A DNA stretch of 64,000 nucleotides from positions 1,247,520-1,311,519 of the forward strand of contig MU004193.1 of NCBI GenBank assembly GCA_010093605.1, written 5' to 3'. Made by a program: the position numbers and the translations under genes. This DNA comes from Lophium mytilinum. Lineage: Eukaryota; Ascomycota; Dothideomycetes; Mytilinidiales; Mytilinidiaceae. The notes under the pieces are model-generated. The model was not told the DNA's origin, made no database searches, and saw nothing but the letters and a program-made list of their open reading frames with translations. Within the stretch, counting starts at the first letter, position 1. Each line of letters opens with the position of its first letter. Below, one piece after another: positions 1 through 64,000 of the stretch.

Positions 1-773
1 CGCTGCTAGATGCTTAATGCATGCTTCTCGATGAAGCGGAACGGGCCACGGATGCACACTTCTGTGGACAGAATGGTGTTTTCGGGCCAGGGCAGAGAGT
101 CGAGCTGGCTCGAGTCAAATTGACTATCTCTGCAATAGATTGGACCTTATGTTTCTTTCGTTCTGACCATTCGGACGGCTGGTTGAAGTCGTGTGGTAGT
201 TTGAGGATGATACTTTCTCTCTCTTGTTGGAAAAGTGGTATCTTTGAATGAACGGCCTGGATGCTTTCATCTACCATGATGTATACTAGTCTAGTCTGAT
301 ACCCCCTGCGAGAAATGTTATATGTCTTAGAGAACAATCAATTGCCTCATCTGTGCGCGTTGCAACTTTCCCGTGTTTGACGGTGGTGACTTTTGAATGA
401 TGATCTTACTATCGCGGGGAGGATAGGATCACGAGGAGCCGCATAGCCCTACGGCTTAAGGAGTGGGGGTGGGGTATTTCGAATTTTCGATGCCTGAATT
501 GAAGGTTGTAGAAGGAGGAAAGACCATTTCAAGGCCGAGCTTCACGTTCCTCGAACACTCTTTCTTCGTTCGTCGTTTCCACCCTTGACACCTACAACAC
601 CATCCATTCCGACTCCGACTGCCAGCTTTCGGAGTGCTCCCGCTGGAACACCTTCGTTACTCCGATCATCAGGCTCCACAACGGTACAAACAGTACATAA
701 GGCCGAACAAACGCATCATGTCGAGCCCCACACATACCTACGCAACGTCCCTCATCTCCTACAACCACCCACC
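1..773. other. upstream region, no gene seen
   Basis: No open frame here shows recognisable family features. Short frames occur on both strands, but they lack convincing splice sites and composition. The last 200 bases are pyrimidine- and C-rich and probably form the promoter and 5' leader of the FAD oxidoreductase starting at 774. An in-frame extension back to 585 begins with a non-ATG codon, so it is treated as leader. Confidence 0.5.
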
Positions 774-2333
774 ATGACAAACACAGGCTCTACGGACCAT
801 GTCCGTTCAACTTTACCAACGCCAGTGTCCACAGCATCTTTTTGGCATAGCGAGCCCTCCGAGTTCCTTTTGGGACATAGATCGACCGATGGCCTCCCAG
901 CGTCGGCAGACATTGTTATCGTAGGAAGCGGCATAACAGGATCATCCATCGCAAGATTTCTCGCAGAAGATGAACGGGCAAAGGGCAAGAGTATCGTTAT
1001 GTTAGAGGCGAGAGAGGCATGCTGGGGTGCTACTGGAAGGGTGAGTTTGCCGTACACTCTGTGTTAAACAAGATGAAGCATGAGCAACCACTTTGGCCAA
1101 TACATGGAACACTTGCTGATTTGCGACAACGTATCACAGAACGGAGGCCATTGCCAGCCACTCCTTTTCGACCGCGGCCCCGATGTCGCCGCCTTCGAGC
1201 TCAAAAACGTTCACGCCGTTCAATCCTACATCGAAGCTCACAATATCTCATGTGAATGGCGCAGCGTATCTGGATGCCGTACATTTTGGAAAGAAGACCT
1301 GATCCAAGAAGCCGAAGACGCAATCAAAGAGCTCAGATCAGCAGCCCCAGACATCGGTAAAATGGTCACAATAATCAAAGACGCCGCCGAACTTGCCAAA
1401 CACCGCGTGCACCCCTCCTGCACCGGCGCAACCATCAGCGAAGGCGCTGCAAGCCTCTGGCCCTATAAATACGTCACCTTCATCCTCGAGAAACTCGTGA
1501 AAGCAGGCATCTTGAACCTCCAAACCACCACCCCCGTCACCTCCATCACCTCCACCCCTTCCACCTTCGCATCAAACAACAACCCCCCAAAGCCCCTATA
1601 CACCCTGCACACCCCCCGCGGTCCTATCTCTACAACTACCCTCCTCCTGGCCACGAATGGCTACACCTCCGCCCTCCTCCCCTCCTTCGCCGACCTCATC
1701 GTCCCCGTCCGCGGCACCATGTCCGCGCTCCTCCCCCCGCCCGCCGCCTCCCTCCTCCCAAACTCCTACGGCATGGTCGGCGCCCTCGACCAGCCCAAGA
1801 CCGCCGACGACTACCTCATCCAGCGGCCCTTCGCCGGCGTCCCGAACCCCGCCGGCCACTACATGTTCGGCGGCGGGCGGGGTGCTAGTTCGCTGCCTTG
1901 CATCGGCGTCAGCGACGACTCGGTTCTCGATACCGGCGCTGCTGCGTACCTCCGCACTGCACTACCCCGCATCCTGGATCTTGGGCTGGGTAGTAAGCCT
2001 GGTGATGAGCTCGAGGCGGTGCAGCAGTGGACGGGGATTATGGGGTACTCGCGCGACGATCATCCGTGGGTCGGCGCGGTGCCGGATATGCCGGGGGTGT
2101 GGCTGGCCGGGGGATACACGGGGCATGGGATGCCGAATGGGAGTTTGTGCGGGAAGGCGGTGGTTGGGATGGCGTTGGCGGCGCTGGAGGGGAAGGGCGA
2201 GGGGGTTGGGGAAGCGATGGTGGAGAGGGGGGAGATGCCGCGGGCGTATTTGATTAGCAAGGAGAGGATTGAGCGGACGAGGAGGCTGCCGACGGTTGAG
2301 GTGCAAGATTTGGAAGGGGGCTTTAGGGTGTAA
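774..2333 (+). CDS. FAD-dependent oxidoreductase (DAO family)
   Basis: Two exons, 774-1040 and 1140-2333, give about 486 aa. The intron has a GTGAGT donor and is phase 0. The ATG at 774 has a good context (caccATGa). The N-terminal dinucleotide-binding motif VIVGSGITGSSIARFL is followed by the FAD-contacting stretch MLEAREACWGATGRNGGH, which reads correctly only when the intron is removed. The C-terminal GGYTGHGMPNG is typical of D-amino-acid-oxidase-fold enzymes in fungi (annotated as FAD dependent oxidoreductase or gamma-glutamylputrescine oxidoreductase-like). They oxidise an amine or amino acid with FAD; the substrate cannot be told from sequence. No signal peptide is seen. The family call is firm; the specific reaction is unknown. 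Confidence 0.88.
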
Positions 2334-3162
2334 AGGGTATGTAAAATGTTGTGATGGGTTGTAGAGTGTAGATGGTGGACAGAGAGGGACGCTTTGGGGC
2401 CTAGAAAGTGGTTTTGTCGGTACATCTGGAAGGTCTTCGCACAGCGCGCCCTATGTGTCATGATTCTCCTGCGTGGTCTTCCTAGACTCACGTTTTAGAA
2501 ACACCAAAAGGCGTGCTGGCTGGGATAGAGCGTCCATAGCGTATATGAGTGGAAAGAGGCACATGAATAGCTCAAACAATACAGTCAATGTACTCTCTAA
2601 CATGGAATATAGTTCCCTAAATCCACAGCGATTCGTCAATTCATCTAAACGCATGATCAAAGGGCGTACAGCTACCCTTCTTGGTCAAGTACTCTGCCAC
2701 TAGCTTGCTCCAAAGTCACAAAAATCTAACAGAATCCGTCCTCCAAGTCCCCCAACGCAGCCCCCAGCCCCCCACAACCTATATCTAGCTCATATTACCG
2801 CACGACGCTGTTGCAGCTTGGATTGGGGCTTATGTGGCTTAGTCATACGAGGCTGATGGCGGGGCATCTTTACAGCTATAAGAAGCATGACTGCCGTTGC
2901 TTAAAGCTGTCGTACGGTTCGATATTTCATCTCTCTCATTCCAGAGTCTCACATCCATTGAAAGGAACCAGTAAACTTTTGTGTACCCCGAGAGACCAGA
3001 ATACAATAGCTCTATTAGGGTACGTCTAAGACCAAAATACCTCTCCACCCCTCAATCTCCCCTTCTCATCATCAATCAACACGCATTCTCAGCGCATTGC
3101 CCCTAGTCTCAACCCCCCTCCCAGCCTCACCTCTATAAAACCCCAACATCCCCACCCCAGCC
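2334..3162. other. intergenic region
   Basis: About 830 bases between two plus-strand genes. No coding frame with family similarity is visible. The last 100 bases are C-rich and hold a TATA-like element. Confidence 0.5.
3134..3140 (+). promoter_or_regulatory. TATA-like element upstream of the DJ-1 gene
   Basis: The sequence TATAAAA lies 23 bases before the ATG at 3163, in an otherwise C-rich leader. The distance to the start codon is short, so transcription would have to start almost at the ATG. This is only a candidate core promoter element. Confidence 0.3.
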
Positions 3163-3883
3163 ATGACCACCCCCCTCCCCAAATCCTACGGCCTCCTCCT
3201 CTTCCCCGGCTTCCAAGCCCTCGACGCCTTCGGCCCCCTTGACGTCCTCAACATCCTCTCCGTCACCCACCCCCTCTCTTTGTCCATCATCGCCTCCACC
3301 CTATCGCCCGTGCCCACCAACAACCCCGTCAACGGCAAGCTCTCCCCCAACTTCGGCCAGTCCGTTGTGCCGACGCACACGTTCGCGGACCCCCCCGCGG
3401 ATCTGGAGGTGCTGATCGTGCCGGGCGGAATGGGGCTGCGGAACCCGGCGGTAGTCGAGGAACTCGCGCAGTTCCTGAAGGGGGCGTATCCCAAGCTGCG
3501 GTACGTGTTGACGGTGTGCACGGGGAGCGTGCCGTTGGCAGCGAGCGGGGTGTTGGAGAGGCGGAAGGCGACGACGAATAAGAAGGCGTGGGTTTGGGTG
3601 AGTCCGCTTCTTTTCGTGAGCAAGGAGGTGGTGTGTGCTAACGTGATGCCAGGCGACGTCGCCGTATGCGAATGTGGACTGGGTCCACAAGGCGCGGTGG
3701 GTGGTGGATGGGAATGTGTGGACGGGGTCGGGCGTGTCGGCAGGGATTGATCTGGTGCTTGCGTTTGTGGAGGAGGTGTATGGCGCGGAGAAGGCGAAGG
3801 AGCTGGCGATTGGGATTGAGTATGATAGGCATGAGGATCCGAGTTATGATCCGTTTGCGGATATATGGAAAATCACGGAGTGA
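3163..3883 (+). CDS. DJ-1/PfpI family protein
   Basis: Two exons, 3163-3597 and 3653-3883, encode about 221 aa. The 55-nt intron has a GTGAGT donor and a GCTAAC branch site. The protein has the DJ-1/PfpI/ThiJ glutamine-amidotransferase-like fold: LLFPGFQALDAFGPLDVLN at the N-terminus, VLIVPGGMG, and the nucleophile elbow VLTVCTGSVPLAASGVL with Cys at about residue 119. After the intron come DVDWVHKARWV-like and WTGSGVSAGIDLVLAFV motifs, typical of the isonitrile-hydratase/InhA-like branch. It is probably cytosolic; possible roles are glyoxalase, isonitrile hydratase or stress protein, and none can be chosen. Its 3' end is only 62 bases from the convergent minus-strand gene. Confidence 0.9.
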
Positions 3884-3945
3884 GTCCGGGACATTTCGTA
3901 GTTATAGTCTCCTTGATAGGAAACGGTTCCACAATGTTCGAAATT

Positions 3946-6900
3946 TCAGCCGTAACTGACTACGCTTTGGCCTCCGACCTTGACGGATGATACCGTGGAG
4001 ATTCCTGGGAGTTCCCAACTGGTCAAGACGGATGGGAGTTCTGCCATTTGCGGAATGGGTTCGATGCTTGGGAGCTCTGCTGGTGGTGCTGGCTCGTCTT
4101 CCAGAGTATTTTCCACTCGTTGGTTGGTCCATTTGTGCCGTATCAATTTACCGTTCATATCAATTGCAAATACAAATAATCCCTCGGGGGACTCGAGAAA
4201 CCGCAGCGATGTGGGCGATGCCTTCTCTTGAGTTGATAGTTGGGCGACACATTGCTCATCTACGTCCCTCTTACAGTCGAGACCACCCTTTACAGCACCA
4301 GTCAGGCTGAGGATCTTGATCTTGCCGCCCTCTTCAAGCACAGCTACCAAGCCGCCATTCGTGGTTACTGTCCCCACGAGATACTTGGCACGTAAGCTAG
4401 TGAGGTCATGTTCTAGATCCGGCGGCATGATGACTGGACATGGCGCTACGGGACTGATGTATGACCACTCCCCTCGGCCATTATTGGCGGCTCGCTCGAA
4501 TGATGGCGAAGTCGTTGTAAGGACGTAAGGTCGCCTTGAAGGAGCAAAGAATAAGGTTGCGGACGTCACGCCATGAGAGACCATAGACTAAGTACAATTA
4601 GCTGTTCTGAAATAGAGAAAAATACGCAGAGACTGAAAAATGAAGCCGCATGGTGATCGGGGAAGATAATAGCGCAGTTCACCTACTTTGGTGTACTCTC
4701 TTTCAATTCTAAAAGGATGACCCTTCGGTTGGCCGTTGCTTGATAGCCGCCATACGAGCACCACGTTGTTGTTTGTGATACAGACTAACTTGCTTTTGTC
4801 AGGACTGAAGCTTACGCCTTTGAGAAGGCCGCCCGCGAGAGGGTCCGGTCGGCTTCGATAAAACCTCTCCAGCTTAGGCTCAAGCCTTCTGCGGTTGTTG
4901 TGTTTCTTGAAATGGAAAAGCTTGATGTCGCCAACGAAACCATTGACGCCACGGACAATGCCGCCACCAACGGCAATCCACACTTGATCTTTACCCTCAT
5001 GAATGGCAAGGCAGCTCGGCTCCCACCGGTGTCCCCCAGCTTCTTGCTCGGACAGCTGGCATTGTCCGACAGGGTGTGTAGAGTTTGGAAGGTTAAGGTG
5101 ATGGTACTCATGGACTTCTAGGCCGCGGTCATTGGTGAAGGCGAGGAAACAATTTGATAGTACTGCATCCTTCATATAGCTTTGAGGTCGAATCAACTCT
5201 AGTCCGGCCTGCAACTTCTTACCATGGGATAAATACCGCGTATCGTAAAGTATAACGCGGTCGTCGCTTTGGAGAAATGCAGCTTCGCAATTTGGTGAAA
5301 GTCCGGAGTTGATACAAGTCACTCGAGAAGACTTCAAAAATTTACGCGCTTTTTCCCGAGGTATTTGCAGTTCGACTAATACGGTCTCAACATTTGATGA
5401 TCGCTGCATAGATTCGATGCCGTGTTCGTTCCATCCATCGCGCCGGATACGATACTTAGGGCCTTCTTCGGACACAAGACTCCCCGACGACGATAAAGCT
5501 TGAGAGTGGCGTCGATCTCTGACATACTGGCCCCTTTCCTGGAGGATGCAATGGCTGATGGCTTGGACTTCGGCTCGGAGCTGCTGTGCTGGCTGTTGCA
5601 CGTGACTGCGACGAGGATGTGAAGCCGCCGTGAGTATATCTCTTGAGCAGTCGTCATGGTTGCTTGCGTTGATTAGAAGCACCTCTATCTTTACCAAAGT
5701 TAGCGTATCGATGCTTTGATGAGAGTAAATTAAGTAGGAAATGATGGATAGACATGTAATATGCTCGCTCAATTACAAGACGATGTACTTACTGCCTTCC
5801 AGCGAAGCCTTCGCTCGTCCGCAATTGCGACTGTACGGCCCATGAGAGTCCAAAACGGTTGCGGGAGGTCTCCGACCTCAAGGACCTCGCTCAGCTGTCG
5901 AGCACATTCTAAGATACCACAAAGATAGGTGGTGATATCGAGCGCAGCAAAGGTAGCCATTGGGGTGAGAGAACTAGGAGATTGAGGTGATAAAACCATA
6001 TCAAGCTCATCAGTGATTACTTGTGAAGCTTTTTCCAAGACCATTTTAGCAAAGTTCTGCACCCCTTGAAGCATTGGAGGTGGTTGTCGACGCCCTGATG
6101 GCCGTATGTTGGAGCCTAGGGTGACGGTAGAAAGTAGATGCAAAGCAACGGTCAGTCGGGTAAGCTCTTGAACGGTGGCGAGAATCTGGAACTTGTCGGA
6201 TAATTGGCGCCAGAACTCAGACAGGCGTCGCTCAATCTCTTGGAAGCATCCTGCTGTTTGTGCCCTTAAGCGGTGTTCAGAGTCCTGCTTTCTGTGAGTG
6301 AACATTCCAACGGAGATCGCTCGCAACGTACGGTAGGGACGGCTTGAAAAGCAAACGAGATCCACTGTCGTAACGGATCTACGATGGAAGCCGGCAGCGG
6401 CGACGCAACTAACTGATCAAAGTCAAGTGCAACTCGGAGTAAATACGACGTCTGCGAAATACGGAAGTTGTCCACAGTGAGCGGCTGGTGGATGATGCGG
6501 AGTCCTTGCTGGAGCTCGTCGTCGAAACGGCGAAGTAGATGTTGGCGCTGGGTATCGGGAAGCTGTTGAGAGCCTTGGACGTGGAGTAGACTCAGAACAG
6601 AGAGGAGAACTCGAAGGAGTAGCACGATCTCCAGACGAGTAGGCCCAGAGACACGCTCGACCAAGCACTCGACGACCTGGCCAAGCAGTGTTTGCAGCCG
6701 CGTTTGCAGCCATGTGTCGACGCTGTTCCGGTGGACACTTCCAACGCGCAGGAGAGTCTGTGGCTGTCCATATTCAAGGCAGAGGTATTCGTGGTTTAGA
6801 ACTTGTTGGAGCTCGTTCAGTGTCTGGCGGTCGAAGCTTCTTGAAGCAAGGGCGTCTCGGCGTGACTCGAGGACCTGTCGCCGGACCGCAACATCCTCTA

Positions 6901-6964
6901 TCATCCAGCCTCTATACCACTCAACATTCTGTTCGAGGCAGCGCTCTCGCTGATTGAGAGCCAT
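3946..6964 (-). CDS. hypothetical protein with C-terminal WD40-like propeller
   Basis: Four exons on the minus strand (6964-6332, 6284-5793, 5688-4687, 4587-3946) join in phase 0 and give about 922 aa. Introns are 47, 104 and 99 nt; the last two have clear GCTAAC/GCTAAT branch sites. The first ~350 residues are helical, Leu/Gln/Arg-rich and match nothing I recognise. The second half has WD-like strands such as GVSFSPDKSKLVCITNNNVVLVWRL and a further DRVILYDTRYL segment, suggesting a degenerate beta-propeller that may act as a scaffold. There is no signal peptide or membrane segment. It is divergent from the permease across a ~590-base promoter region. Function unknown; the gene structure is more certain than the domain call. 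Confidence 0.72.
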
Positions 6965-7557
6965 TTTGACAACGACAAGAGAGATAGGAAGGTCAGAACA
7001 CGAAAGCCGACGCTCCGCGAGCCCTGCAGGCTCTTTTGTTGGATTTCAGCAGCAGGCTGTCTTCGACGGCCTCCACGCGTCTCGATATCGATTGCTCCAG
7101 CCTCTAGTGAGGGCTGAGACTGCTCGCCTGCCTCTGGTCGGCCGACATGCCCTCCGTATTAATTGGGGCGAAGCAGATGGTTTTGGTCCCCCGCATGCAA
7201 GCCACAGCGCGTCCTCCCCACGCCCGGAGGCGGGATCCCAGTCTACTGATAGGCCCTATCAACAGAAAAGAGATGCCGGTGACCAGGCTGGGACCAATAT
7301 ACCGAAGCCACCGAGGCGCATTCCACGACAGCTCATCGCTTGTGGCGCCATAGCCTCGTTGCTTGACCGGCGTTTTTCAGCCTTGTCGCTTCATACGGTC
7401 ACTTGAGGACATTTCTAGCGCGTTTGATCATGCCGGCGAGACTCGTCTCTCAGCCTTTTCCTTTGGTTCAAATACCTTGTTGATTCCCTATCTATCGGGC
7501 CAACTCGCATCTTTTCAACGGCCTCGTGACCGTCTACCGAGCAACGTTACTTTTACC
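6965..7557. other. divergent promoter region
   Basis: About 590 bases separate the start codons of the WD-like gene (minus) and the permease (plus). A plus-strand frame of about 150 codons crosses it, but it has no family features and overlaps the expected leaders. I see no specific regulatory site. Confidence 0.45.
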
Positions 7558-9790
7558 ATGGCCGATACCCTGATGCGGAATGAACACTCTCAGAGCTCCA
7601 TCGAATTATCTCTGCACGGGAAGTCAGGAAGTGTAGTTCAGTCTGGCGTTCATGATGCCGATTTCGACTCGGTACACAGCGACAATGGTTGGTTCGAGAA
7701 TGTAGCTCATTGGATCTTCCACAATGACCATCTCGATCGAGTACTTGAAAAGCATCACATAACAAGCATCGCGATTTCCGGCACTATTGGAATCGGGCTG
7801 TTCATCACGTCTGGCGAGCTTATTGCCGTGTCGGGCTCTGCTGGATGTGTTCTGGGTTATGCCATTGCAAGCCTTATCGTTGTTGGTGGTGAGTAGCCTT
7901 GAGAAAACTTTGTATGGCCATAGCTAACATATATCCAGTCTACCGATGTCTAGCAGAGCTCGTCAGTGTAAGACCGCTATCAGGAGCACTCATTGATTAT
8001 CCTCATACCTTTGTAAGCGGTTCGATGCTCTGCATGCTTCCAATCACTAATAGGCCATCCCAGGTTGACCCTGCCTTGGGCTTTGCGGTGGCCGTTACCT
8101 ACTGCCTCGCTCAATGCTTGAGTATGGCTGCCCTGACTTCAGGAGCAGCACGGGTCGCCGACAATTTTGGTCCCTCTGGAAGCCCACCTCTGGACAAAGG
8201 CAAGAAGACTGGTATTGTGATCGGACTCGTCACTCTTACTCTCTTCTCCAACATCTGTGGTGTCAAGACCTATGGCCGGATTGAGCGAATAGTCAAGTGG
8301 TTCAAGATGCTCCTCATCCTAGCGCTGTGCATCTTGATGATAGTCATAAATCTTGGAGTCGGAGGAGCGAGAATGAAGCCTACCGTGGGCAACTACAGCT
8401 CCGAGTATGCATTCACGCCCTATTTCAATCCGGCAGGCTTCAACGATACAACCGCTCATACTCCTCCGATCGGCAATACTCAGGGTATTCCTGGAGGCGG
8501 CGGACGCTTTCTGGCAGTCTGGTTAGTCATGTTGCTCTTTTCGCCACACCTTCCGCTAATCGTCTTTCCCAGGACATCCGTGACTGTTGGCATGTTTGCG
8601 TGCATGGTAAGCAGTCACTCTAGTACTAGTTTTACAACCCTTGCTAACGAATATCTTAGGGCGGTGACATCGTCGTGGTGACTGCAGGAGAGGCCCGCAG
8701 ACCTCGAAAAGACCTGCCTCCTGCGACGCGATTTATGTATTGGGTCCCATTGGGACTGTACTTCATCGCGTCTCTTCTCGTAGGATTCAACATCAACTAT
8801 ACTGATCGCGACCTCTTCCGGATATACTCCCTCGAGAACACAATTACATCTCACTCGCCATTCATCATCGTTGTCAAATCGACGGCTATCAAAGCCCTAC
8901 CGGACATTCTGAATGCTTGCTTCTTGGTATCAGGCTACACTGCCGCTAATACCGCACTGTATGTGTCGAGTCGTACCCTCTTTGCGACTGCGCAACTCTA
9001 CGGCAACACCTTCATAAAATCCACGCTCGGCAAAACCAACAACGGTCACACACCCATTGCAGCAATCATATTCTGCTCGTCCTTCGGGTTTCTTGCATTG
9101 CTGGGACTAGCAGACACTTCTTACAACCAACCCATTTTATCCCTATCTGCGTTCTTCACTGGAGCCGTCGCCTGCGTCTACGCTAGTGAATGCATCGCCT
9201 TCCTCCGGTTCAAAGCAGGGTAAGCACCCTATCGCATTTGCCACTCACTAGATACTAACATTGACAGTCTTGACCTCCTCCACCAACGCCAAGTCTACTC
9301 CCGAGACCGCCCACCGTACACCACAAAGCACTATCGCGCCCACTGGCAGCCCTGGTGGGCATATGTCGGCCTTATGGGCTCCTGCCTGATCGTCTTCTTC
9401 TCCGGGTGGCCCGCAATCTATATCCTGCATTCTCGTCACCACTTGGCAGCGGACAAGCAACTAAAAACCAATGTCCAACTTGCAGCAGACCTGATCGGAG
9501 CTTATGCAGGTCCTATCGTGTTTTTGACCCTCTATCTTGGGTGGAAGTTCTGGCATGGAACGAAGCTCCGCCCCATTTCTTCCCTGGGCGTTCCACTGTA
9601 CGTCTTGCAAGAGACATTTCCAGGTGATGAGGAGCCCGATGCGAGCGGGCGCCTCCCAGACGCTGAGAACCTACGGAGGAGAGGCGCCGCGAGAAGAGTG
9701 CCGGGTCAGCCTGGGCCGTATGTGCAGCGTGAGCCTACTGTCCAACGAATGAAGTGGTGGTTGCGGGAGGCTTGGGGATTGATGAAGTAG
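7558..9790 (+). CDS. amino-acid permease, YAT (fungal APC) family
   Basis: Six exons (7558-7888, 7939-8012, 8064-8521, 8573-8606, 8660-9219, 9268-9790) join in frame to about 659 aa. The five introns are 48-53 nt. The ATG at 7558 has an ideal context (accATGg). The cytoplasmic N-terminus leads to TSIAISGTIGIGLFITSGE, the TM1 signature of the amino acid/polyamine/organocation transporters. YRCLAELVSVRPLSGALIDYPHTF spans introns 1 and 2 in the correct phase. About 12 hydrophobic segments follow, including GGDIVVVTAGEARRPRKDLP and YTAANTALYVSSRTLFATAQ. It would import amino acids at the plasma membrane by proton symport; which ones is not visible. The tail is hydrophilic and arginine-rich. Confidence 0.93.
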
Positions 9791-10515
9791 GAGCATGTCT
9801 AGGCTATGACTGATGAATGGCTCTGTAAAATCACTTGCAATGTGCAAAGACTCGTTTCTTGATTTATCCTGATCTTTCTTTTGTGGAGTTGACACTAAAC
9901 TTATTGTCGTGGAGATCACGCTCATCACGGGAGTAGTACTCATTCACATGTCATACTTCTTGTCTTTCCCTCTCCTCCGGAGATCTCATGTTGTTCTGGG
10001 CCTAGGAAAATTACTCATTGCGCGATTCGTTGGGCAATCCAAATGTCACCAGTGAACCTCAGACTTCGTTTTCCATCATGTATACTCAAATTCAGTGATG
10101 CGGTTTGTACTGCACCGAAGCCCGAGCCTAGTGATATGCCGAAAAAAGGATCAACACACTAGCAGCACCTGTAATCCGGGAGACCACCTGAGTGGTCCAT
10201 ATGTAAACTTGGTTCCTGACTTAAGTGCATTCCGCCAATAAAAAAAACAAGAGCGGCTAGCCCTAACCCGTCATAGAATAGTAAGTAGAATATGTGGGGT
10301 ACTGAGGGGTATTTCAGAAAGCAACATGACGTTTCGTAAATGCGAATCACAGCAAGCCAATTGACAATCGTTTAACGAGATAGCTTGCTTCAACATTTGC
10401 CGACGTCGAGCTACTCGGCGTCCTTGATTCAGTGTTAATGAAACTACGAGGCTTCTCGAGCTGTCCTCATGTCTCTATCCTCTCTTCACAATACCTACAC
10501 CACCTAGCCTCAACT
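9791..10515. other. intergenic region
   Basis: About 725 bases between two plus-strand genes, moderately AT-rich and without a plausible frame. An ATG at 10438 is in frame with the next gene, but the 26 extra residues are neither a signal peptide nor conserved-looking, so the ATG at 10516 is preferred. Confidence 0.45.
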
Positions 10516-11598
10516 ATGTCAAACATCATCCCCATCGACCTCCTCGCGCTCTCCACGAACCTCAATTACCTTTCTTCCTTCCCCGCCTTCAACACCGCCG
10601 AGCCTGCCATCTCTCTTCTTGCATACAACAGCACCTTTGCCACCAACATCCTAGGAGAAAATGCGAAAGCACGGCAATTGTACGACTTACCATGGCAGGC
10701 CTTCCACGAAATGGGAACCTACCACAAAGCTACGAACTCGATCTACATCACCTCTAACTGGAACGGCTCGCTGGAGAACCCTATTAACGTCACAGTGCTC
10801 AGTCTGGACGATTACGCGCTCAGCTCTACGCATTACGCAAACCTATACGAAGCAAATGGGGGCACAGGATACTACCCTCCCGGTTCGTCGAATAGCACCA
10901 CGCCGCCAAAACTTTTGTTTTGCGACGAGGGCGACTTCGAGCATCCCTCCGGCCTCGTAGCGGTAGATCCAGTCACGAACACATCAGAAGTGATCCTGAA
11001 CAACTTTCTCGGCCGGAACTTCTCCTCGTTGAACGATGTGCGCCAACATCCCGAGACGGGGGATCTGTGGTTCACGGACGCGGATTACGGGTTCTTCCAA
11101 TCTTTCAGACCGGCGCCAACGATCCCAAAGCAGGTGTATCGCTTCGAGCCGTCCACGGGCGTGATCCAGGTTGTGGCAGACGGCTTTGATCAGCCGAATG
11201 GATTGGAGTTCTCCCCGGATCTGAAGACGCTCTATGTCACGGACACCGGTGCGCAGCATGTTAGCAAGAATCTCACGCGGCCTGCGACGATTTATGCGTT
11301 CGATGTTGTCGAGAAAGTGAGGCTTGGGAACCGGAGGACCTTTGCGTATCCGGATAATGGGTTCCCGGATGGGATACATGCTGATACTGATGGTAACGTG
11401 TGGGCAAATTGCGGAGATGGGGTTCATGTTTGGAGTCCGCAGGGGATTCTACTTGGGAAGATCTTTGTAGGGGCGCAGAGTAATAATATGGCATTTCTCC
11501 CGGGTGGGGTGCTGGTGTTTAGTAATTCACAGCTTTGGATTGTAGAGAATATCCGGGCAGAAGGGAGGGAGATATGTCGGGATTTTGGTCGTTGTTGA
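10516..11598 (+). CDS. SMP-30/gluconolactonase-like protein
   Basis: A single exon gives about 361 aa from the ATG at 10516. The six-bladed propeller signatures of the SMP-30/gluconolactonase/LRE family are present: CDEGDFEHPSGLVAVDP with a metal-ligand Glu, DVRQHPETGDLWFTDADYG, FDQPNGLEFSPDLKTLYVTD with the ligand Asn, and GFPDGIHADTDGNVWANCGD with the catalytic Asp. Members are calcium- or zinc-dependent lactonases that hydrolyse sugar lactones. Several N-x-S/T sequons occur, but I see no convincing signal peptide from either candidate start, so localisation is unsure. Its 3' end faces the Cys-rich minus-strand gene 88 bases away. Confidence 0.87.
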   Translation: MSNIIPIDLLALSTNLNYLSSFPAFNTAEPAISLLAYNSTFATNILGENAKARQLYDLPWQAFHEMGTYHKATNSIYITSNWNGSLENPINVTVLSLDDYALSSTHYANLYEANGGTGYYPPGSSNSTTPPKLLFCDEGDFEHPSGLVAVDPVTNTSEVILNNFLGRNFSSLNDVRQHPETGDLWFTDADYGFFQSFRPAPTIPKQVYRFEPSTGVIQVVADGFDQPNGLEFSPDLKTLYVTDTGAQHVSKNLTRPATIYAFDVVEKVRLGNRRTFAYPDNGFPDGIHADTDGNVWANCGDGVHVWSPQGILLGKIFVGAQSNNMAFLPGGVLVFSNSQLWIVENIRAEGREICRDFGRC

Positions 11599-11685
11599 TT
11601 GCTATGCCAACGATAAATACAGTACAAAATCGTACATACTACCTATATAATTTGGTATGCCGCTTCGCCCTCATTAGACCTCCTT

Positions 11686-13830
11686 CTATCTCCAGCGTTC
11701 AGGAACTTCCCTCCGAAATTGCAACTGCTGCAACCATTTTCCCATCTCCCCTCTTTTCAGTCTGCTAGCTCCTGACTTACTTGCCAGGTACAGAGCGTTC
11801 CCACAGTCAGTCTCGATCTTTCCATTTTTCAGAAGACCGTTGTCTTTCACACCTGCAAGGGAACACGTTAGTATGAAAGCAGTGGCATTGTCGCAGCAGT
11901 ATGAGCACCTACAGTCTTTACTGTCTGAAAACGCAGAGAAAACCGCCTCGCAGTCAAAATCGCAAGAGTCTTTGGTGTTCTCCCAAGTCAACGACCAAGT
12001 AAATCCAGCTTCAGAATCGGCCTCTTCCCAATAATCCTCGCCATTTGGACCTTTAATGTTTAGGCCGTCCTGCAGTTTCGCGTGATTTTTACACAGCTTC
12101 TTGATTTTCCTTGGGCAAGTTAGTAAGCTATCGTATAAAGAGTCAAGGAAAGACGACCCACTCTTCGAACTTTTCTGCGCCCACTTTGGAATCCTGCAAC
12201 GCACCGTCACACTTGGGCTCGAATTCCGGCACGTCAGCAAGTTTGATGAGCTGTTCTAGCCATTCATACTGCTTATCCATGTAGTCAGGTTTGACTAGAG
12301 TGATGTGAGGATAGTTGATCTTTCGGCAGTGGCACCCCTCATGTTCCGCCTGTACACTGGTGTCAGCAATTCCTCCTTCCTCCATGCATGGTCGCCGACT
12401 CACCACATTACAAAAGGCATTTCTTTCAAGAATCCCTTTACCCTCATCCTGCGCCTTGCAGTCGTCCGCAATACAAAGTATATCTTTTGGACACAAGAAG
12501 TCTTCCGGCTTCAGATCTTTCGTGAGTGCCGTCTGTGGCACCCAGATATTTAGCGCCATCTGACCCGCAGCCATGACCGCATGCAACACGATCGTGACCG
12601 CTAACGAGCTTCTTACGAGCATCGGAATTTCGAAAACTTCTGCTCCAGGTGGCGGCGCGGGAACTGCCTCATCTCCACGAAGGACGCGAACCACAGCAAC
12701 ACGGTAAGCAATGACGGCCATATTCATGTTTTCCAACATCAGATTCTGAATCGGAAACCCGATTTGCCCACCGGGCGCTGGCTGTGCCGGCATGTTCTGA
12801 GCCGCCAGCTGGATGAGCTCCTGCGGCGCGGCATTCTCGAGCTCGGGGATGATTTGGCTTAGCTGGCGTACACATTCTTCGAGGGCAGTGGATCGGACGC
12901 GGCTCTTTGGCGGCTTGTTTAAATCAAGACCTTTGCAGGCTTTTTGCGCGCTCGAGATACCCAACATGCCGAGAAGGTCTTGGATGCGGCGGGCGGAGTC
13001 GACGGGAATGTGATAGACGATGTCGCCGACTTTGCGCTCCCCGTCGTCCTTAGTGAGGGTCTCGAGCGTTATATATTGGCTAAATAAACATGTAAGAGAT
13101 GAGAGAAGGTGCATTAGCGAGACCTCTAACTCACGTAGCTGTCGGTGTCTGCGTCGGAACTGAAGGTATAGTGATAGTGTTGGGCGTTCCATCCTGCCCT
13201 TGTTGAACAGCAATCGTGCTCGAGGCTCCGATGTTATAGATCTGGTCCATGTCACCATACTCAAATTTGACCTCCTTCGGCGGCTCCGCCGTCCCCAGCC
13301 GGAAAATAACGAACAGTTCGGAGACTATGAGGCTAAGCAGGATGCCTACCAAGATAGCGCTCACCACGGCAAACCTCTTAGTATGGGTTTCGACATCCGT
13401 GTTGTGCAGAACTGGGACTAGAGCATTGCGGCATTCGTCATCGGGTTTGTCTTTGCAACTCTTGATCATTGTGTCTTGGATTCTTTTCCGGAGGTCTGGC
13501 CCGAATGCGACAGTGACGCCATCTTTGGGGAAGTCATCGTAGATGCCTGTAGGGTAGATCTGGAGCTTGTCGCCGGGTGGCTCCGGATTTGCAGCCTTGG
13601 ACAGATTGTTAGCGACCTCATGAAGGTTAGCGTAGATTGCATACTCTTTTGGGAAAGTATTGATTGCGGGGACCGAATGTAAACGTGGGCATGGCGGCAT
13701 TTTCGGCAGGGGTTCTGCCTTGTCGACGGTCAAGAGTCGTCAAGATGGGAGTTGGAGCGACGGATGGGACTGCAACTGCAGAAACCCTGTTGAATATTAA
13801 CGCAAGAAAGAGTGCTTTGCGTGGACGCAT
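11686..13830 (-). CDS. cysteine-rich membrane-anchored secretory protein, unknown function
   Basis: Six exons on the minus strand (13830-13645, 13595-13135, 13079-12404, 12349-12162, 12109-11913, 11852-11686) give about 624 aa. Introns are 49-60 nt and all phases agree. A signal peptide is visible (start MRPRKALFLALIF, cleavage near AVAVPS). A strong transmembrane segment RFAVVSAILVGILLSLIVS lies at about residue 150 and a weaker one further on. The C-terminal third is Cys-rich: CPKDILCIADDC, EGCHCRK, DFDCEAVF, then TDCGNALYL. The last pattern recalls the C-terminal accessory region of fungal killer-toxin-like class V chitinases, but no chitinase domain is present. The extreme C-terminus is uncertain because a GTAAGT lies 20 codons before the stop and could start another intron. 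Confidence 0.7.
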
Positions 13831-14640
13831 CTTCGAAATTGAAAATATTTTATGAAACTGGTGGAGAAGAAAGAATGTGAACAACAGAACCAAGCACTTC
13901 GAGGACCTCCGCTGATATTTCTTCCAAAGGTTCTCCCACCATAATGATATAGTTCGATGCTGCGGCTCCACCACCCAAATTCTGTAGATCGAGGCACGGG
14001 GATGAGACGCAAGGTTCCGATCACCCCAAAAAGAAGGCGAAGCATTCGGGATAGAGCCTAGTTGCGACTTGGTTCTATATCCATAACTTCACAGCCGCAA
14101 AAGTTGGTTACACTTATTTCGAATGAAACAAGCTGCGGCACACTCTTGCCTGAAATGTCCCTCATCTAGACTCACTATCACGGCGAGTTAGCGCGGCGTA
14201 TGGACGAAGTTAGCGGTTCTCACGTGCTTCGGGTTACGTGCCTCATCTACGCCGCAACCAAGCCGCCGTTCCAACATCAACTCCATGCGCCTCACCAACG
14301 CCGCAATCAAACCTCTGTTTCAACATGGAATACGTGGAAGTGTGTTCATGTAACGATTGGGCAAGTCCAACCACGCCGCGACTACGCCACTACATCCCAA
14401 AAAGACGTATGACCAGACTTGTAGATAACCGCGTGCGGCGTTGAATATTGGCATCCGGCTGTGAAGCACTGTGCTATTTTCATAGCCCTACCTGGCGGCT
14501 ACTGGGGTGCTATTCTTTGCCGCGAAGACAAAGTTTCCGAAGTCCAGTTTGGAGATATGCTGAAAACCTGTCATGCCCCGGATTATTTATCTGTTTCAGT
14601 GATTCTCTCTCTTTTGCTTCTTCGACCCACACTTTCCACC
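13831..14640. other. divergent intergenic region
   Basis: About 810 bases between the Cys-rich gene (minus) and the metallopeptidase gene (plus). It includes a short degenerate direct repeat near 14249-14326. Small frames cross it without family features. The pyrimidine-rich stretch just before 14641 is a probable leader. Confidence 0.4.
14249..14326. repeat. imperfect 29-bp direct repeat
   Basis: Copies at 14249-14277 and 14298-14326 both begin ACGCCGCAA and end CAACAT. They differ at five positions, four of which are C/T or G/A transitions. A third, weaker CCGCGACTACGCC lies downstream near 14374. The array is short and its meaning is unknown. Confidence 0.5.
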
Positions 14641-16051
14641 ATGTTTCACCGAGCTATCCTTCTTGCAGGGTTACTCCTCCTTCCTCGTTCTATTTCTGCG
14701 TACAAGATAGACTCCTCATGCACCAAAGCAGGCATCGAAAATGACGTTCGGGATGCTATGACGAGTGCCTTCGAGATGGTAGATTCGTCGATCGCTCGCT
14801 TGAATGATTCCCCGTATACGGTGGAGACTGTGGACCTGATCAGAAGGCTTTTCATTGGGAAGCCCGGCCAACTTCCCACGCAAAGATTTCGAATGACGAA
14901 AGTCAGACAAATTTTCGCGGATATCAAGGAGAACTACGAAGAAGAAATCACAGGCGCTGGAGGGGTGTCCAATAAGGACGTGGTGCGTACCCAGTGCCTT
15001 CTATTCCTATTACTTCTTCGCTCCCATAAAGCGTATTGCATTAGTGCTAAAACGACGAACCGTAGATCATATACTGTGACCTTTCACGCTACAAAGAGTT
15101 CGACAAGAAGAAGGATCTCTGGCTAGATCAAAGTAGGCCTCACCCGTCATTTCGAAACGCTAGCAAGCTTCTCAAAATGCTGACGAGTCGATGATTCCAG
15201 CCACCAAGGAGCTAGTCAAGTATAAGGAGCAACAATGCAAGGGGTCCGTGGCCGACTTCTTTGCATTAGCTGTAACAAGGAATCCAGAAACCTCCGAGGT
15301 AGTCAGCGATGATGATATACCCGATGAAGAGTTGTATTGGGACGAGAAGCCAACCCAAATTCAACTCTGCCCTTGGTTTGTCGATTGGGTCAAATCTAAA
15401 GAATTCAAGACGGCTAGCGATGTCAAGAAGAGAACGAAGATCGGAAGAGTAGTTATCAAGCTAGTAGAAAGTAAAAATTTCGGCTTAAAACAAATAGGTA
15501 TGTCGTTTCGTGCTTTCACACATCGAATGCGTATAGAGAGTGTATCAAAGCTAATGAGCGACTGGCGTAGATGCATTCTCGCTGCTCGATAAAGTCCTTC
15601 TACACGAAATGACGCATGGAAGATCAGCCTGGCTGGCTTACAAAGAAGGAACACGGATCACTGGCACCGCGGATGTAAGCTCTCCCTCAATTCGGTTCTC
15701 TCATCACCCATGCACACAACAATCGTTGACGTCTTCATCAGGTTCGGATACCTTTTCTCGGCGTCTTCGGACAGCCTGCATACGGATGGACAAATGTCAG
15801 GAAACTTGCGCAAAACGGAGAAGATGTCACCGGCGTGACCGACTGGAAGCTCAAGGCAGCGGATAATAACGCAGACTCTTATGCGCTGTTTGGTAGCGGT
15901 AAGTCGTTCTCTCTATGTTCCTGGACAGTCGTGGTGTGAAATGTGAGCAGCTGACATGCCCTAAACAGCGGCCAAATTGCTGGACGACATACTTCCCAAG
16001 CGGGTGGATGACAACGGTAGAATTGTACCTATTGTCTATCAAGGAACTTAG
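14641..16051 (+). CDS. secreted aspzincin-like (M35 / Lys-specific type) zinc metallopeptidase
   Basis: Six exons (14641-14982, 15066-15132, 15201-15497, 15571-15674, 15742-15898, 15969-16051) join in frame to 349 aa. Branch sites GCTGAC and GCTAAT are visible in the second and third introns. The signal peptide MFHRAILLAGLLLLPRSISA is followed by YKIDSSCTK, a mature N-terminus common in this fungal family. IIYCDLSRY precedes the zinc motif LLHEMTHGRS (HExxH, residues about 247-251). AYGWTNVRKLA and ADNNADSYALF follow; the latter should carry the third (Asp) ligand of aspzincins. It would be an extracellular protease. It is divergent from the Cys-rich protein and ends 92 bases from the convergent minus-strand gene. 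No single frame shows the full protein; the splice model is my reconstruction. Confidence 0.88.
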
Positions 16052-16142
16052 ACAGCGGTTAGATTGTTGGACGACGTCAAAGGATGTTGCAGCGTGTAGA
16101 GCCGATCTTGTACCATAATAGAGTGTATGGTAGATATTTGTT

Positions 16143-17141
16143 CTAGTATCGACCATATAACTTTCTGTAGGGTCTATGTTGGACCTTGAGCGAAAAGTTG
16201 GTGTCCCCAAGTATAGCCTGGACAGAATCAGGAATGACAAAATTCGTTTCAACCTCAAATGACGGGGCTTTGATGTCCTTGAGCGGTTCCAAAATCGACA
16301 CTAATGCTTCAACATCTGCCGACGCAGGGCCATCTTCTCTCTCTTCATAGGCCTTGACGAGAATCTCAAAGCGTATAGAGCGGATGTTTTGTAGCTTTTG
16401 CAAAGCTTTACAACCGTCGGCCCAATTGATGTAGTTCTCGGGCGGGAAATCTTGGTGCAGCCAGTATGACCTCGGTGTCAAGAACAACGTTGAGACATGC
16501 AAATAACGTATTGCATGCCATTGAGGGGCTGGTACAATTGATCTCATCTCGAGCATGCCTCTTGCGCCTTTCAAGCTGAAATAATTTGCAGTGTACAAGA
16601 TGCCAATCGCATCAGAATAACTATGCAAGAACTCAGTAACGCGACATTAGACCCATAAGCGTCTAGCCTCGATCTCAAGCGTCGGGATTTCGAGATCGGA
16701 CGAAAATCATACATACATTAGACGACAGCTCACGAGCAGAGAAAGTAGTTTGTCGTGGGTCTGAGGCGTACGCCGATGATGCATTCCTCTTTCGTCCTCA
16801 TACTTTCCGAAGCACTTGTGTTGCCAGGTCGGATACGGGCAATCCAGTTCGATGCAGCGACGGTGACCTACGCGCTTTGATCCGTCTTCGTGCGGGACGA
16901 TATGCATTAGCCTAACAGGATCGCCGAGAACCGCTTCATAAATAGCGATGCGTAATTCTGCTGGAAAGCGTTTACCAAACAGTGGCGACTGGGCTTGGTC
17001 ATGGCATGGAGACAGTGTGATTGGCGGTTTCAAAGGCGCATGCACTTGCGGAGGGACCATACCTGGCCTCAATCGGGGCTTTTTGGGCTTTTTGCGTTTT
17101 TTGCGTTCCGTCCGCACTTTCTCGAGAATATGCGCAAACAT
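16143..17141 (-). CDS. F-box-like / DUF7730-type fungal protein
   Basis: Two exons (17141-16717 and 16620-16143) join in phase 2 to about 300 aa. The N-terminus is very basic (RTERKKRKKPKKPRLRPG). It is followed by FPAELRIAIYEAVLG, the start of a family common in filamentous ascomycetes, then LLVSCRLIYSDAIGILYTAN spanning the splice junction and matching that family's C-R-x-I-Y-x-E-A-I core. The 3' half is Leu-rich and repeat-like. Such proteins are thought to resemble F-box substrate adaptors, but function here is inferred only. The basic tract could be a nuclear localisation signal. Confidence 0.75.
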
Positions 17142-17781
17142 AATTGTTATGGGGATTTCAGTAAATGTTGAGGACAGGTAGAGAAGAGAGAGAAGAGGGA
17201 GGAAAGTTCCTGAAGATTAAATTGTGGCACAGCTAGAGCAGGGCGCTTAACTACTTCGCATCTTGAGCTAAGCTGCATTCAGCAGAGCACGTGATCCTCG
17301 TTGATTTCGCACTGGTGTGTTCACTGAAGTAAGTTGAGTACGTGCCTACACAGGCTAGTGGCTGGTAAAGCTGTAACTCTTTCATTTTTCAAGTCACCGA
17401 AAAGACACGTTATCTTCAACAAAGTATGTTGGCTAGTTCTCATGCGTCCATTCATAATTTTGTTTACACGGGAGAACACTGATTCAGATTCAATGCCCGT
17501 TTCACTAGGACTTACGTTGGACTACCCGGAGACGACAGACGGTCTCACTGCCTCAGAGACTTGCTCAACAGCCCACTCATAACAACTCAACCCATAGATT
17601 CATCACCAATGCAAATTCCTATCCAAACCTCTAGAATACCCAAACACCTGATTCCGGTACAGTCTTCGCCGCCCCCCCGCGCTGCTCCTCCTCTCACACA
17701 GCCCACACCTTACCCCTCTTCCATCCCCATGGAAACTCTCCACACGACTCAATTACTCTCTGCGCATTTTCGCTAGCCAAT
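17142..17781. other. intergenic region
   Basis: About 640 bases between two minus-strand genes. It holds the promoter of the F-box-like gene and the 3' flank of the BAS2-like gene. No supported gene. Confidence 0.45.
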
Positions 17782-18486
17782 CTAAATCATCTCCCTCACA
17801 ATCAATCTCTTGTTCTTCTGCCCCGTCAACGCCTTCGCCGCATTATCATTTGGACTCGCATCCCCGAACCCACACCCGCCATCCCTCTCCTGCGCCACCA
17901 CTGCGCCCGCACACTTCCCGCTATTGAACCCACAGCACCCATTCGCGCAGTCGGCATCCGACGTGCACGGGCCGGTGATGAATTGCTTTCCCGCGCCATT
18001 CCCAGCCCCATTACCGCCAGCAGCGGGAGTAGCAGCGGGAGTTGCAGCGGGAGTTGCAGCTGCCGTGGCGGCTGGTGTGGTGGCAGAGACAGCCACTGGG
18101 GAGGGGGCTTGCCCGCGCAGCACTTGGGCGGCGTTGTCGTTGGGCGTGGCGTCCCCGAAGCCGCAACCACCGTCTCGGGTCAGGGCGATGATCGCGCCGG
18201 CGCATTTGCCTGTATTGAAGCCGCAGCAGCCGGAGGCGCAGGAGGCGTCGGACGTGCAGGGACCCGTGATGAATTGGGTGCCGGTGCCTTGGGCGAGGGT
18301 AGGGAGGGAGACTTTGGGACGTCAGTGATTGTGAAGAGTGATGAGATGGGTGCCGTGAGAGAGGTGTCGAGTTCGAAAGAGATATGGGGCGTTCATTGAT
18401 AATGGATTATGTTTTGAGGGGGTTGGGGCGTAAGTAGACATACGATTGAGAAGCACTAAGGCCACAGTCATGAGTTTATACGCCAT
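17782..18486 (-). CDS. small secreted Cys-rich protein with two BAS2-like domains
   Basis: Two exons (18486-18444 and 18311-17782) give about 190 aa. Splicing joins MAYKLMTVALVLLN to LSLPTLAQ, forming a clear signal peptide. The mature protein has two copies of one module of about 55 residues, each beginning QFITGPCTSDA and holding CASGCCGFN or CANGCCGFN, KCAGA and DGGCGFGDA. They are joined by a linker of Ala-Thr-Pro repeats. The module resembles fungal proteins annotated as biotrophy-associated secreted protein 2 (BAS2 of Magnaporthe), which usually carry one copy. Six or more cysteines per module imply disulfide-bonded apoplastic folding. A role as effector or surface protein is inferred. 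The 132-nt intron is longer than most here. Confidence 0.85.
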
Positions 18487-20091
18487 TTCGAGTACTTTAG
18501 AGTGATCGGTCTGGTAAAGTAGAGAATTTGCTAAGAATCGCAGACTCGAAAGAATGTAATAGAAGAAGAAGATGTGAAGGACAGTATTTGAGATCAACTC
18601 AAAGGAATGTAGAGACTAAGAAGAGTGATTAAGAGGAATTGATTGATGTGAATTGAAGCTCTTGGATATTGCTCTCCCAGTGCACATCCTCAGGCTATTA
18701 TATACAGATGTCAGCCTTGTGGAGCCTGAACTAGGAAGTGGCGCCTGGATCTGCTGGCCCCGGTAGCTGGAAACCCCGCTGTCTCGATATGTCAGGCTAG
18801 TTTGGGACTGTATACACCCTGAGACGGGAACTGGCTCAAGTCCCAAACGGGCCGAGCTGGCGCGCGGGCGCCAACGTAGTATTCTGCGAGACTGCGGGCG
18901 CGAGTACTGAATGTAACGGTTGGTCGTCGGCCCCAAAGTGAGGAGATGTGTGCGGCATGATCATGATTATGAATTGAGAGGCCGAAAAAGGAGTGTTGTA
19001 GCAATAGAGAAGGTTGGGGGTTAACGATGGTGAAGTCAGGGGTGCGGACCACCAAAAGATTTCAACCCTCACACGTCACAACTCACCATCCAGAATACAC
19101 TCACTGCAAGAACACAAACTTTCAGACTGCCAAAACTCCATACAAGCCTCGTCGCCAGATGTTCAGTTTCCCCCCTCCCAAAATCCGCTAGACACGATCT
19201 CGGCCGCCATGCGTTTCAAGCCCGCTTCATGCGGCCCCCCTAGCCTTAGTCCGCCGGACTACTCTCTCTCCTCTCTCGCCCTCCTCAGAACGCATAAGAT
19301 TCAAATCTGCCAGCAGGCCTGGCGTGTTCACGTTTTGAGAATCCCCAGTTTCGGTCTTCGGCCGGTCTGACGCTGATCGGGGCCACGAGTGGCTGCGCTA
19401 TGCCTGAGGCCCGGAAACGCTGATCGCCGACTCAGACGGGGCGCGTTGCAGGAGAGCTTGCGCACTCGCCGGTCGCAGATGGGCGAAGAGGGAAGGTAGA
19501 GAGGTAGGTTGTATGGTGCTACGATGTTTGGGGATGGTGTTTGGGAGGGGGTCTAGAGGCTTGATCCTTCGCAGGCTGAAGTGCGGTGTGGTAAGTCGAC
19601 CTAGATAGTAACACCTGCAGTCGCAACAATTTTATCATCTAGTTAACGTTGCGCTTTGCGCAATAACTCATGTTCACCAGTCTAACCATGCTATCATAGA
19701 GCGCGAAGTACTTATTATTTGGAGAATCGCTATCAGACGCTGGAGGTCACGTGCCCATGACCACGTGTAGATAGATCTGGTTATCACCCTTCACACAACC
19801 TTAAGTAAACAACATCTCGTCTTCGCGGAGTCCACTTTTTGAGCTCATAGCCTCGAATTCGACGTCAAGGTGACCTCTGAGACTAAACCTACCGTCTCTT
19901 GGCTACTTGAGGATAGCTGTATTGTATTCTCTATGGCGATGCGGTCGCCTACTGAATATTGCGCCGTTGCGCGTTTCTCAGCCTTGTCGCTGACTGATTC
20001 GCGATATCATCGAGCGTTTCCCGCGCGAAGAAACACCACGCCCTTTAAGCTCACCGAATAAAGGTTGCATGTTCCATATCGAGTCAGAAGA
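18487..20091. other. 1.6-kb intergenic region, no gene seen
   Basis: Separates two divergent genes. Short overlapping frames occur on both strands (for example 18616-18936 minus and 19014-19370 plus), but none has family features or coherent splice sites. Around 19370-19570 the sequence is GC-rich; 19600-20090 is more AT-rich. Such a long upstream region fits a developmentally regulated transcription-factor gene at 20092. Confidence 0.45.
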
Positions 20092-23000
20092 ATGTACTCT
20101 ACAAAACCACATGTTGCTACGGCAGATGGTTCATTAGGCGCGTTTCCGGCATCTAGTTAGTTTGCTTTCATTTTATTCCAACACTTCACTGCCTAACTAC
20201 TACTTGCAGGGCCCAATACTTACACATACGGTAATGACGTACGTCAACTTCACCCCGCTCAGACATCGCCTGCCCCAGTTCTCCAGGACGAAATCTCCAA
20301 TGCACCAGACAAGGCTCCAGGCTCCTATCTGCCTCCGCTCCGATACTCTTCTGCACACCAATTTGATACAACTGGACAATTATGTCCATCTGGAATGAAA
20401 CCACGCGTTACAGCAACGCTGTGGGACGACGAAGGGTCTCTTTGCTTCCAAGTGGAAGCCAAAGGAGTCTGTGTCGCAAGGAGGGAAGACAACCACATGA
20501 TAAATGGCACAAAACTGTTGAATGTCGCTGGAATGACGCGTGGCCGGCGAGACGGGATATTGAAATCGGAGAAGACCAGGCATGTGGTGAAGATAGGCCC
20601 TATGCATCTAAAGGGTGTATGGTACGTCTTGTACTCCCTATATGGAGTAATTAGCAACCTACTAATAGTCAAAGGATACCGTTTGAGCGTGCTTTAGATT
20701 TTGCGAATAGGGAAAGGATAACAGAGCAACTTTTTCCTCTTTTCGTTCATGACATTGGTGCTTTTTTGTACCATCCCACAAATCAGCCGCATGCTGGCGT
20801 CGGTGCAGGTGTTAGTCCAAGAATGGCACAGCGGTTTGGAGTTGCAGGGCTAATCTACTAAACAGCACTTTCTCGGCGCCTCCGCGAGCCTCCAGTCGCC
20901 GTTGCAGCATCCCCATCAAGCAATGAGCAACACGCCGCAGCCTTCCCACTCTATTCTACCACATCCTTCGGCTTCGCGACCAGGGCTGGATAGAGCCCAT
21001 CCTTTTCCAACTCCACCCACCAGCGCGTCTAGTATAATAGGCATGGGAAATCAGGGCAGCTCGTCTGCATCTGAGTGGGGCCAGTCGGATTTCCAGTCAA
21101 TGTCTGGAAGCCAATCCCTCAACATAGACACCGGACTAAGCAACACACGCTCTATGCCAGCAACTCCCGTGTCAACCCCGCCGGGCTCGCCGCTCCCACA
21201 TGATTCGCAATGGTGCCCTCCTAGCCAGGGTTACAACAGCAACTGTGCTGTTGTATGGGATGAAATAATTCTAGACGCGGAGGCTATGAGTCTTAAGAAA
21301 CACTCCCTAACTGAAGTCAAAAGGCAAATGGGTCCCCCGGAATTTGCGAACACGTTGAATGAAAGGAAGGCCTTAGAGGTGAAGACCGAGCCGTTGCCTT
21401 CTACGCTTGACTACTCTATCCAAGTGGAACCACCTATGACTTCGAAGGTCGTCGAGTTGGACGATGCTGACGACATCCAACGCCTATCAGACATCCCGGA
21501 TCTCGGTGAAGCAGACTCCTGCGGTGGTGTCACCCAATCTCAGAGAGGGCAATCGGATTTAGACCTTGAAAGCAAAACCAGTCACTTTCAAGCTTCCCCC
21601 ATGATGCAATCAGAACCCAGCACCGCTGGTACAGCCACCTCGGCAACAAACAGTAGTTATGATGAATCTAGTGAAGAAGAGTCATTCGATATACCGGCGC
21701 GAAAAAAACGGATGATCGACCTTGCCATGATGGAGTTCTATCGTATGTTTGATGCAACGTTTGGTATCCGCCAGGTTGCGTCCGGAGAGTCCGCAAAAAG
21801 TGGCGTTGTCAACTGTGTGAATACCTCAAATGGCGAATCTGCGAAACCTCAGAATGCGAAGCGAAAAGCTGCCGACAACAACGGTCGAGATGACGGTGAA
21901 AATGAGGATGATCAGCCACGTAAAAGAAGCAAACCCAGTAATGATGACGACCTGGAATGCCAGAGGAAGCTAGCCTGCCCCTACTTTAAACGCAACCCGC
22001 GAAAATATGGAAATGTTCACTCTTGCCTGGGACCAGGCTGGGTTGCCATTGCTCGTCTGAAGTAGGTTTCGTATTGCCTTTCAAGGGTATAAGATACTTA
22101 CCAGTGCAGAGAACACTTATATCGCCGCCATGCGCTTCCGCCGCAATGTACGCGATGCTGTCAGACGTTCAAGTCCGAAGCCGAGCTGAAAGCACACTCA
22201 AGGATTCCAGAAGGGTGCGAAATTCGAGACGAAGAGCGACTAGAAGGCTTTGATCTAAGTCAGGAGAAGAGACTAAGATCGAAGAAGAGAGGTCTCTTGG
22301 GTGATGCTAGAGAAGACCAGTGGAGGGATGTATATTTGATTCTTTTCCCAGATGCTCTTTTGTCGGAGATTCCGTCGCCTTGTGAGTACTCCATTCTACC
22401 ATTGCGAGAATTACCACGCAGCAAGCTGTGAGCATCAACTAACATATTTGCAGACTACAACTACGATGAAGACTCTGGTCGGCAACCCATCAATTCACCC
22501 TCTTCTGCAGGGTTCGCTCGGTATGACGCGTACCTCCGGCGCGAACTGCCTCAAAGGGTCCGACAAGAACTCGAAGCCGAGATGGAAGAAGAGCTTGGCC
22601 TTGTCGACGAACGATTAAAAAGCCGGTTGTCCACCATTGTTCGTAACTGCCTTGAACAGCTCTGCCAAACATACAAAGGAAAGTCTCCAACTACAGAAGA
22701 AGCCACGGAAGATGAAACACCTGCACCAACCGAACGACTCAATGCGAACTCATTACCAGGCCCATCTATCCTCCACTACGACATGGCGGTCTTCGAGATT
22801 CCTTCGGAGGCGTGCCTAGAGATGTGGGATGATTTCATGGCTTGCTCTGATATAGGTGGAGGGGAGCCATCTGACTCGGCGTACGGTTCTCTTGATCGGG
22901 TTCGAGATTCTGCAATGACGGAAGACACTTCACATATGCCAGAAACAGATGAATCGTGGATGCTGCCGTTCTTCGATTCCCAATCCGAATTTCCACACAT

Positions 23001-23157
23001 GGAGCGGAGGCTATCCTGCCCACCTCCGCACGCCAGCACGGACCATGGAGAGGATCACATTGAGGCTAGGAGTGCAAATATAGGGAAGGGAAAGGGCAAA
23101 GAGAAAGAAAAGTGCGATGCAGACATGTGGTTGGACAAACAGCAAGGCGAGATTTGA
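20092..23157 (+). CDS. StuA-type APSES factor fused in frame to a fungal C2H2-type zinc-finger protein
   Basis: Six exons (20092-20155, 20210-20621, 20675-20810, 20866-22061, 22110-22381, 22454-23157) join in consistent phase to about 927 aa. Residues ~85-200 are a near-perfect StuA/Efg1-class APSES DNA-binding domain: [60 protein letters not shown]. StuA similarity continues through [18 protein letters not shown] and [16 protein letters not shown] to about 21244. From there the same frame runs into another known fungal family: [20 protein letters not shown], an acidic NLS-like stretch, and the zinc-finger region [12 protein letters not shown]...RLKEHLYRRH...CTRCCQTF...EGCEIRDEE. Its C-terminal half contains [20 protein letters not shown]. 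No stop, start context or intron forces a boundary at the junction. Two adjacent genes mis-joined by my model is possible; an in-frame ATG at 21286 could start the second. Confidence 0.78.
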
Positions 23158-23295
23158 AGGCGGGTTTCCATAGTGTCACGCAACCAAGACATTCAGAAAG
23201 TATTTGCAATGCGGTACACTATCGTTAGCCCCTCTCTGAGGTCGTCCGGCTTGAACTTATTCCACCCTGTCTTTTGTACCACCTTTACCTCAACC

Positions 23296-26200
23296 CTATT
23301 TCCAGCTCTGCTGTCCACCCGCCCCGCTCGTCTGACTTGCATTTGGCGTCCCAATCTGCGATTGTCTCTGATTCCCGTTATATTGCGTGGGTTGCACGTA
23401 CTGACTTGACTGCGACGTTCGCGCCGAGTTCTGCGAGCCTGGAGTACTGTTGTACGCCACGTAGCCTGTCTCTTGCCCTGTATATTGCGGTTGAGGAACT
23501 GGAGGCGATCGGTAAGGGGGTTGCGGCGGACGAGTATCGAATGGAGCGATTTGTGAAGGAGAGTGCCGCGTTTGCTGTGGCGGAGCTGAATATTGCGGGC
23601 TGCTGTGGTAATTGCTTTGCGGAGGGTTCATACTGTATCGATTGGGCAGAACGGATGCGCGGTTCGTGTCTTCAGCTGGGGGCGAGGCTCTGTATCCCGC
23701 TTGTGGCATCTGGTAAGAAGATTGACGCTGCGGTTGTTCATAGTGGCCTGGAGATCCATCGGTCTCGGAAGGTTGGGAACGATGACGGCCATACATGGAT
23801 GAGTCCTGGCTGACTTGTCTTGGAGGAAACGGTGGAGCGCTTCCATGGGCAGGAGGAGTGTTTGAGTACTGGCGCTGAGGGCTACCGTATCCTTGATTGG
23901 GTCGTACCTGAGGGCGCTCTTGAGAATGCTGGCTACTAGTAGGGTACTGTGATGGCCGGGGCTGTGGAGGATTATTGACAGAGCCTTGGTACGGAGCATA
24001 AGACTGGCCCAAAGGTGCCGTTGGGTAATTTCGTTGAGATGGAATGTTGCCATAAGGATTTGTTCCTAGGTCCGGCCTTAAGTCTCGTTGTGGTAGGCTT
24101 TGGCTTGCGTATGCGGGCATACGGTAGGGCTCAGTGGTAAAAGCTGGGTTCAACCGCGTCCCCGCTGTGCTTTCTGGACGATTTTGCGGCGGGCCGGTTG
24201 TAAGGCTCTGCGGGAGGTGGCCAGGGGCTACCGGCTTGCGTTTAACAGATCGAAAGCGCTTGACACTCGGATTGCGTTTCACTCGAGCCATTGCCTCCTG
24301 AAGCAGCTTTTCAATCTTGGCTTCATCGCTCACTTCATCCTCTAGCTGAAGGTCTGTGACACTTCCTTCAGTATCTCCATCGATGGAACCCTTGTCATCA
24401 CCCTCCCACTCTTCCTCATCTTCTGTATCAGGGTCATCATCACTGTCTTCGGAGTCGGAGTCATCAAGATCTCCCTCATCTTCATCATCGCTGTTGTAAT
24501 CGGCAGGCGCGTTTGCCTGGAGCGCCTCTGTAGGTAGCCCAAGGGTGGGATGTCGGCCGTATACGCTCGCCCCGGCTTTGAGCAGTGCTTCAACACTTGC
24601 CGTTTGTCTGTTATAGCACGACTCCACGAGTGCTTCGTCAAGCATTCGATGAGCAGGTTTCAAGTCCAGTAACGTACCCAGCACATCCTTATGACCTCTT
24701 ACAGCAGCAGCATTGAGAGCGTTCCCATAAAGGCCACCTTTGTTCCTGAAGTCAGCACCATGATTTAGGAGTTTCTTCACAACGTCAACTCGATTAACGC
24801 ATGTAGCAGCCTGAATCGCAGTGCCGTATTTCCCTCCACAGTAGTTCACGTCCACAGCTTTGTCGAGTAAGACATCGATGAACTCCACGTCAGCCTTTAC
24901 GGCAGCGGCTTGTAGCGCGCAACCGTATTTCCCACCTTTAGTGTGAACGCTCGCTCCGCGGTCGAGCAGTAGCTCAAGACTACCAAGATTGTTTCCATAG
25001 GCAGCAGCCTGAACTGCCGAACCTAAACGTCCTCCCTCAAGCTTTACTTCAGCTCCGTGGTCTAAAAGCAGCTGTATGCACTCTTCATTATCTGGCTTCG
25101 ATGCGGCGGCAAGAAGGGCGTTTCCGTGAGCGTCCCCTTTAAGATTTACCTCCGCACCATGAGATAAAAGCAGTTCCATGATGTCTTTGTGTCCCAAAGA
25201 AGCTGCTGCTTGAAGAGGAAAGTCATGCTCCCCGCCTCGGTGATCGATGGTGGCCTCGTGGTCAATCAGCTCTCGCACGACTTCAATATTACCTGAGATG
25301 ACAGCAGCTTGTAGTGCAGAACCATATTGGCCTGCCGTCAACCCAACATCTGCACCTGCGTTCAGTAGCATTCTGACAGTGTCAATGTCGTTACTAGCAT
25401 CGTAAGCGGCAGCTTGCAGTGCTGTGCCGTAGGTGCCGCCAATAGCATTGACATTTGCACCTGCTTTGAGGAGGATCTCACAGCACTCTTTTTCGCTTTC
25501 CCCTGCGGCAGCATGGAGAGCCGTTCCGAGCTCGTCGCTAGACATGTGGATATCGGCGCCTCGGGAGAGAAAGAACTCCAAGCCTTCAGTGTCACCCATC
25601 CATGCTGTATTGATGAGCGCGGTCGTACCCTTGTCGCAAGTAGCATCGATGTCGGCGCCCTTGTCCAAAATCGCCTCGAGATCTTCCTTCACCAAGTTTA
25701 GTCCCGCAAGGGAGATGACCGGGTGATTGTCCTCTCCGCCACGTACATTGACATCGGCATTGTGTTCAAGAAGGACCGTTGTCGTCTCACTATCTCCCTC
25801 GTCTACCGCTGCGATGATGGCGTAACTATGGCAGCCGCCCTCCGCGTTAACGTTGGCGCCATGATCCAGTAATATTTTAATCGTAGAGGCATCTCCGGTC
25901 TTACAAGCGGCTTGTAAAGGGTTCCCATATTTTCCGATGGGGTCGGTATTGACTTCAGCACCATAGTCTAGGAGCAGCTTGACATTGTCGGAGTCGCCAT
26001 GGAAGGCCGCAGCTTGCAAGGCCGTCCCGTAATCTCCTCCGCGCTTGTTCACATCTGCCCCTTTCTCGAGCAGAACCTCAAGAATCTCTTTAGTGCCATC
26101 GTGCGCTGAGGCTGTTAGGGCATTGCCATACCTACCGAAATGTTGTCAATGGGTGTTACTTTCTTGTGGTATTGGAGTACTTACTCAGCTCCCTCGGCGT

Positions 26201-29200
26201 TCGGGTCCGCACCAAATTCGAGAAGAAGCTTGACAGTCTCGGTATGTTCGTGGTCGGACGCATGATATAGCGCGGCATTCAGCTTATCTTTTGGAATGCC
26301 CCGCTGGAGCAGGAGATCCAGGACATCGTTACGTCCATAGGAAGCTGCTAGCATGAAAGCCTTCTCATGACGCAGGGTTGGAGCGCTGTCCAAAATCGTC
26401 TTGACAACCGCAGCCTTGCCATTCTGCGACGACGCTTGCAACGCTTGCTCCAATACGGTGATCCGGGCTTCTTTCTGTACGAGCGCCTCGACCACCTCGA
26501 CATGGCCGTATGTCGCGGCAGCTGTCAGGAACGAACCGTACCTCGTCATGCTTTTGTTCGGACTCCACCCCTTCGAGAGCAATAGCTTGACGACATTTGC
26601 ATGACCTCTACGGGAAGCAGCACCGAGTGCGCTTCCGTACTCATATTCCTCATCGGGGTCAATATCCGCGCCCTGATCTACCAAGAGCTGAACGCTTTCT
26701 GGGTCGCCGTTGTACGCGGCTATGTTGAGCGCTCTGCGATGCTCCCCTCCAACCATGTTCACCATTGCGCCGCGCTTCAGAAGAATCTTCATGGTTTCGA
26801 GATGACGTTCCTCAGCTGCTGCGTATAGCGGTGTCCCCCAGGAGTCTTCGTCTGCATTGACGTTGGCATCTCGGTCGAGCAAGCATTCAACAACTTCATT
26901 CCGCCCTTCGGATGCTGCTTCCCACAGTGGAGTCACTTCGCCTTCCTCGCTGCATGCATTGACGTCTGCACCAGCACCGAGTAATGCTAATACAATCTCG
27001 TAACTGCCATTGCCGCATGCATAAAACAGTGGCTGAAAACCAAGCGAGTCCTCCTTGTGGACATCGGATTCCCAGCCGTAAGTCAAAAGATAATCAACGA
27101 ATGCTGAGAATCCAGCGATCGTAGCGATGTGTAACACAGATACGTCTGCGTGTTCAGACATATAGTGGAGCTGGTCGTTCGCGCCCCACCATGCCTGTCT
27201 TGCCGTCGATTCGTCCTCCCAAAAGGCGTGGTCTTGGTGTACCCCAAATTCTGCGATTACATCCACAGGCGCGAGTTTAGCGTGTTCTATCCAGTACTTG
27301 ACAGGGTAGTTTAATGCGTCTTCCCAGGAATCAGCATCGATGATGCCTGTAGTGCGGCTGGTAGGACGTTCGGTCTGAGGCACCGATTCAGCTTCGTCCT
27401 CATCAGTGTCGTTATTACTCTCTGAATCGCTATGATCTCCGCAGTCGCTCTGAACTCCTTCGGACTGGGCAGCTGGTGGGTCGGTTTGCTCGATCGGCTC
27501 TGTGAAGGAGACATTCAATCAGCAAGATCTCTGTGTCAAAAAGGAGAAGGGAAAAGAACGAAATCCCGAGCTTGCTTGCTCCTGTTGCAGCTGCACGTAT
27601 CGACTATTGCTCCAATGTGCCCTAGACTGCCCAAAAAAAGGTAGACCAAATTGCAAGACCTGGAAAGTGTGCGATAGGGTGTTAAAGTAAGAGCTATTAC
27701 CTTCTCGAGAGTCATCTGGATCTTCTTCTATCGCTTGATTTATCGTTTTTGCATCCTCACTCTTTTCATGTCTCTCGTAGAGATACTCTAGACACCGAAG
27801 TGCGATAATGCCATGATGCATGTCTTTCAGATCTAAGCCAAGATCATCCTGAGAGTAATGCTCCAAGTGTTCTTTAGCCGACATATCAACCCAGCCCACG
27901 GTATTAGTGTCCTCGGCAAGATTGCTACCACGGATAGTGAGGAACGCGCCACATCGAATGATGTGGGCTTTCAGTGTAGCGTATTCTTCCCAGTGTTCGC
28001 GAGGGAGACCAGCAATTACGGCAAGCTCTCGCATACTGGGGGTTTCCTGGGAGAGAATCATGCAACGTAAGATCTCCTTGGTGTATTCGATGCCTTCGGA
28101 TTCTGGTTTCAGCACCCTTCCACGGATGTGCTCATACAATTCGGTCAAGCCGTAGGGGAGCGATTCCAATAGGGCTCGAAATTCGACATACGAGGCCTTC
28201 CCCGATTCTTGCGCATTCTTCAATTCTTGTATCACAAGAAGAACATAGATAGCGTTGCCTTCCGCGCGAGAGTGAATATGGCGCTTCACAAAGTAAGCCA
28301 ACGAGGCTACTAAACCGAGCTCGTCCACCATTGCTGAGATGCGCTCTTTTAGCTCGTCTTTAACGTGGACCGAGTTCTCCGAATCGTCCAGGTTTATTTC
28401 GAGAGCTTTGTGCTTCAATGCCTTCTCAATGTTGGGTCGACTAGACCTGCTCAACACCATCCATTTGATAGGATTTGATTGCACATCGCTCTCAGGAGGA
28501 ACACAGGCGGCCGAGATATCGTCCGTAAATTGTAAAAACTCAGCCAGAGAGTCTTGAGAGAGAAGGTCAAGGCCGTAGATAATGATGTAGATGCATCCAA
28601 AGGAGAGATCCCTCGCCATTGCTTGCAAACCGTCCCAAAGAAAAGACACCTTCGATAGCGACTCGTTGTCAAAATCTTGGGCGCTGCCCTTCTTGCCTTT
28701 CTTCGAGTCGGTAAGGAGATGAACAGCTAGGTCTTGGTTCCGGTCAATTATTTGACGGACAATGAGTTTGAGTAGTCCCAACAGAGTTCTGCGTTTCTCG
28801 TCGCCTTGATCGCAGAAAAAGGACGCAACTATGGGGCCAGCCTCGTCTGACCTTTCATCCGGCTTTTCGTCCAAGTCTTTGGCTGACTTTTGAAGGCTGT
28901 CAATGACAGATGACGCGATCGTGTCCTGGCCTGTGCCAGCCCTGCCGTGTACCCAAAGAAGCTGGGATGTATGTTGTTCTTTCCAATTCTTATAACTGTC
29001 TTTTAAAACAACCCAAGAGTTCTTGGTTGTCATTTGATCACCCGGTTTTTCTTTTTCGGTGGCTTTTGGGTATTGGAAAGTGCCTTTCATCGCGGCATCT
29101 ATATCTGAGAACCCCTTCCCAAGCGCATCAATGATGGCATGATATGTGCGGTCGCCAATAAGGGCTTGCCGATTAGCTGCACCGAGAACGTGTTAAAAAG

Positions 29201-30364
29201 CATCTCCATACGTAAGCCAGAATAACATACCATTCTGCCTCGACTTGATAACATTAGCCGCCCTACTAGCTGTAACCTTGATCTCGTTTGATACCGAGAT
29301 GAAGTTACCATCTTTAGGCCCCGAATATTTGTTCAGGGCGAAATGATCTAACGCGAGCTGGAGGCATTCTACACCAGGATATGTCGCTGATTCTTTGTCC
29401 ACCATGAGTTCCTACGCGATAGATTAGAGCGATCACACATTAATCCACCCCAACGGACCCTAGAATAATTACCTTTGCAAAACCTTTCACCACGAGCCCT
29501 ACCACATCGCTCTTTTCTCCCTCAAAGAAGCAGAATACGCGTATCTGGGCTTCAGTAGACAAGCGAACAAAGTCATGAAGCGTCCGTTTCAAGGTCTCGG
29601 AATCCTTCTCAAGCAGCTTCAGCAAGCTTGATTGTACTGCCCCACCCCACACGCTTGCGATTCCGGCAAGCAACATGCCCTTTGACTGAGTCTTTGTGCC
29701 GTTGAAGGGCGTACCGAGGAAAATAGATCCAACAACCCATGGAAAGACGCTGGGAAAGTCATTTTGCCGCAACTTTGCTGTTAGAAGTGCCTGTTCAAGA
29801 ACTATACCACCAAAACAATGGCACACGAATATAATCGGGGCTTTGCAGTCGTGCTTGATTTTTGTAAGCACTTAACGCCCCAATTCATCGTATCCCGACT
29901 GTACTTACACCACGTGAACGTTCAAGCGCATACAGCAGCTGATCAACCACATTCTCTAACTTTTGGTCGATCGGGTCCTTTCCATACCACTGACTCTCAT
30001 AATGGAGCACACTAATTCGTGCGTTCGGAATCTTTTTGGGAAGCATGTTGCTGTCGCGCAGCCAGTGTACAGTCTTGCCGTATTTCCAGGTCCATTCTGG
30101 ATTCGCGCCCAACCCGGGGATAGCGACGATGCTGGTTTGATCAGCCTTGAATACTTGGCAGCTTGGCTTGGTACATTACTCAAAATCAAACTTGGTGGAT
30201 GATTTAGATGGCTCATCTGGCCTCGGATGGAGCACCTCCAGACCAAGATTGATGGCCTTTGGAGCGCAGTCATGTCAGCGAGTTGACACATGTGTTCATC
30301 AGGCTGTTGGCTCACTCACCACATGATCGGACTTCGACCTCACCTTCTTCGTTGTCGTTGCCAT
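23296..30364 (-). CDS. NLR-like protein: alpha/beta-hydrolase (SesB-like), NACHT, ankyrin repeats
   Basis: Seven exons on the minus strand (30364-30320, 30256-29909, 29853-29473, 29411-29231, 29176-27701, 27499-26185, 26131-23296) give about 2,190 codons. The N-terminal domain is a serine-esterase-like hydrolase: IPGLGANPEWTWK, then FVCHCFGGIVLEQAL with Cys where Ser is usual, then FLGTPFNGT and a late DHF. A NACHT-like domain follows at about residue 400 (LLWVHGRAGTGQDTIASS), then winged-helix-like segments. About 20 ankyrin repeats cover residues ~900-1780, many with the cap GG-x-YG-x-ALQAAA. The tail has a long Asp/Glu run and a Pro/Gln/Ser-rich disordered region. This matches fungal NOD-like receptors with a SesB-type effector domain, which act in non-self recognition and cell death. 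An in-frame TAA at 30178-30176 is unexplained (see findings), so exon 2 may be mis-modelled or the gene damaged. Confidence 0.75.
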
Positions 30365-30813
30365 GTGGGTGGTCTTGCTGGCTAAAGGACTGAAAGCAGA
30401 TTCTTGCGGTCCCACGCTGGGCTAAAAGGCTCGTCATGTTGATTGCTCCTGCCAATATCGCGTCCGCATGCATCCCGCCAGTATTTGGGGGCCAGAAAAC
30501 CATTTGAAACCCACAGGGAATATCGGGCACAACCGAGCTTTAAGGGCCAATGAGCTCGAGGGGAGGGAATGAGGCTTTGGATGACCAACATGCGTTCCGG
30601 CTTGATTTGCTTTCGTGCAGGGGCACTGTGAGTCGTTTGGGGGCCAAAACCTGGGCCAAGGAGAACTAAATCAAAGCGGCTGACCCCGGGAGCCGGGGGG
30701 TCAATCCTGCGAACTTGGCGCTCCCCAACTCCAAATATATAGGGCTCCTGACTTCTTTGGTATTAGTCAAAGACGGATCTATCCGCTACTCGACTTATAT
30801 AATATCTCGAAGG
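30365..30813. other. divergent promoter region
   Basis: About 450 bases between the start codons of the NLR-like gene (minus) and the DUF6601 gene (plus). No gene is supported. Its upstream half has a G/C-rich stretch near 30680-30705. Confidence 0.4.
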
Positions 30814-31872
30814 ATGCTAAGTCACTCACCGGTGAGTTTATTCCGACCTCTGGCACTGATGATACCCGCTGACAAAGCAAAGAAAAGCGTCCCTTTGGCG
30901 CCTCCTTTCCACACTCAGCTTCTTGATATGGGAATCGAAGAGGTCAAGATACCCCTTCTTCCAGCAACGTATCGTACTCCATCGCACTCCGTTCGGCTCG
31001 TCAGTGCGGATCTCCAGTCTTTTCTCGAATGCGAGCTAAGTGTGGAGAGGCTGAACGCCGTCCACAAATGGCTTTGGCTCGCAGGCCTTCCATCATCACC
31101 TCGACCATTGCACTACCAGCGCCTGAAGAAGAGAGAGATTGTGGTAGCTGAGCAACTAGACTTGCACATGGTGTGGTCGCCATCCCGGATACTCATCAAG
31201 CCTCTCTCGAGATTCTTGTTCTGCCCGCACTTCTGGCATGCAAACATTTGTCCGCACCCCCTTTTGTATCAGACCGCGCTTGGATTCCTTCTTTCTTACA
31301 TCGCCTTGATTGAGCGAGAAATCGACTTGAAAATTGCGAAAGACAAGTGTCTAATACCCGAAAGCATCACTTGGGCAGGGTGGCTTGCTCTAGTCGAAGA
31401 AATCATTACAACAATATCACAGGGAGCTGCATATCCAACTGGCAATGCTGCTATCGATATCCTCTCAACTCGCGCACTACATACATCGGTCAACCCTCGA
31501 TTTTACTACGGTGAACTCCGCCTCGGACGGCTGAATTGGATCTATCGACTTATCCAAAGAGCACCTCGAGGCTACTTGAGCAGTTGTACAACCTATGGAG
31601 AGTTTGTAAAAGAAAATGTGAACTCTCTGATCACGATATTCGCCTATACGGCGATTGTGCTGTCAGCCATGCAGGTTGGATTGGCAACCACTTTCCTGTC
31701 CGAGGATTATGCCTTTGGCAGGGCATCTTATGTCTTCTCGCTTTTCGCCATCATCGCACCGCTAGCGGGCATCGTTGGGCTTCTTGCGGTGCTGGCCGTT
31801 TTCTTCACCATGAACCTTCTGAGGACCTTGAAAGTCCGGGGTGACCGCAGGCAGCAAGGCGCAGGAGTATGA
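30814..31872 (+). CDS. DUF6601 family membrane protein
   Basis: Two exons, 30814-30831 and 30883-31872, encode about 335 aa. The 51-nt intron (GTGAGT donor, GCTGAC branch site, CAAAG acceptor) is a multiple of three and contains no stop, so an unspliced reading is also open. LNAVHKWLWLAGLPSSPRPL, REIVVAEQLDLHMVW, ALGFLLSYIALI and FYYGELRLGRLNWIYRL match the fungal family annotated DUF6601 as I recall it. Two transmembrane helices lie near the C-terminus (ITIFAYTAIVLSAMQVGLA and IAPLAGIVGLLAVLAVFF). Function is unknown. The gene is divergent from the NLR-like gene; whether that matters is not known. Confidence 0.82.
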   Translation: MLSHSPVSLFRPLALMIPADKAKKSVPLAPPFHTQLLDMGIEEVKIPLLPATYRTPSHSVRLVSADLQSFLECELSVERLNAVHKWLWLAGLPSSPRPLHYQRLKKREIVVAEQLDLHMVWSPSRILIKPLSRFLFCPHFWHANICPHPLLYQTALGFLLSYIALIEREIDLKIAKDKCLIPESITWAGWLALVEEIITTISQGAAYPTGNAAIDILSTRALHTSVNPRFYYGELRLGRLNWIYRLIQRAPRGYLSSCTTYGEFVKENVNSLITIFAYTAIVLSAMQVGLATTFLSEDYAFGRASYVFSLFAIIAPLAGIVGLLAVLAVFFTMNLLRTLKVRGDRRQQGAGV

Positions 31873-33200
31873 AGAGGGGGTCGACTAGGCAAGTAACGCC
31901 GGTGGCATGAGACAATCTGTCCAAAAGTCGCGCCAACTTGCGAGGCATGAGTAGAGGGTGCCTTGACGACTATCTTCCCTCGCAAGCTACAGCATACCCA
32001 CACGTGCGGCGACAGTTCCCATAACGATGATAATCCTCGGGAGCTTCAATTGCGTAGTCTTTGAGCCTTTCTATGTCGAATCGGAACACACTTTCAAGAA
32101 GATCGCCTCATTCGCACACCTACCACGTTCTTCGGGTGCTTCAATGAGCTTTCGAAAGTACGATCGAAAGGTGTGAACTATTTGGACGGTTGACGATTTC
32201 GTTGAAGCTTCTAGGCACACCTGCGAGCACTTGAGGCAGCCTGCAGCACGTTTGGGCTTCTTCCCCAACGCTTCCCGCGCTACAGAGGCACGTTGGCTCC
32301 TTTGGTTCATCTTAGAGAGCTGTCTTCCGACAGTAATCTGACAGCCATCCAGGATTGCTCGTAAAGGATAAACCACAGCGGTTTCACCTGATCGCCCTGA
32401 TCCCGAGCAGGTGCTCATTCTAGTTCGCACCTATGAGCAGAGAAGTTACACAAGCATAGTCTGCGCGGCTCTCTACTTGATTATCCTGGTGGATATGGTA
32501 TAGCTTCTTGTATGTACTGAATAGAACGTATAGCTTCGGACACGAACGGCTAACCTTCCGTTCCGTCCTATTGTTGTTCGGGACAAAACTTACAGCGCAA
32601 ACCCAGACCTAGCACACGATTCTTTGAATTCCATGCAGTTGTGTCTTATGGTTCATTGCCGCAATGACAATCTAGCAAAAACAAATTCCCCCGTAGTCGC
32701 AGATTTCTAGGCTCCTTTCTATCAAACGTCCTTCCTATCCCCAGCCGTAAATTTGCCACACCTCAGATCCATCGTCCCCTACTCAACCCCCCCACAGACA
32801 CAGATCGAACATATCAAGTTCTCAAGCAAGCAGACATATAAACGCTCCATTATAAATTAGGTAAAAAAACCCGCCCCACCACCTCAAAACCATATACAAA
32901 GAAGCGAATGTGGTCCCGTAATTCCAAATAGATCCCATCATCGGGATCCGTGGTATCATCCCCGAATCTTATCGCAAAGCACACGCGCGCTCCGCACCCC
33001 CCAAAAACGAAATCAAGGTTGTGATGATACACTTTTCTCCACCCCTTCACTCTCGCGGACCTCGTAGCCCCTTCTCCACCCAACCATCGAAAAAGTAAAG
33101 AAAAAGGGGGTACACCCGTAGGCCTCAAATAGGCGTAAAAATCCCACCCTACATCTCCGCCCCTCCGCCACCTCAGCTTCTGTCCCGATATCAGCCAATC
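31873..33200. other. intergenic region, possible small ORF
   Basis: Tail-to-tail region of 1.3 kb. A minus-strand frame from an ATG at 32418 to 32071 could encode about 115 residues (starting MSTCSGSGRSGE), but nothing in it is recognisable and no splice sites support it. 32850-33200 is probably the 3' untranslated region of the SegA-like gene. Confidence 0.35.
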
Positions 33201-36200
33201 TCAATCATGCAACCCAAACGCCTTCCGCAGCATCGGGAACCTCTTCTTCTTCCCCGTCCTCCCCACCACAACCTCTTTCCCTGTCTTCGGATCAATTCCC
33301 ATGCGCGCCTCGCTAACCGCAGAACTATACCGCTTGTTCAGCGTCGGTCTCAGGCTGCTCGGCCCCTTCGAACCGCCCTGGGGGAACACGCCGTCCGAGC
33401 TCGCGGGCCGCACCTCCTGCCCGATCGCCGGGGGTTGGGGCAGCGGCCACGAGTCCGAGGTGGAGCGGCCCCACTGCGGCGTATTGCGGCGCTGCAGCTT
33501 GGGGCTGCGGATGCTGCCGGGGCTCTGCGGCGTATCAGGGGAGGCGGCGTCGAAAACTTTCTCGTCTTCGCCGATGGGGGTGAGGGGGCGCTGGGCTTGG
33601 GGTTGGGAGCGGACGGTGTGTGGAGGGGGTTCAGGGATGGGCAGAGGTTGGGCAGCAAACTCGCCGGGTTGGGAAGCGGACTGCTTTTTCTTGCCTAGGC
33701 CGAAGAAGCCGCGCTTGGATTTCTCTTTCTTCGTGGTTTGGTTGTCTGACGGGTCAGCGGTGTGCTTGCCGTCCCGGAGAGTACTCGATGCGAAGGATGG
33801 CTGGCCGTTGGTCGTTGTCCCTTTCTCTATGTCCTTGTTAGCAGCGGGTCTTTCTGTGCTGCTGTCTTCGTCGGAGAGATCGGTGGAGTCACCATCTTCT
33901 TCGCCTGGCTTCCTCGGTATACCGCGAACAGGGGCTAATCCAGATGGTAGGGTGTAGTCGTCGTCTTCATCGGAATCCGCGAATCGGCTCTGGAATCTTG
34001 CCGGCCTATCGTCGTCTTCGTCACTGGAGTCGGCGAAACGGCTTTGGAAACGCTTTGCAGGTTTACTTGGAGCCGGCGATTTAGCCTTCGATTTATTGCC
34101 AAACCCACCCATTTTTGTCCCCGGTTTCTCAGATTGAGCTCTTAGGGTAGACACGCCTGCATCGATAGACCCATTACGGTTTGAGTTCCCTATCCCCCTA
34201 CCTCTGGGTGATAATGACCTGATACTGAAGCGAGACGACTTGAGGCCTGCGGGGGCCTCAGGCGTTGGCGACGAGGGTCGCATCGAAGTCCGCATGGTGG
34301 GCGGTGGCGACAAAGGCTGCGCATGAGCAGATTGTGGTCTCATGGTCGGCGCTGGAGCTGATGGAGCAGCTGGTCCCCCTCTCATAGATCGTCGCATAGA
34401 GTATCTCTCCCCATTCGATCCTTTCGGTCGGCGCCGTTCCCTCTTAAAGCTACTGTCTGATAAGTCCGAATCGTCATTCGAAAACGTGCGGGCTAGAGGA
34501 GCCATTTGAGGTGGCTTTGCGGAGGTGCCCAGTGGTCCGGACGCCGATTGAGGGCGATTCTTGGCGGGTACTGCTGCAGGTGGTATCACCCTTTTCTGTA
34601 GGGCACCCCTGGGCTCTCGACTCGCCGGTGGGCTGCTGTATCTCGACGCAGCTAGACCAGGTTCGTTCCGCATGCCTGATCGCATAGTATCACCACCTCT
34701 CATGCTTTTCTTCATGTGGGGTTCTGAAGCGGAAGACGCGTTATTTCCTTGGAAACCAGGCCCTGATCGCATAGTCTTTCTGATGTGAGGCTCAGCTGCC
34801 GTCGATTCTTGTGCTTGACGCATCGAGTTCTTCATTGCAGATTTCCGTGGTTGAGCAGCCGCTGGTGGCGGTCCTGTTCGCGACGCGCCACCACTGGATA
34901 CGTTCTTCTTCCTCGGCTTGGCAGCTTGTAGGATGGGTACATTAGATGATGTTGCTACTGCTGTTGGCGGTTCGGGTTTTGCTTCCCGTCCCAGGCCTTT
35001 TCGTTGCGCCTGGGTCAGGCTAGTCCAGTGATCTCTTGCATCGTTCCAATCGGTTTCCTCACGAGAAGGGGGAGTGGCATTATCTTGTAGAGCCCGACTT
35101 GCGTTGGATGGTGCGGGCATGACGGGACTATCTGGGGGAGGTGTAATAGCAAGACCTCTAGCGGGTTTCGTAATAGGGCTATCCACAACAGCGTCAATTG
35201 AAGCAAACGGAGCTTCGTCATCTGAGAAATCCTCTGCAGCATCACTGTAGATACTGCTTGTGTCGCTATCGGGCTCCTCTTGAACAACTGTTAACTGTTC
35301 TTCTTGGCTGACTACCGGTTGCGAAGGGATGATAGCAGGAGGGGGAGCGACGGGTTCGATCGTTTTCAGTGGTGTGGATGATGAACTGTTGGTTCTTCGT
35401 TCAGCGTTCGCAGGCTCTGTATTCTTGACGATGGCGCGAGTCTCCTCAAATTGGTCAGGAAACCCTCCGGGCATCATGTACTTCGGTTCTGGCGCATCCT
35501 CAGGTCCGGGGGTAGCAGGAAGAATGGCAATGTCCGGAACCGCCATCTCTTCGCGCTTGGGTGGTGCCTCTAATGTTGCTGGTGCAGTGATCGGCCCTTT
35601 ACGTGATGATACTGGTCCTTCGTCTTGAGTAGCCACGCTCTGTTCCGAATCGGAGACATAGCCTGAGCCCTCGACCGATGTTACTTCCGGGGGCACTGGG
35701 TCTAGCAAATTGCTCTTGCGAGCTGCTTCTTGGGGCGAAGAAGAGTCTGTCCTCTTCTTGGATGCGAAGTCATTGGCGATAATATTGGCCAGCGCGTGGT
35801 CATTTGAAGACTCAAGTGGCTCTGCAATCGTACTAGCAGATGTCGACATCGAAGACGGGATGGTTTCAGTGACCTTCTCGGCCAGATCATCGTCGTCGTT
35901 ACGTCTCGAACGTTCACGAACACTTCCAAAAGATGGCAATGCCGGGCGCGGCGTCATGACATCATCAAGGTTGTCGTCTGGCGAGGTAGGCGACCGAGAA
36001 CTCCACTTGGAAGTGTCAATTCCGGTTGGCGACGACGGCGATGTTTCCCCATAAGCCGAAGTTCCTGCGATGACGGGACCCTCATCGAAACTAACTCGCA
36101 CGTTCTTCTTTCTTCTTGGAGTGGACCTGGAGCCGTCATCCGACATATTATCTGAGCCTTCGCTGGGAGCTCCCCTGGCAGCGATGACTACAGGCGAGTT

Positions 36201-37823
36201 GTTCCTGATAGAGGAAGAGGGCGAGTGTTTGAGAGCGGACTTTGCTGGTGAATACGACCTTGGTGGTGGGTGGTGCTTGAATCCATTCGGCAATTCGACT
36301 GATGAAGTCGCAAAATGTGCCGACCGTCCTGGACTGAGAGACTGGGGTCGATCACCACGTATACTGCCATTCTTTCCCGCAGATAAGGTGTTGGTCGGCG
36401 TTTGAGTCCTCGGTTGTGCGGGAGTACTTGGTGGACCAGTCGATACGGGCGTAGTCTGAACCTGCTCCCTGTTCAGGCCAGATGAACTAGGCTCTAGTCT
36501 CCGGCTGGTATTTGCATCGTGGCCACCCTGTTCTTGATCGCTTTCTCCATAGTCCTCGGAGTTTCTTCTAGCAAGGAGGGCTCCAGCTCGGGTTTGGAAC
36601 CCCGAGGATAGGTTTTGTCGCATGGGAGGGCTCTGGGGTCGCTCTTGTCGTTGGACTGGTGGACTCTGTGGCCGCTCCACAGCATGGTAAACCGGTTCTT
36701 GATACGCCGGTTGTGCCACCTCTCTCTGATAGAACTTCCGCGTGGATGGGTCGTACACCGCTCCCGGAGATTTGGGGTCGACGGCTTGAAGCCCAGATGA
36801 GGTAGCAGGTCGAGTATACTCGTCCACGGCCGTTCCCGTAGGTCTAGCTCCCATGTGGCCGCTAGCCAGGCGAGCCCCTTCCACTCCGGCAGAAAATTGG
36901 CTCCTGTTCTTATGTACTGGCATTTCCGGCGCGTTCCGAATCGACTCTTGGGCGAAAGAGTTTCTGATACCAGCTCCGTCGGAAGTCTTCGGGCGCGTAG
37001 CCGAGTCGTCTCTGAAAGTCTTGTTTGCAACGACTGGCGAACCAAACCATCCGCTGTGACCAGCTCGTCCCGGGGCAACGACAGGAGAAGGCGTCGGACT
37101 AGCCGGCGGAGACATGGGCCTGGAAAAGTTGACAGAGGACCGAATACTGTTCTCGCGATCGACTTCCATGACCTGAGCTAGATTGCTCCCACCACGAACA
37201 TGGCCGCGGCCAGCCGCAGGCATCCCTCTATCAACACTAACACCTCTCCCACCTCCTCTCCTCGGCGAGGCTCCGCGGAAGACCGGTTCGAGGCTGGAGG
37301 CGCGCTTCTGGGAAACAGGACTCGGGACATCACGTGGAATTGCAGGCACTGGAGGCGCGTTAGGATCCGCCTCGACTACGGGGCTGCTCCTATTAGGCGA
37401 AGATGTGCGAAATGTGCGTTCACTCATCGAGCCAGAGCTGGACTGCCTACGCAAGCCGGGCGCCTGATTGCTTCCAACGCTGCCCTGTGACGACGTCGAA
37501 CCCCTCCGAATCATCCGCTTTGTCTGTATATCGCCAACCGGCGTTGGCGATGTCGCGTGGGTGCGCAGGGCTGCCGCGGCGGCGGCATTGGAGAGGGAGG
37601 CATTGGGGACGCGGTCTTTGAGGAACGCTTGACTCGCGGCTAGAGCGGCTGCAGAGCTTGGAGCAGTGGGCTGACGGATGGGCTGCATGAGGAGATGGTG
37701 TTAGTGTGATGTTTCGAAGCATAGCTTGGACAGGCGCAAAGGAGCTCTCATGAGGTTTGTTCCTGCCGACAGGATAAAGAGGGCACTCACCGGATTAGAC
37801 GCAGCGCGCCGGCGATGAAACAT
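33201..37823 (-). CDS. SegA/Seg1-like eisosome protein
   Basis: Two exons (37823-37791 and 37682-33201) separated by a 108-nt intron give about 1,504 aa. The short first exon encodes MFHRRRAASNP, followed by SSAAALAASQAFLKDR and LSNAAAAAALR. This N-terminus is typical of the filamentous-fungal counterparts of Seg1 (stability of eisosomes guaranteed). The rest is almost wholly disordered: Ser/Pro/Arg-rich, with repeated RKTMRSG/KKSMRGG/MRRSMRGG motifs and a doubled FQSRFADS acidic motif near the C-terminus. It ends with a basic stretch GKKKRFPMLRKAFGL. Seg1 proteins sit under the plasma membrane and stabilise eisosomes, the furrow-like domains. The assignment rests mainly on the N-terminus and overall character. 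Confidence 0.68.
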
Positions 37824-39019
37824 GACAGATTATAGACTATGAAAGAGCGCAATGAACATGGCCAGCAAAATCGCAGATAATAAAAAAAGGTGAGGTCGTC
37901 AGGGTCGAGCGACGGCTGATGTCATGTATGTGGAGCGGATGCGCTGGAGGAGAGAGGTGGCCGCGGGCGAGACTCCGAAGCGAGAGCGCGGCAGGCTGAC
38001 AGCTTCAATGCAGCACGACCAGGGATGTTGACAAGCACTCAGGCCACGACGAGGCTAGAGATGCGAAGATCAGGGTGGAGGATTCGCAACACAGTCGAGG
38101 ATGTGAATGTGCAAAGGAAAACAACAGGATGGAGCCTCAACAGGATCTGCGACTTGGAGCGCGGCACGATGAACTTCCACCAAGGTTTAGCCCTCCCTAT
38201 TAGCAAACGCCCCAGTCGTCATCCTTCACGCACCAGCCACTTGCAGCCACTCGTCATCGCTGGTGCCGCCGAGGGATGCCGGGGAATTTGAGCAAAAGCG
38301 TCTAGACAGGCCTTTTCCGTGCTGTCGAATTCATGAATCACCAGTCTTTTGGGAATTGCATCCAATAGGGCTCCCTGCGTGGTTGGAGTGGAGCTACAGG
38401 GTAATTCTGCATTCGGACCCTATGATGCCTCTCTAACTTCATCTGGCAGCTAGTTCTAAATCCTTTATTGGATACTTGCAAATTTCCAGTCTTATGTAAG
38501 ATCCTTGACAACTGTTAATGTTTAGTTCAGGGGCAATATCAACCAAATGGCCCGAAGCGGCATACACGAGGAAGTTGGGAGAATCTACCTGTATATGAAT
38601 CTGGCGTGTAGCATGTGTATAAATCTGGATTGATGTACATATTCTGACAACGCTTGGCAGGCAGAGTCGTCCACAAAAAGCGCAGTCAAGACCATCTCTA
38701 AAATAATATGAAAGGATTGGTATTCATATCTCTTTAAGATTTGAATCATTCGCAGACCATGGCACATAATCAAATGGCGTCGATACTGATGATATGTCGA
38801 AGTATTATTGTTATTACTGGGCTCATGAAAAGATGAATGCTACCCGTTATGCAGGTGTTGATATCCTTTCTCGCATTGCTTTTCGAGATTCGTTTTTGTC
38901 GCTTCAAACCGCTTCCCTCAACGCCTAAATGTGTTGCAGATGTTCGTAGGCAACCGTATTACCTTAATGCAGCTCCATGGACCCGTCAAACACCATTTCA
39001 CTCCTCACAGAGCACCTCC
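37824..39019. other. intergenic region
   Basis: About 1.2 kb upstream of the SegA-like gene and downstream of the PPTase gene, both on the minus strand. A small plus-strand frame at 38025-38291 has no family features. 38400-38900 is AT-rich. No gene is supported. Confidence 0.4.
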
Positions 39020-40120
39020 CTAAGAGCTCCTAGCAATCTCCAGCACATCCCTCTCCAAGTCCAACCCCACAAACCCCGGAAACCCCCCCTCAGGCAACTT
39101 GCTGACCGGCTGAATCGCCACGGCCACCATAAACTCCTCCTCAAACGCCTGAATCTCCATCCTCACATCCCCCAACCTCTTCCTATGCATCCACACCTCC
39201 ACATCCCCCACCCTCTCCCCCCACGTCCCATGCGTCGAGCACCTCGCCACCGTCCCCGGCGCCGGACTCCTCACATTCCGAAACTCCAACTCCCTCAACC
39301 ACGTCGCCAACAACGCCTCCCCGGACAGCTTAATAAACGCCTCCTTATAGCACCAATACGTATAGAACCTCCTCAACTTCGCCTCGACCACCAGATCACT
39401 CGAGAAACCCACCTCCTCGCCACTGTCCAGCACGGCCCTCAACTCCTTGCCCCTCACACAACACCGATCCCCGCGCCCAATATCCGCCGCTGTCACCACC
39501 GTCCCATCCAACAATTTAAACCCATCCACCGTATACTTCATCTCCCAACTCTCCTCCTCCCCGAAAATCTCGCCATACATATCCACCCACCCCTCAAACC
39601 CCTCCTCATCAATGACCCTATAATCATTGCGCTCGTTCACGCACACGATGTCGGTCCCTAGCTCCACATCCCCGCGCTTGCACCCAATCAAGCTGACCAG
39701 CCCAGCCTGGTGCGAGATATTGAACTCGAGCGGCGCGCGCGAGCCGTCGGCGAGGATGGCGCAGGGCTTGCCGTGCTTGGGGTCGCCTTTGCGCGCGTAG
39801 CGGACGTCGGCCCACGGGATGCGGAGGGAGAGGTGGACGAAGAGGCGTTTGAGGAGAGCCGAGGCGAGCGACATGCGCGCGTCGGCGATGTGGTATTTGC
39901 GCGTGATGTGGTCGCGTTCTTCGGGGCTGACGAGGGCGAGGGCGGCGGCGGCCTAGAGAGGAAGGGGGGTTAGTTAGGTGGTTGCGCAATTGGAGCGTGA
40001 AGGGGAGCTTGAGGGAGCTGAGGGAGATGGGAGATTACGGACGGAGTCTTCGATGCGCTCGCCGGGCCAGAGGTTGCGCGTGTCGAGGAGCCAGCAGGTG
40101 AGTGCTGGCTCGTCCGTCAT
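39020..40120 (-). CDS. Sfp-type 4'-phosphopantetheinyl transferase
   Basis: Two exons (40120-40043 and 39952-39020) give about 336 aa. The 90-nt intron has a GTCCGT donor and a TCTCTAG acceptor. MTDEPALTCWLLDTRNLWPG is the usual fungal N-terminus of this family. Conserved motifs are FNISHQAGLVSLIG, ELGTDIVCVNERND with the magnesium-binding Asp, and FYTYWCYKEAFIKLSGEALLA with the W-x-x-KEA-x-x-K catalytic signature. The enzyme moves the phosphopantetheine arm of coenzyme A onto carrier domains of fatty acid, polyketide and nonribosomal peptide synthases and of lysine biosynthesis. In filamentous fungi a single broad enzyme (NpgA/CfwA/Ppt1 class) usually does this. It is divergent from PDX2 across a 287-base region. 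Confidence 0.93.
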
Positions 40121-40186
40121 TGTCGCGTCCGTTTCCCGGTTCTGTGGGCTTAGGAGAGGGTCTCGAGTTGTTCGTGTCGTGTGTTT

Positions 40187-40210
40187 GGTGGAGGTGGAGG
40201 TGGAGGTGGA
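40187..40210. repeat. (GGTGGA)4 hexanucleotide repeat
   Basis: Four perfect copies of GGTGGA lie in the shared promoter region between the PPTase and PDX2 genes, about 70 bases upstream of the PPTase start codon. It may be a simple-sequence tract in a bidirectional promoter. Confidence 0.8.
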
Positions 40211-40407
40211 GATCTGATCGCAGTCCCGCCGATCGGGGAAGCCAGGAAGCTCGCGCGCGGGGATCTATTTCGGGAAACAAGCTTATCGATAAGCCCTCCA
40301 CCCTAGCCCTACATCCGTCAGTTTATTCCGACCTGCATCAATTATTCTTCTCGTTCGTCACTGAATTCCTCGTCATTGCCGCCCCGCCATACATCCAGTT
40401 CCACAAC

Positions 40408-41322
40408 ATGCCCAGCGCGCAACCGGTCACTGTCGGCGTGCTCGCGCTGCAAGGGGCGTTCAGCGAGCACGTCCAATTGCTTCGCCACGCTGCGGTTGCG
40501 CTCAAAGCACATGACTCAGAAACGCGGTTCGACTTTCTAGAGATCAGAACGCCGCAAGAACTTGTACGTTGTGATGCCCTGATTATACCAGGAGGAGAGA
40601 GCACGACAATCTCGCTCGTAGCCGCGCGCTCGGGGATGCTGGAGCCGCTGCGCGATTTTGTCAAGTTAGTCACCCTCACCGTTTCAATATCAAAACCGAA
40701 TGCGTGAATCCTATTGATACGCTGCAGGGTCATTCGAAAGCCAACATGGGGCACCTGCGCCGGTCTGATTCTGCTCGCGGAGTCTGCTAATCGTACGAAG
40801 AAAGGCGGCCAAGAGTTGATTGGCGGGCTGGACGTTAGAGTGAACCGCAATCATTTCGGACGACAGGTGGAGAGTTTCCAGGCCAATCTCGATTTGCCGT
40901 TCCTTAGAGATTCCGTTGCAGTGTCAGGCAGCGAAGCTACTCGACCATTCAGGAGCGTCTTCATCCGGGCGCCAGTAGTTGAGAAGATCTTGCCGCATGT
41001 GGATGGGATCCAAGCAGGGGAGGCTGAAAGGGAGGAGACTGTCGTTGCGCCTTCGAAGCAGCCGCTTGATAAACTTGCAAAAAAGGAGCTTAGAGCTGAA
41101 GTAGAGGTGTTGGCGAGGCTACCTGGCGATGCGACTGCGATTAAAGATGAGGAGAAGACTGCACGCGCTGCCGGAGAAGAGGGAGATATTATCGCGGTGA
41201 GACAAGGGAATGTCTTCGGGACCAGCTTCCATCCTGAACTTACTGGAGACTCGCGGATACACGTGTGGTGGCTGGAGCAGGTTCTGAACGCTTTAGATCG
41301 ACGGAAACAGATAGCGTCGTAG
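40408..41322 (+). CDS. PDX2: pyridoxal 5'-phosphate synthase glutaminase subunit
   Basis: Two exons, 40408-40664 and 40728-41322, encode about 283 aa. The intron has a GTTAGT donor. The N-terminus [19 protein letters not shown] and [11 protein letters not shown] are hallmarks of the PdxT/SNO1 class I glutaminase. The nucleophile is the Cys in [13 protein letters not shown] (about residue 96); FHPELTGD supplies the His/Glu pair. A charged insertion of some 70 residues precedes [15 protein letters not shown], as is common in fungal members. The protein hydrolyses glutamine and passes ammonia to the PDX1/SNZ synthase to make vitamin B6. The PDX1 partner is not in this window. Confidence 0.95.
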
Positions 41323-41832
41323 ACGCTTGCTGTCATGGTTGCTTCGATGTTCCCTCAAAGATCTGAGAAAGACGGAAACTCATCATTTTGAATGGTCCGT
41401 AGAGCTCCTGGGCCACCTGAGAAGACGGTGTTGGTACTTTCGGCCGTAGAGGTGAAAGGAACGAAGGAACGATACCTATAGACTTGAAAAGGCTACGATA
41501 TCTTAGATCTTCGATCCTGGTAGACGTTTTCTAGACTTTGCATGGCAAGCACTTCCGGAGCTGGAGACCTTATACGGCTTTGTAGGATGCATTCGAGGCC
41601 CATAGGGAACCAAAATATAGAAGTGTCCCCAAAAACGCCGTATTTCCTGCCTATGTTATACAGAGGGTATCCTACCACTACCTTTTTGAATGCAGACGGC
41701 TTGAATTGGATCGAGTCTGAGCATAGCCCAAATGCCCTCTAGAGAAGTCTGACGTACTATTGCACTGGGATTAGATTTGAATTAATGAGACATGTGAGAA
41801 AACATCTTACCACACAGCCCCGCCTAACCTCC
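41323..41832. other. tail-to-tail intergenic region
   Basis: About 510 bases between the 3' ends of PDX2 and CBC2. No gene is seen; it should hold both 3' untranslated regions. Confidence 0.5.
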
Positions 41833-42545
41833 CTACTCATCCAGATCCTCACCCAGCGCCCTCCCATACCCACCTCGTCCAGGGTCGTACTCGTCGCGGT
41901 ATTCATCGCGAACCTGACCACCAGACTTGCCACGGCCATATTGTCGACCCTCCGAGAAGCCTTCATCCAAGTCTGTGCGGATGACCCGCTCGTCCAACTT
42001 GGTGCCACCGATGTACTTCATGCAATCCAGCGCATCCTCATGACTGTAGTATTCCACGAAGCAGAACCCGCAAGGTGTTTTCTTGAACCGGTCGAGACCC
42101 ATGACCAGACGCTTGATTTCGCCGCACCTGTGATTCGCGCATTAGAGCGAGGCCCAGTGGAGAGTGCAGTGAGGGGTATACTTGGAGAAGAGTTCATGAA
42201 CCTGCTCTTCGGTGGTGTAGAAGGACCTGTGATTGTTCAGCTGCCGCCATATCGAAGTGTTGGCCTGAGGGCTCACAAGTTTCCAACGTAGAGCGTGGTA
42301 GCATCCTTCAGCTTGTCCTCGAACTCTGGGGTCCGCTCTCGCTGGTACCGGTCTCCATCGTCGCCGTCTCGATTGTACTTGCGCCGCTTGTTCTGTGAGG
42401 ATTTAGCTATGGTTTTAGAAGCTCAACCTAGACTTCGAAAGGCTGCGCATCGAGTGGGATAAGTTAAAGCTTCGTATACCTTGCTGGCAGCATAGGAGCT
42501 CGGCTTGTCCATCCGATCAACGGTGTTTCGGGTCGTGGGAGCCAT
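41833..42545 (-). CDS. CBC2: nuclear cap-binding complex small subunit (CBP20)
   Basis: Four exons (42545-42480, 42392-42277, 42226-42182, 42127-41833) with introns of 87, 50 and 54 nt give about 173 aa; all phases agree. One RRM is present: RNP2 is [10 protein letters not shown] and RNP1 is [11 protein letters not shown]. The flanking [18 protein letters not shown] and [18 protein letters not shown] are characteristic of CBP20. Its C-terminus is Arg/Gly/Asp-rich ([18 protein letters not shown]). With CBC1/CBP80 it binds the 7-methylguanosine cap of nascent transcripts and links capping to splicing and export. Divergent from NUP82, with 416 bases between start codons. Confidence 0.95.
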
Positions 42546-42961
42546 GGCTGGCGTGATTCGTTCAAAGTTGGTGGAGGTAGGTTGCGCGAAGTGAGGCTCC
42601 TCCTAGCTCGAGAAGCGCATGTATGATTAGAAGGTGGTAGAGATCTAAGACACCTCGTATGGTCTCCTGCGATAGTATTGAGTCCTTCCGACTGCAGCAA
42701 GCAAAGGCGCAAAGTGTTACGAGGTGAATGTAGATGGAGGTTGAAGCGGCCTGTCGCGTCGCTCTTTCCCGAAATGCTGAAGATGGCCCGAGCTCGACCA
42801 ACCGCGCGACTTGCCTGACTTCAAGGTGCATATTTACATTTCATTCATGTCGTCTTCCTCGCCGCGCAAAGCTTCCCATTGCACTACTCGCCACTGACTC
42901 CCTCCACCATACCTCCTACTATACTGTCGCTCTTTGGGCCCGTCTCCCGCATCCCGCGACG
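42546..42961. other. divergent promoter region
   Basis: About 415 bases between the start codons of CBC2 and NUP82. No gene is seen; frames crossing it are shadows. Confidence 0.5.
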
Positions 42962-45657
42962 ATGCCCAAAGTCATCAGTTACACGCCGCCGTGGCTGTCC
43001 AGGCCTTCACCAGGGTTTGACTTATTCGCTCCGAAAGCCTCCTCCAAAGCTACGAACGGCCACAAAGCTGCGCAGGAATACTCCGGAACGAACAAGACAA
43101 TTGCTAAGCGGGGCACCGAAGTGTTCGTGGCTGTGGGCAACGAGATTCGGTGGTCCGACCTGGTCCTACTACAAGAGAAGAGCGAGGAGCAAGCAAACAG
43201 ACTAGGACATTCGCGATCGCGACCAGGCAGGAGTGCTGCTCAAGATGAAGTCTTACATAGGGTAAGTCTCTACGTCCTAAGACAACGGGCAAAGCACTGA
43301 ACATATTCTCTAGGTCTTGAGAGTCGGTGTCCATGGAGCCATCAAACAGCTGGTCATTTCGCCAGAGGGCGAGTTTATGGCGATAGCTACGACGCATACC
43401 ATCCACATTGCAGTTCTACCAAACTCCTCACACCTCGGCACCGAGGACACTAGCCCGCTGAAGCTGAAGACCTTCCAACTAGGCCCAACCGCACACGTAC
43501 TAGAGCAATCCCCAATAGCTTCTGTTCTATGGCACCCCCTAGGTTACCGCGGGCGATGTCTGGTCACGATCACAACCGATGCGGTGGTGCGATTATGGGA
43601 GTTAAATCGTACCAATCGGTACTCGTTCAGTGAACCCACCGTCGCGGTGGATTTGCGGAAACTTATCGACGCGACGAGTACCGAAGATGATCTGAGCGTG
43701 TCAGGCTACGCACATAGCAAGGGCTTCTCTCCCGATGCATACGAATGGGAAATTGCTTCCGCGTGTTTTGGAGGTTCGCTCGAGCAAGAAGGCATCAATG
43801 GGTGGTCTCCAATGACCCTTTGGGTGGCTATGAAAGAGGGAGATGTCTACGCATTGTGCCCTCTCTTACCCAGCAAATGGCAGGTGACTAAGTCGCCTGG
43901 AACGTCTACGATTCTACAACACCTGACAACCGCAATCGAATCTCAAAACGCGTATACCGAAGAGTCTAGCACGAAGGAGCAGCGGATATCCCAGGCCCAA
44001 TTTTCTTGGCTGTTAGATATCCTAGACCAGGAGCCGGTAGTTGAAAAGGATCATTTGGACGATGTCACAGAGATTTATAGCCGACCAGAGAGCACGCCCA
44101 TCTTTCCTAAGCTTCAAGGTCCATTACAACTGACTCCAGACTTGGACGACTCCAAAGATTTCGAAATCTCAGATATACTGGTCTTCGGTCTGAGCAATCT
44201 AGACAGCGTTGATGAGGATGGGAGCCCAGAGGGACTCTCAGCATCCGTTGTGTGTTTGCTTTCGAGCAACTGTGATGTACACATGTGCTTGGATCTCGAG
44301 GGGGTTGAAGGGCAGTGGCTACCTGCACGAGAGGTGGGTTTATCTTTTAATGAAGTTGTTTTCGACGCTAACCTCGGCACAGGACTCAGAAACAGCACTA
44401 GAGGAAGGCGACGAGGATCACACCTTACTCGTCGTTGAGACTGTACACCTGCTTCCGCGCTCATCGCAAGGCCGCCCGCTCTCCTCCCATCCGACATTCA
44501 CTCTCGATGACAGTACAGACTTCGCGTTCTTCGTGACGGACGAGAGTGGAGTGTTTCACTTGAGCATGCTGTCGTGGGTACCGGATTTGGAGAGGGAGCT
44601 GAGTGGAGCGCAGATTGAGGGCGCAGAGTTCCGATTGAACGGGTTCCTCAACCTCGCTCAGTCGGCGGCAGAGAAGATTTTCCCCCTCTCGGAAAAAGAG
44701 CACCAAGATGCGACGCACGAGATTGCGTCGTGCGTAGCCTACGATGTTGCAGACCTCGGACATTTTGTCCTCACAGCGGTTCACGGACAGCCCCTCGCAG
44801 CAACGCTTGATTCTCGTGGAATTAGTCAACCGTTCAGGGATGCCGCCAGCGAAGAGTTGGATATCCCAGATCTTCCTCTGCGACCTACCTACCAGCCACC
44901 TGCAGTCTTTTATCACCACACGAAACTCACTTCTTTCATGGATGAGAAGGTACCAGCGCGGTATAAGTCTTCCTTGACACAGGAAGTCCGACTGTCAGCA
45001 GCTACGCTCGAAATCATGACCAACGCACATCGTATACTAAGTCACGAAACCAACCAACTAGGTCTTGCTGCATCCGATCTCTTCAGTCGGTGTGAGCGCC
45101 TTAAGCTGGAGTTCAAGGCTCAGATCTTAAGAGCTGCACAGCTTGCGGACCAGATCGACAAGACCACTGGAGCGGACGAGGACACGTTTGAGGACGACGC
45201 CAGCGAGGACCGGGCGGTCGGGAAGACTCAGATTGACGATCGACTCAAGGAAGTGAAAGCGCGGCAGGCGGCGCTCGTGTCACAACACGACCGTATCCGC
45301 GCCAAACTAGCGCAGACAAACCCGCGTAAGCTCACTGAGAAGGAGCAGATGTGGATGGAGGAGGTTGAGAAGATGAGTCAAGCCATCAACAAGCAGCAGC
45401 AGCAAGATGATAGCGATAAGCCTTCGACGCTCGCACGCGTGGAGGAAGTTAGGCGGATCAAAGAGCAAGTAATTAAGGAGGCCAAAGATACTGATACTTC
45501 TCAAGCGGACGCTGGGCTAAACGGGAACGGACACGTGTTGGTGTCGTCGGATTTCCGGAAGCAGAAGGTCGAGACTATCCACAAGATGCTCGAGAAGGAG
45601 AAGGCGATGTTGGATAGTGCGCAAGACCGGGTGGAAAAGATGGCTGCGATAGTCTAG
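42962..45657 (+). CDS. NUP82: nucleoporin Nup82-like
   Basis: Three exons (42962-43261, 43314-44333, 44383-45657), all phase 0, encode about 864 aa. The N-terminus MPKVISYTPPWLSRPSPGFD and the following propeller, with GAIKQLVISPEGEFMAIATT, SVLWHPLGYRGRCLVTIT and VVRLWELNR, are typical of fungal Nup82. The last ~250 residues form coiled coils rich in Glu/Lys/Gln (for example EKEQMWMEEVEKMSQAINK). Nup82 sits on the cytoplasmic face of the nuclear pore and joins Nup159 and Nsp1 for mRNA export. The unspliced reading ends at 44438, so the intron at 44334-44382 is required for the full protein. Confidence 0.9.
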
Positions 45658-46982
45658 GAAATGAGGATTTGACGGAGGAGTCAACGATGGTGCATTGTAT
45701 TACTATCCCTTCAGCGTCGGCGCTTTGGATATGAGGGCTTGAATAATGTACACTGATCTGTCACTATTACTCTCGCTTGACGGTTTCTGATTGAATTTGA
45801 ACAGTGCAAAGGAGAAGTCGCGCCTTGGACGAAGACGGCTAATAAGGGCGTCACGTTGGCTGCTGGCCATCCATGGGTCTGGACTCTGCTAACGACACCT
45901 TAACTCGGCCACCTCAACACCACTCCTTTATGCGATATACAGGTAACGGTCAATATTTCCTCCAATCTATCGAATCGTCGGCGGCATTACTTCGTACCCC
46001 GCCTTGCTTTCGCTCCACGCCCAACGTCTATCACATCGCATCGGCCAATCCCGCGCCGTCCGAATGAAGCTTGGAAACCTCAAACTCAACACCAGACAAT
46101 AATGCAACTCGCACTCCCTTTCACATCGAACTCTCCAGTTCCATGCAATAAGGCTGAGGCTTCCCCCAGCTCTGCACGCCCGCCGTTGCAGTCACTCTGT
46201 ATCACCTTTCGGTCACATCAGGATTCAGTTGCGCGCGTCTGGAAGGCAGCGGAGAGGTCCCGAGTGGGCGGGCGACCTCTTTTGCGACCGCCGTTGGCAA
46301 GAGCTGCGGTGCTGCGGCGTGATGCGAACGTGTTCATCACATCACCACTCAGAGTCGCGCGCTTGAGAGGGTGCTGCACGGCGTGGAAGAGGGCGATATC
46401 AGTCGGGCGCTTAGAGAAGCTGTGGTGGAGAGGATCCGGCGCGCCCCTTGCCGAAGCCTGCAGAGATGTCACATGGCCGGCGAATCAGCGGCAACGTCGA
46501 CCTACTCACCCCGGCCCACCACTCACCCACCCCGGCCAGCGACCTGCACAAGTCCCCGGGCCGATGTCTGTCCTGCGTGCTTTCGGCTAGATCTCCCGCG
46601 CCGCACTCTTGCTCTCGAGGGTGCTGTTGCTGTGAGTGGCCGTCTTCCCCTTCGCTATCCTTGCGCTATCAATATGCGGCCAGTCTGCCAATTCGCTGCA
46701 CAACCAACTCCTACGGCTGACCTGCGTGCTCGCTGGCCGGCCAAGATGCCGCCCTGCTGGGCTCACACGCGCCGCCATTCGCTGCAGCCCCATGGCGGAA
46801 AAGGCGCACCGCTTGCTGGGGGAGCACGAGAACGCTGCCCACCCATAAGTGCAAGAAGCCCCCGCCCCAATCCGCCCGTCGTCGAGTCCACTACATGTCC
46901 TAGAGCACCTCATCCACCGTCCTGAGATCCTAAGAAGAAAGAGCTTGGAAGGGCAATCACAGCAAAAGCAACAACCACCGCC
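45658..46982. other. 1.3-kb GC-rich stretch without a recognisable gene
   Basis: Long frames overlap here on both strands (46102-46590 and 46371-46925 plus, 46587-46913 minus), which is expected by chance at this GC content. The translations are rich in Arg, Pro, Ala and Cys and show no family motif. It includes the promoter of the BIM1-like gene. A lineage-specific gene or a noncoding RNA cannot be excluded. Confidence 0.4.
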
Positions 46983-47827
46983 ATGATGTCCCTAAGATCC
47001 CTCGTCGTCCTCGCGGCCACCTGTGCCATCGCCAGCGCCCACACAGTCATCACCTATCCCGGCTGGAGAGGCAACAACATCCACACCAACGGCACCGAGC
47101 CAGGCAGCGTTGATATCATCCCGGGCTCGCTGGGCATCACCTTCGACAACGGCACCCTGGGCTTTCCCTACGGCATGCAATGGATGTATCCATGTGAGCA
47201 CGCTTCGCACACCTCGAACCACCTCAGTTGCTAATGACCTCCAGGCGGCGGTATGCCCACCTCCCGCAACCGCACCAAGTGGCCCGTCGGCGGCGGTGCC
47301 ATTGCCATCCAGCCCGGATGGTTTCCCGGCCACTCGCTGGCCCTCATCTACCTCAATATGGGCTACGGCAACGAGCCGCTGAATATGTCCCACGCCATGC
47401 TACCTGTTTTTCAAATCGCGGGTCCTACGAATGTCGAATACCCGGGCACGATCTGTCTACCGCAAGTGCCTCTACCCGCGAACTTCACGCCGGCGATTGG
47501 CGACAATGCGACCATTCAGGTTATCGAAGCCGCTCAGCACGGAGCGTCGCTTTACAACGTGAGCAACACCCACTATACGAGGGCAGCGATGAACAATAGC
47601 TAATAAATTCGCAGTGCGTCGACATCACCTTCGCCGACCCCAAAGACGTCGAAGAAGTCACGCCCCAGAACTGCTTCAACTCCTCCGGGGCAAACGACAA
47701 AATAAGCTTCAACAACGTCTACACTTCGGCCCTCCAATCCGCAGGCTTTGCATCCGTGCGGCTAAACACATACGCATCCACCCTCGCGCCGTCGCTGTTT
47801 TCGCTCGCGGCGTGGATCTGGTTATAA
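46983..47827 (+). CDS. BIM1/X325-like secreted copper-binding protein, probably GPI-anchored
   Basis: Three exons (46983-47193, 47245-47558, 47615-47827) give about 245 aa. The signal peptide MMSLRSLVVLAATCAIASA would leave His20 as the first mature residue (HTVITYPGWRGNNI). This is the copper-histidine-brace start of the LPMO-like X325/BIM1 family. YGMQWMYPCGGMPTSRNRTK spans intron 1, and NMSHAMLPVF carries a second conserved His. CVDITFAD and the hydrophobic C-terminus (SLFSLAAWIWL) suggest GPI attachment. X325 members bind Cu(II) and, in Cryptococcus BIM1, aid copper uptake; they do not cleave polysaccharide as classic LPMOs do. Role here is inferred. Confidence 0.9.
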
Positions 47828-48517
47828 ACTCATCCTTCGCTGCTTTTGAACATTTAAGAAAGATCTAAGAACGAGATATCCATTTGTGGTTTTAGCCAAG
47901 GGAATTTTTGTACAGCATTTGGCGTTGTCTAAGGGTGGGCGCGGCGTTCAATCTTTGCGGAGCCAGTCGGCATTTCAGGTGTAGCTACGGAGAAGAAACG
48001 GTGACCGATTCCGCATTCACAGCGCCACTTTGTATATAGCACGGTGCTGGGGAGTCCGAGGTGTCTAGCTCGTGTTGCTTTTCGGGAGAAGAAAGACGAG
48101 GGTGTCGCGGTAATACCAGCAGCGAGCCACAGAGCTCCTGCGCTATTCGTGTTCATCACCACCGTGCGAACTGTGAATCGTAAACTCTGAACTGTGATGA
48201 CAACGAGAATGTGCACCGTGAGAGTCGGATTAGAGTAGAGAGTTGGTTTCGAAACAGAAACAAGAGATATGCAGGGTGCCGCGCACCCCACGTGCACCGT
48301 TTCAGCGTCCCGTTCCCGCGAAAAGCTTGAAGCTCGCCATCCTCGAATTTCGACCCCTCTAATAAAAATATCTCATTTGCAACACCAACGCCCACCATTC
48401 CATTACTATAGTATACAAACCCCTCCCGACCCAGATCCCCCAACCCCGCAAACTCAACCCTAGCGAACCGCGAGCGTCCCGATTCCTTATGCCAGCCGGC
48501 GCTTGGGTGTGTCCACC
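47828..48517. other. intergenic region
   Basis: About 690 bases between two plus-strand genes. Minus-strand frames (47929-48443) have no family features and look like chance. No gene is supported. Confidence 0.45.
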
Positions 48518-49497
48518 ATGCCCGCTAAACGCATCCAAGTCCCCCTCGACGACGGCTGGAGCGTCATAACGCACTCCAACCCCTCCAAATCCTCCAAATC
48601 CTCCAAATCCAAACCGCACCGAAAAACCCCCTCGATCCCTCACCCCAAAACCGCTCCAACCCACCAGAAACCCACAGACACATCCACCTTATTCGCCGCC
48701 CTCCGCGCCGGCACACTCACGCCGCGCGAATACAACGATGCTGTGATGGCGCGGACGATGGGGGGTGGGGTGGTGGGCGCGGTGATTGAGGACTTGACGG
48801 TCGAGAAGCTGGGGGCGGAGTTTGAGAGGTTGGGGCGTGTGTGGAGGAGTTCTGCGTGCCGGGCGGCGGTGGTGGGGATGCTGGAAGCCGCACGCGGGAA
48901 TGGTTGGAGTATCACAGAGGCAGTGGCGTTTGGCACGGGGAGTTTCAGTCTCGACTGGGCGATGCGGGGGAGGGCGTTGTGGCAGCTGGTTGTGTTTGTG
49001 GATGTAGTTACATCAGGTATCTATCCCCCTTCATTCAAGAAAAAAGAGAGGCATCCCGAAGCTAAGTAGCCATGCTAACACCCCCGCGCCCAGTCAAGAA
49101 AACAGTCGCGATCAGGATGTTTGCCCAAGACCCCCTCTACACCCCCCTCGATAGCGCTTTCCTCGCATCCCTGGGAATTGCGGTTGAGACGGAGGCGGCG
49201 AAGTCCCACCTTACCCCCTCCTCCTTCCTCTATGTCCCGTTCGTCGATTGGCGGATTCTGAATCTCGTGATTCTACCTGGCACGGATCCGGCGTTGTATA
49301 TTGGGAATCTTATTCAGGGGGAGATGACGGCGTTGACGCATGGGGGACCCGCCCCATTGCTGGAGGAGGCGAATGAGGTTGCGAGCGGGTGGTTGAGGGG
49401 CAGGGAGGGGAGGAGGGTGCCGGAGTTTGAGGGAGAGGGGTTGGAGGGGTTGTGGTGCTGTTGGAGGAGGGAGAAAGGGGAGGGAGGGGAGGGGTGA
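48518..49497 (+). CDS. SRR1-like domain protein
   Basis: Two exons, 48518-49016 and 49094-49497, encode about 300 aa. The intron has a GTATCT donor and a GCTAAC branch. The N-terminus (DDGWSVITHS, then a Lys/Ser stretch) is followed by the SRR1-like core: AVAFGTGSFSLDWAMRGRAL, WQLVVFVDVV, then YTPLDSAFLASLGIAVETE and FLYVPFVDWRILNLVILPG. SRR1 was first described in plants as a circadian and light-signalling regulator; fungal members have no settled function. The C-terminus is Gly/Glu/Arg-rich and low in complexity. Confidence 0.85.
48582..48608 (+). repeat. (CCTCCAAAT)3 coding microsatellite
   Basis: Three perfect 9-base units inside the SRR1-like gene encode Ser/Lys repeats in the N-terminal low-complexity stretch. 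Copy number is likely variable between strains, by inference. Confidence 0.75.
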
Positions 49498-50265
49498 TGA
49501 GGGGGTTGAGTATATTGGTATTGACTTGTGGTAAGGGAAGGTAGAATACGGGCGTTTGGCTAACACCACCAGAAGGCTTCGAGGGGTGGTAATGTGGGTT
49601 ATGAGGGGCTCGAACGCTTGAATGCTCGAGAACTCGAGCAGTCGAGCAGTCGAACATTCAGACGCGTAAACACAGGACCACACCGATACCGCCGTCTGGA
49701 GCCTCGTGGAACTGGCGAGCCGACGCTGGGCCACGATTCTCAAGAATTCATTGGGGTATCTCGGGGAGTGTTTAGCAAGTCTACACGGAGTTCTAAAGAC
49801 GAAGCCCTGTTGTAGCTTCTCTTACAAGTAAGACGTTTCTTGTTTTCTTTAAGTCTCGAAGATGCTTAGCCGAGTCTTGCTAATATAGTGACTAGTTTGA
49901 GACGCAGTTTCGCATATCTGGATGTAGAATAGAGCTTGTTTTGTCACTGCCTATACATAAAGACAGTAAGCAAGTGTAGGACCCAGAGGTTCAGAGCACT
50001 CTACAGCTTTCCTTCATAAGTCAAAATTTTCTAAGGAGGGCGTATCCCTAAATGTCTAATATAACTTCCCCTCTACTCTAGCGTCTTGCAAACTCGCGCG
50101 ACCGGGACTATACACATTCCAAAAATTCCGGATCTAAGTCGAACATCCTCTATACCTCAAGGCAACCACCCCACGCCCCCCATACGCCGCCACTCCCCCT
50201 CTCCACCCATCAGCACCCGCTCATTCAACCCCTCCCTTTCCCCTTACTTTCCTGCCGCCCCTTTC
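49498..50265. other. tail-to-tail intergenic region
   Basis: About 770 bases between the 3' ends of the SRR1-like gene and the actin-fold gene. It contains an imperfect hairpin at 49620-49659. No gene is supported. Confidence 0.45.
49620..49659. repeat. imperfect inverted repeat (hairpin)
   Basis: GAATGCTCGA at 49620-49629 pairs with TCGAACATTC at 49650-49659 (9 of 10). The 20-base loop itself holds CTCGAG and repeated GTCGAGCA units. It lies 120 bases past the SRR1-like stop and could be a transcript-end structure. Confidence 0.4.
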
Positions 50266-51697
50266 TTACCACCCCTGCGGCGCCGGCCTCAGATCTGGGA
50301 AACAGCTTCCCCACGGCGGCAGCCCTGAACACAATTTCGCAAACATCGCCGCCCCCCTCGCGCCCGCGTAGACCGCCTCACTGCTCACAAACACCGGCCG
50401 CTCCCCCTCTTCATCACTCTCCTGCGCCGCCAGCACCTCCTCCCGCAAGATCTTGTTAAAATCCTCATCGTCCGCCGCGTCCCCATACACCACCACCCGC
50501 CCGAGCCGCGCGCCGATATAATACGACCCCAGCGCCTCGCGCAGCGCAGCACGAACAGCGCGCCAGTAGACATCAATAGGCAGGGCCGGCCGATTCGGAG
50601 CATTGCGCTTGGCCCCAGACCCGAGCGTGAAATCCACCACGCCCTTCGCGGCGTAGAAATGTGGCGCTGAGGCCAGCGGGGTGAGGTGAGCCGCCAGCGC
50701 GTGTTTGGTGAAAAGCACAGAGAAGATAGCGTCGGACGCTGATTCTGAGTCCTCGTTACAGGGGGTGGTGATGTTCAGGCCCTTGAGGCCTAGACACATC
50801 CCCGCGAAAGCGGCGTTAATAGTTGTCACGGGGTACTGTGCGGAGTCGCCGGAGCGGTGGATGTACCAGGGGAGTGTGAGCATTTGGATCCCCGCGGCGT
50901 CGGCGGCGTCGAGGAGGGGTTCGTTATAGAGGCCGGGGAGCGGGGGCGTGGTGAGGAAGACTTGTTCTAGGGGGCCACGGGGGCCGAGATAGGTGTTTGT
51001 GGCGGCTTTGAGTTGAGTGAGTAGGCTAGCGAGAACGGCTGCGTCGGGGGAAGCGGGCTGGTGGGTGAGTTCGCGAAGGTAGCGGAGCCATTGGCGGGGG
51101 AGGTCGGAGAGTTGGGCGGTACAGTTGTAGTAGGGGGGGCTAGCACGGGGGGGAGAGGTTAGGATACTGGAGGAGTTGAGGAGGGAGGGGGAGCGTACGT
51201 TGGTGTTTGAGCTGAGGATTCGAGGGATAGGCGGGTTAGAGCGGCGTTGTATTCGGGAGTGCCTTCGATGCGGGCTACGTTCACGATTGTGCCGTTGTCG
51301 AATAGAACGGCGGCGGTGCTGTGACACTTTTAGTATATCAAGCACTTCGCTAACGTGGTCGCACTTGAGGATGGACGTACGCATAACCAGCAGTCAAGTC
51401 GAACCCAACAGAAAAGGTTTGGTTCTTGAAGTTGCTACGGGCTGGTGGGAGTGGGAAAGGAGGGCTGAGGAAATTCGTATAGCAGATAATCTCTCCTGCA
51501 AACGCAGCGAAATGCCACAATAAAGTGCTTATCACAGCGAGAACGATAAGGACTTTGAAGAAAAGCGAACGGAGAATCTTTTTGCAGCATCTTCTTCGTC
51601 GACGACGCGTTTTCTCGATGACTAGAATTCTATCTGGCGCGCCTGGTGGTGGTCTAGTTCTGGGTGACAACGTTCCGTACGAGGTGTCCCAAGGCAT
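50266..51697 (-). CDS. membrane-anchored protein with actin/Hsp70-like fold, unknown function
   Basis: Three exons (51697-51381, 51318-51199, 51139-50266) in phase 2 give about 436 aa. A basic segment (KTRRRRRRCCKK) precedes one transmembrane helix (FFKVLIVLAVISTLLWHFAAF). The next part, FSVGFDLTAGYATAAVLFDNGTIVNVARIEG, is read only after splicing and resembles the phosphate-1 loop of actin-like ATPases. The rest (PPLPGLYNEPLLDAADAAGI, GRVVVYGDAADDEDF) fits a conserved filamentous-fungal family with no assigned function. N-x-S/T sequons suggest the large part is in the secretory lumen or outside the cell. Confidence 0.75.
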
Positions 51698-52698
51698 ACT
51701 GTATGTTTTTAGGAAGGGAGTTGACTTAGCTTGAATGGACGTGGAGACAGTGGGGAGGTCTGCAATTTAATGTGTCCCCCACGGGTTGGGGGCGGACATG
51801 CAGGCAGCATTCTGGGGTCACGTGAAGAGGCGCAGATGCTGGCGATGAAACAGGCTGAGTATTTACGCAGCTGTGGAGGATCATCCCTGGAATTACAAGA
51901 TACCGCTGGTCAAAGCGGAAAGCACGCAGGGAACGTTTATATAAAAAGGCCTTGAATATGATGCGGAGCAATTGCATGGCCCTTGATAAGTTACCCTTAG
52001 ATGGTAAATAAATTGGTAGCCCGTTAAACCGCAGCACCGCTGTTCGATGTAGGCTCCAAGACTCAAACATTCCAGACGTGAATGTGAAGACTTGAAGCGT
52101 GGGAATCAGAGATGTTACGAAGGTGACATCTTATGCTTATGTCTGGAATGCGCTGTTAGAAACAGCGAAGTGTTCTCATTTCTCTTTCCAGCTAGTGTCA
52201 CCGAACCAGCGTGACGCTGTCATAAACAGCTCTGTTAAGTGCCGGTCCTTGGTCCCAATATAAAGATTCGAAGCTTAGAGATGAGATGATCCATAGGGGT
52301 GTAGCGACCGAGCTGCGTCAGGAAGCCTTTGACATACGAAATATCTCATTGTCGGTAAGCAGATTTCCAGGGTAGGAGTTGATAGTTATGCGGCTGCTGT
52401 AGTGCGGCAATGACGGAGCAGGTAATACGGTGATGACGGCAATGTATAATGGCTTTGTCGCTTTGCGAAGTTAAGAGATTGAGATGTAAAGATGAAGTGT
52501 GAATGAGGGGCGCCATTGACGTTCCAGGGATAGTCTATGCGAGGAGTAGCTCGCCTCTCGCTAAGCACACCACACACAATCAACGATCAACGTTCACTCG
52601 AAAAGTGTGGAGCTTGAAAGGTTCTTTCATAGGTAGTAGAGCATTGTGTGAGAGATCATATTGCGTAGTATTTCTGCAGTTTCCAAAATAATCAATCC
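51698..52698. other. 1-kb intergenic region
   Basis: Upstream of the actin-fold gene (minus) and the tRNA (plus). No recognisable gene; short frames on both strands are unsupported. Confidence 0.45.
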
Positions 52699-52823
52699 GC
52701 ACTGTTGGTCCAGCGGTAGGATTCTTGCCGTAAGAATTCCCCTACAGCAGCGTAATTTGTTCCCTCTTACTAATATACATTAGTTCCAAGCAAGAGGCTC
52801 GGGTTCGACTCCCGGACAGTGCA
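52699..52823 (+). tRNA. tRNA-Gly(UCC) with a non-canonical 54-nt intron
   Basis: Exon parts 52699-52729 and 52784-52823 give a 71-nt cloverleaf ending with the discriminator A. Acceptor strands GCACTGT and ACAGTGC pair perfectly. The D arm (GTCC/GGAT with AGCGGTA loop), the anticodon stem CTTGC/GCAAG, and the T arm with loop TTCGACT all form. Once the intron is removed the anticodon loop is CTTCCAA, with U33 and anticodon UCC, reading the glycine codon GGA. The A box (TGGTCCAGCGG) and B box (GGTTCGACTCC) are intact, and a T-run follows at 52858. The interruption lies between positions 32 and 33, not 37/38, and its ends are GTAAG and TTAG. Confidence 0.9.
52730..52783 (+). other. intron-like insert in the tRNA-Gly anticodon loop
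   Basis: 54 nt with the donor GTAAGA, a TACTAAT branch-like site at 52768-52774 and a TTAG end 10 nt after the branch A. Length and signals match the protein-gene introns of this window. GTAAGA (52730-52735) could also pair with TCTTAC (52765-52770) as a hairpin. The junctions are unambiguous: no shared bases allow sliding. Confidence 0.8.
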
Positions 52824-52857
52824 ATGTCCGTCAGCTTATAGCTGATCTAGAACTTTA

Positions 52858-52871
52858 TTTTTTACATTTTT
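52858..52871 (+). terminator. RNA polymerase III T-run terminator
   Basis: Six T residues (52858-52863), followed by five more (52867-52871), lie 35 bases after the tRNA end. This is suitable as a Pol III terminator and backup. Confidence 0.65.
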
Positions 52872-53471
52872 CTGTGTCCAGCCTGTCAGGTGGTTGCGTA
52901 GTGAGAAGCCACCCTTTTTTTGCTCTTTGGGGGGGGTTTTCTTCCAATACGAGATGCTGAAAGCAAGGCACGCATCGTGGCGCTCACACGTCCACCCTCC
53001 TCCACCACCTCCATTCCCCGCACAAGGCAACGACCCTCATCAGCTGCCTCTTCCGCCATGAAGAGGCAGAAAGGTTGTGTGTTCCAGAGCTCATCACTCT
53101 AGGGTCTAGTCATCCAATGAGCGGACGTTGCCAACATTTACAGCTCGCTGACATAGCTGTGAAGGGAAAGCCGGGGCGAGAAATAGGCCCCTGTTATCAT
53201 GTGGCTTCGAGATGGCTTTCTCACAGAACCTTCGCGCCCTCCTGTGGTGTGACACGGAGGCTGAAAGGCTGAGAGCCATCTCTCCAATTGTTTCATTGCG
53301 TGTCACTTACTTGATTCTTATTCGCGTTGTCCGCTCTTCACTTCATTTCCTGGATAGTTTTCCAATATAAGTCTTCATCCTTCACATTCTTACAGTTCTT
53401 TCGTACCTAAGTCAGTTTCTTGAATCTTTCGCTCTAGGGGTTGCTTGAAGCCACAGCTCCGTTAAGACACC
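52872..53471. other. intergenic region
   Basis: 600 bases between the tRNA and the DUF2235 gene. A G-run occurs near 52929. No gene is supported; the final 150 bases, CT-rich, are the probable leader. Confidence 0.45.
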
Positions 53472-54906
53472 ATGACCTCCCCTCCCCCCTCCCCACCAAA
53501 AGACCGCCTCAAAAGACGTCTCATAGTCCTCTGCGACGGTACGCTCATCCTTCCGCCTTCCCAAATCCCAACACCACCTCCTCCCCCTCAACGCCCCTAA
53601 GCCACCCGCAGACACATGGCAAGACTCCACCTCCGACTCCTCCACCGCCGCGCCCACCAACGTCACCCGCTTCGCGCGCGCCCTCAGCCAATGGGCCCCC
53701 GCCGCCTTCGGGGACATCCAGCAAATCGTCTACTACCAAAAAGGCGTCGGCTCCTCACCTCTCGACCGCCTCCTCGGCGGCGCCGCCGGCATCGGCATCT
53801 CCGCCAACGTGCGCGCTGCCTACGGCTTCCTCGCCAATAACTACGCCCCGGGTGACTCGATCCACTTCGTCGGCTTTTCGCGTGGGGCATACACGGCACG
53901 AGCCGTCGCGGGACTAGTCGCGGCGTGTGGGTTGCTTACGAAGAAGGGGATGGATAGTTTTCCCGAGCTGTATAATCTGTACTACAAGGAGCATGGGACG
54001 GATGCGCAGATGACGGGGGAGCAGAAGAGGGTGTATGGGGAGAAAGAAACGCGGTTTTTGAAGACGCTTACAGAAAACGGGTTGCTGGAACCTAAAGCCG
54101 CGCTGGCCATCGAGGTCGTCGCGGTCTGGGATACCGTCGCGTTCGACCTAACGTGGTTCTCGACGAGCTGGATCGCACGGCTGCTGGGGCTCGCGCCGGA
54201 GCGGTTGGAGTTTCGTAATGCGGAATTGAGTGCGAAGATAAGGTATGGGTTTCACGCGTTGGCGTTGGATGAAACGCGGAATGCGTTTCGGCCGACGTTG
54301 TGGCAGATGCCGAAGGCGGATGGCGGCGCGGGAGATGGGGAGTGGAGATTGAGGGAGATGAAGCAGTGCTGGTTCTCTGGGAGGCATTCAGATGTCGGGG
54401 GCGGGTATTCGCAGCGGTGGTTGTCGGATATCACGCTCGCGTGGATGGTGGCGCAGTGTGAGAGGCGGGGGTTGCTGGCGTTTGATCAGGGGTATTTGCT
54501 GGATCTCGGGTTGCCGCCTGCTGAGGGGTTAGACGGGCAGTGGGGGACGGCGAAGGGGGAGACGAGCAGTGACAAGAAGGGGATGACGTTGGTTGTGGAT
54601 AAAGCGTCGAGGACTTTACCGCTAGTAAGTGGGTATAGGAAGCCGATGAGTCTGAGAGGTACGAACGAGATGATTCATTGCTCTATCGAGGACCGCCACT
54701 TTGGGAATAATACTGGGAGTAAGGGGGCGGTGAGATGGCCGTGCGGTGCGTTGACTGGAGATCGAGATGGTGGAAAGTGGGAAGTGAAAGGGAATTCAAA
54801 GAAGTATCTGGCCGAGGATAAGGTGGACGAAATGGAGCAGACGTACAAGGGGAGAGTAAGAGCCCCAGAAAACTCGTGCGTCGGAAAGTTGCATCTCCGC
54901 AAGTAG
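53472..54906 (+). CDS. DUF2235 family alpha/beta-hydrolase
   Basis: Two exons, 53472-53538 and 53612-54906, encode about 453 aa. KRRLIVLCD is followed, across the 73-nt intron, by DTWQDSTSDSSTAAPTNVTR. The next motifs are YYQKGVGSSPLDRLLGGAAG, the nucleophile elbow FVGFSRGAYTARAVAGL (G-x-S-x-G), VWDTVAFD and WFSGRHSDVGGGY, which supplies the catalytic His/Asp. This is the DUF2235 (T6SS phospholipase effector Tle1-like) fold, widespread in ascomycetes as an intracellular putative lipase. The usual DGTW becomes DDTW by the phase-1 splice. No signal peptide is seen. Confidence 0.9.
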
Positions 54907-55232
54907 CTTGTCAAGAGGGTATGGGTACGTTTTGTTTTCGGTTCTTGAGGCTGCACACAGGATATTCTAGTTGGCGTATTGTAGGTACTCGCAAAGAAGG
55001 CTTCAACACATAGTCTGGTATGCGCTCTGGACCCTTTCAGGTCTTCAAGGAAATCACAACTATGTCCCAGAAATATCAAAATGCTGACGACTGAACCGAG
55101 AACGAAGAAGCAGAATTTCTAGAGTAACTGACACGGAGAGTAAAATGTCGCGTGAGGTATACAACAAAGATATCATGGAAACCAAATCTAAACACTCGCC
55201 GACTATGCCGAAGTTGTCTTAAACCCATCCTT
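54907..55232. other. tail-to-tail intergenic region
   Basis: 326 bases between the 3' ends of the DUF2235 gene and the FAD monooxygenase. Nothing is supported beyond the two 3' flanks. Confidence 0.5.
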
Positions 55233-56468
55233 TTATCGGATATCCACCCAGTCGTAACTCGGTAGCTCGAAGCCACTCTCGTCATCAGCCGGGAGAAGCT
55301 TGTATAGCTTAGTCTTGCTCACAAACCACAAGAGCGAGTCTCTCAACCACAACGCCCAACTCGTCTGCGGAAATGCCCCTTGCGGGAAGAAGGGCGGGCC
55401 ATCCTCACTCTTCGTATACAACGGGCGGTAGACCTCCTCAAACCTCTCTAGAGCCCGCGGAACGTCCTCGCTGCTCTGTATCTTCGAGAGCTCTCCGGCC
55501 AGGATGTACGCACTCTCGATAGCTAAAGTCGTTCCCACTCCGAAAGTGGCATGGGCTGCGTCTCCCAGCACGAGCGCGCGTCCGTTCGTCCATTTCGGAA
55601 GCTTCACCTGCGCAGCCCTGCTCATGTAGAAGTCTTCAGCGGCGTCCATCCCTTCCAGCACCCGCTTTGCTTCCCATCCTAGGTTTCCGAGGTACTCGTG
55701 GCAGATGCGTTTTTGGGCTTCGACTCCTTTGTCTAGCGCAGCTTCGACGGCCGGATCCTGCTGCCCGTGTGCTGGCGTTGTAATACACAGATACGCCCCC
55801 ACAGTAGCAGGGTTTCGATGTGGACGCAGCATGATACAGAGCCCTTTGGGGCGGTTGTACCACTGCCACATCTTCGGATCAGTCGGCCGGCTCGGTATGC
55901 TGAAGAAAGCGATATACTGGCCAAGAAAGTCGTAGCTGTTCTTGGTGATGTGCTCGTCCAGGATCATGTCCCGAGTCCTCGACGTGCCCCCGTCTGCAGC
56001 GACAACCAGATCGAACGTGGCGCTTGATCCCCCATCAAAGGTCACGTTCACGTTCTTCTCTCTCTGGTCGAGCGATTTGATCGAATCGCCGTACACGTAC
56101 TTTACATTGCTCAAGCTCTCAGTAGTCTCCATGAATAGGCCCGCCAGGTCTGCCCGTAGGATTTCGTACTCGGCAGTGAAGGTGTCGCCGCCTTTGAAGA
56201 GAGCGAATGGCTTTCCTGAGGAATCCAGAATCACTGTGGCTTCTTCTGTCGTATTCCGGGCGCGGACAGCCTCTTCCAAGTTCATTCTCTTCACGATTTC
56301 GATTCCTGGACCACGGATGTCGATCGACTGGCCGGTGACCCTAGGGACGGATGATCGCTCGATGATTGTGATGGCTGCATTGAGACGTGTTCTAGAAAGC
56401 CAATATGCGAGACAAGGTCCGGCGATACCTGCCCCGGATATGAGAAATTTCAATTTCGTTGCGGACAT
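55233..56468 (-). CDS. FAD-dependent monooxygenase (aromatic-ring hydroxylase type)
   Basis: A single exon gives about 411 aa from the ATG at 56468. An upstream in-frame extension to 56549 is Tyr/Ile-rich and unlikely. The three FAD signatures are present: LISGAGIAGPCLAYWLSR (GxGxxG) at the N-terminus, LVVAADGGTSRTR (DG motif) in the middle, and GRALVLGDAAHATFGVGTTL (GD motif) late. SIDIRGPGIEIVKRM and YEILRADLAGLF are typical of the class A flavoprotein monooxygenases of fungi and actinobacteria that hydroxylate or cleave aromatic and polyketide-like substrates. Substrate unknown; neighbours do not form a biosynthetic cluster. Confidence 0.93.
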   Translation of the reverse strand: MSATKLKFLISGAGIAGPCLAYWLSRTRLNAAITIIERSSVPRVTGQSIDIRGPGIEIVKRMNLEEAVRARNTTEEATVILDSSGKPFALFKGGDTFTAEYEILRADLAGLFMETTESLSNVKYVYGDSIKSLDQREKNVNVTFDGGSSATFDLVVAADGGTSRTRDMILDEHITKNSYDFLGQYIAFFSIPSRPTDPKMWQWYNRPKGLCIMLRPHRNPATVGAYLCITTPAHGQQDPAVEAALDKGVEAQKRICHEYLGNLGWEAKRVLEGMDAAEDFYMSRAAQVKLPKWTNGRALVLGDAAHATFGVGTTLAIESAYILAGELSKIQSSEDVPRALERFEEVYRPLYTKSEDGPPFFPQGAFPQTSWALWLRDSLLWFVSKTKLYKLLPADDESGFELPSYDWVDIR

Positions 56469-57418
56469 TTTCTTTGTCGTCGAATGGACGTTTTTGTTGG
56501 ATGTTTTTCTCTCATATATGGGTAAGGAATATATATAATATATTAGCATTGAGGTCGATGCTTAGAAGCTTGTATCGTTCAAGCATCAATAGATTACCAG
56601 AAGTGGTTTGTATATCGTCATAGATTTCCGTTGGCTCGTAGAGTATTTCCTAATGCAGACAAGCGGCCTCTCTTTCTTAGCGACACGAACGCGACGCGAA
56701 AACGCAAGGCAGTGACTTGTAGAATTGCGCAGGTACATTTAATGAGCAGAATGCTTTTACCGCCTGTCGCTTGTAGCAATACTCTGCGAGACCACTTTCG
56801 GGACCGAATTATGCACTATTGGGACCGAACTATGCACTACCGGGGTCGAACCATGCACTATCGGGGCCGAATTATGTACTATCGTTCTCTCCAATTGATT
56901 CACGGGCAGTCGGACCATATTCACGGCGAACTGGAATATATCTACGGGGACTCGGGATGCTTTAAGAATCGATAGAAGGTTGGCCTGACGGATAGTTTGT
57001 GTTGAAAGAGTCCCGTTATTCACTTTCGCTCCCTCCGAGACGAGTTTGGTAGAATAGAATAGGGGTAACCGCGGTGATATTTAGTCATTAAGGGATGAGT
57101 CTCCAGGCTGTCACGGCTGTTCTGACTGGGCATGAGTGCTATAAGAACACCTGGAGATTGCAAGTTACTAATGAGGAATCCTTGTCTAGATATCTGCGTA
57201 CGACCTTTCAGCCATTGGCTTGACGAAGAAACCTTTGTAACAATACGATACGTCTGAAGTCGAACGGGGTAAGAAGACTTTCATAACAGCACTATAACTT
57301 TCTCAGCGTGGAGTTTGTTGTGTGGGCGGTATGAATTGCTGTCGAGATGTGCTTACATGGCCCGAGAGAAATGACCTCAAGGGCTTCCTGAATGAATGAC
57401 CGAATCTAATGGTCGCGC
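56469..57418. other. intergenic region with minisatellite
   Basis: About 950 bases between two minus-strand genes. A plus-strand frame at 56631-56975 is partly the translation of the 21-bp tandem repeat and is not taken as a gene. Confidence 0.4.
56800..56883. repeat. 21-bp tandem repeat, four copies
   Basis: Units start at 56800, 56821, 56842 and 56863, each of the form GGGRYCGAAYTATGCACTAYY. Differences between copies are almost all transitions. The unit is a multiple of three and has no stop in the frame encoding MHY motifs. Confidence 0.85.
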
Positions 57419-58898
57419 TCATGGCGGTACCGAGTCGATGTCTTCAAAGCTTCTCTCAAAGTCTTGCTTCTGCCGCTCCATTCCCCCATTCCCATGTGCG
57501 ACCCCACGCTCTTCATAATCGATAGCAACGGTTGTCTTCGCAGATATTCCTTCCCCGGTGTACTCCCCCTCGTCCTCCTTCCCTTTGTTTGTTGAAGTCG
57601 CCGAAAACACCGAGTCGCACGTACCCACGGAGTCCCTTGCCTTTTGTGCTCCGCCAATAATGGTGGTCTTAGTCTTAGCCCGGAGGGGTTTGAGTGCCGT
57701 GCCAACCCGTGAGCGATCGGAGAACTCCAAAGGTAGAGGGGCAGAGGCAGACTGTCTGCGCTCTCTCGCCGATGGACTGTAGTGACGATATACAGTACGG
57801 ATTGCTGGAACGCATACGGATATGATGCTGAGGGTCAGCTCGGTGGTGTTCCATAGCTCAAGGTCGGTGGATTCATCTGTTGGTAGGTGGTGAGATAGGC
57901 AGGCACATTCATGGTGTGGATGCGAGAATTGAGCTGGGATGGGATCAACTTACAGGTATAGTCGGCTAGCGCAGATAAAGTATTGCCTTTCATGGTGCGG
58001 AAGATACCGGCGACTCCGGCGCTGGAGGGTATTTAGCAAAACCGGAACGTTTGGCCCCAGAGTCTTATAGGGGTTTTAGCTACTAACAATGCGCAGGCGC
58101 TGAGTGAGAGGTTGATGAGGAGTTTCTCTCGGCGTGGTATCTTCAATTTTCGAAGAATGACCCAGGGCAATGCAGCGAGGAAGAAATCTGCGATGCATGT
58201 CCAGGCTTCGAATGGTGTTAGCGGCAACTACCAGAAGAACAGTTTCGTTGGAAAAATGAGGGAAGTAACTCACCGCTGGTAATTTCACCAAAAAGCCCCA
58301 TGTTCAGGTAGCATTTGCCTTCAACATTCGCATCCCATGTGTAGTCCACGGGCTGGCAGTGTGTGATGAGAGAAATGCCAAGTGTTATACATGGGATAGC
58401 AACTGTGATGATGCAAACCCAGAGGATCGTTTTGTGGCTGCCTCCGATTGTCTCAGCAGCATCGTGGAAACAGAGTAGGAGTAATCACCTACACCTTGTG
58501 GTTGACAATATAAAGAAGGAAGCCAGCCACGCATGCTTTCGAGCTTGCGAGACTGAAGCAGTTGACCACTTGCGCTATGATAATGTATCTTGTTGCAGAT
58601 ACAAGATTTTTGTGGGGAATATCGCGGGCATGTGTACCCATACCCTGGAAGGACGCCAGGCTACAAAGAATCGTGATCACGACAAGGGACATCTAAACAC
58701 ATCAGTCGCTTTGGGCAAATGAGTACTCGTGTTTGACATGGAACGAACATAGCAGTACGCCAGAAGGGCGTCATCGGCTTTGAAACCACCAAGAATCACT
58801 TTCCTGGCCCATATTCTGATGAAGACAAAACAGAAGGTCATAACGCTTTGAAAGACCATCACACCGATGACCACGTACCCCATGCGTGCGGGTTGCAT
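57419..58898 (-). CDS. rhodopsin-domain (Pth11-like) integral membrane protein
   Basis: Six exons (58898-58749, 58692-58493, 58437-58274, 58205-58088, 58021-57954, 57876-57419) join in frame to about 385 aa. Introns are 55-77 nt. Seven hydrophobic segments are interspersed with the fungal rhodopsin-domain markers: FIRIWARKVILGGFKADDAL, FGEITSAWTCIADFFLAALP and WVILRKLKIPRREKLL. The span SLSACAFAGVAGIFRT joins exons 4 and 5; LELWNTTELTLSIISVCVPA is the last helix. The hydrophilic C-terminal tail of about 120 residues is Ser/Arg/Thr-rich. Relatives of Pth11 are plasma-membrane receptors or sensors, but many have no known ligand. There is no CFEM domain. Confidence 0.85.
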
Positions 58899-59856
58899 AG
58901 CCGTGTATAGAGGTGACGCAAGATTACCGCGGCTGCGCAAACGAGTTGGAGGTAGAGAAAGCCCGAGCGTGTAGGGTGAGAAGAGACGTAGGTCTGATAA
59001 TTTGAATAAGGATTTGGAATAGGATTACGTGACTTTAGCAGGTTTGGATTGGAGAAGGAGAAAGAAAATCGGAACGGCAGCGAGAAATCGGAAGTTGATC
59101 GATCATGAATGTGAGATTTAGGCAGGTGCTCTCTGGCAGGATCAATCAGGAACATTCAGCACTTCGTCGATGGTGGCACCATTCTAACAAAGATTTCTTT
59201 CTTCGAGGTAACTGTAGAACATTGCTTTGCATTTAAAGGCAATTGCATATAAAGAGTAGCATGGAATAGCGAGGATGCATCGAGATCCGTGTCGCGTTCC
59301 CGTTGTCATCTCGGGAGTGCGTCTGAGTAAGGTGGGAATTTCGAGGAGAGTTCAGCTTGGGTGTCCAGTATTGATTCTGTGGCAGATGGCTTGGGCCGAG
59401 CTCGAGCGCATTTTGAGGTTAAGTATACCGACGTCGTTTCCATCTCGTATAGCATGGCAGAAGTCGTTGTCGAGAGATTGACTCGGGCTCATCATTGCAA
59501 GCTTAGTAGAGTTACGTTGTTAGCATGCATTGCTGTTGCTATCTGACTTGTCGCGGTATGTTGTAGGTGGAAGCGTTAATGAAAGGGGGCCGTGGAGGTT
59601 CTGCGAGGCGTGACGTCAGCATTTCTACACTCATACACTCATTACTACTTACAATCCAAATTCCTTATAAATACGATCTCCTTCCCCCAAAGCTTATTTC
59701 CCCTAATTTGATGCATGTCTTTCCTGCCAGTTCTTAAGGTCTTATTTCTCGGAAAAATCATTGTCACATAACCTTTCCAATCGATTTCCTCCTCTTTAAT
59801 CTTCCTTGATTTTATTATAAACATCACTTCAACAACCTTCCTGTTCTTCTCGAATC
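58899..59856. other. intergenic region
   Basis: About 960 bases between the rhodopsin-domain gene (minus) and the metallo-beta-lactamase pseudogene (plus). AT-rich toward 59640-59830. No gene is supported. Confidence 0.45.
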
Positions 59857-60950
59857 ATGCCCTCCACTGATTCCCCAAAGCTCTCCTGGCATCCCCTCCC
59901 CCAATCCCCTACAAACAGCATCTGCACCCTCCACATTCTCTAAGCCGGCTCTCTCACACTCCCCCATCACCTCGTCTATCTTCCCCCAAACCCTCCCGAC
60001 TCCAAACTCCTCGTCCCAGTATACACTTTCCTCCTCACGCACCCGCCCTCCAACACTACCTACCTCATCGACCTCGGCATACACCCCAATCTCTCCCAAA
60101 CTACCCCCTTCTTCCAGAAAACCGTTCTCAAGAACTTCGACTGCTACCCCGAAAGCCCTGCGGACGTGCTACGACACCACGGCTCCCCGACCCAGCAGCC
60201 CGAGGAGGTTAGAGCAGTCCTGTTTACACACCTCCACTTCGACCACTTCGGCGACGGCGCGCAATCCGGCGGGTTGGGGCACGCAGAACTCTGGATGGGC
60301 CCAGGGAGCGTGGCGAAGGTGCGGCCAGGGTATCCCGAGAACCCCGAGGCGGCGATGTGGTCGAGTGACCTGCCTAGCGACGGCTCGCGGAAGATCGTGG
60401 AGTTCTCGATACCTGAGGACGAGGAGGATGGGGAAAGGGGGCGCGTTGTGAGAGATGCAGTGGAGGAGGGGTTGTATGAGGGTGTGGAACGACGGATCCC
60501 TAGTTCGGGTGGGAGCCTCTGGGAGCATTTGAGCGCGCGTGCGACCTCTTTGGTGATGCGAGTGTGTATTTGGTTGATGCACCGGGGCATATGCTGGGCC
60601 ATGTTATGGTTCTGGTACGCGTGAGGATTGGAAGGGGTGAAGGGGAAGAGGGAGAGGAGGACGACTGGGTACTAATAGCCGGCGACTGCTTTCACCATGC
60701 CGACTTGCTCAGGGAGCCGTTGAGAACGGCGAGGCCACCGCAGAGTAAGAGTGGGATGCATGGGGATGGAAGGCTGGCGGTGGAGATGATGTGGCGGGCC
60801 AGAGCAATGGCGGAGAGAAAAAATGTGTGGGTTATTGGGGCGCATGACGAGGAGGTTGGGGAAGCTTTGAATGAGGGAAAGGGGGATATCCAGGGTTTGA
60901 TGGATCTGAGGAACTGGAGGGAGAAGGGCTGGAAGAGAAATCTAAGGTAA
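59857..60950 (+). pseudogene. metallo-beta-lactamase fold hydrolase, inactivated
   Basis: The frame from the ATG at 59857 reads MPSTDSPKLSWHPLP...CTLHIL, then a TAA at 59941-59943, then AGSLTLPHH and the MBL core. PVYTFLLTHPPSNTTYLIDLG and the metal motif FTHLHFDHFGD (HxHxDH) follow. Around 60508-60510 one base is missing: the frame ends in SSG while the continuation WEPLGAFERACDLFGD, YLVDAPGHMLGHV and IAGDCFHHADLL runs in the next frame to 60950. No GT exists between the ATG and the TAA, so that stop cannot be spliced out. Apart from these two lesions the reading is intact, which suggests recent loss or sequencing errors. Relatives are cytosolic zinc hydrolases of about 350 aa. Confidence 0.8.
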
Positions 60951-61059
60951 ATGAGCGAGGTGTGTCTTGATATGCTAAAACGTCTTCCAAAATGCATAAC
61001 CAATTCAATCGATTCAGGAACTCGAGAGTCTAGTTGTATTTTTCAAGAAATCTGACTTC

Positions 61060-61930
61060 GACTCTGATTCACAGGGTCAAGATCTTGACATCTTAAGCAT
61101 TAGATTTCAGTAAGTGTAGAGGTGGCTTGGCTTGTTACAAACCCGTGCAGAATGAACAGTGAACTTGCTCTATCTAGGAAGTTTCAAATTCGAATACAAA
61201 TCACATATTGCTATGGAACACGTCTAATTCCTATACTTAGAACCCTTACATGTTATAATTTCGAACCTAATACGTTTTGGGGTGGCTCACGCAGATGTCA
61301 GGGTGCGCAGAGGGCATAGAAAACAGACTCACTTCTTACGCTCGAGAACTCGCATCCAATTTCTACGCAGTCTTGGACCGAGTCTAAGTTATGGGCTCTA
61401 GAATGTGACATCTTAGGATTTCAAACTTCATACACGGTGAGGTGCCTCAGCCTACCACAAGGGGGTGCAAAGAAACTGTGGACACGGTCTAGTTTTGGGG
61501 TATCAGCAATTTCAAAGCATTAAAAGGAGCGTTTGACGCAGCTTCAATTCGCACTCTAAAAGACTTTACATTCGTTGATAGAAATTATAGTAGGTGCGGG
61601 GGTGTCTCGAGGCACTATCCATGTGTGCAAAACAAGTTGAGGAGTTTATACGATTTGCGAGGTCGAGGAAATATATAGCATCTCTTAGATGTTATCGAAA
61701 TAGGTCTAATTCAGCGAGCTCGTACCTTTACATCCATCACATTTCATTTCGCCACGTGGAGGCGCGTCTTCGGGTGTTATTGGGGTGCACCAAACGAATG
61801 CCAGATTTAATATGATTAACAGACCTGAGCAGATACATCGTGCTCAAAGCACATCGTTGGAGTAGTCCTGATTCGCACGCTTGTTACCTTTACATCGTCT
61901 ACGTTCAGCGTCGCCACCTGCTGGGGGGTA
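61060..61930. repeat. degenerate tandem array, period about 153-164 bp
   Basis: A header like AGGTGGCT...GGGTGCA recurs near 61118, 61279, 61438, 61591, 61755 and 61917. The preceding boundary resembles TTTACATC...ATTTCGCCA; the copies at 61729-61757 and 61890-61918 match closely. TGACATCTTA...ATTTCA recurs at 61087 and 61408. Copies are strongly diverged. The surroundings (60951-62148) hold no gene. Confidence 0.6.
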
Positions 61931-62148
61931 TTCAGGTGATATCGAAGCCTCCAAAACGACAGTCGCGCTAATCCAACTCACGAGCCCAGGATTTCACATG
62001 TCAGGTTTACGATGTTTGAGAGAGAGGTTGCATTATCCACTTGATCTCAAGCCGGAACCGGGTATCCATCTCCACCAAGCCCAATATCAGCACTGCTCCA
62101 CCACCACATCTCCACCCCAGAACACTCACCAGAAGCGCCTCAGTCTGC

Positions 62149-63668
62149 TCAGAGCTCTCCCAAGACCAGGTCGTGCTCGGCCGGGATCATCGGGTGGAAG
62201 ACGTCCTCGTGGGAGAGACGGATCTCGTCCACGCAACCGCAGAACTTTGTCTCCACGCCGCGTACGCGCTTGACCCCATTTCGCATCAACTCCCCACGCT
62301 TCGGGTCCAACTTTGGCAGCACCGCGTGGACGCATTCGTAGATGCTGTCGTCCACCGAGGCCCCATGGAGCGCCATTGCGTCTCCACCCTTCTTGACGAG
62401 GTACTCGTAGTAAATGGCCGTAAGAGTCTCGTCAGCGTCCTCTGGCATCAGTTGCTTGTACCCGAAGAACCCCTCCGGGCGCAAGTCCTCCTTCTTCGAG
62501 ATGACGTACTGCTTGAGGTACCACACCGCCTGGTGGAACTCTCGACTGAATAGGACCGTCTCCACGTGAGGAAAGCCCTGGAGGGGGCCATCGAGGCCCT
62601 TTGACTTGAACAACGTTACCAAGGCGGGCTCGTTGCCAGGCTCTGGGCGCTTGTTGTTGTTGTTGGCGGCTTCGACGAATTGTCGGAAGTTGCACTTCTT
62701 CATCAGCTCGATGTAGAGCTTGCCGAGATCCGTGATGTTGGGGTGTTGTGTCATGTTGCAGACACAGAAGGCAAAGAGGCGGTACGTCTCCTCGGTGACA
62801 TCAGGCGCCATGCCGTAGAAAAGCTTGTAGAACAGCATGTAGCAACGAGCCTCGGTGTCGGTCCAGGCGCTCGTGATTGCTGCGTACTGCTGCTGGCTCT
62901 GGACTTTCGGTAAATGAAGACCACGCCACGCCGTCAGATGAGTGTCATGTTCCTTGGTTTCTAGATCGAGGATGTGGGTGTTCTTGGTGAACCAAGCAGA
63001 GAAGCGGGGTTTGCAGTCTGGATCTGCAAGAAGAAGCTCACAGGCGGCCTGAACCTTCTCTTTCATGATGCGCTTGTTGTGCCACTTGAGTATGTCGTCG
63101 GTCGTGATGTTGAGTTCTTTGGCGTCCAGGATCTCCAGGTAGACTTGACGAAGACGCTCCGCATCGCCTCCGGTGGTCGCCTTGGAGAAGCCGAACATTC
63201 GATAAATGCTCGAGTACCATAGTGGTTCACCGTACCTCAGGACGTTCTCAAAGCGAGCCGCGAAGGACATGCTACAATTCTCCTTGTGCTCCTTTCGCCA
63301 CATCTTGCTCTGACATTCCGTGCCACAGTATCTGACCGCCTTGCACTTGACACAAGCCTTGGAGTTGGGTTTGCCGCAATTCTGGCAGCCGGTTGCGAAA
63401 ATCTCGCCGGTCGGGCTCCACGAGTAGGAAGAATTGAGACAGGTTTGAAAGTCGATGTCTGGACTGAACGACTCGGGGCCAACGAATGGATGAAGCGGAT
63501 CGAGATCGGGAGGAGTAGTGTCGCAGACTTCGGAGTCGGTGGTGCTGGCTGTGGTTTCTTCGACATACCGAGAGCTTGTAGCGGGAGTAGGAGATCTATA
63601 GCGAGAGCTGTGAGCAATTGAAGGACCGTGAGACGATATGGAGGGACCTACCTAGCTGTACTAGTCAT
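62149..63668 (-). CDS. MYND zinc-finger protein
   Basis: Two exons, 63668-63652 and 63607-62149, give about 491 aa. The 44-nt intron has a GTAGGT donor and a GCTCACAG end. After a Ser/Thr/Pro-rich N-terminus comes the MYND finger: GCQNCGKPNSKACVKCKAV, RYCGTECQSKMWRKEHKENC, with the Cys/His spacing of the C6HC family intact. Residues ~120-491 are helical and not recognised (FENVLRYGEPLWYSSIYRMF, AMALHGASVDDSIYECVHAV). MYND fingers mediate binding to proline-rich partners. Many such proteins occur in filamentous fungi. The target is unknown; nuclear or cytosolic location is inferred. Confidence 0.87.
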
Positions 63669-64000
63669 CTTGAGCTTCCTCAACCCACCCGCTAAGGTTT
63701 CCGTCGCGTCGGACATGATGTCGCTGGTCTGTCTGATTGAACTGGCACAATTGACGATTAGCCCAGAGGTTCGCTGCGGTCGTGAGTATGCGCGCGTTAG
63801 TGACGGTCACGGCGTGCGAGTCCTCGAGGAAGAGGCGCGACACGAGGCAAGCGTAGCAACGGTTTGGTGTTGACACGGGCGAGCTGGAGGAGGAAGCTTT
63901 GGCGGGGCGCGGGGTTTTGTAGCTGGGGAGATCTTGCGGCCAAGCCGCTAGGCAGATGGATCTTCCGCGGCCGCCAATCGGAGGATCTCAGGTGGGGCAA
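63669..64000. other. upstream of the MYND gene, no gene seen
   Basis: The last 332 bases hold the presumptive promoter of the MYND gene. Open frames on both strands run off the window edge without family features, so a partial gene cannot be claimed. Confidence 0.4.

Follow-up and report, generated by a model that had tools for sequence, protein, structure and literature searches.

Putative spliceosomal introns in tRNA genes of Lophium mytilinum

The introns of tRNAs and mRNAs are taught as the substrates of separate systems, with an endonuclease and a ligase acting on the former and the spliceosome on the latter. In Schizosaccharomyces pombe, the U6 snRNA, a Pol III transcript, carries an mRNA-type intron that is removed by the spliceosome, and an engineered yeast tRNA precursor harboring a pre-mRNA intron was reportedly spliced via the mRNA route in about 1990. 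We know of no natural spliceosomal intron in tRNA genes, and no report of one in a nuclear tRNA gene appears among the literature matches listed, which comprise titles and abstract openings and leave most subscription papers outside their scope. Yeast excises a spliceosomal intron of lichen origin from RNA made by Pol I (PMC8527467). Among eukaryotes, a review of introns in tRNAs names nucleomorphs and a red alga as sources of non-canonical ones (PMC4090602); the word stem 'spliceosom' is absent from its main text.

Anatomy of the glycine tRNA locus

The genome surveyed here comprises 43.18 Mb in 24 contigs, and the window, that is, the whole stretch of 64,000 nucleotides that was analysed, lies in contig 13. 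One protein encoded in the window shares 94% identity across 89% of its length with a Mytilinidion resinicola protein, so that the fungus is probably a dothideomycete close to Mytilinidion. As the first-pass annotation had claimed, taking out nucleotides 52730-52783 of the window yields a complete tRNA-Gly(UCC) cloverleaf with both A and B boxes, and the segment taken out sits at tRNA position 32/33 rather than at the canonical nuclear position 37/38 served by the TSEN endonuclease. The features of the locus are as follows:

52699-52823, + strand: pre-tRNA-Gly(UCC), locus L001
52699..52729, + strand: tRNA-Gly(UCC) exon 1, tRNA positions 1-32 (ARAGORN, sequence)
52730..52783, + strand: putative 54-nt spliceosome-type intron at tRNA 32/33 (ARAGORN intron (32,54), blind parse, splice-signal score)
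52730..52735, + strand: candidate 5' splice site GTAAGA (sequence, signal scoring)
52766..52774, + strand: candidate branch region CTTACTAAT, containing TACTAAT, with the branch A 10 nt before the intron end
52780..52783, + strand: candidate 3' splice site TTAG (sequence, signal scoring)
52784..52823, + strand: tRNA-Gly(UCC) exon 2, positions 33-73, with the anticodon TCC at 52785-52787
52706..52716, + strand: A box TGGTCCAGCGG, 11/11 to a consensus taken from general knowledge
52802..52812, + strand: B box GGTTCGACTCC, 11/11 to a consensus taken from general knowledge
52858..52863, + strand: T-run, probable Pol III terminator, starting 35 nt past the tRNA 3' end

When introns are allowed, ARAGORN reports tRNA-Gly(tcc) with an intron (32,54) exactly at GTAAG...TTAG. 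The same boundaries emerge from a blind parse, in which a script scores the cloverleaf for each insert placement without knowledge of splice signals: across 1035 placements of 44-61 nt the best cloverleaf is reached by two, one of them GT..AG and the other shifted by one base, and no second placement yields an identical mature sequence. The initial GTAAG, the TACTAAT 10 nt from the end and the terminal TTAG noted at first reading are all in place, and the resemblance to nearby protein-gene introns proposed together with them holds as well, as the signals match those of the window's putative protein introns. The splice-signal score of 15.4 falls in the lower part of the protein-intron range and is matched by 1 of 20,000 random 53-nt segments from the window, and TTTT is absent within the pre-tRNA. 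The segment is very likely a natural U2-type GT-AG spliceosomal intron, whichever polymerase transcribes the gene.

As a 141-bp query the locus has a single match in the genome, in a search that skips very common words and from which a high-copy family could escape, and no copy of its intron occurs in the 337 kb compared, which leaves the first-pass idea of an introner-like element without support for the glycine intron. A tRNA pattern with up to three mismatches gave 10 matches, only the one at the window gene being a tRNA by eye, and this gene is the only tRNA-Gly(TCC) gene found in the genome. The standard ARAGORN run found nothing in the window and an Rfam search returned no tRNA at the locus, so tRNA annotation can miss such genes, and an apparent gap in the tRNA set of some fungi may be spurious.

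Further interrupted tRNA genes in the genome

A covariance search for tRNAs, with 63 of 1346 candidates scored, identified at least 42 places in the genome, the glycine gene not among them, and ARAGORN found an intron in most of the 30 places examined out of those 42. In addition, tRNA 3' halves were listed by patterns combining a B box and a T-run, most of the new ones were fetched, and a finder script paired acceptor and T stems and required an A box, relaxed in a second run, while using no splice signal. The T-run pattern yielded 140 sites, 136 of which were covered (88 + 44 + 4), the final 4 being among 8 that have GGTTCAA followed by G or T. Genes with a B box other than GGTTCRANYCC, or with a T-run more than ~40 nt away, are missed by these patterns, the glycine gene itself being such a case. 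We counted about 59 nuclear tRNA genes in all, namely 38 of the 42 covariance places and 21 others; left out of the 38 were C21:185038, C21:185779, C1:153899 and C16:243355, which are mitochondrial-looking, odd or partial. One region (L084, C21:184900-186100), in a 614-kb contig, holds tRNA sequence or sequences that by impression look mitochondrial.

An extra insert of 48-57 nt, distinct from the 37/38 intron, interrupts 13 of the genes, so that the first-pass proposal of a spliceosomal intron in a tRNA gene is now supported by like inserts in 12 further tRNA genes:

Gly-UCC, L001: insert at 32/33 (manual reading and ARAGORN)
Ser-GCU, L025: insert in the variable arm (manual reading)
Ser-AGA, L085, C5:1138891-1139021: insert at 52/53 (manual reading)
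Ile-AAU, L092: insert at 18/19 (manual reading)
Ile-AAU, L122: insert at 28/29 (manual reading)
Ile-UAU, L106: insert at 14/15 (manual reading)
Ala-CGC, L094: insert at 26/27 (manual reading)
Ala-UGC, L086: insert at 9/10 (manual reading)
Leu-AAG, L110: insert at 30/31 (manual reading)
Leu-CAA, L144: insert at 15/16 (manual reading)
Asp-GUC, three genes, L070, L118 and L128 on contigs C1, C8 and C13: insert in the variable loop (manual reading)

Three candidates with unconvincing cloverleaves (L090, L102 and L109) were dropped, as was L145 (C19:176490-176850), a tRNA-like gene whose 71-nt insert sits in the anticodon loop and lacks GT-AG ends despite a tRNA score of 48.9 bits.

The 13 loci are spread over eight contigs, and the twelve non-glycine inserts occupy ten positions, with 37/38 used by none of the 13. 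By manual reading, all genes other than Gly and the two Ser (10 of 13) contain an ordinary 37/38 intron too, and ARAGORN recovers a leftover anticodon-loop intron in 9 of these 10, Ile-AAU2 being the exception. With the insert removed, ARAGORN gives the expected isotype in 11 of 13 cases, while in Ile-AAU1 and Leu-AAG it shifts the remaining intron and names Asn and Val; with the insert kept, it finds 12 of the 13 genes and assigns the expected isotype to 7. Outside Gly, Ala-CGC and the three Asp, each of the remaining eight genes has 1-5 alternative placements with identical mature sequence. The blind parse ranks the claimed placement with the best cloverleaves in 12 of 13 genes; in 10 of these (Gly, both Ile-AAU, Ile-UAU, Ala-CGC, Ala-UGC, Leu-CAA and the three Asp) no other GT-AG placement shares the top. 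Leu-AAG is uninformative, as 396 of its 1521 placements tie, including three other GT-AG ones; Ser-AGA has no GT-AG among its top placements; and in Ser-GCU 16 placements outscore the claimed one with a scorer that has no long variable arm.

The splice signals used for scoring were learned from 20 of the 23 putative protein introns in the window, which derive from reading frames and some of which may be false; these score 14.7-22.7 on their own and 11.6-21.6 when left out one at a time (n=20). The 13 tRNA inserts score 13.5-22.6, inside or just below that range, and at most 2 of 20,000 random segments reach the score of any insert. Eight canonical tRNA introns score -29.9 to -4.9, a weak control in that most lack the length to hold a branch site. 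The inserts are also narrowly distributed in length (mean 53.0 nt, sd 2.7) and begin and end as GT-AG in 11 cases, GC-AG in one (GCAAGT) and GA-AG in one, or in nine, one and one if the three Asp are counted once (n=11); for the twelve non-glycine inserts the corresponding numbers are 10, 1 and 1. A CTNAY branch site with its A 10-13 nt from the intron end is found in 12 of the 13, and CTNAY in 11 of the twelve outside Gly; in Leu-CAA, which has the lowest score (13.5), TTAAT is the only branch candidate. The Ser-AGA insert has GA-AG ends in its best placement and GT-AG in none of four equivalent ones, together with a good branch site and 3' end, and would be either a GA-AG intron or one with a lost 5' site. 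The genome thus holds at least 13 such putative introns in its tRNA genes, with the Gly-UCC gene the only one found of its kind.

Internal promoter elements are largely preserved. The A box is intact in 10 of the 13 genes and altered in Ala-UGC, Ile-UAU and Leu-CAA; the B box is complete in all 13, because the genome patterns demanded one, and in Ser-AGA it is split by the intron and restored by the intron's last G. T-runs start 3-35 nt past the tRNA in the 13 genes, and TTTT occurs in none of the 13 pre-tRNAs vs 5 of the 23 putative protein introns, a contrast that is not strong. These elements bear on a variant of our preferred reading, in which the spliceosome acts on Pol II rather than Pol III transcripts of these genes. 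Pol II RNA is the spliceosome's normal substrate, but the A and B boxes and the T-runs fit Pol III, even if most of the genes were sought by their B box and T-run in the first place, and we regard the Pol II variant as improbable.

Five matches to U6 snRNA (L096, L097, L098, L064 and L039/L136, the last two being one place) each have a GGTTCGA B box downstream and span 100-103 nt with no sizable insert. Five other loci (L032, L035, L036, L099 and L130) show a downstream B box and T-run and no Rfam match at the cut-off, and are possible unnamed Pol III RNAs or repeats. L142 (C14:1601350-1601720) is a truncated tRNA, the terminal 22 nt of a tRNA-Leu(CAA) joined to protein-like sequence, and perhaps marks an integration or recombination site. 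A pattern for the 18S 3' end had no match in the genome.

Alternative routes, intact copies and origin

An alternative holds that TSEN cuts the inserts as non-canonical tRNA introns, like those of nucleomorphs, Cyanidioschyzon and Crenarchaeota, which lie at comparable positions (PMC4090602). This accounts neither for the GT-AG ends nor for a branch motif 10-13 nt from the intron end nor for the narrow range of 48-57 nt. In a count of bulge-helix-bulge pairs, the best insert forms at most 7 of 10 motif pairs (Gly 4 of 10) and the inserts do not rise above shuffles, but the count fails on seven canonical introns too, which likewise are not above shuffles, and so lacks discriminating power. Folding of six introns (Gly and five others) reveals no shared hairpin. 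The GTAAGA/TCTTAC hairpin of the glycine intron, put forward in the first-pass annotation as an opening for an endonuclease, is no more stable than expected, as 62 of 200 shuffles fold at least as well, and was rejected. With the glycine hairpin no stronger than chance and none shared, the endonuclease route gains nothing from it, and we consider TSEN cleavage of the inserts distinctly unlikely.

A search for uninterrupted copies speaks to whether the inserts are removed at all. BLAST with ten spliced tRNAs (E up to 10) returned 24 matches, all within the 13 interrupted genes. It may miss distant genes of the same isotype, since L029 (Ser-GCU), L009 (Leu-AAG) and L083 (Leu-CAA) went unmatched though present, and these three supply a second gene without the extra intron for their isotypes (anticodons of L029 and L083 read manually). 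Neither BLAST nor the pattern surveys turned up an uninterrupted copy of Gly-UCC, Asp, Ile-AAU, Ile-UAU, Ala-UGC, Ala-CGC or Ser-AGA. All three Asp genes found are interrupted, as are all three Ile genes (two AAU and one UAU), and Gly-UCC, Ala-UGC, Ala-CGC and Ser-AGA are each represented by a single gene that is interrupted. With no uninterrupted copies found, the inserts are very probably removed, to judge from the gene content, and the fungus could not read Asp or Ile codons without such removal, unless genes were missed. In IMG/VR, an Asp tRNA on one contig (L147) is continuous across the Asp junction (GGGAGACC); the IMG/VR viral contigs contain no Gly gene, and the patterns applied to them matched no Asp or Ile gene with an interruption.

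The same surveys weigh on the possibility that intact genes supply the tRNAs and that the interrupted ones are pseudogenes or relics of insertions. Genes free of the extra intron are indeed known for Ser-GCU, Leu-AAG and Leu-CAA, but none was recovered for the other isotypes, the exons build complete cloverleaves, and homologous introns are kept in three Asp copies; we rejected this reading, which seems very improbable. An assembly or sequencing artefact, conceivable given that a single assembly was used, is made extremely unlikely by the matching splice signals at thirteen loci on eight contigs.

The distribution of the putative spliceosomal introns offers some insight into their origin. Between the two Ile-AAU genes both the intron and its position differ, and intron gains were therefore probably repeated. 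The Ile-AAU1 and Ala-CGC introns have their first 15 nt in common (E about 0.01 in the DNA compared), which may reflect chance or kinship; a genome pattern search for that start with CTAAC and TATAG behind it matches Ala-CGC only. Among the Asp genes, the introns of Asp1 and Asp2 are identical (56/56) and that of Asp3 differs from both (45/58). The 60-nt flanks of Asp1 and Asp2 agree at 33/65 aligned positions upstream and 32/62 downstream, and their canonical introns have diverged too; the intron identity would stem from either gene conversion or intron transfer, and introns may still be moving between tRNA genes. Because the place where an intron entered a tRNA can be given to the exact nucleotide, or almost, intron gain becomes directly testable.

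Proposed processing and comparison with known systems

From the anatomy of the DNA, we infer Pol III transcription, spliceosomal removal and the order of these steps. Pol III would transcribe the glycine gene, directed by the A and B boxes inside it, the spliceosome would recognize GTAAGA, TACTAAT and TTAG and release the 54 nt as a lariat, and the joined RNA would fold as tRNA-Gly(UCC) and undergo the usual end-processing and modification. In 10 of the 13 genes, as read manually, the 37/38 endonuclease would also have to take out a second, ordinary intron. Precedents for spliceosomal removal from RNAs not made by Pol II make this mechanism plausible.

We propose that the spliceosome probably serves as an obligatory tRNA-processing enzyme in this fungus: introns would have colonized about eleven positions in tRNA genes transcribed by Pol III, all Asp and Ile, GGA and some Ala and Ser decoding would depend on mRNA splicing capacity, and several precursors would need both the spliceosome and the tRNA endonuclease. 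Both splicing systems seem to act on one tRNA precursor in nature. If so, short Pol III transcripts would be acceptable substrates of the spliceosome, even with only 9 nt of mature tRNA plus the leader preceding the intron in Ala-UGC, and spliceosomal introns would be able to invade genes thought closed to them.

The novelty would lie in the occurrence of a known intron type in a gene class without a known natural case. The S. pombe U6 example concerns one snRNA gene, whereas many tRNA genes are affected here, and the engineered yeast tRNA was an artificial construct, whereas the present genes are natural. The ectopic introns of lichen rDNA are likewise of the mRNA type and interrupt a gene for a non-coding RNA that Pol II does not transcribe, but they involve rRNA and Pol I in place of tRNA and Pol III (PMC8527467). 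The introns of nucleomorphs, Cyanidioschyzon and Crenarchaeota share with those described here a location outside 37/38 and, at times, the presence of several per gene; they differ in their endonuclease or unknown handling, and no GT-AG and branch signature is described for them in the portions of the sources at hand (PMC4090602, PMC3978253). Finally, the inserts resemble fungal U2-type protein-gene introns, as represented by the window's putative introns, in length, 5' site, CTNAY motif and its distance, and AG end, and differ from them in residing in tRNA genes with internal Pol III boxes.
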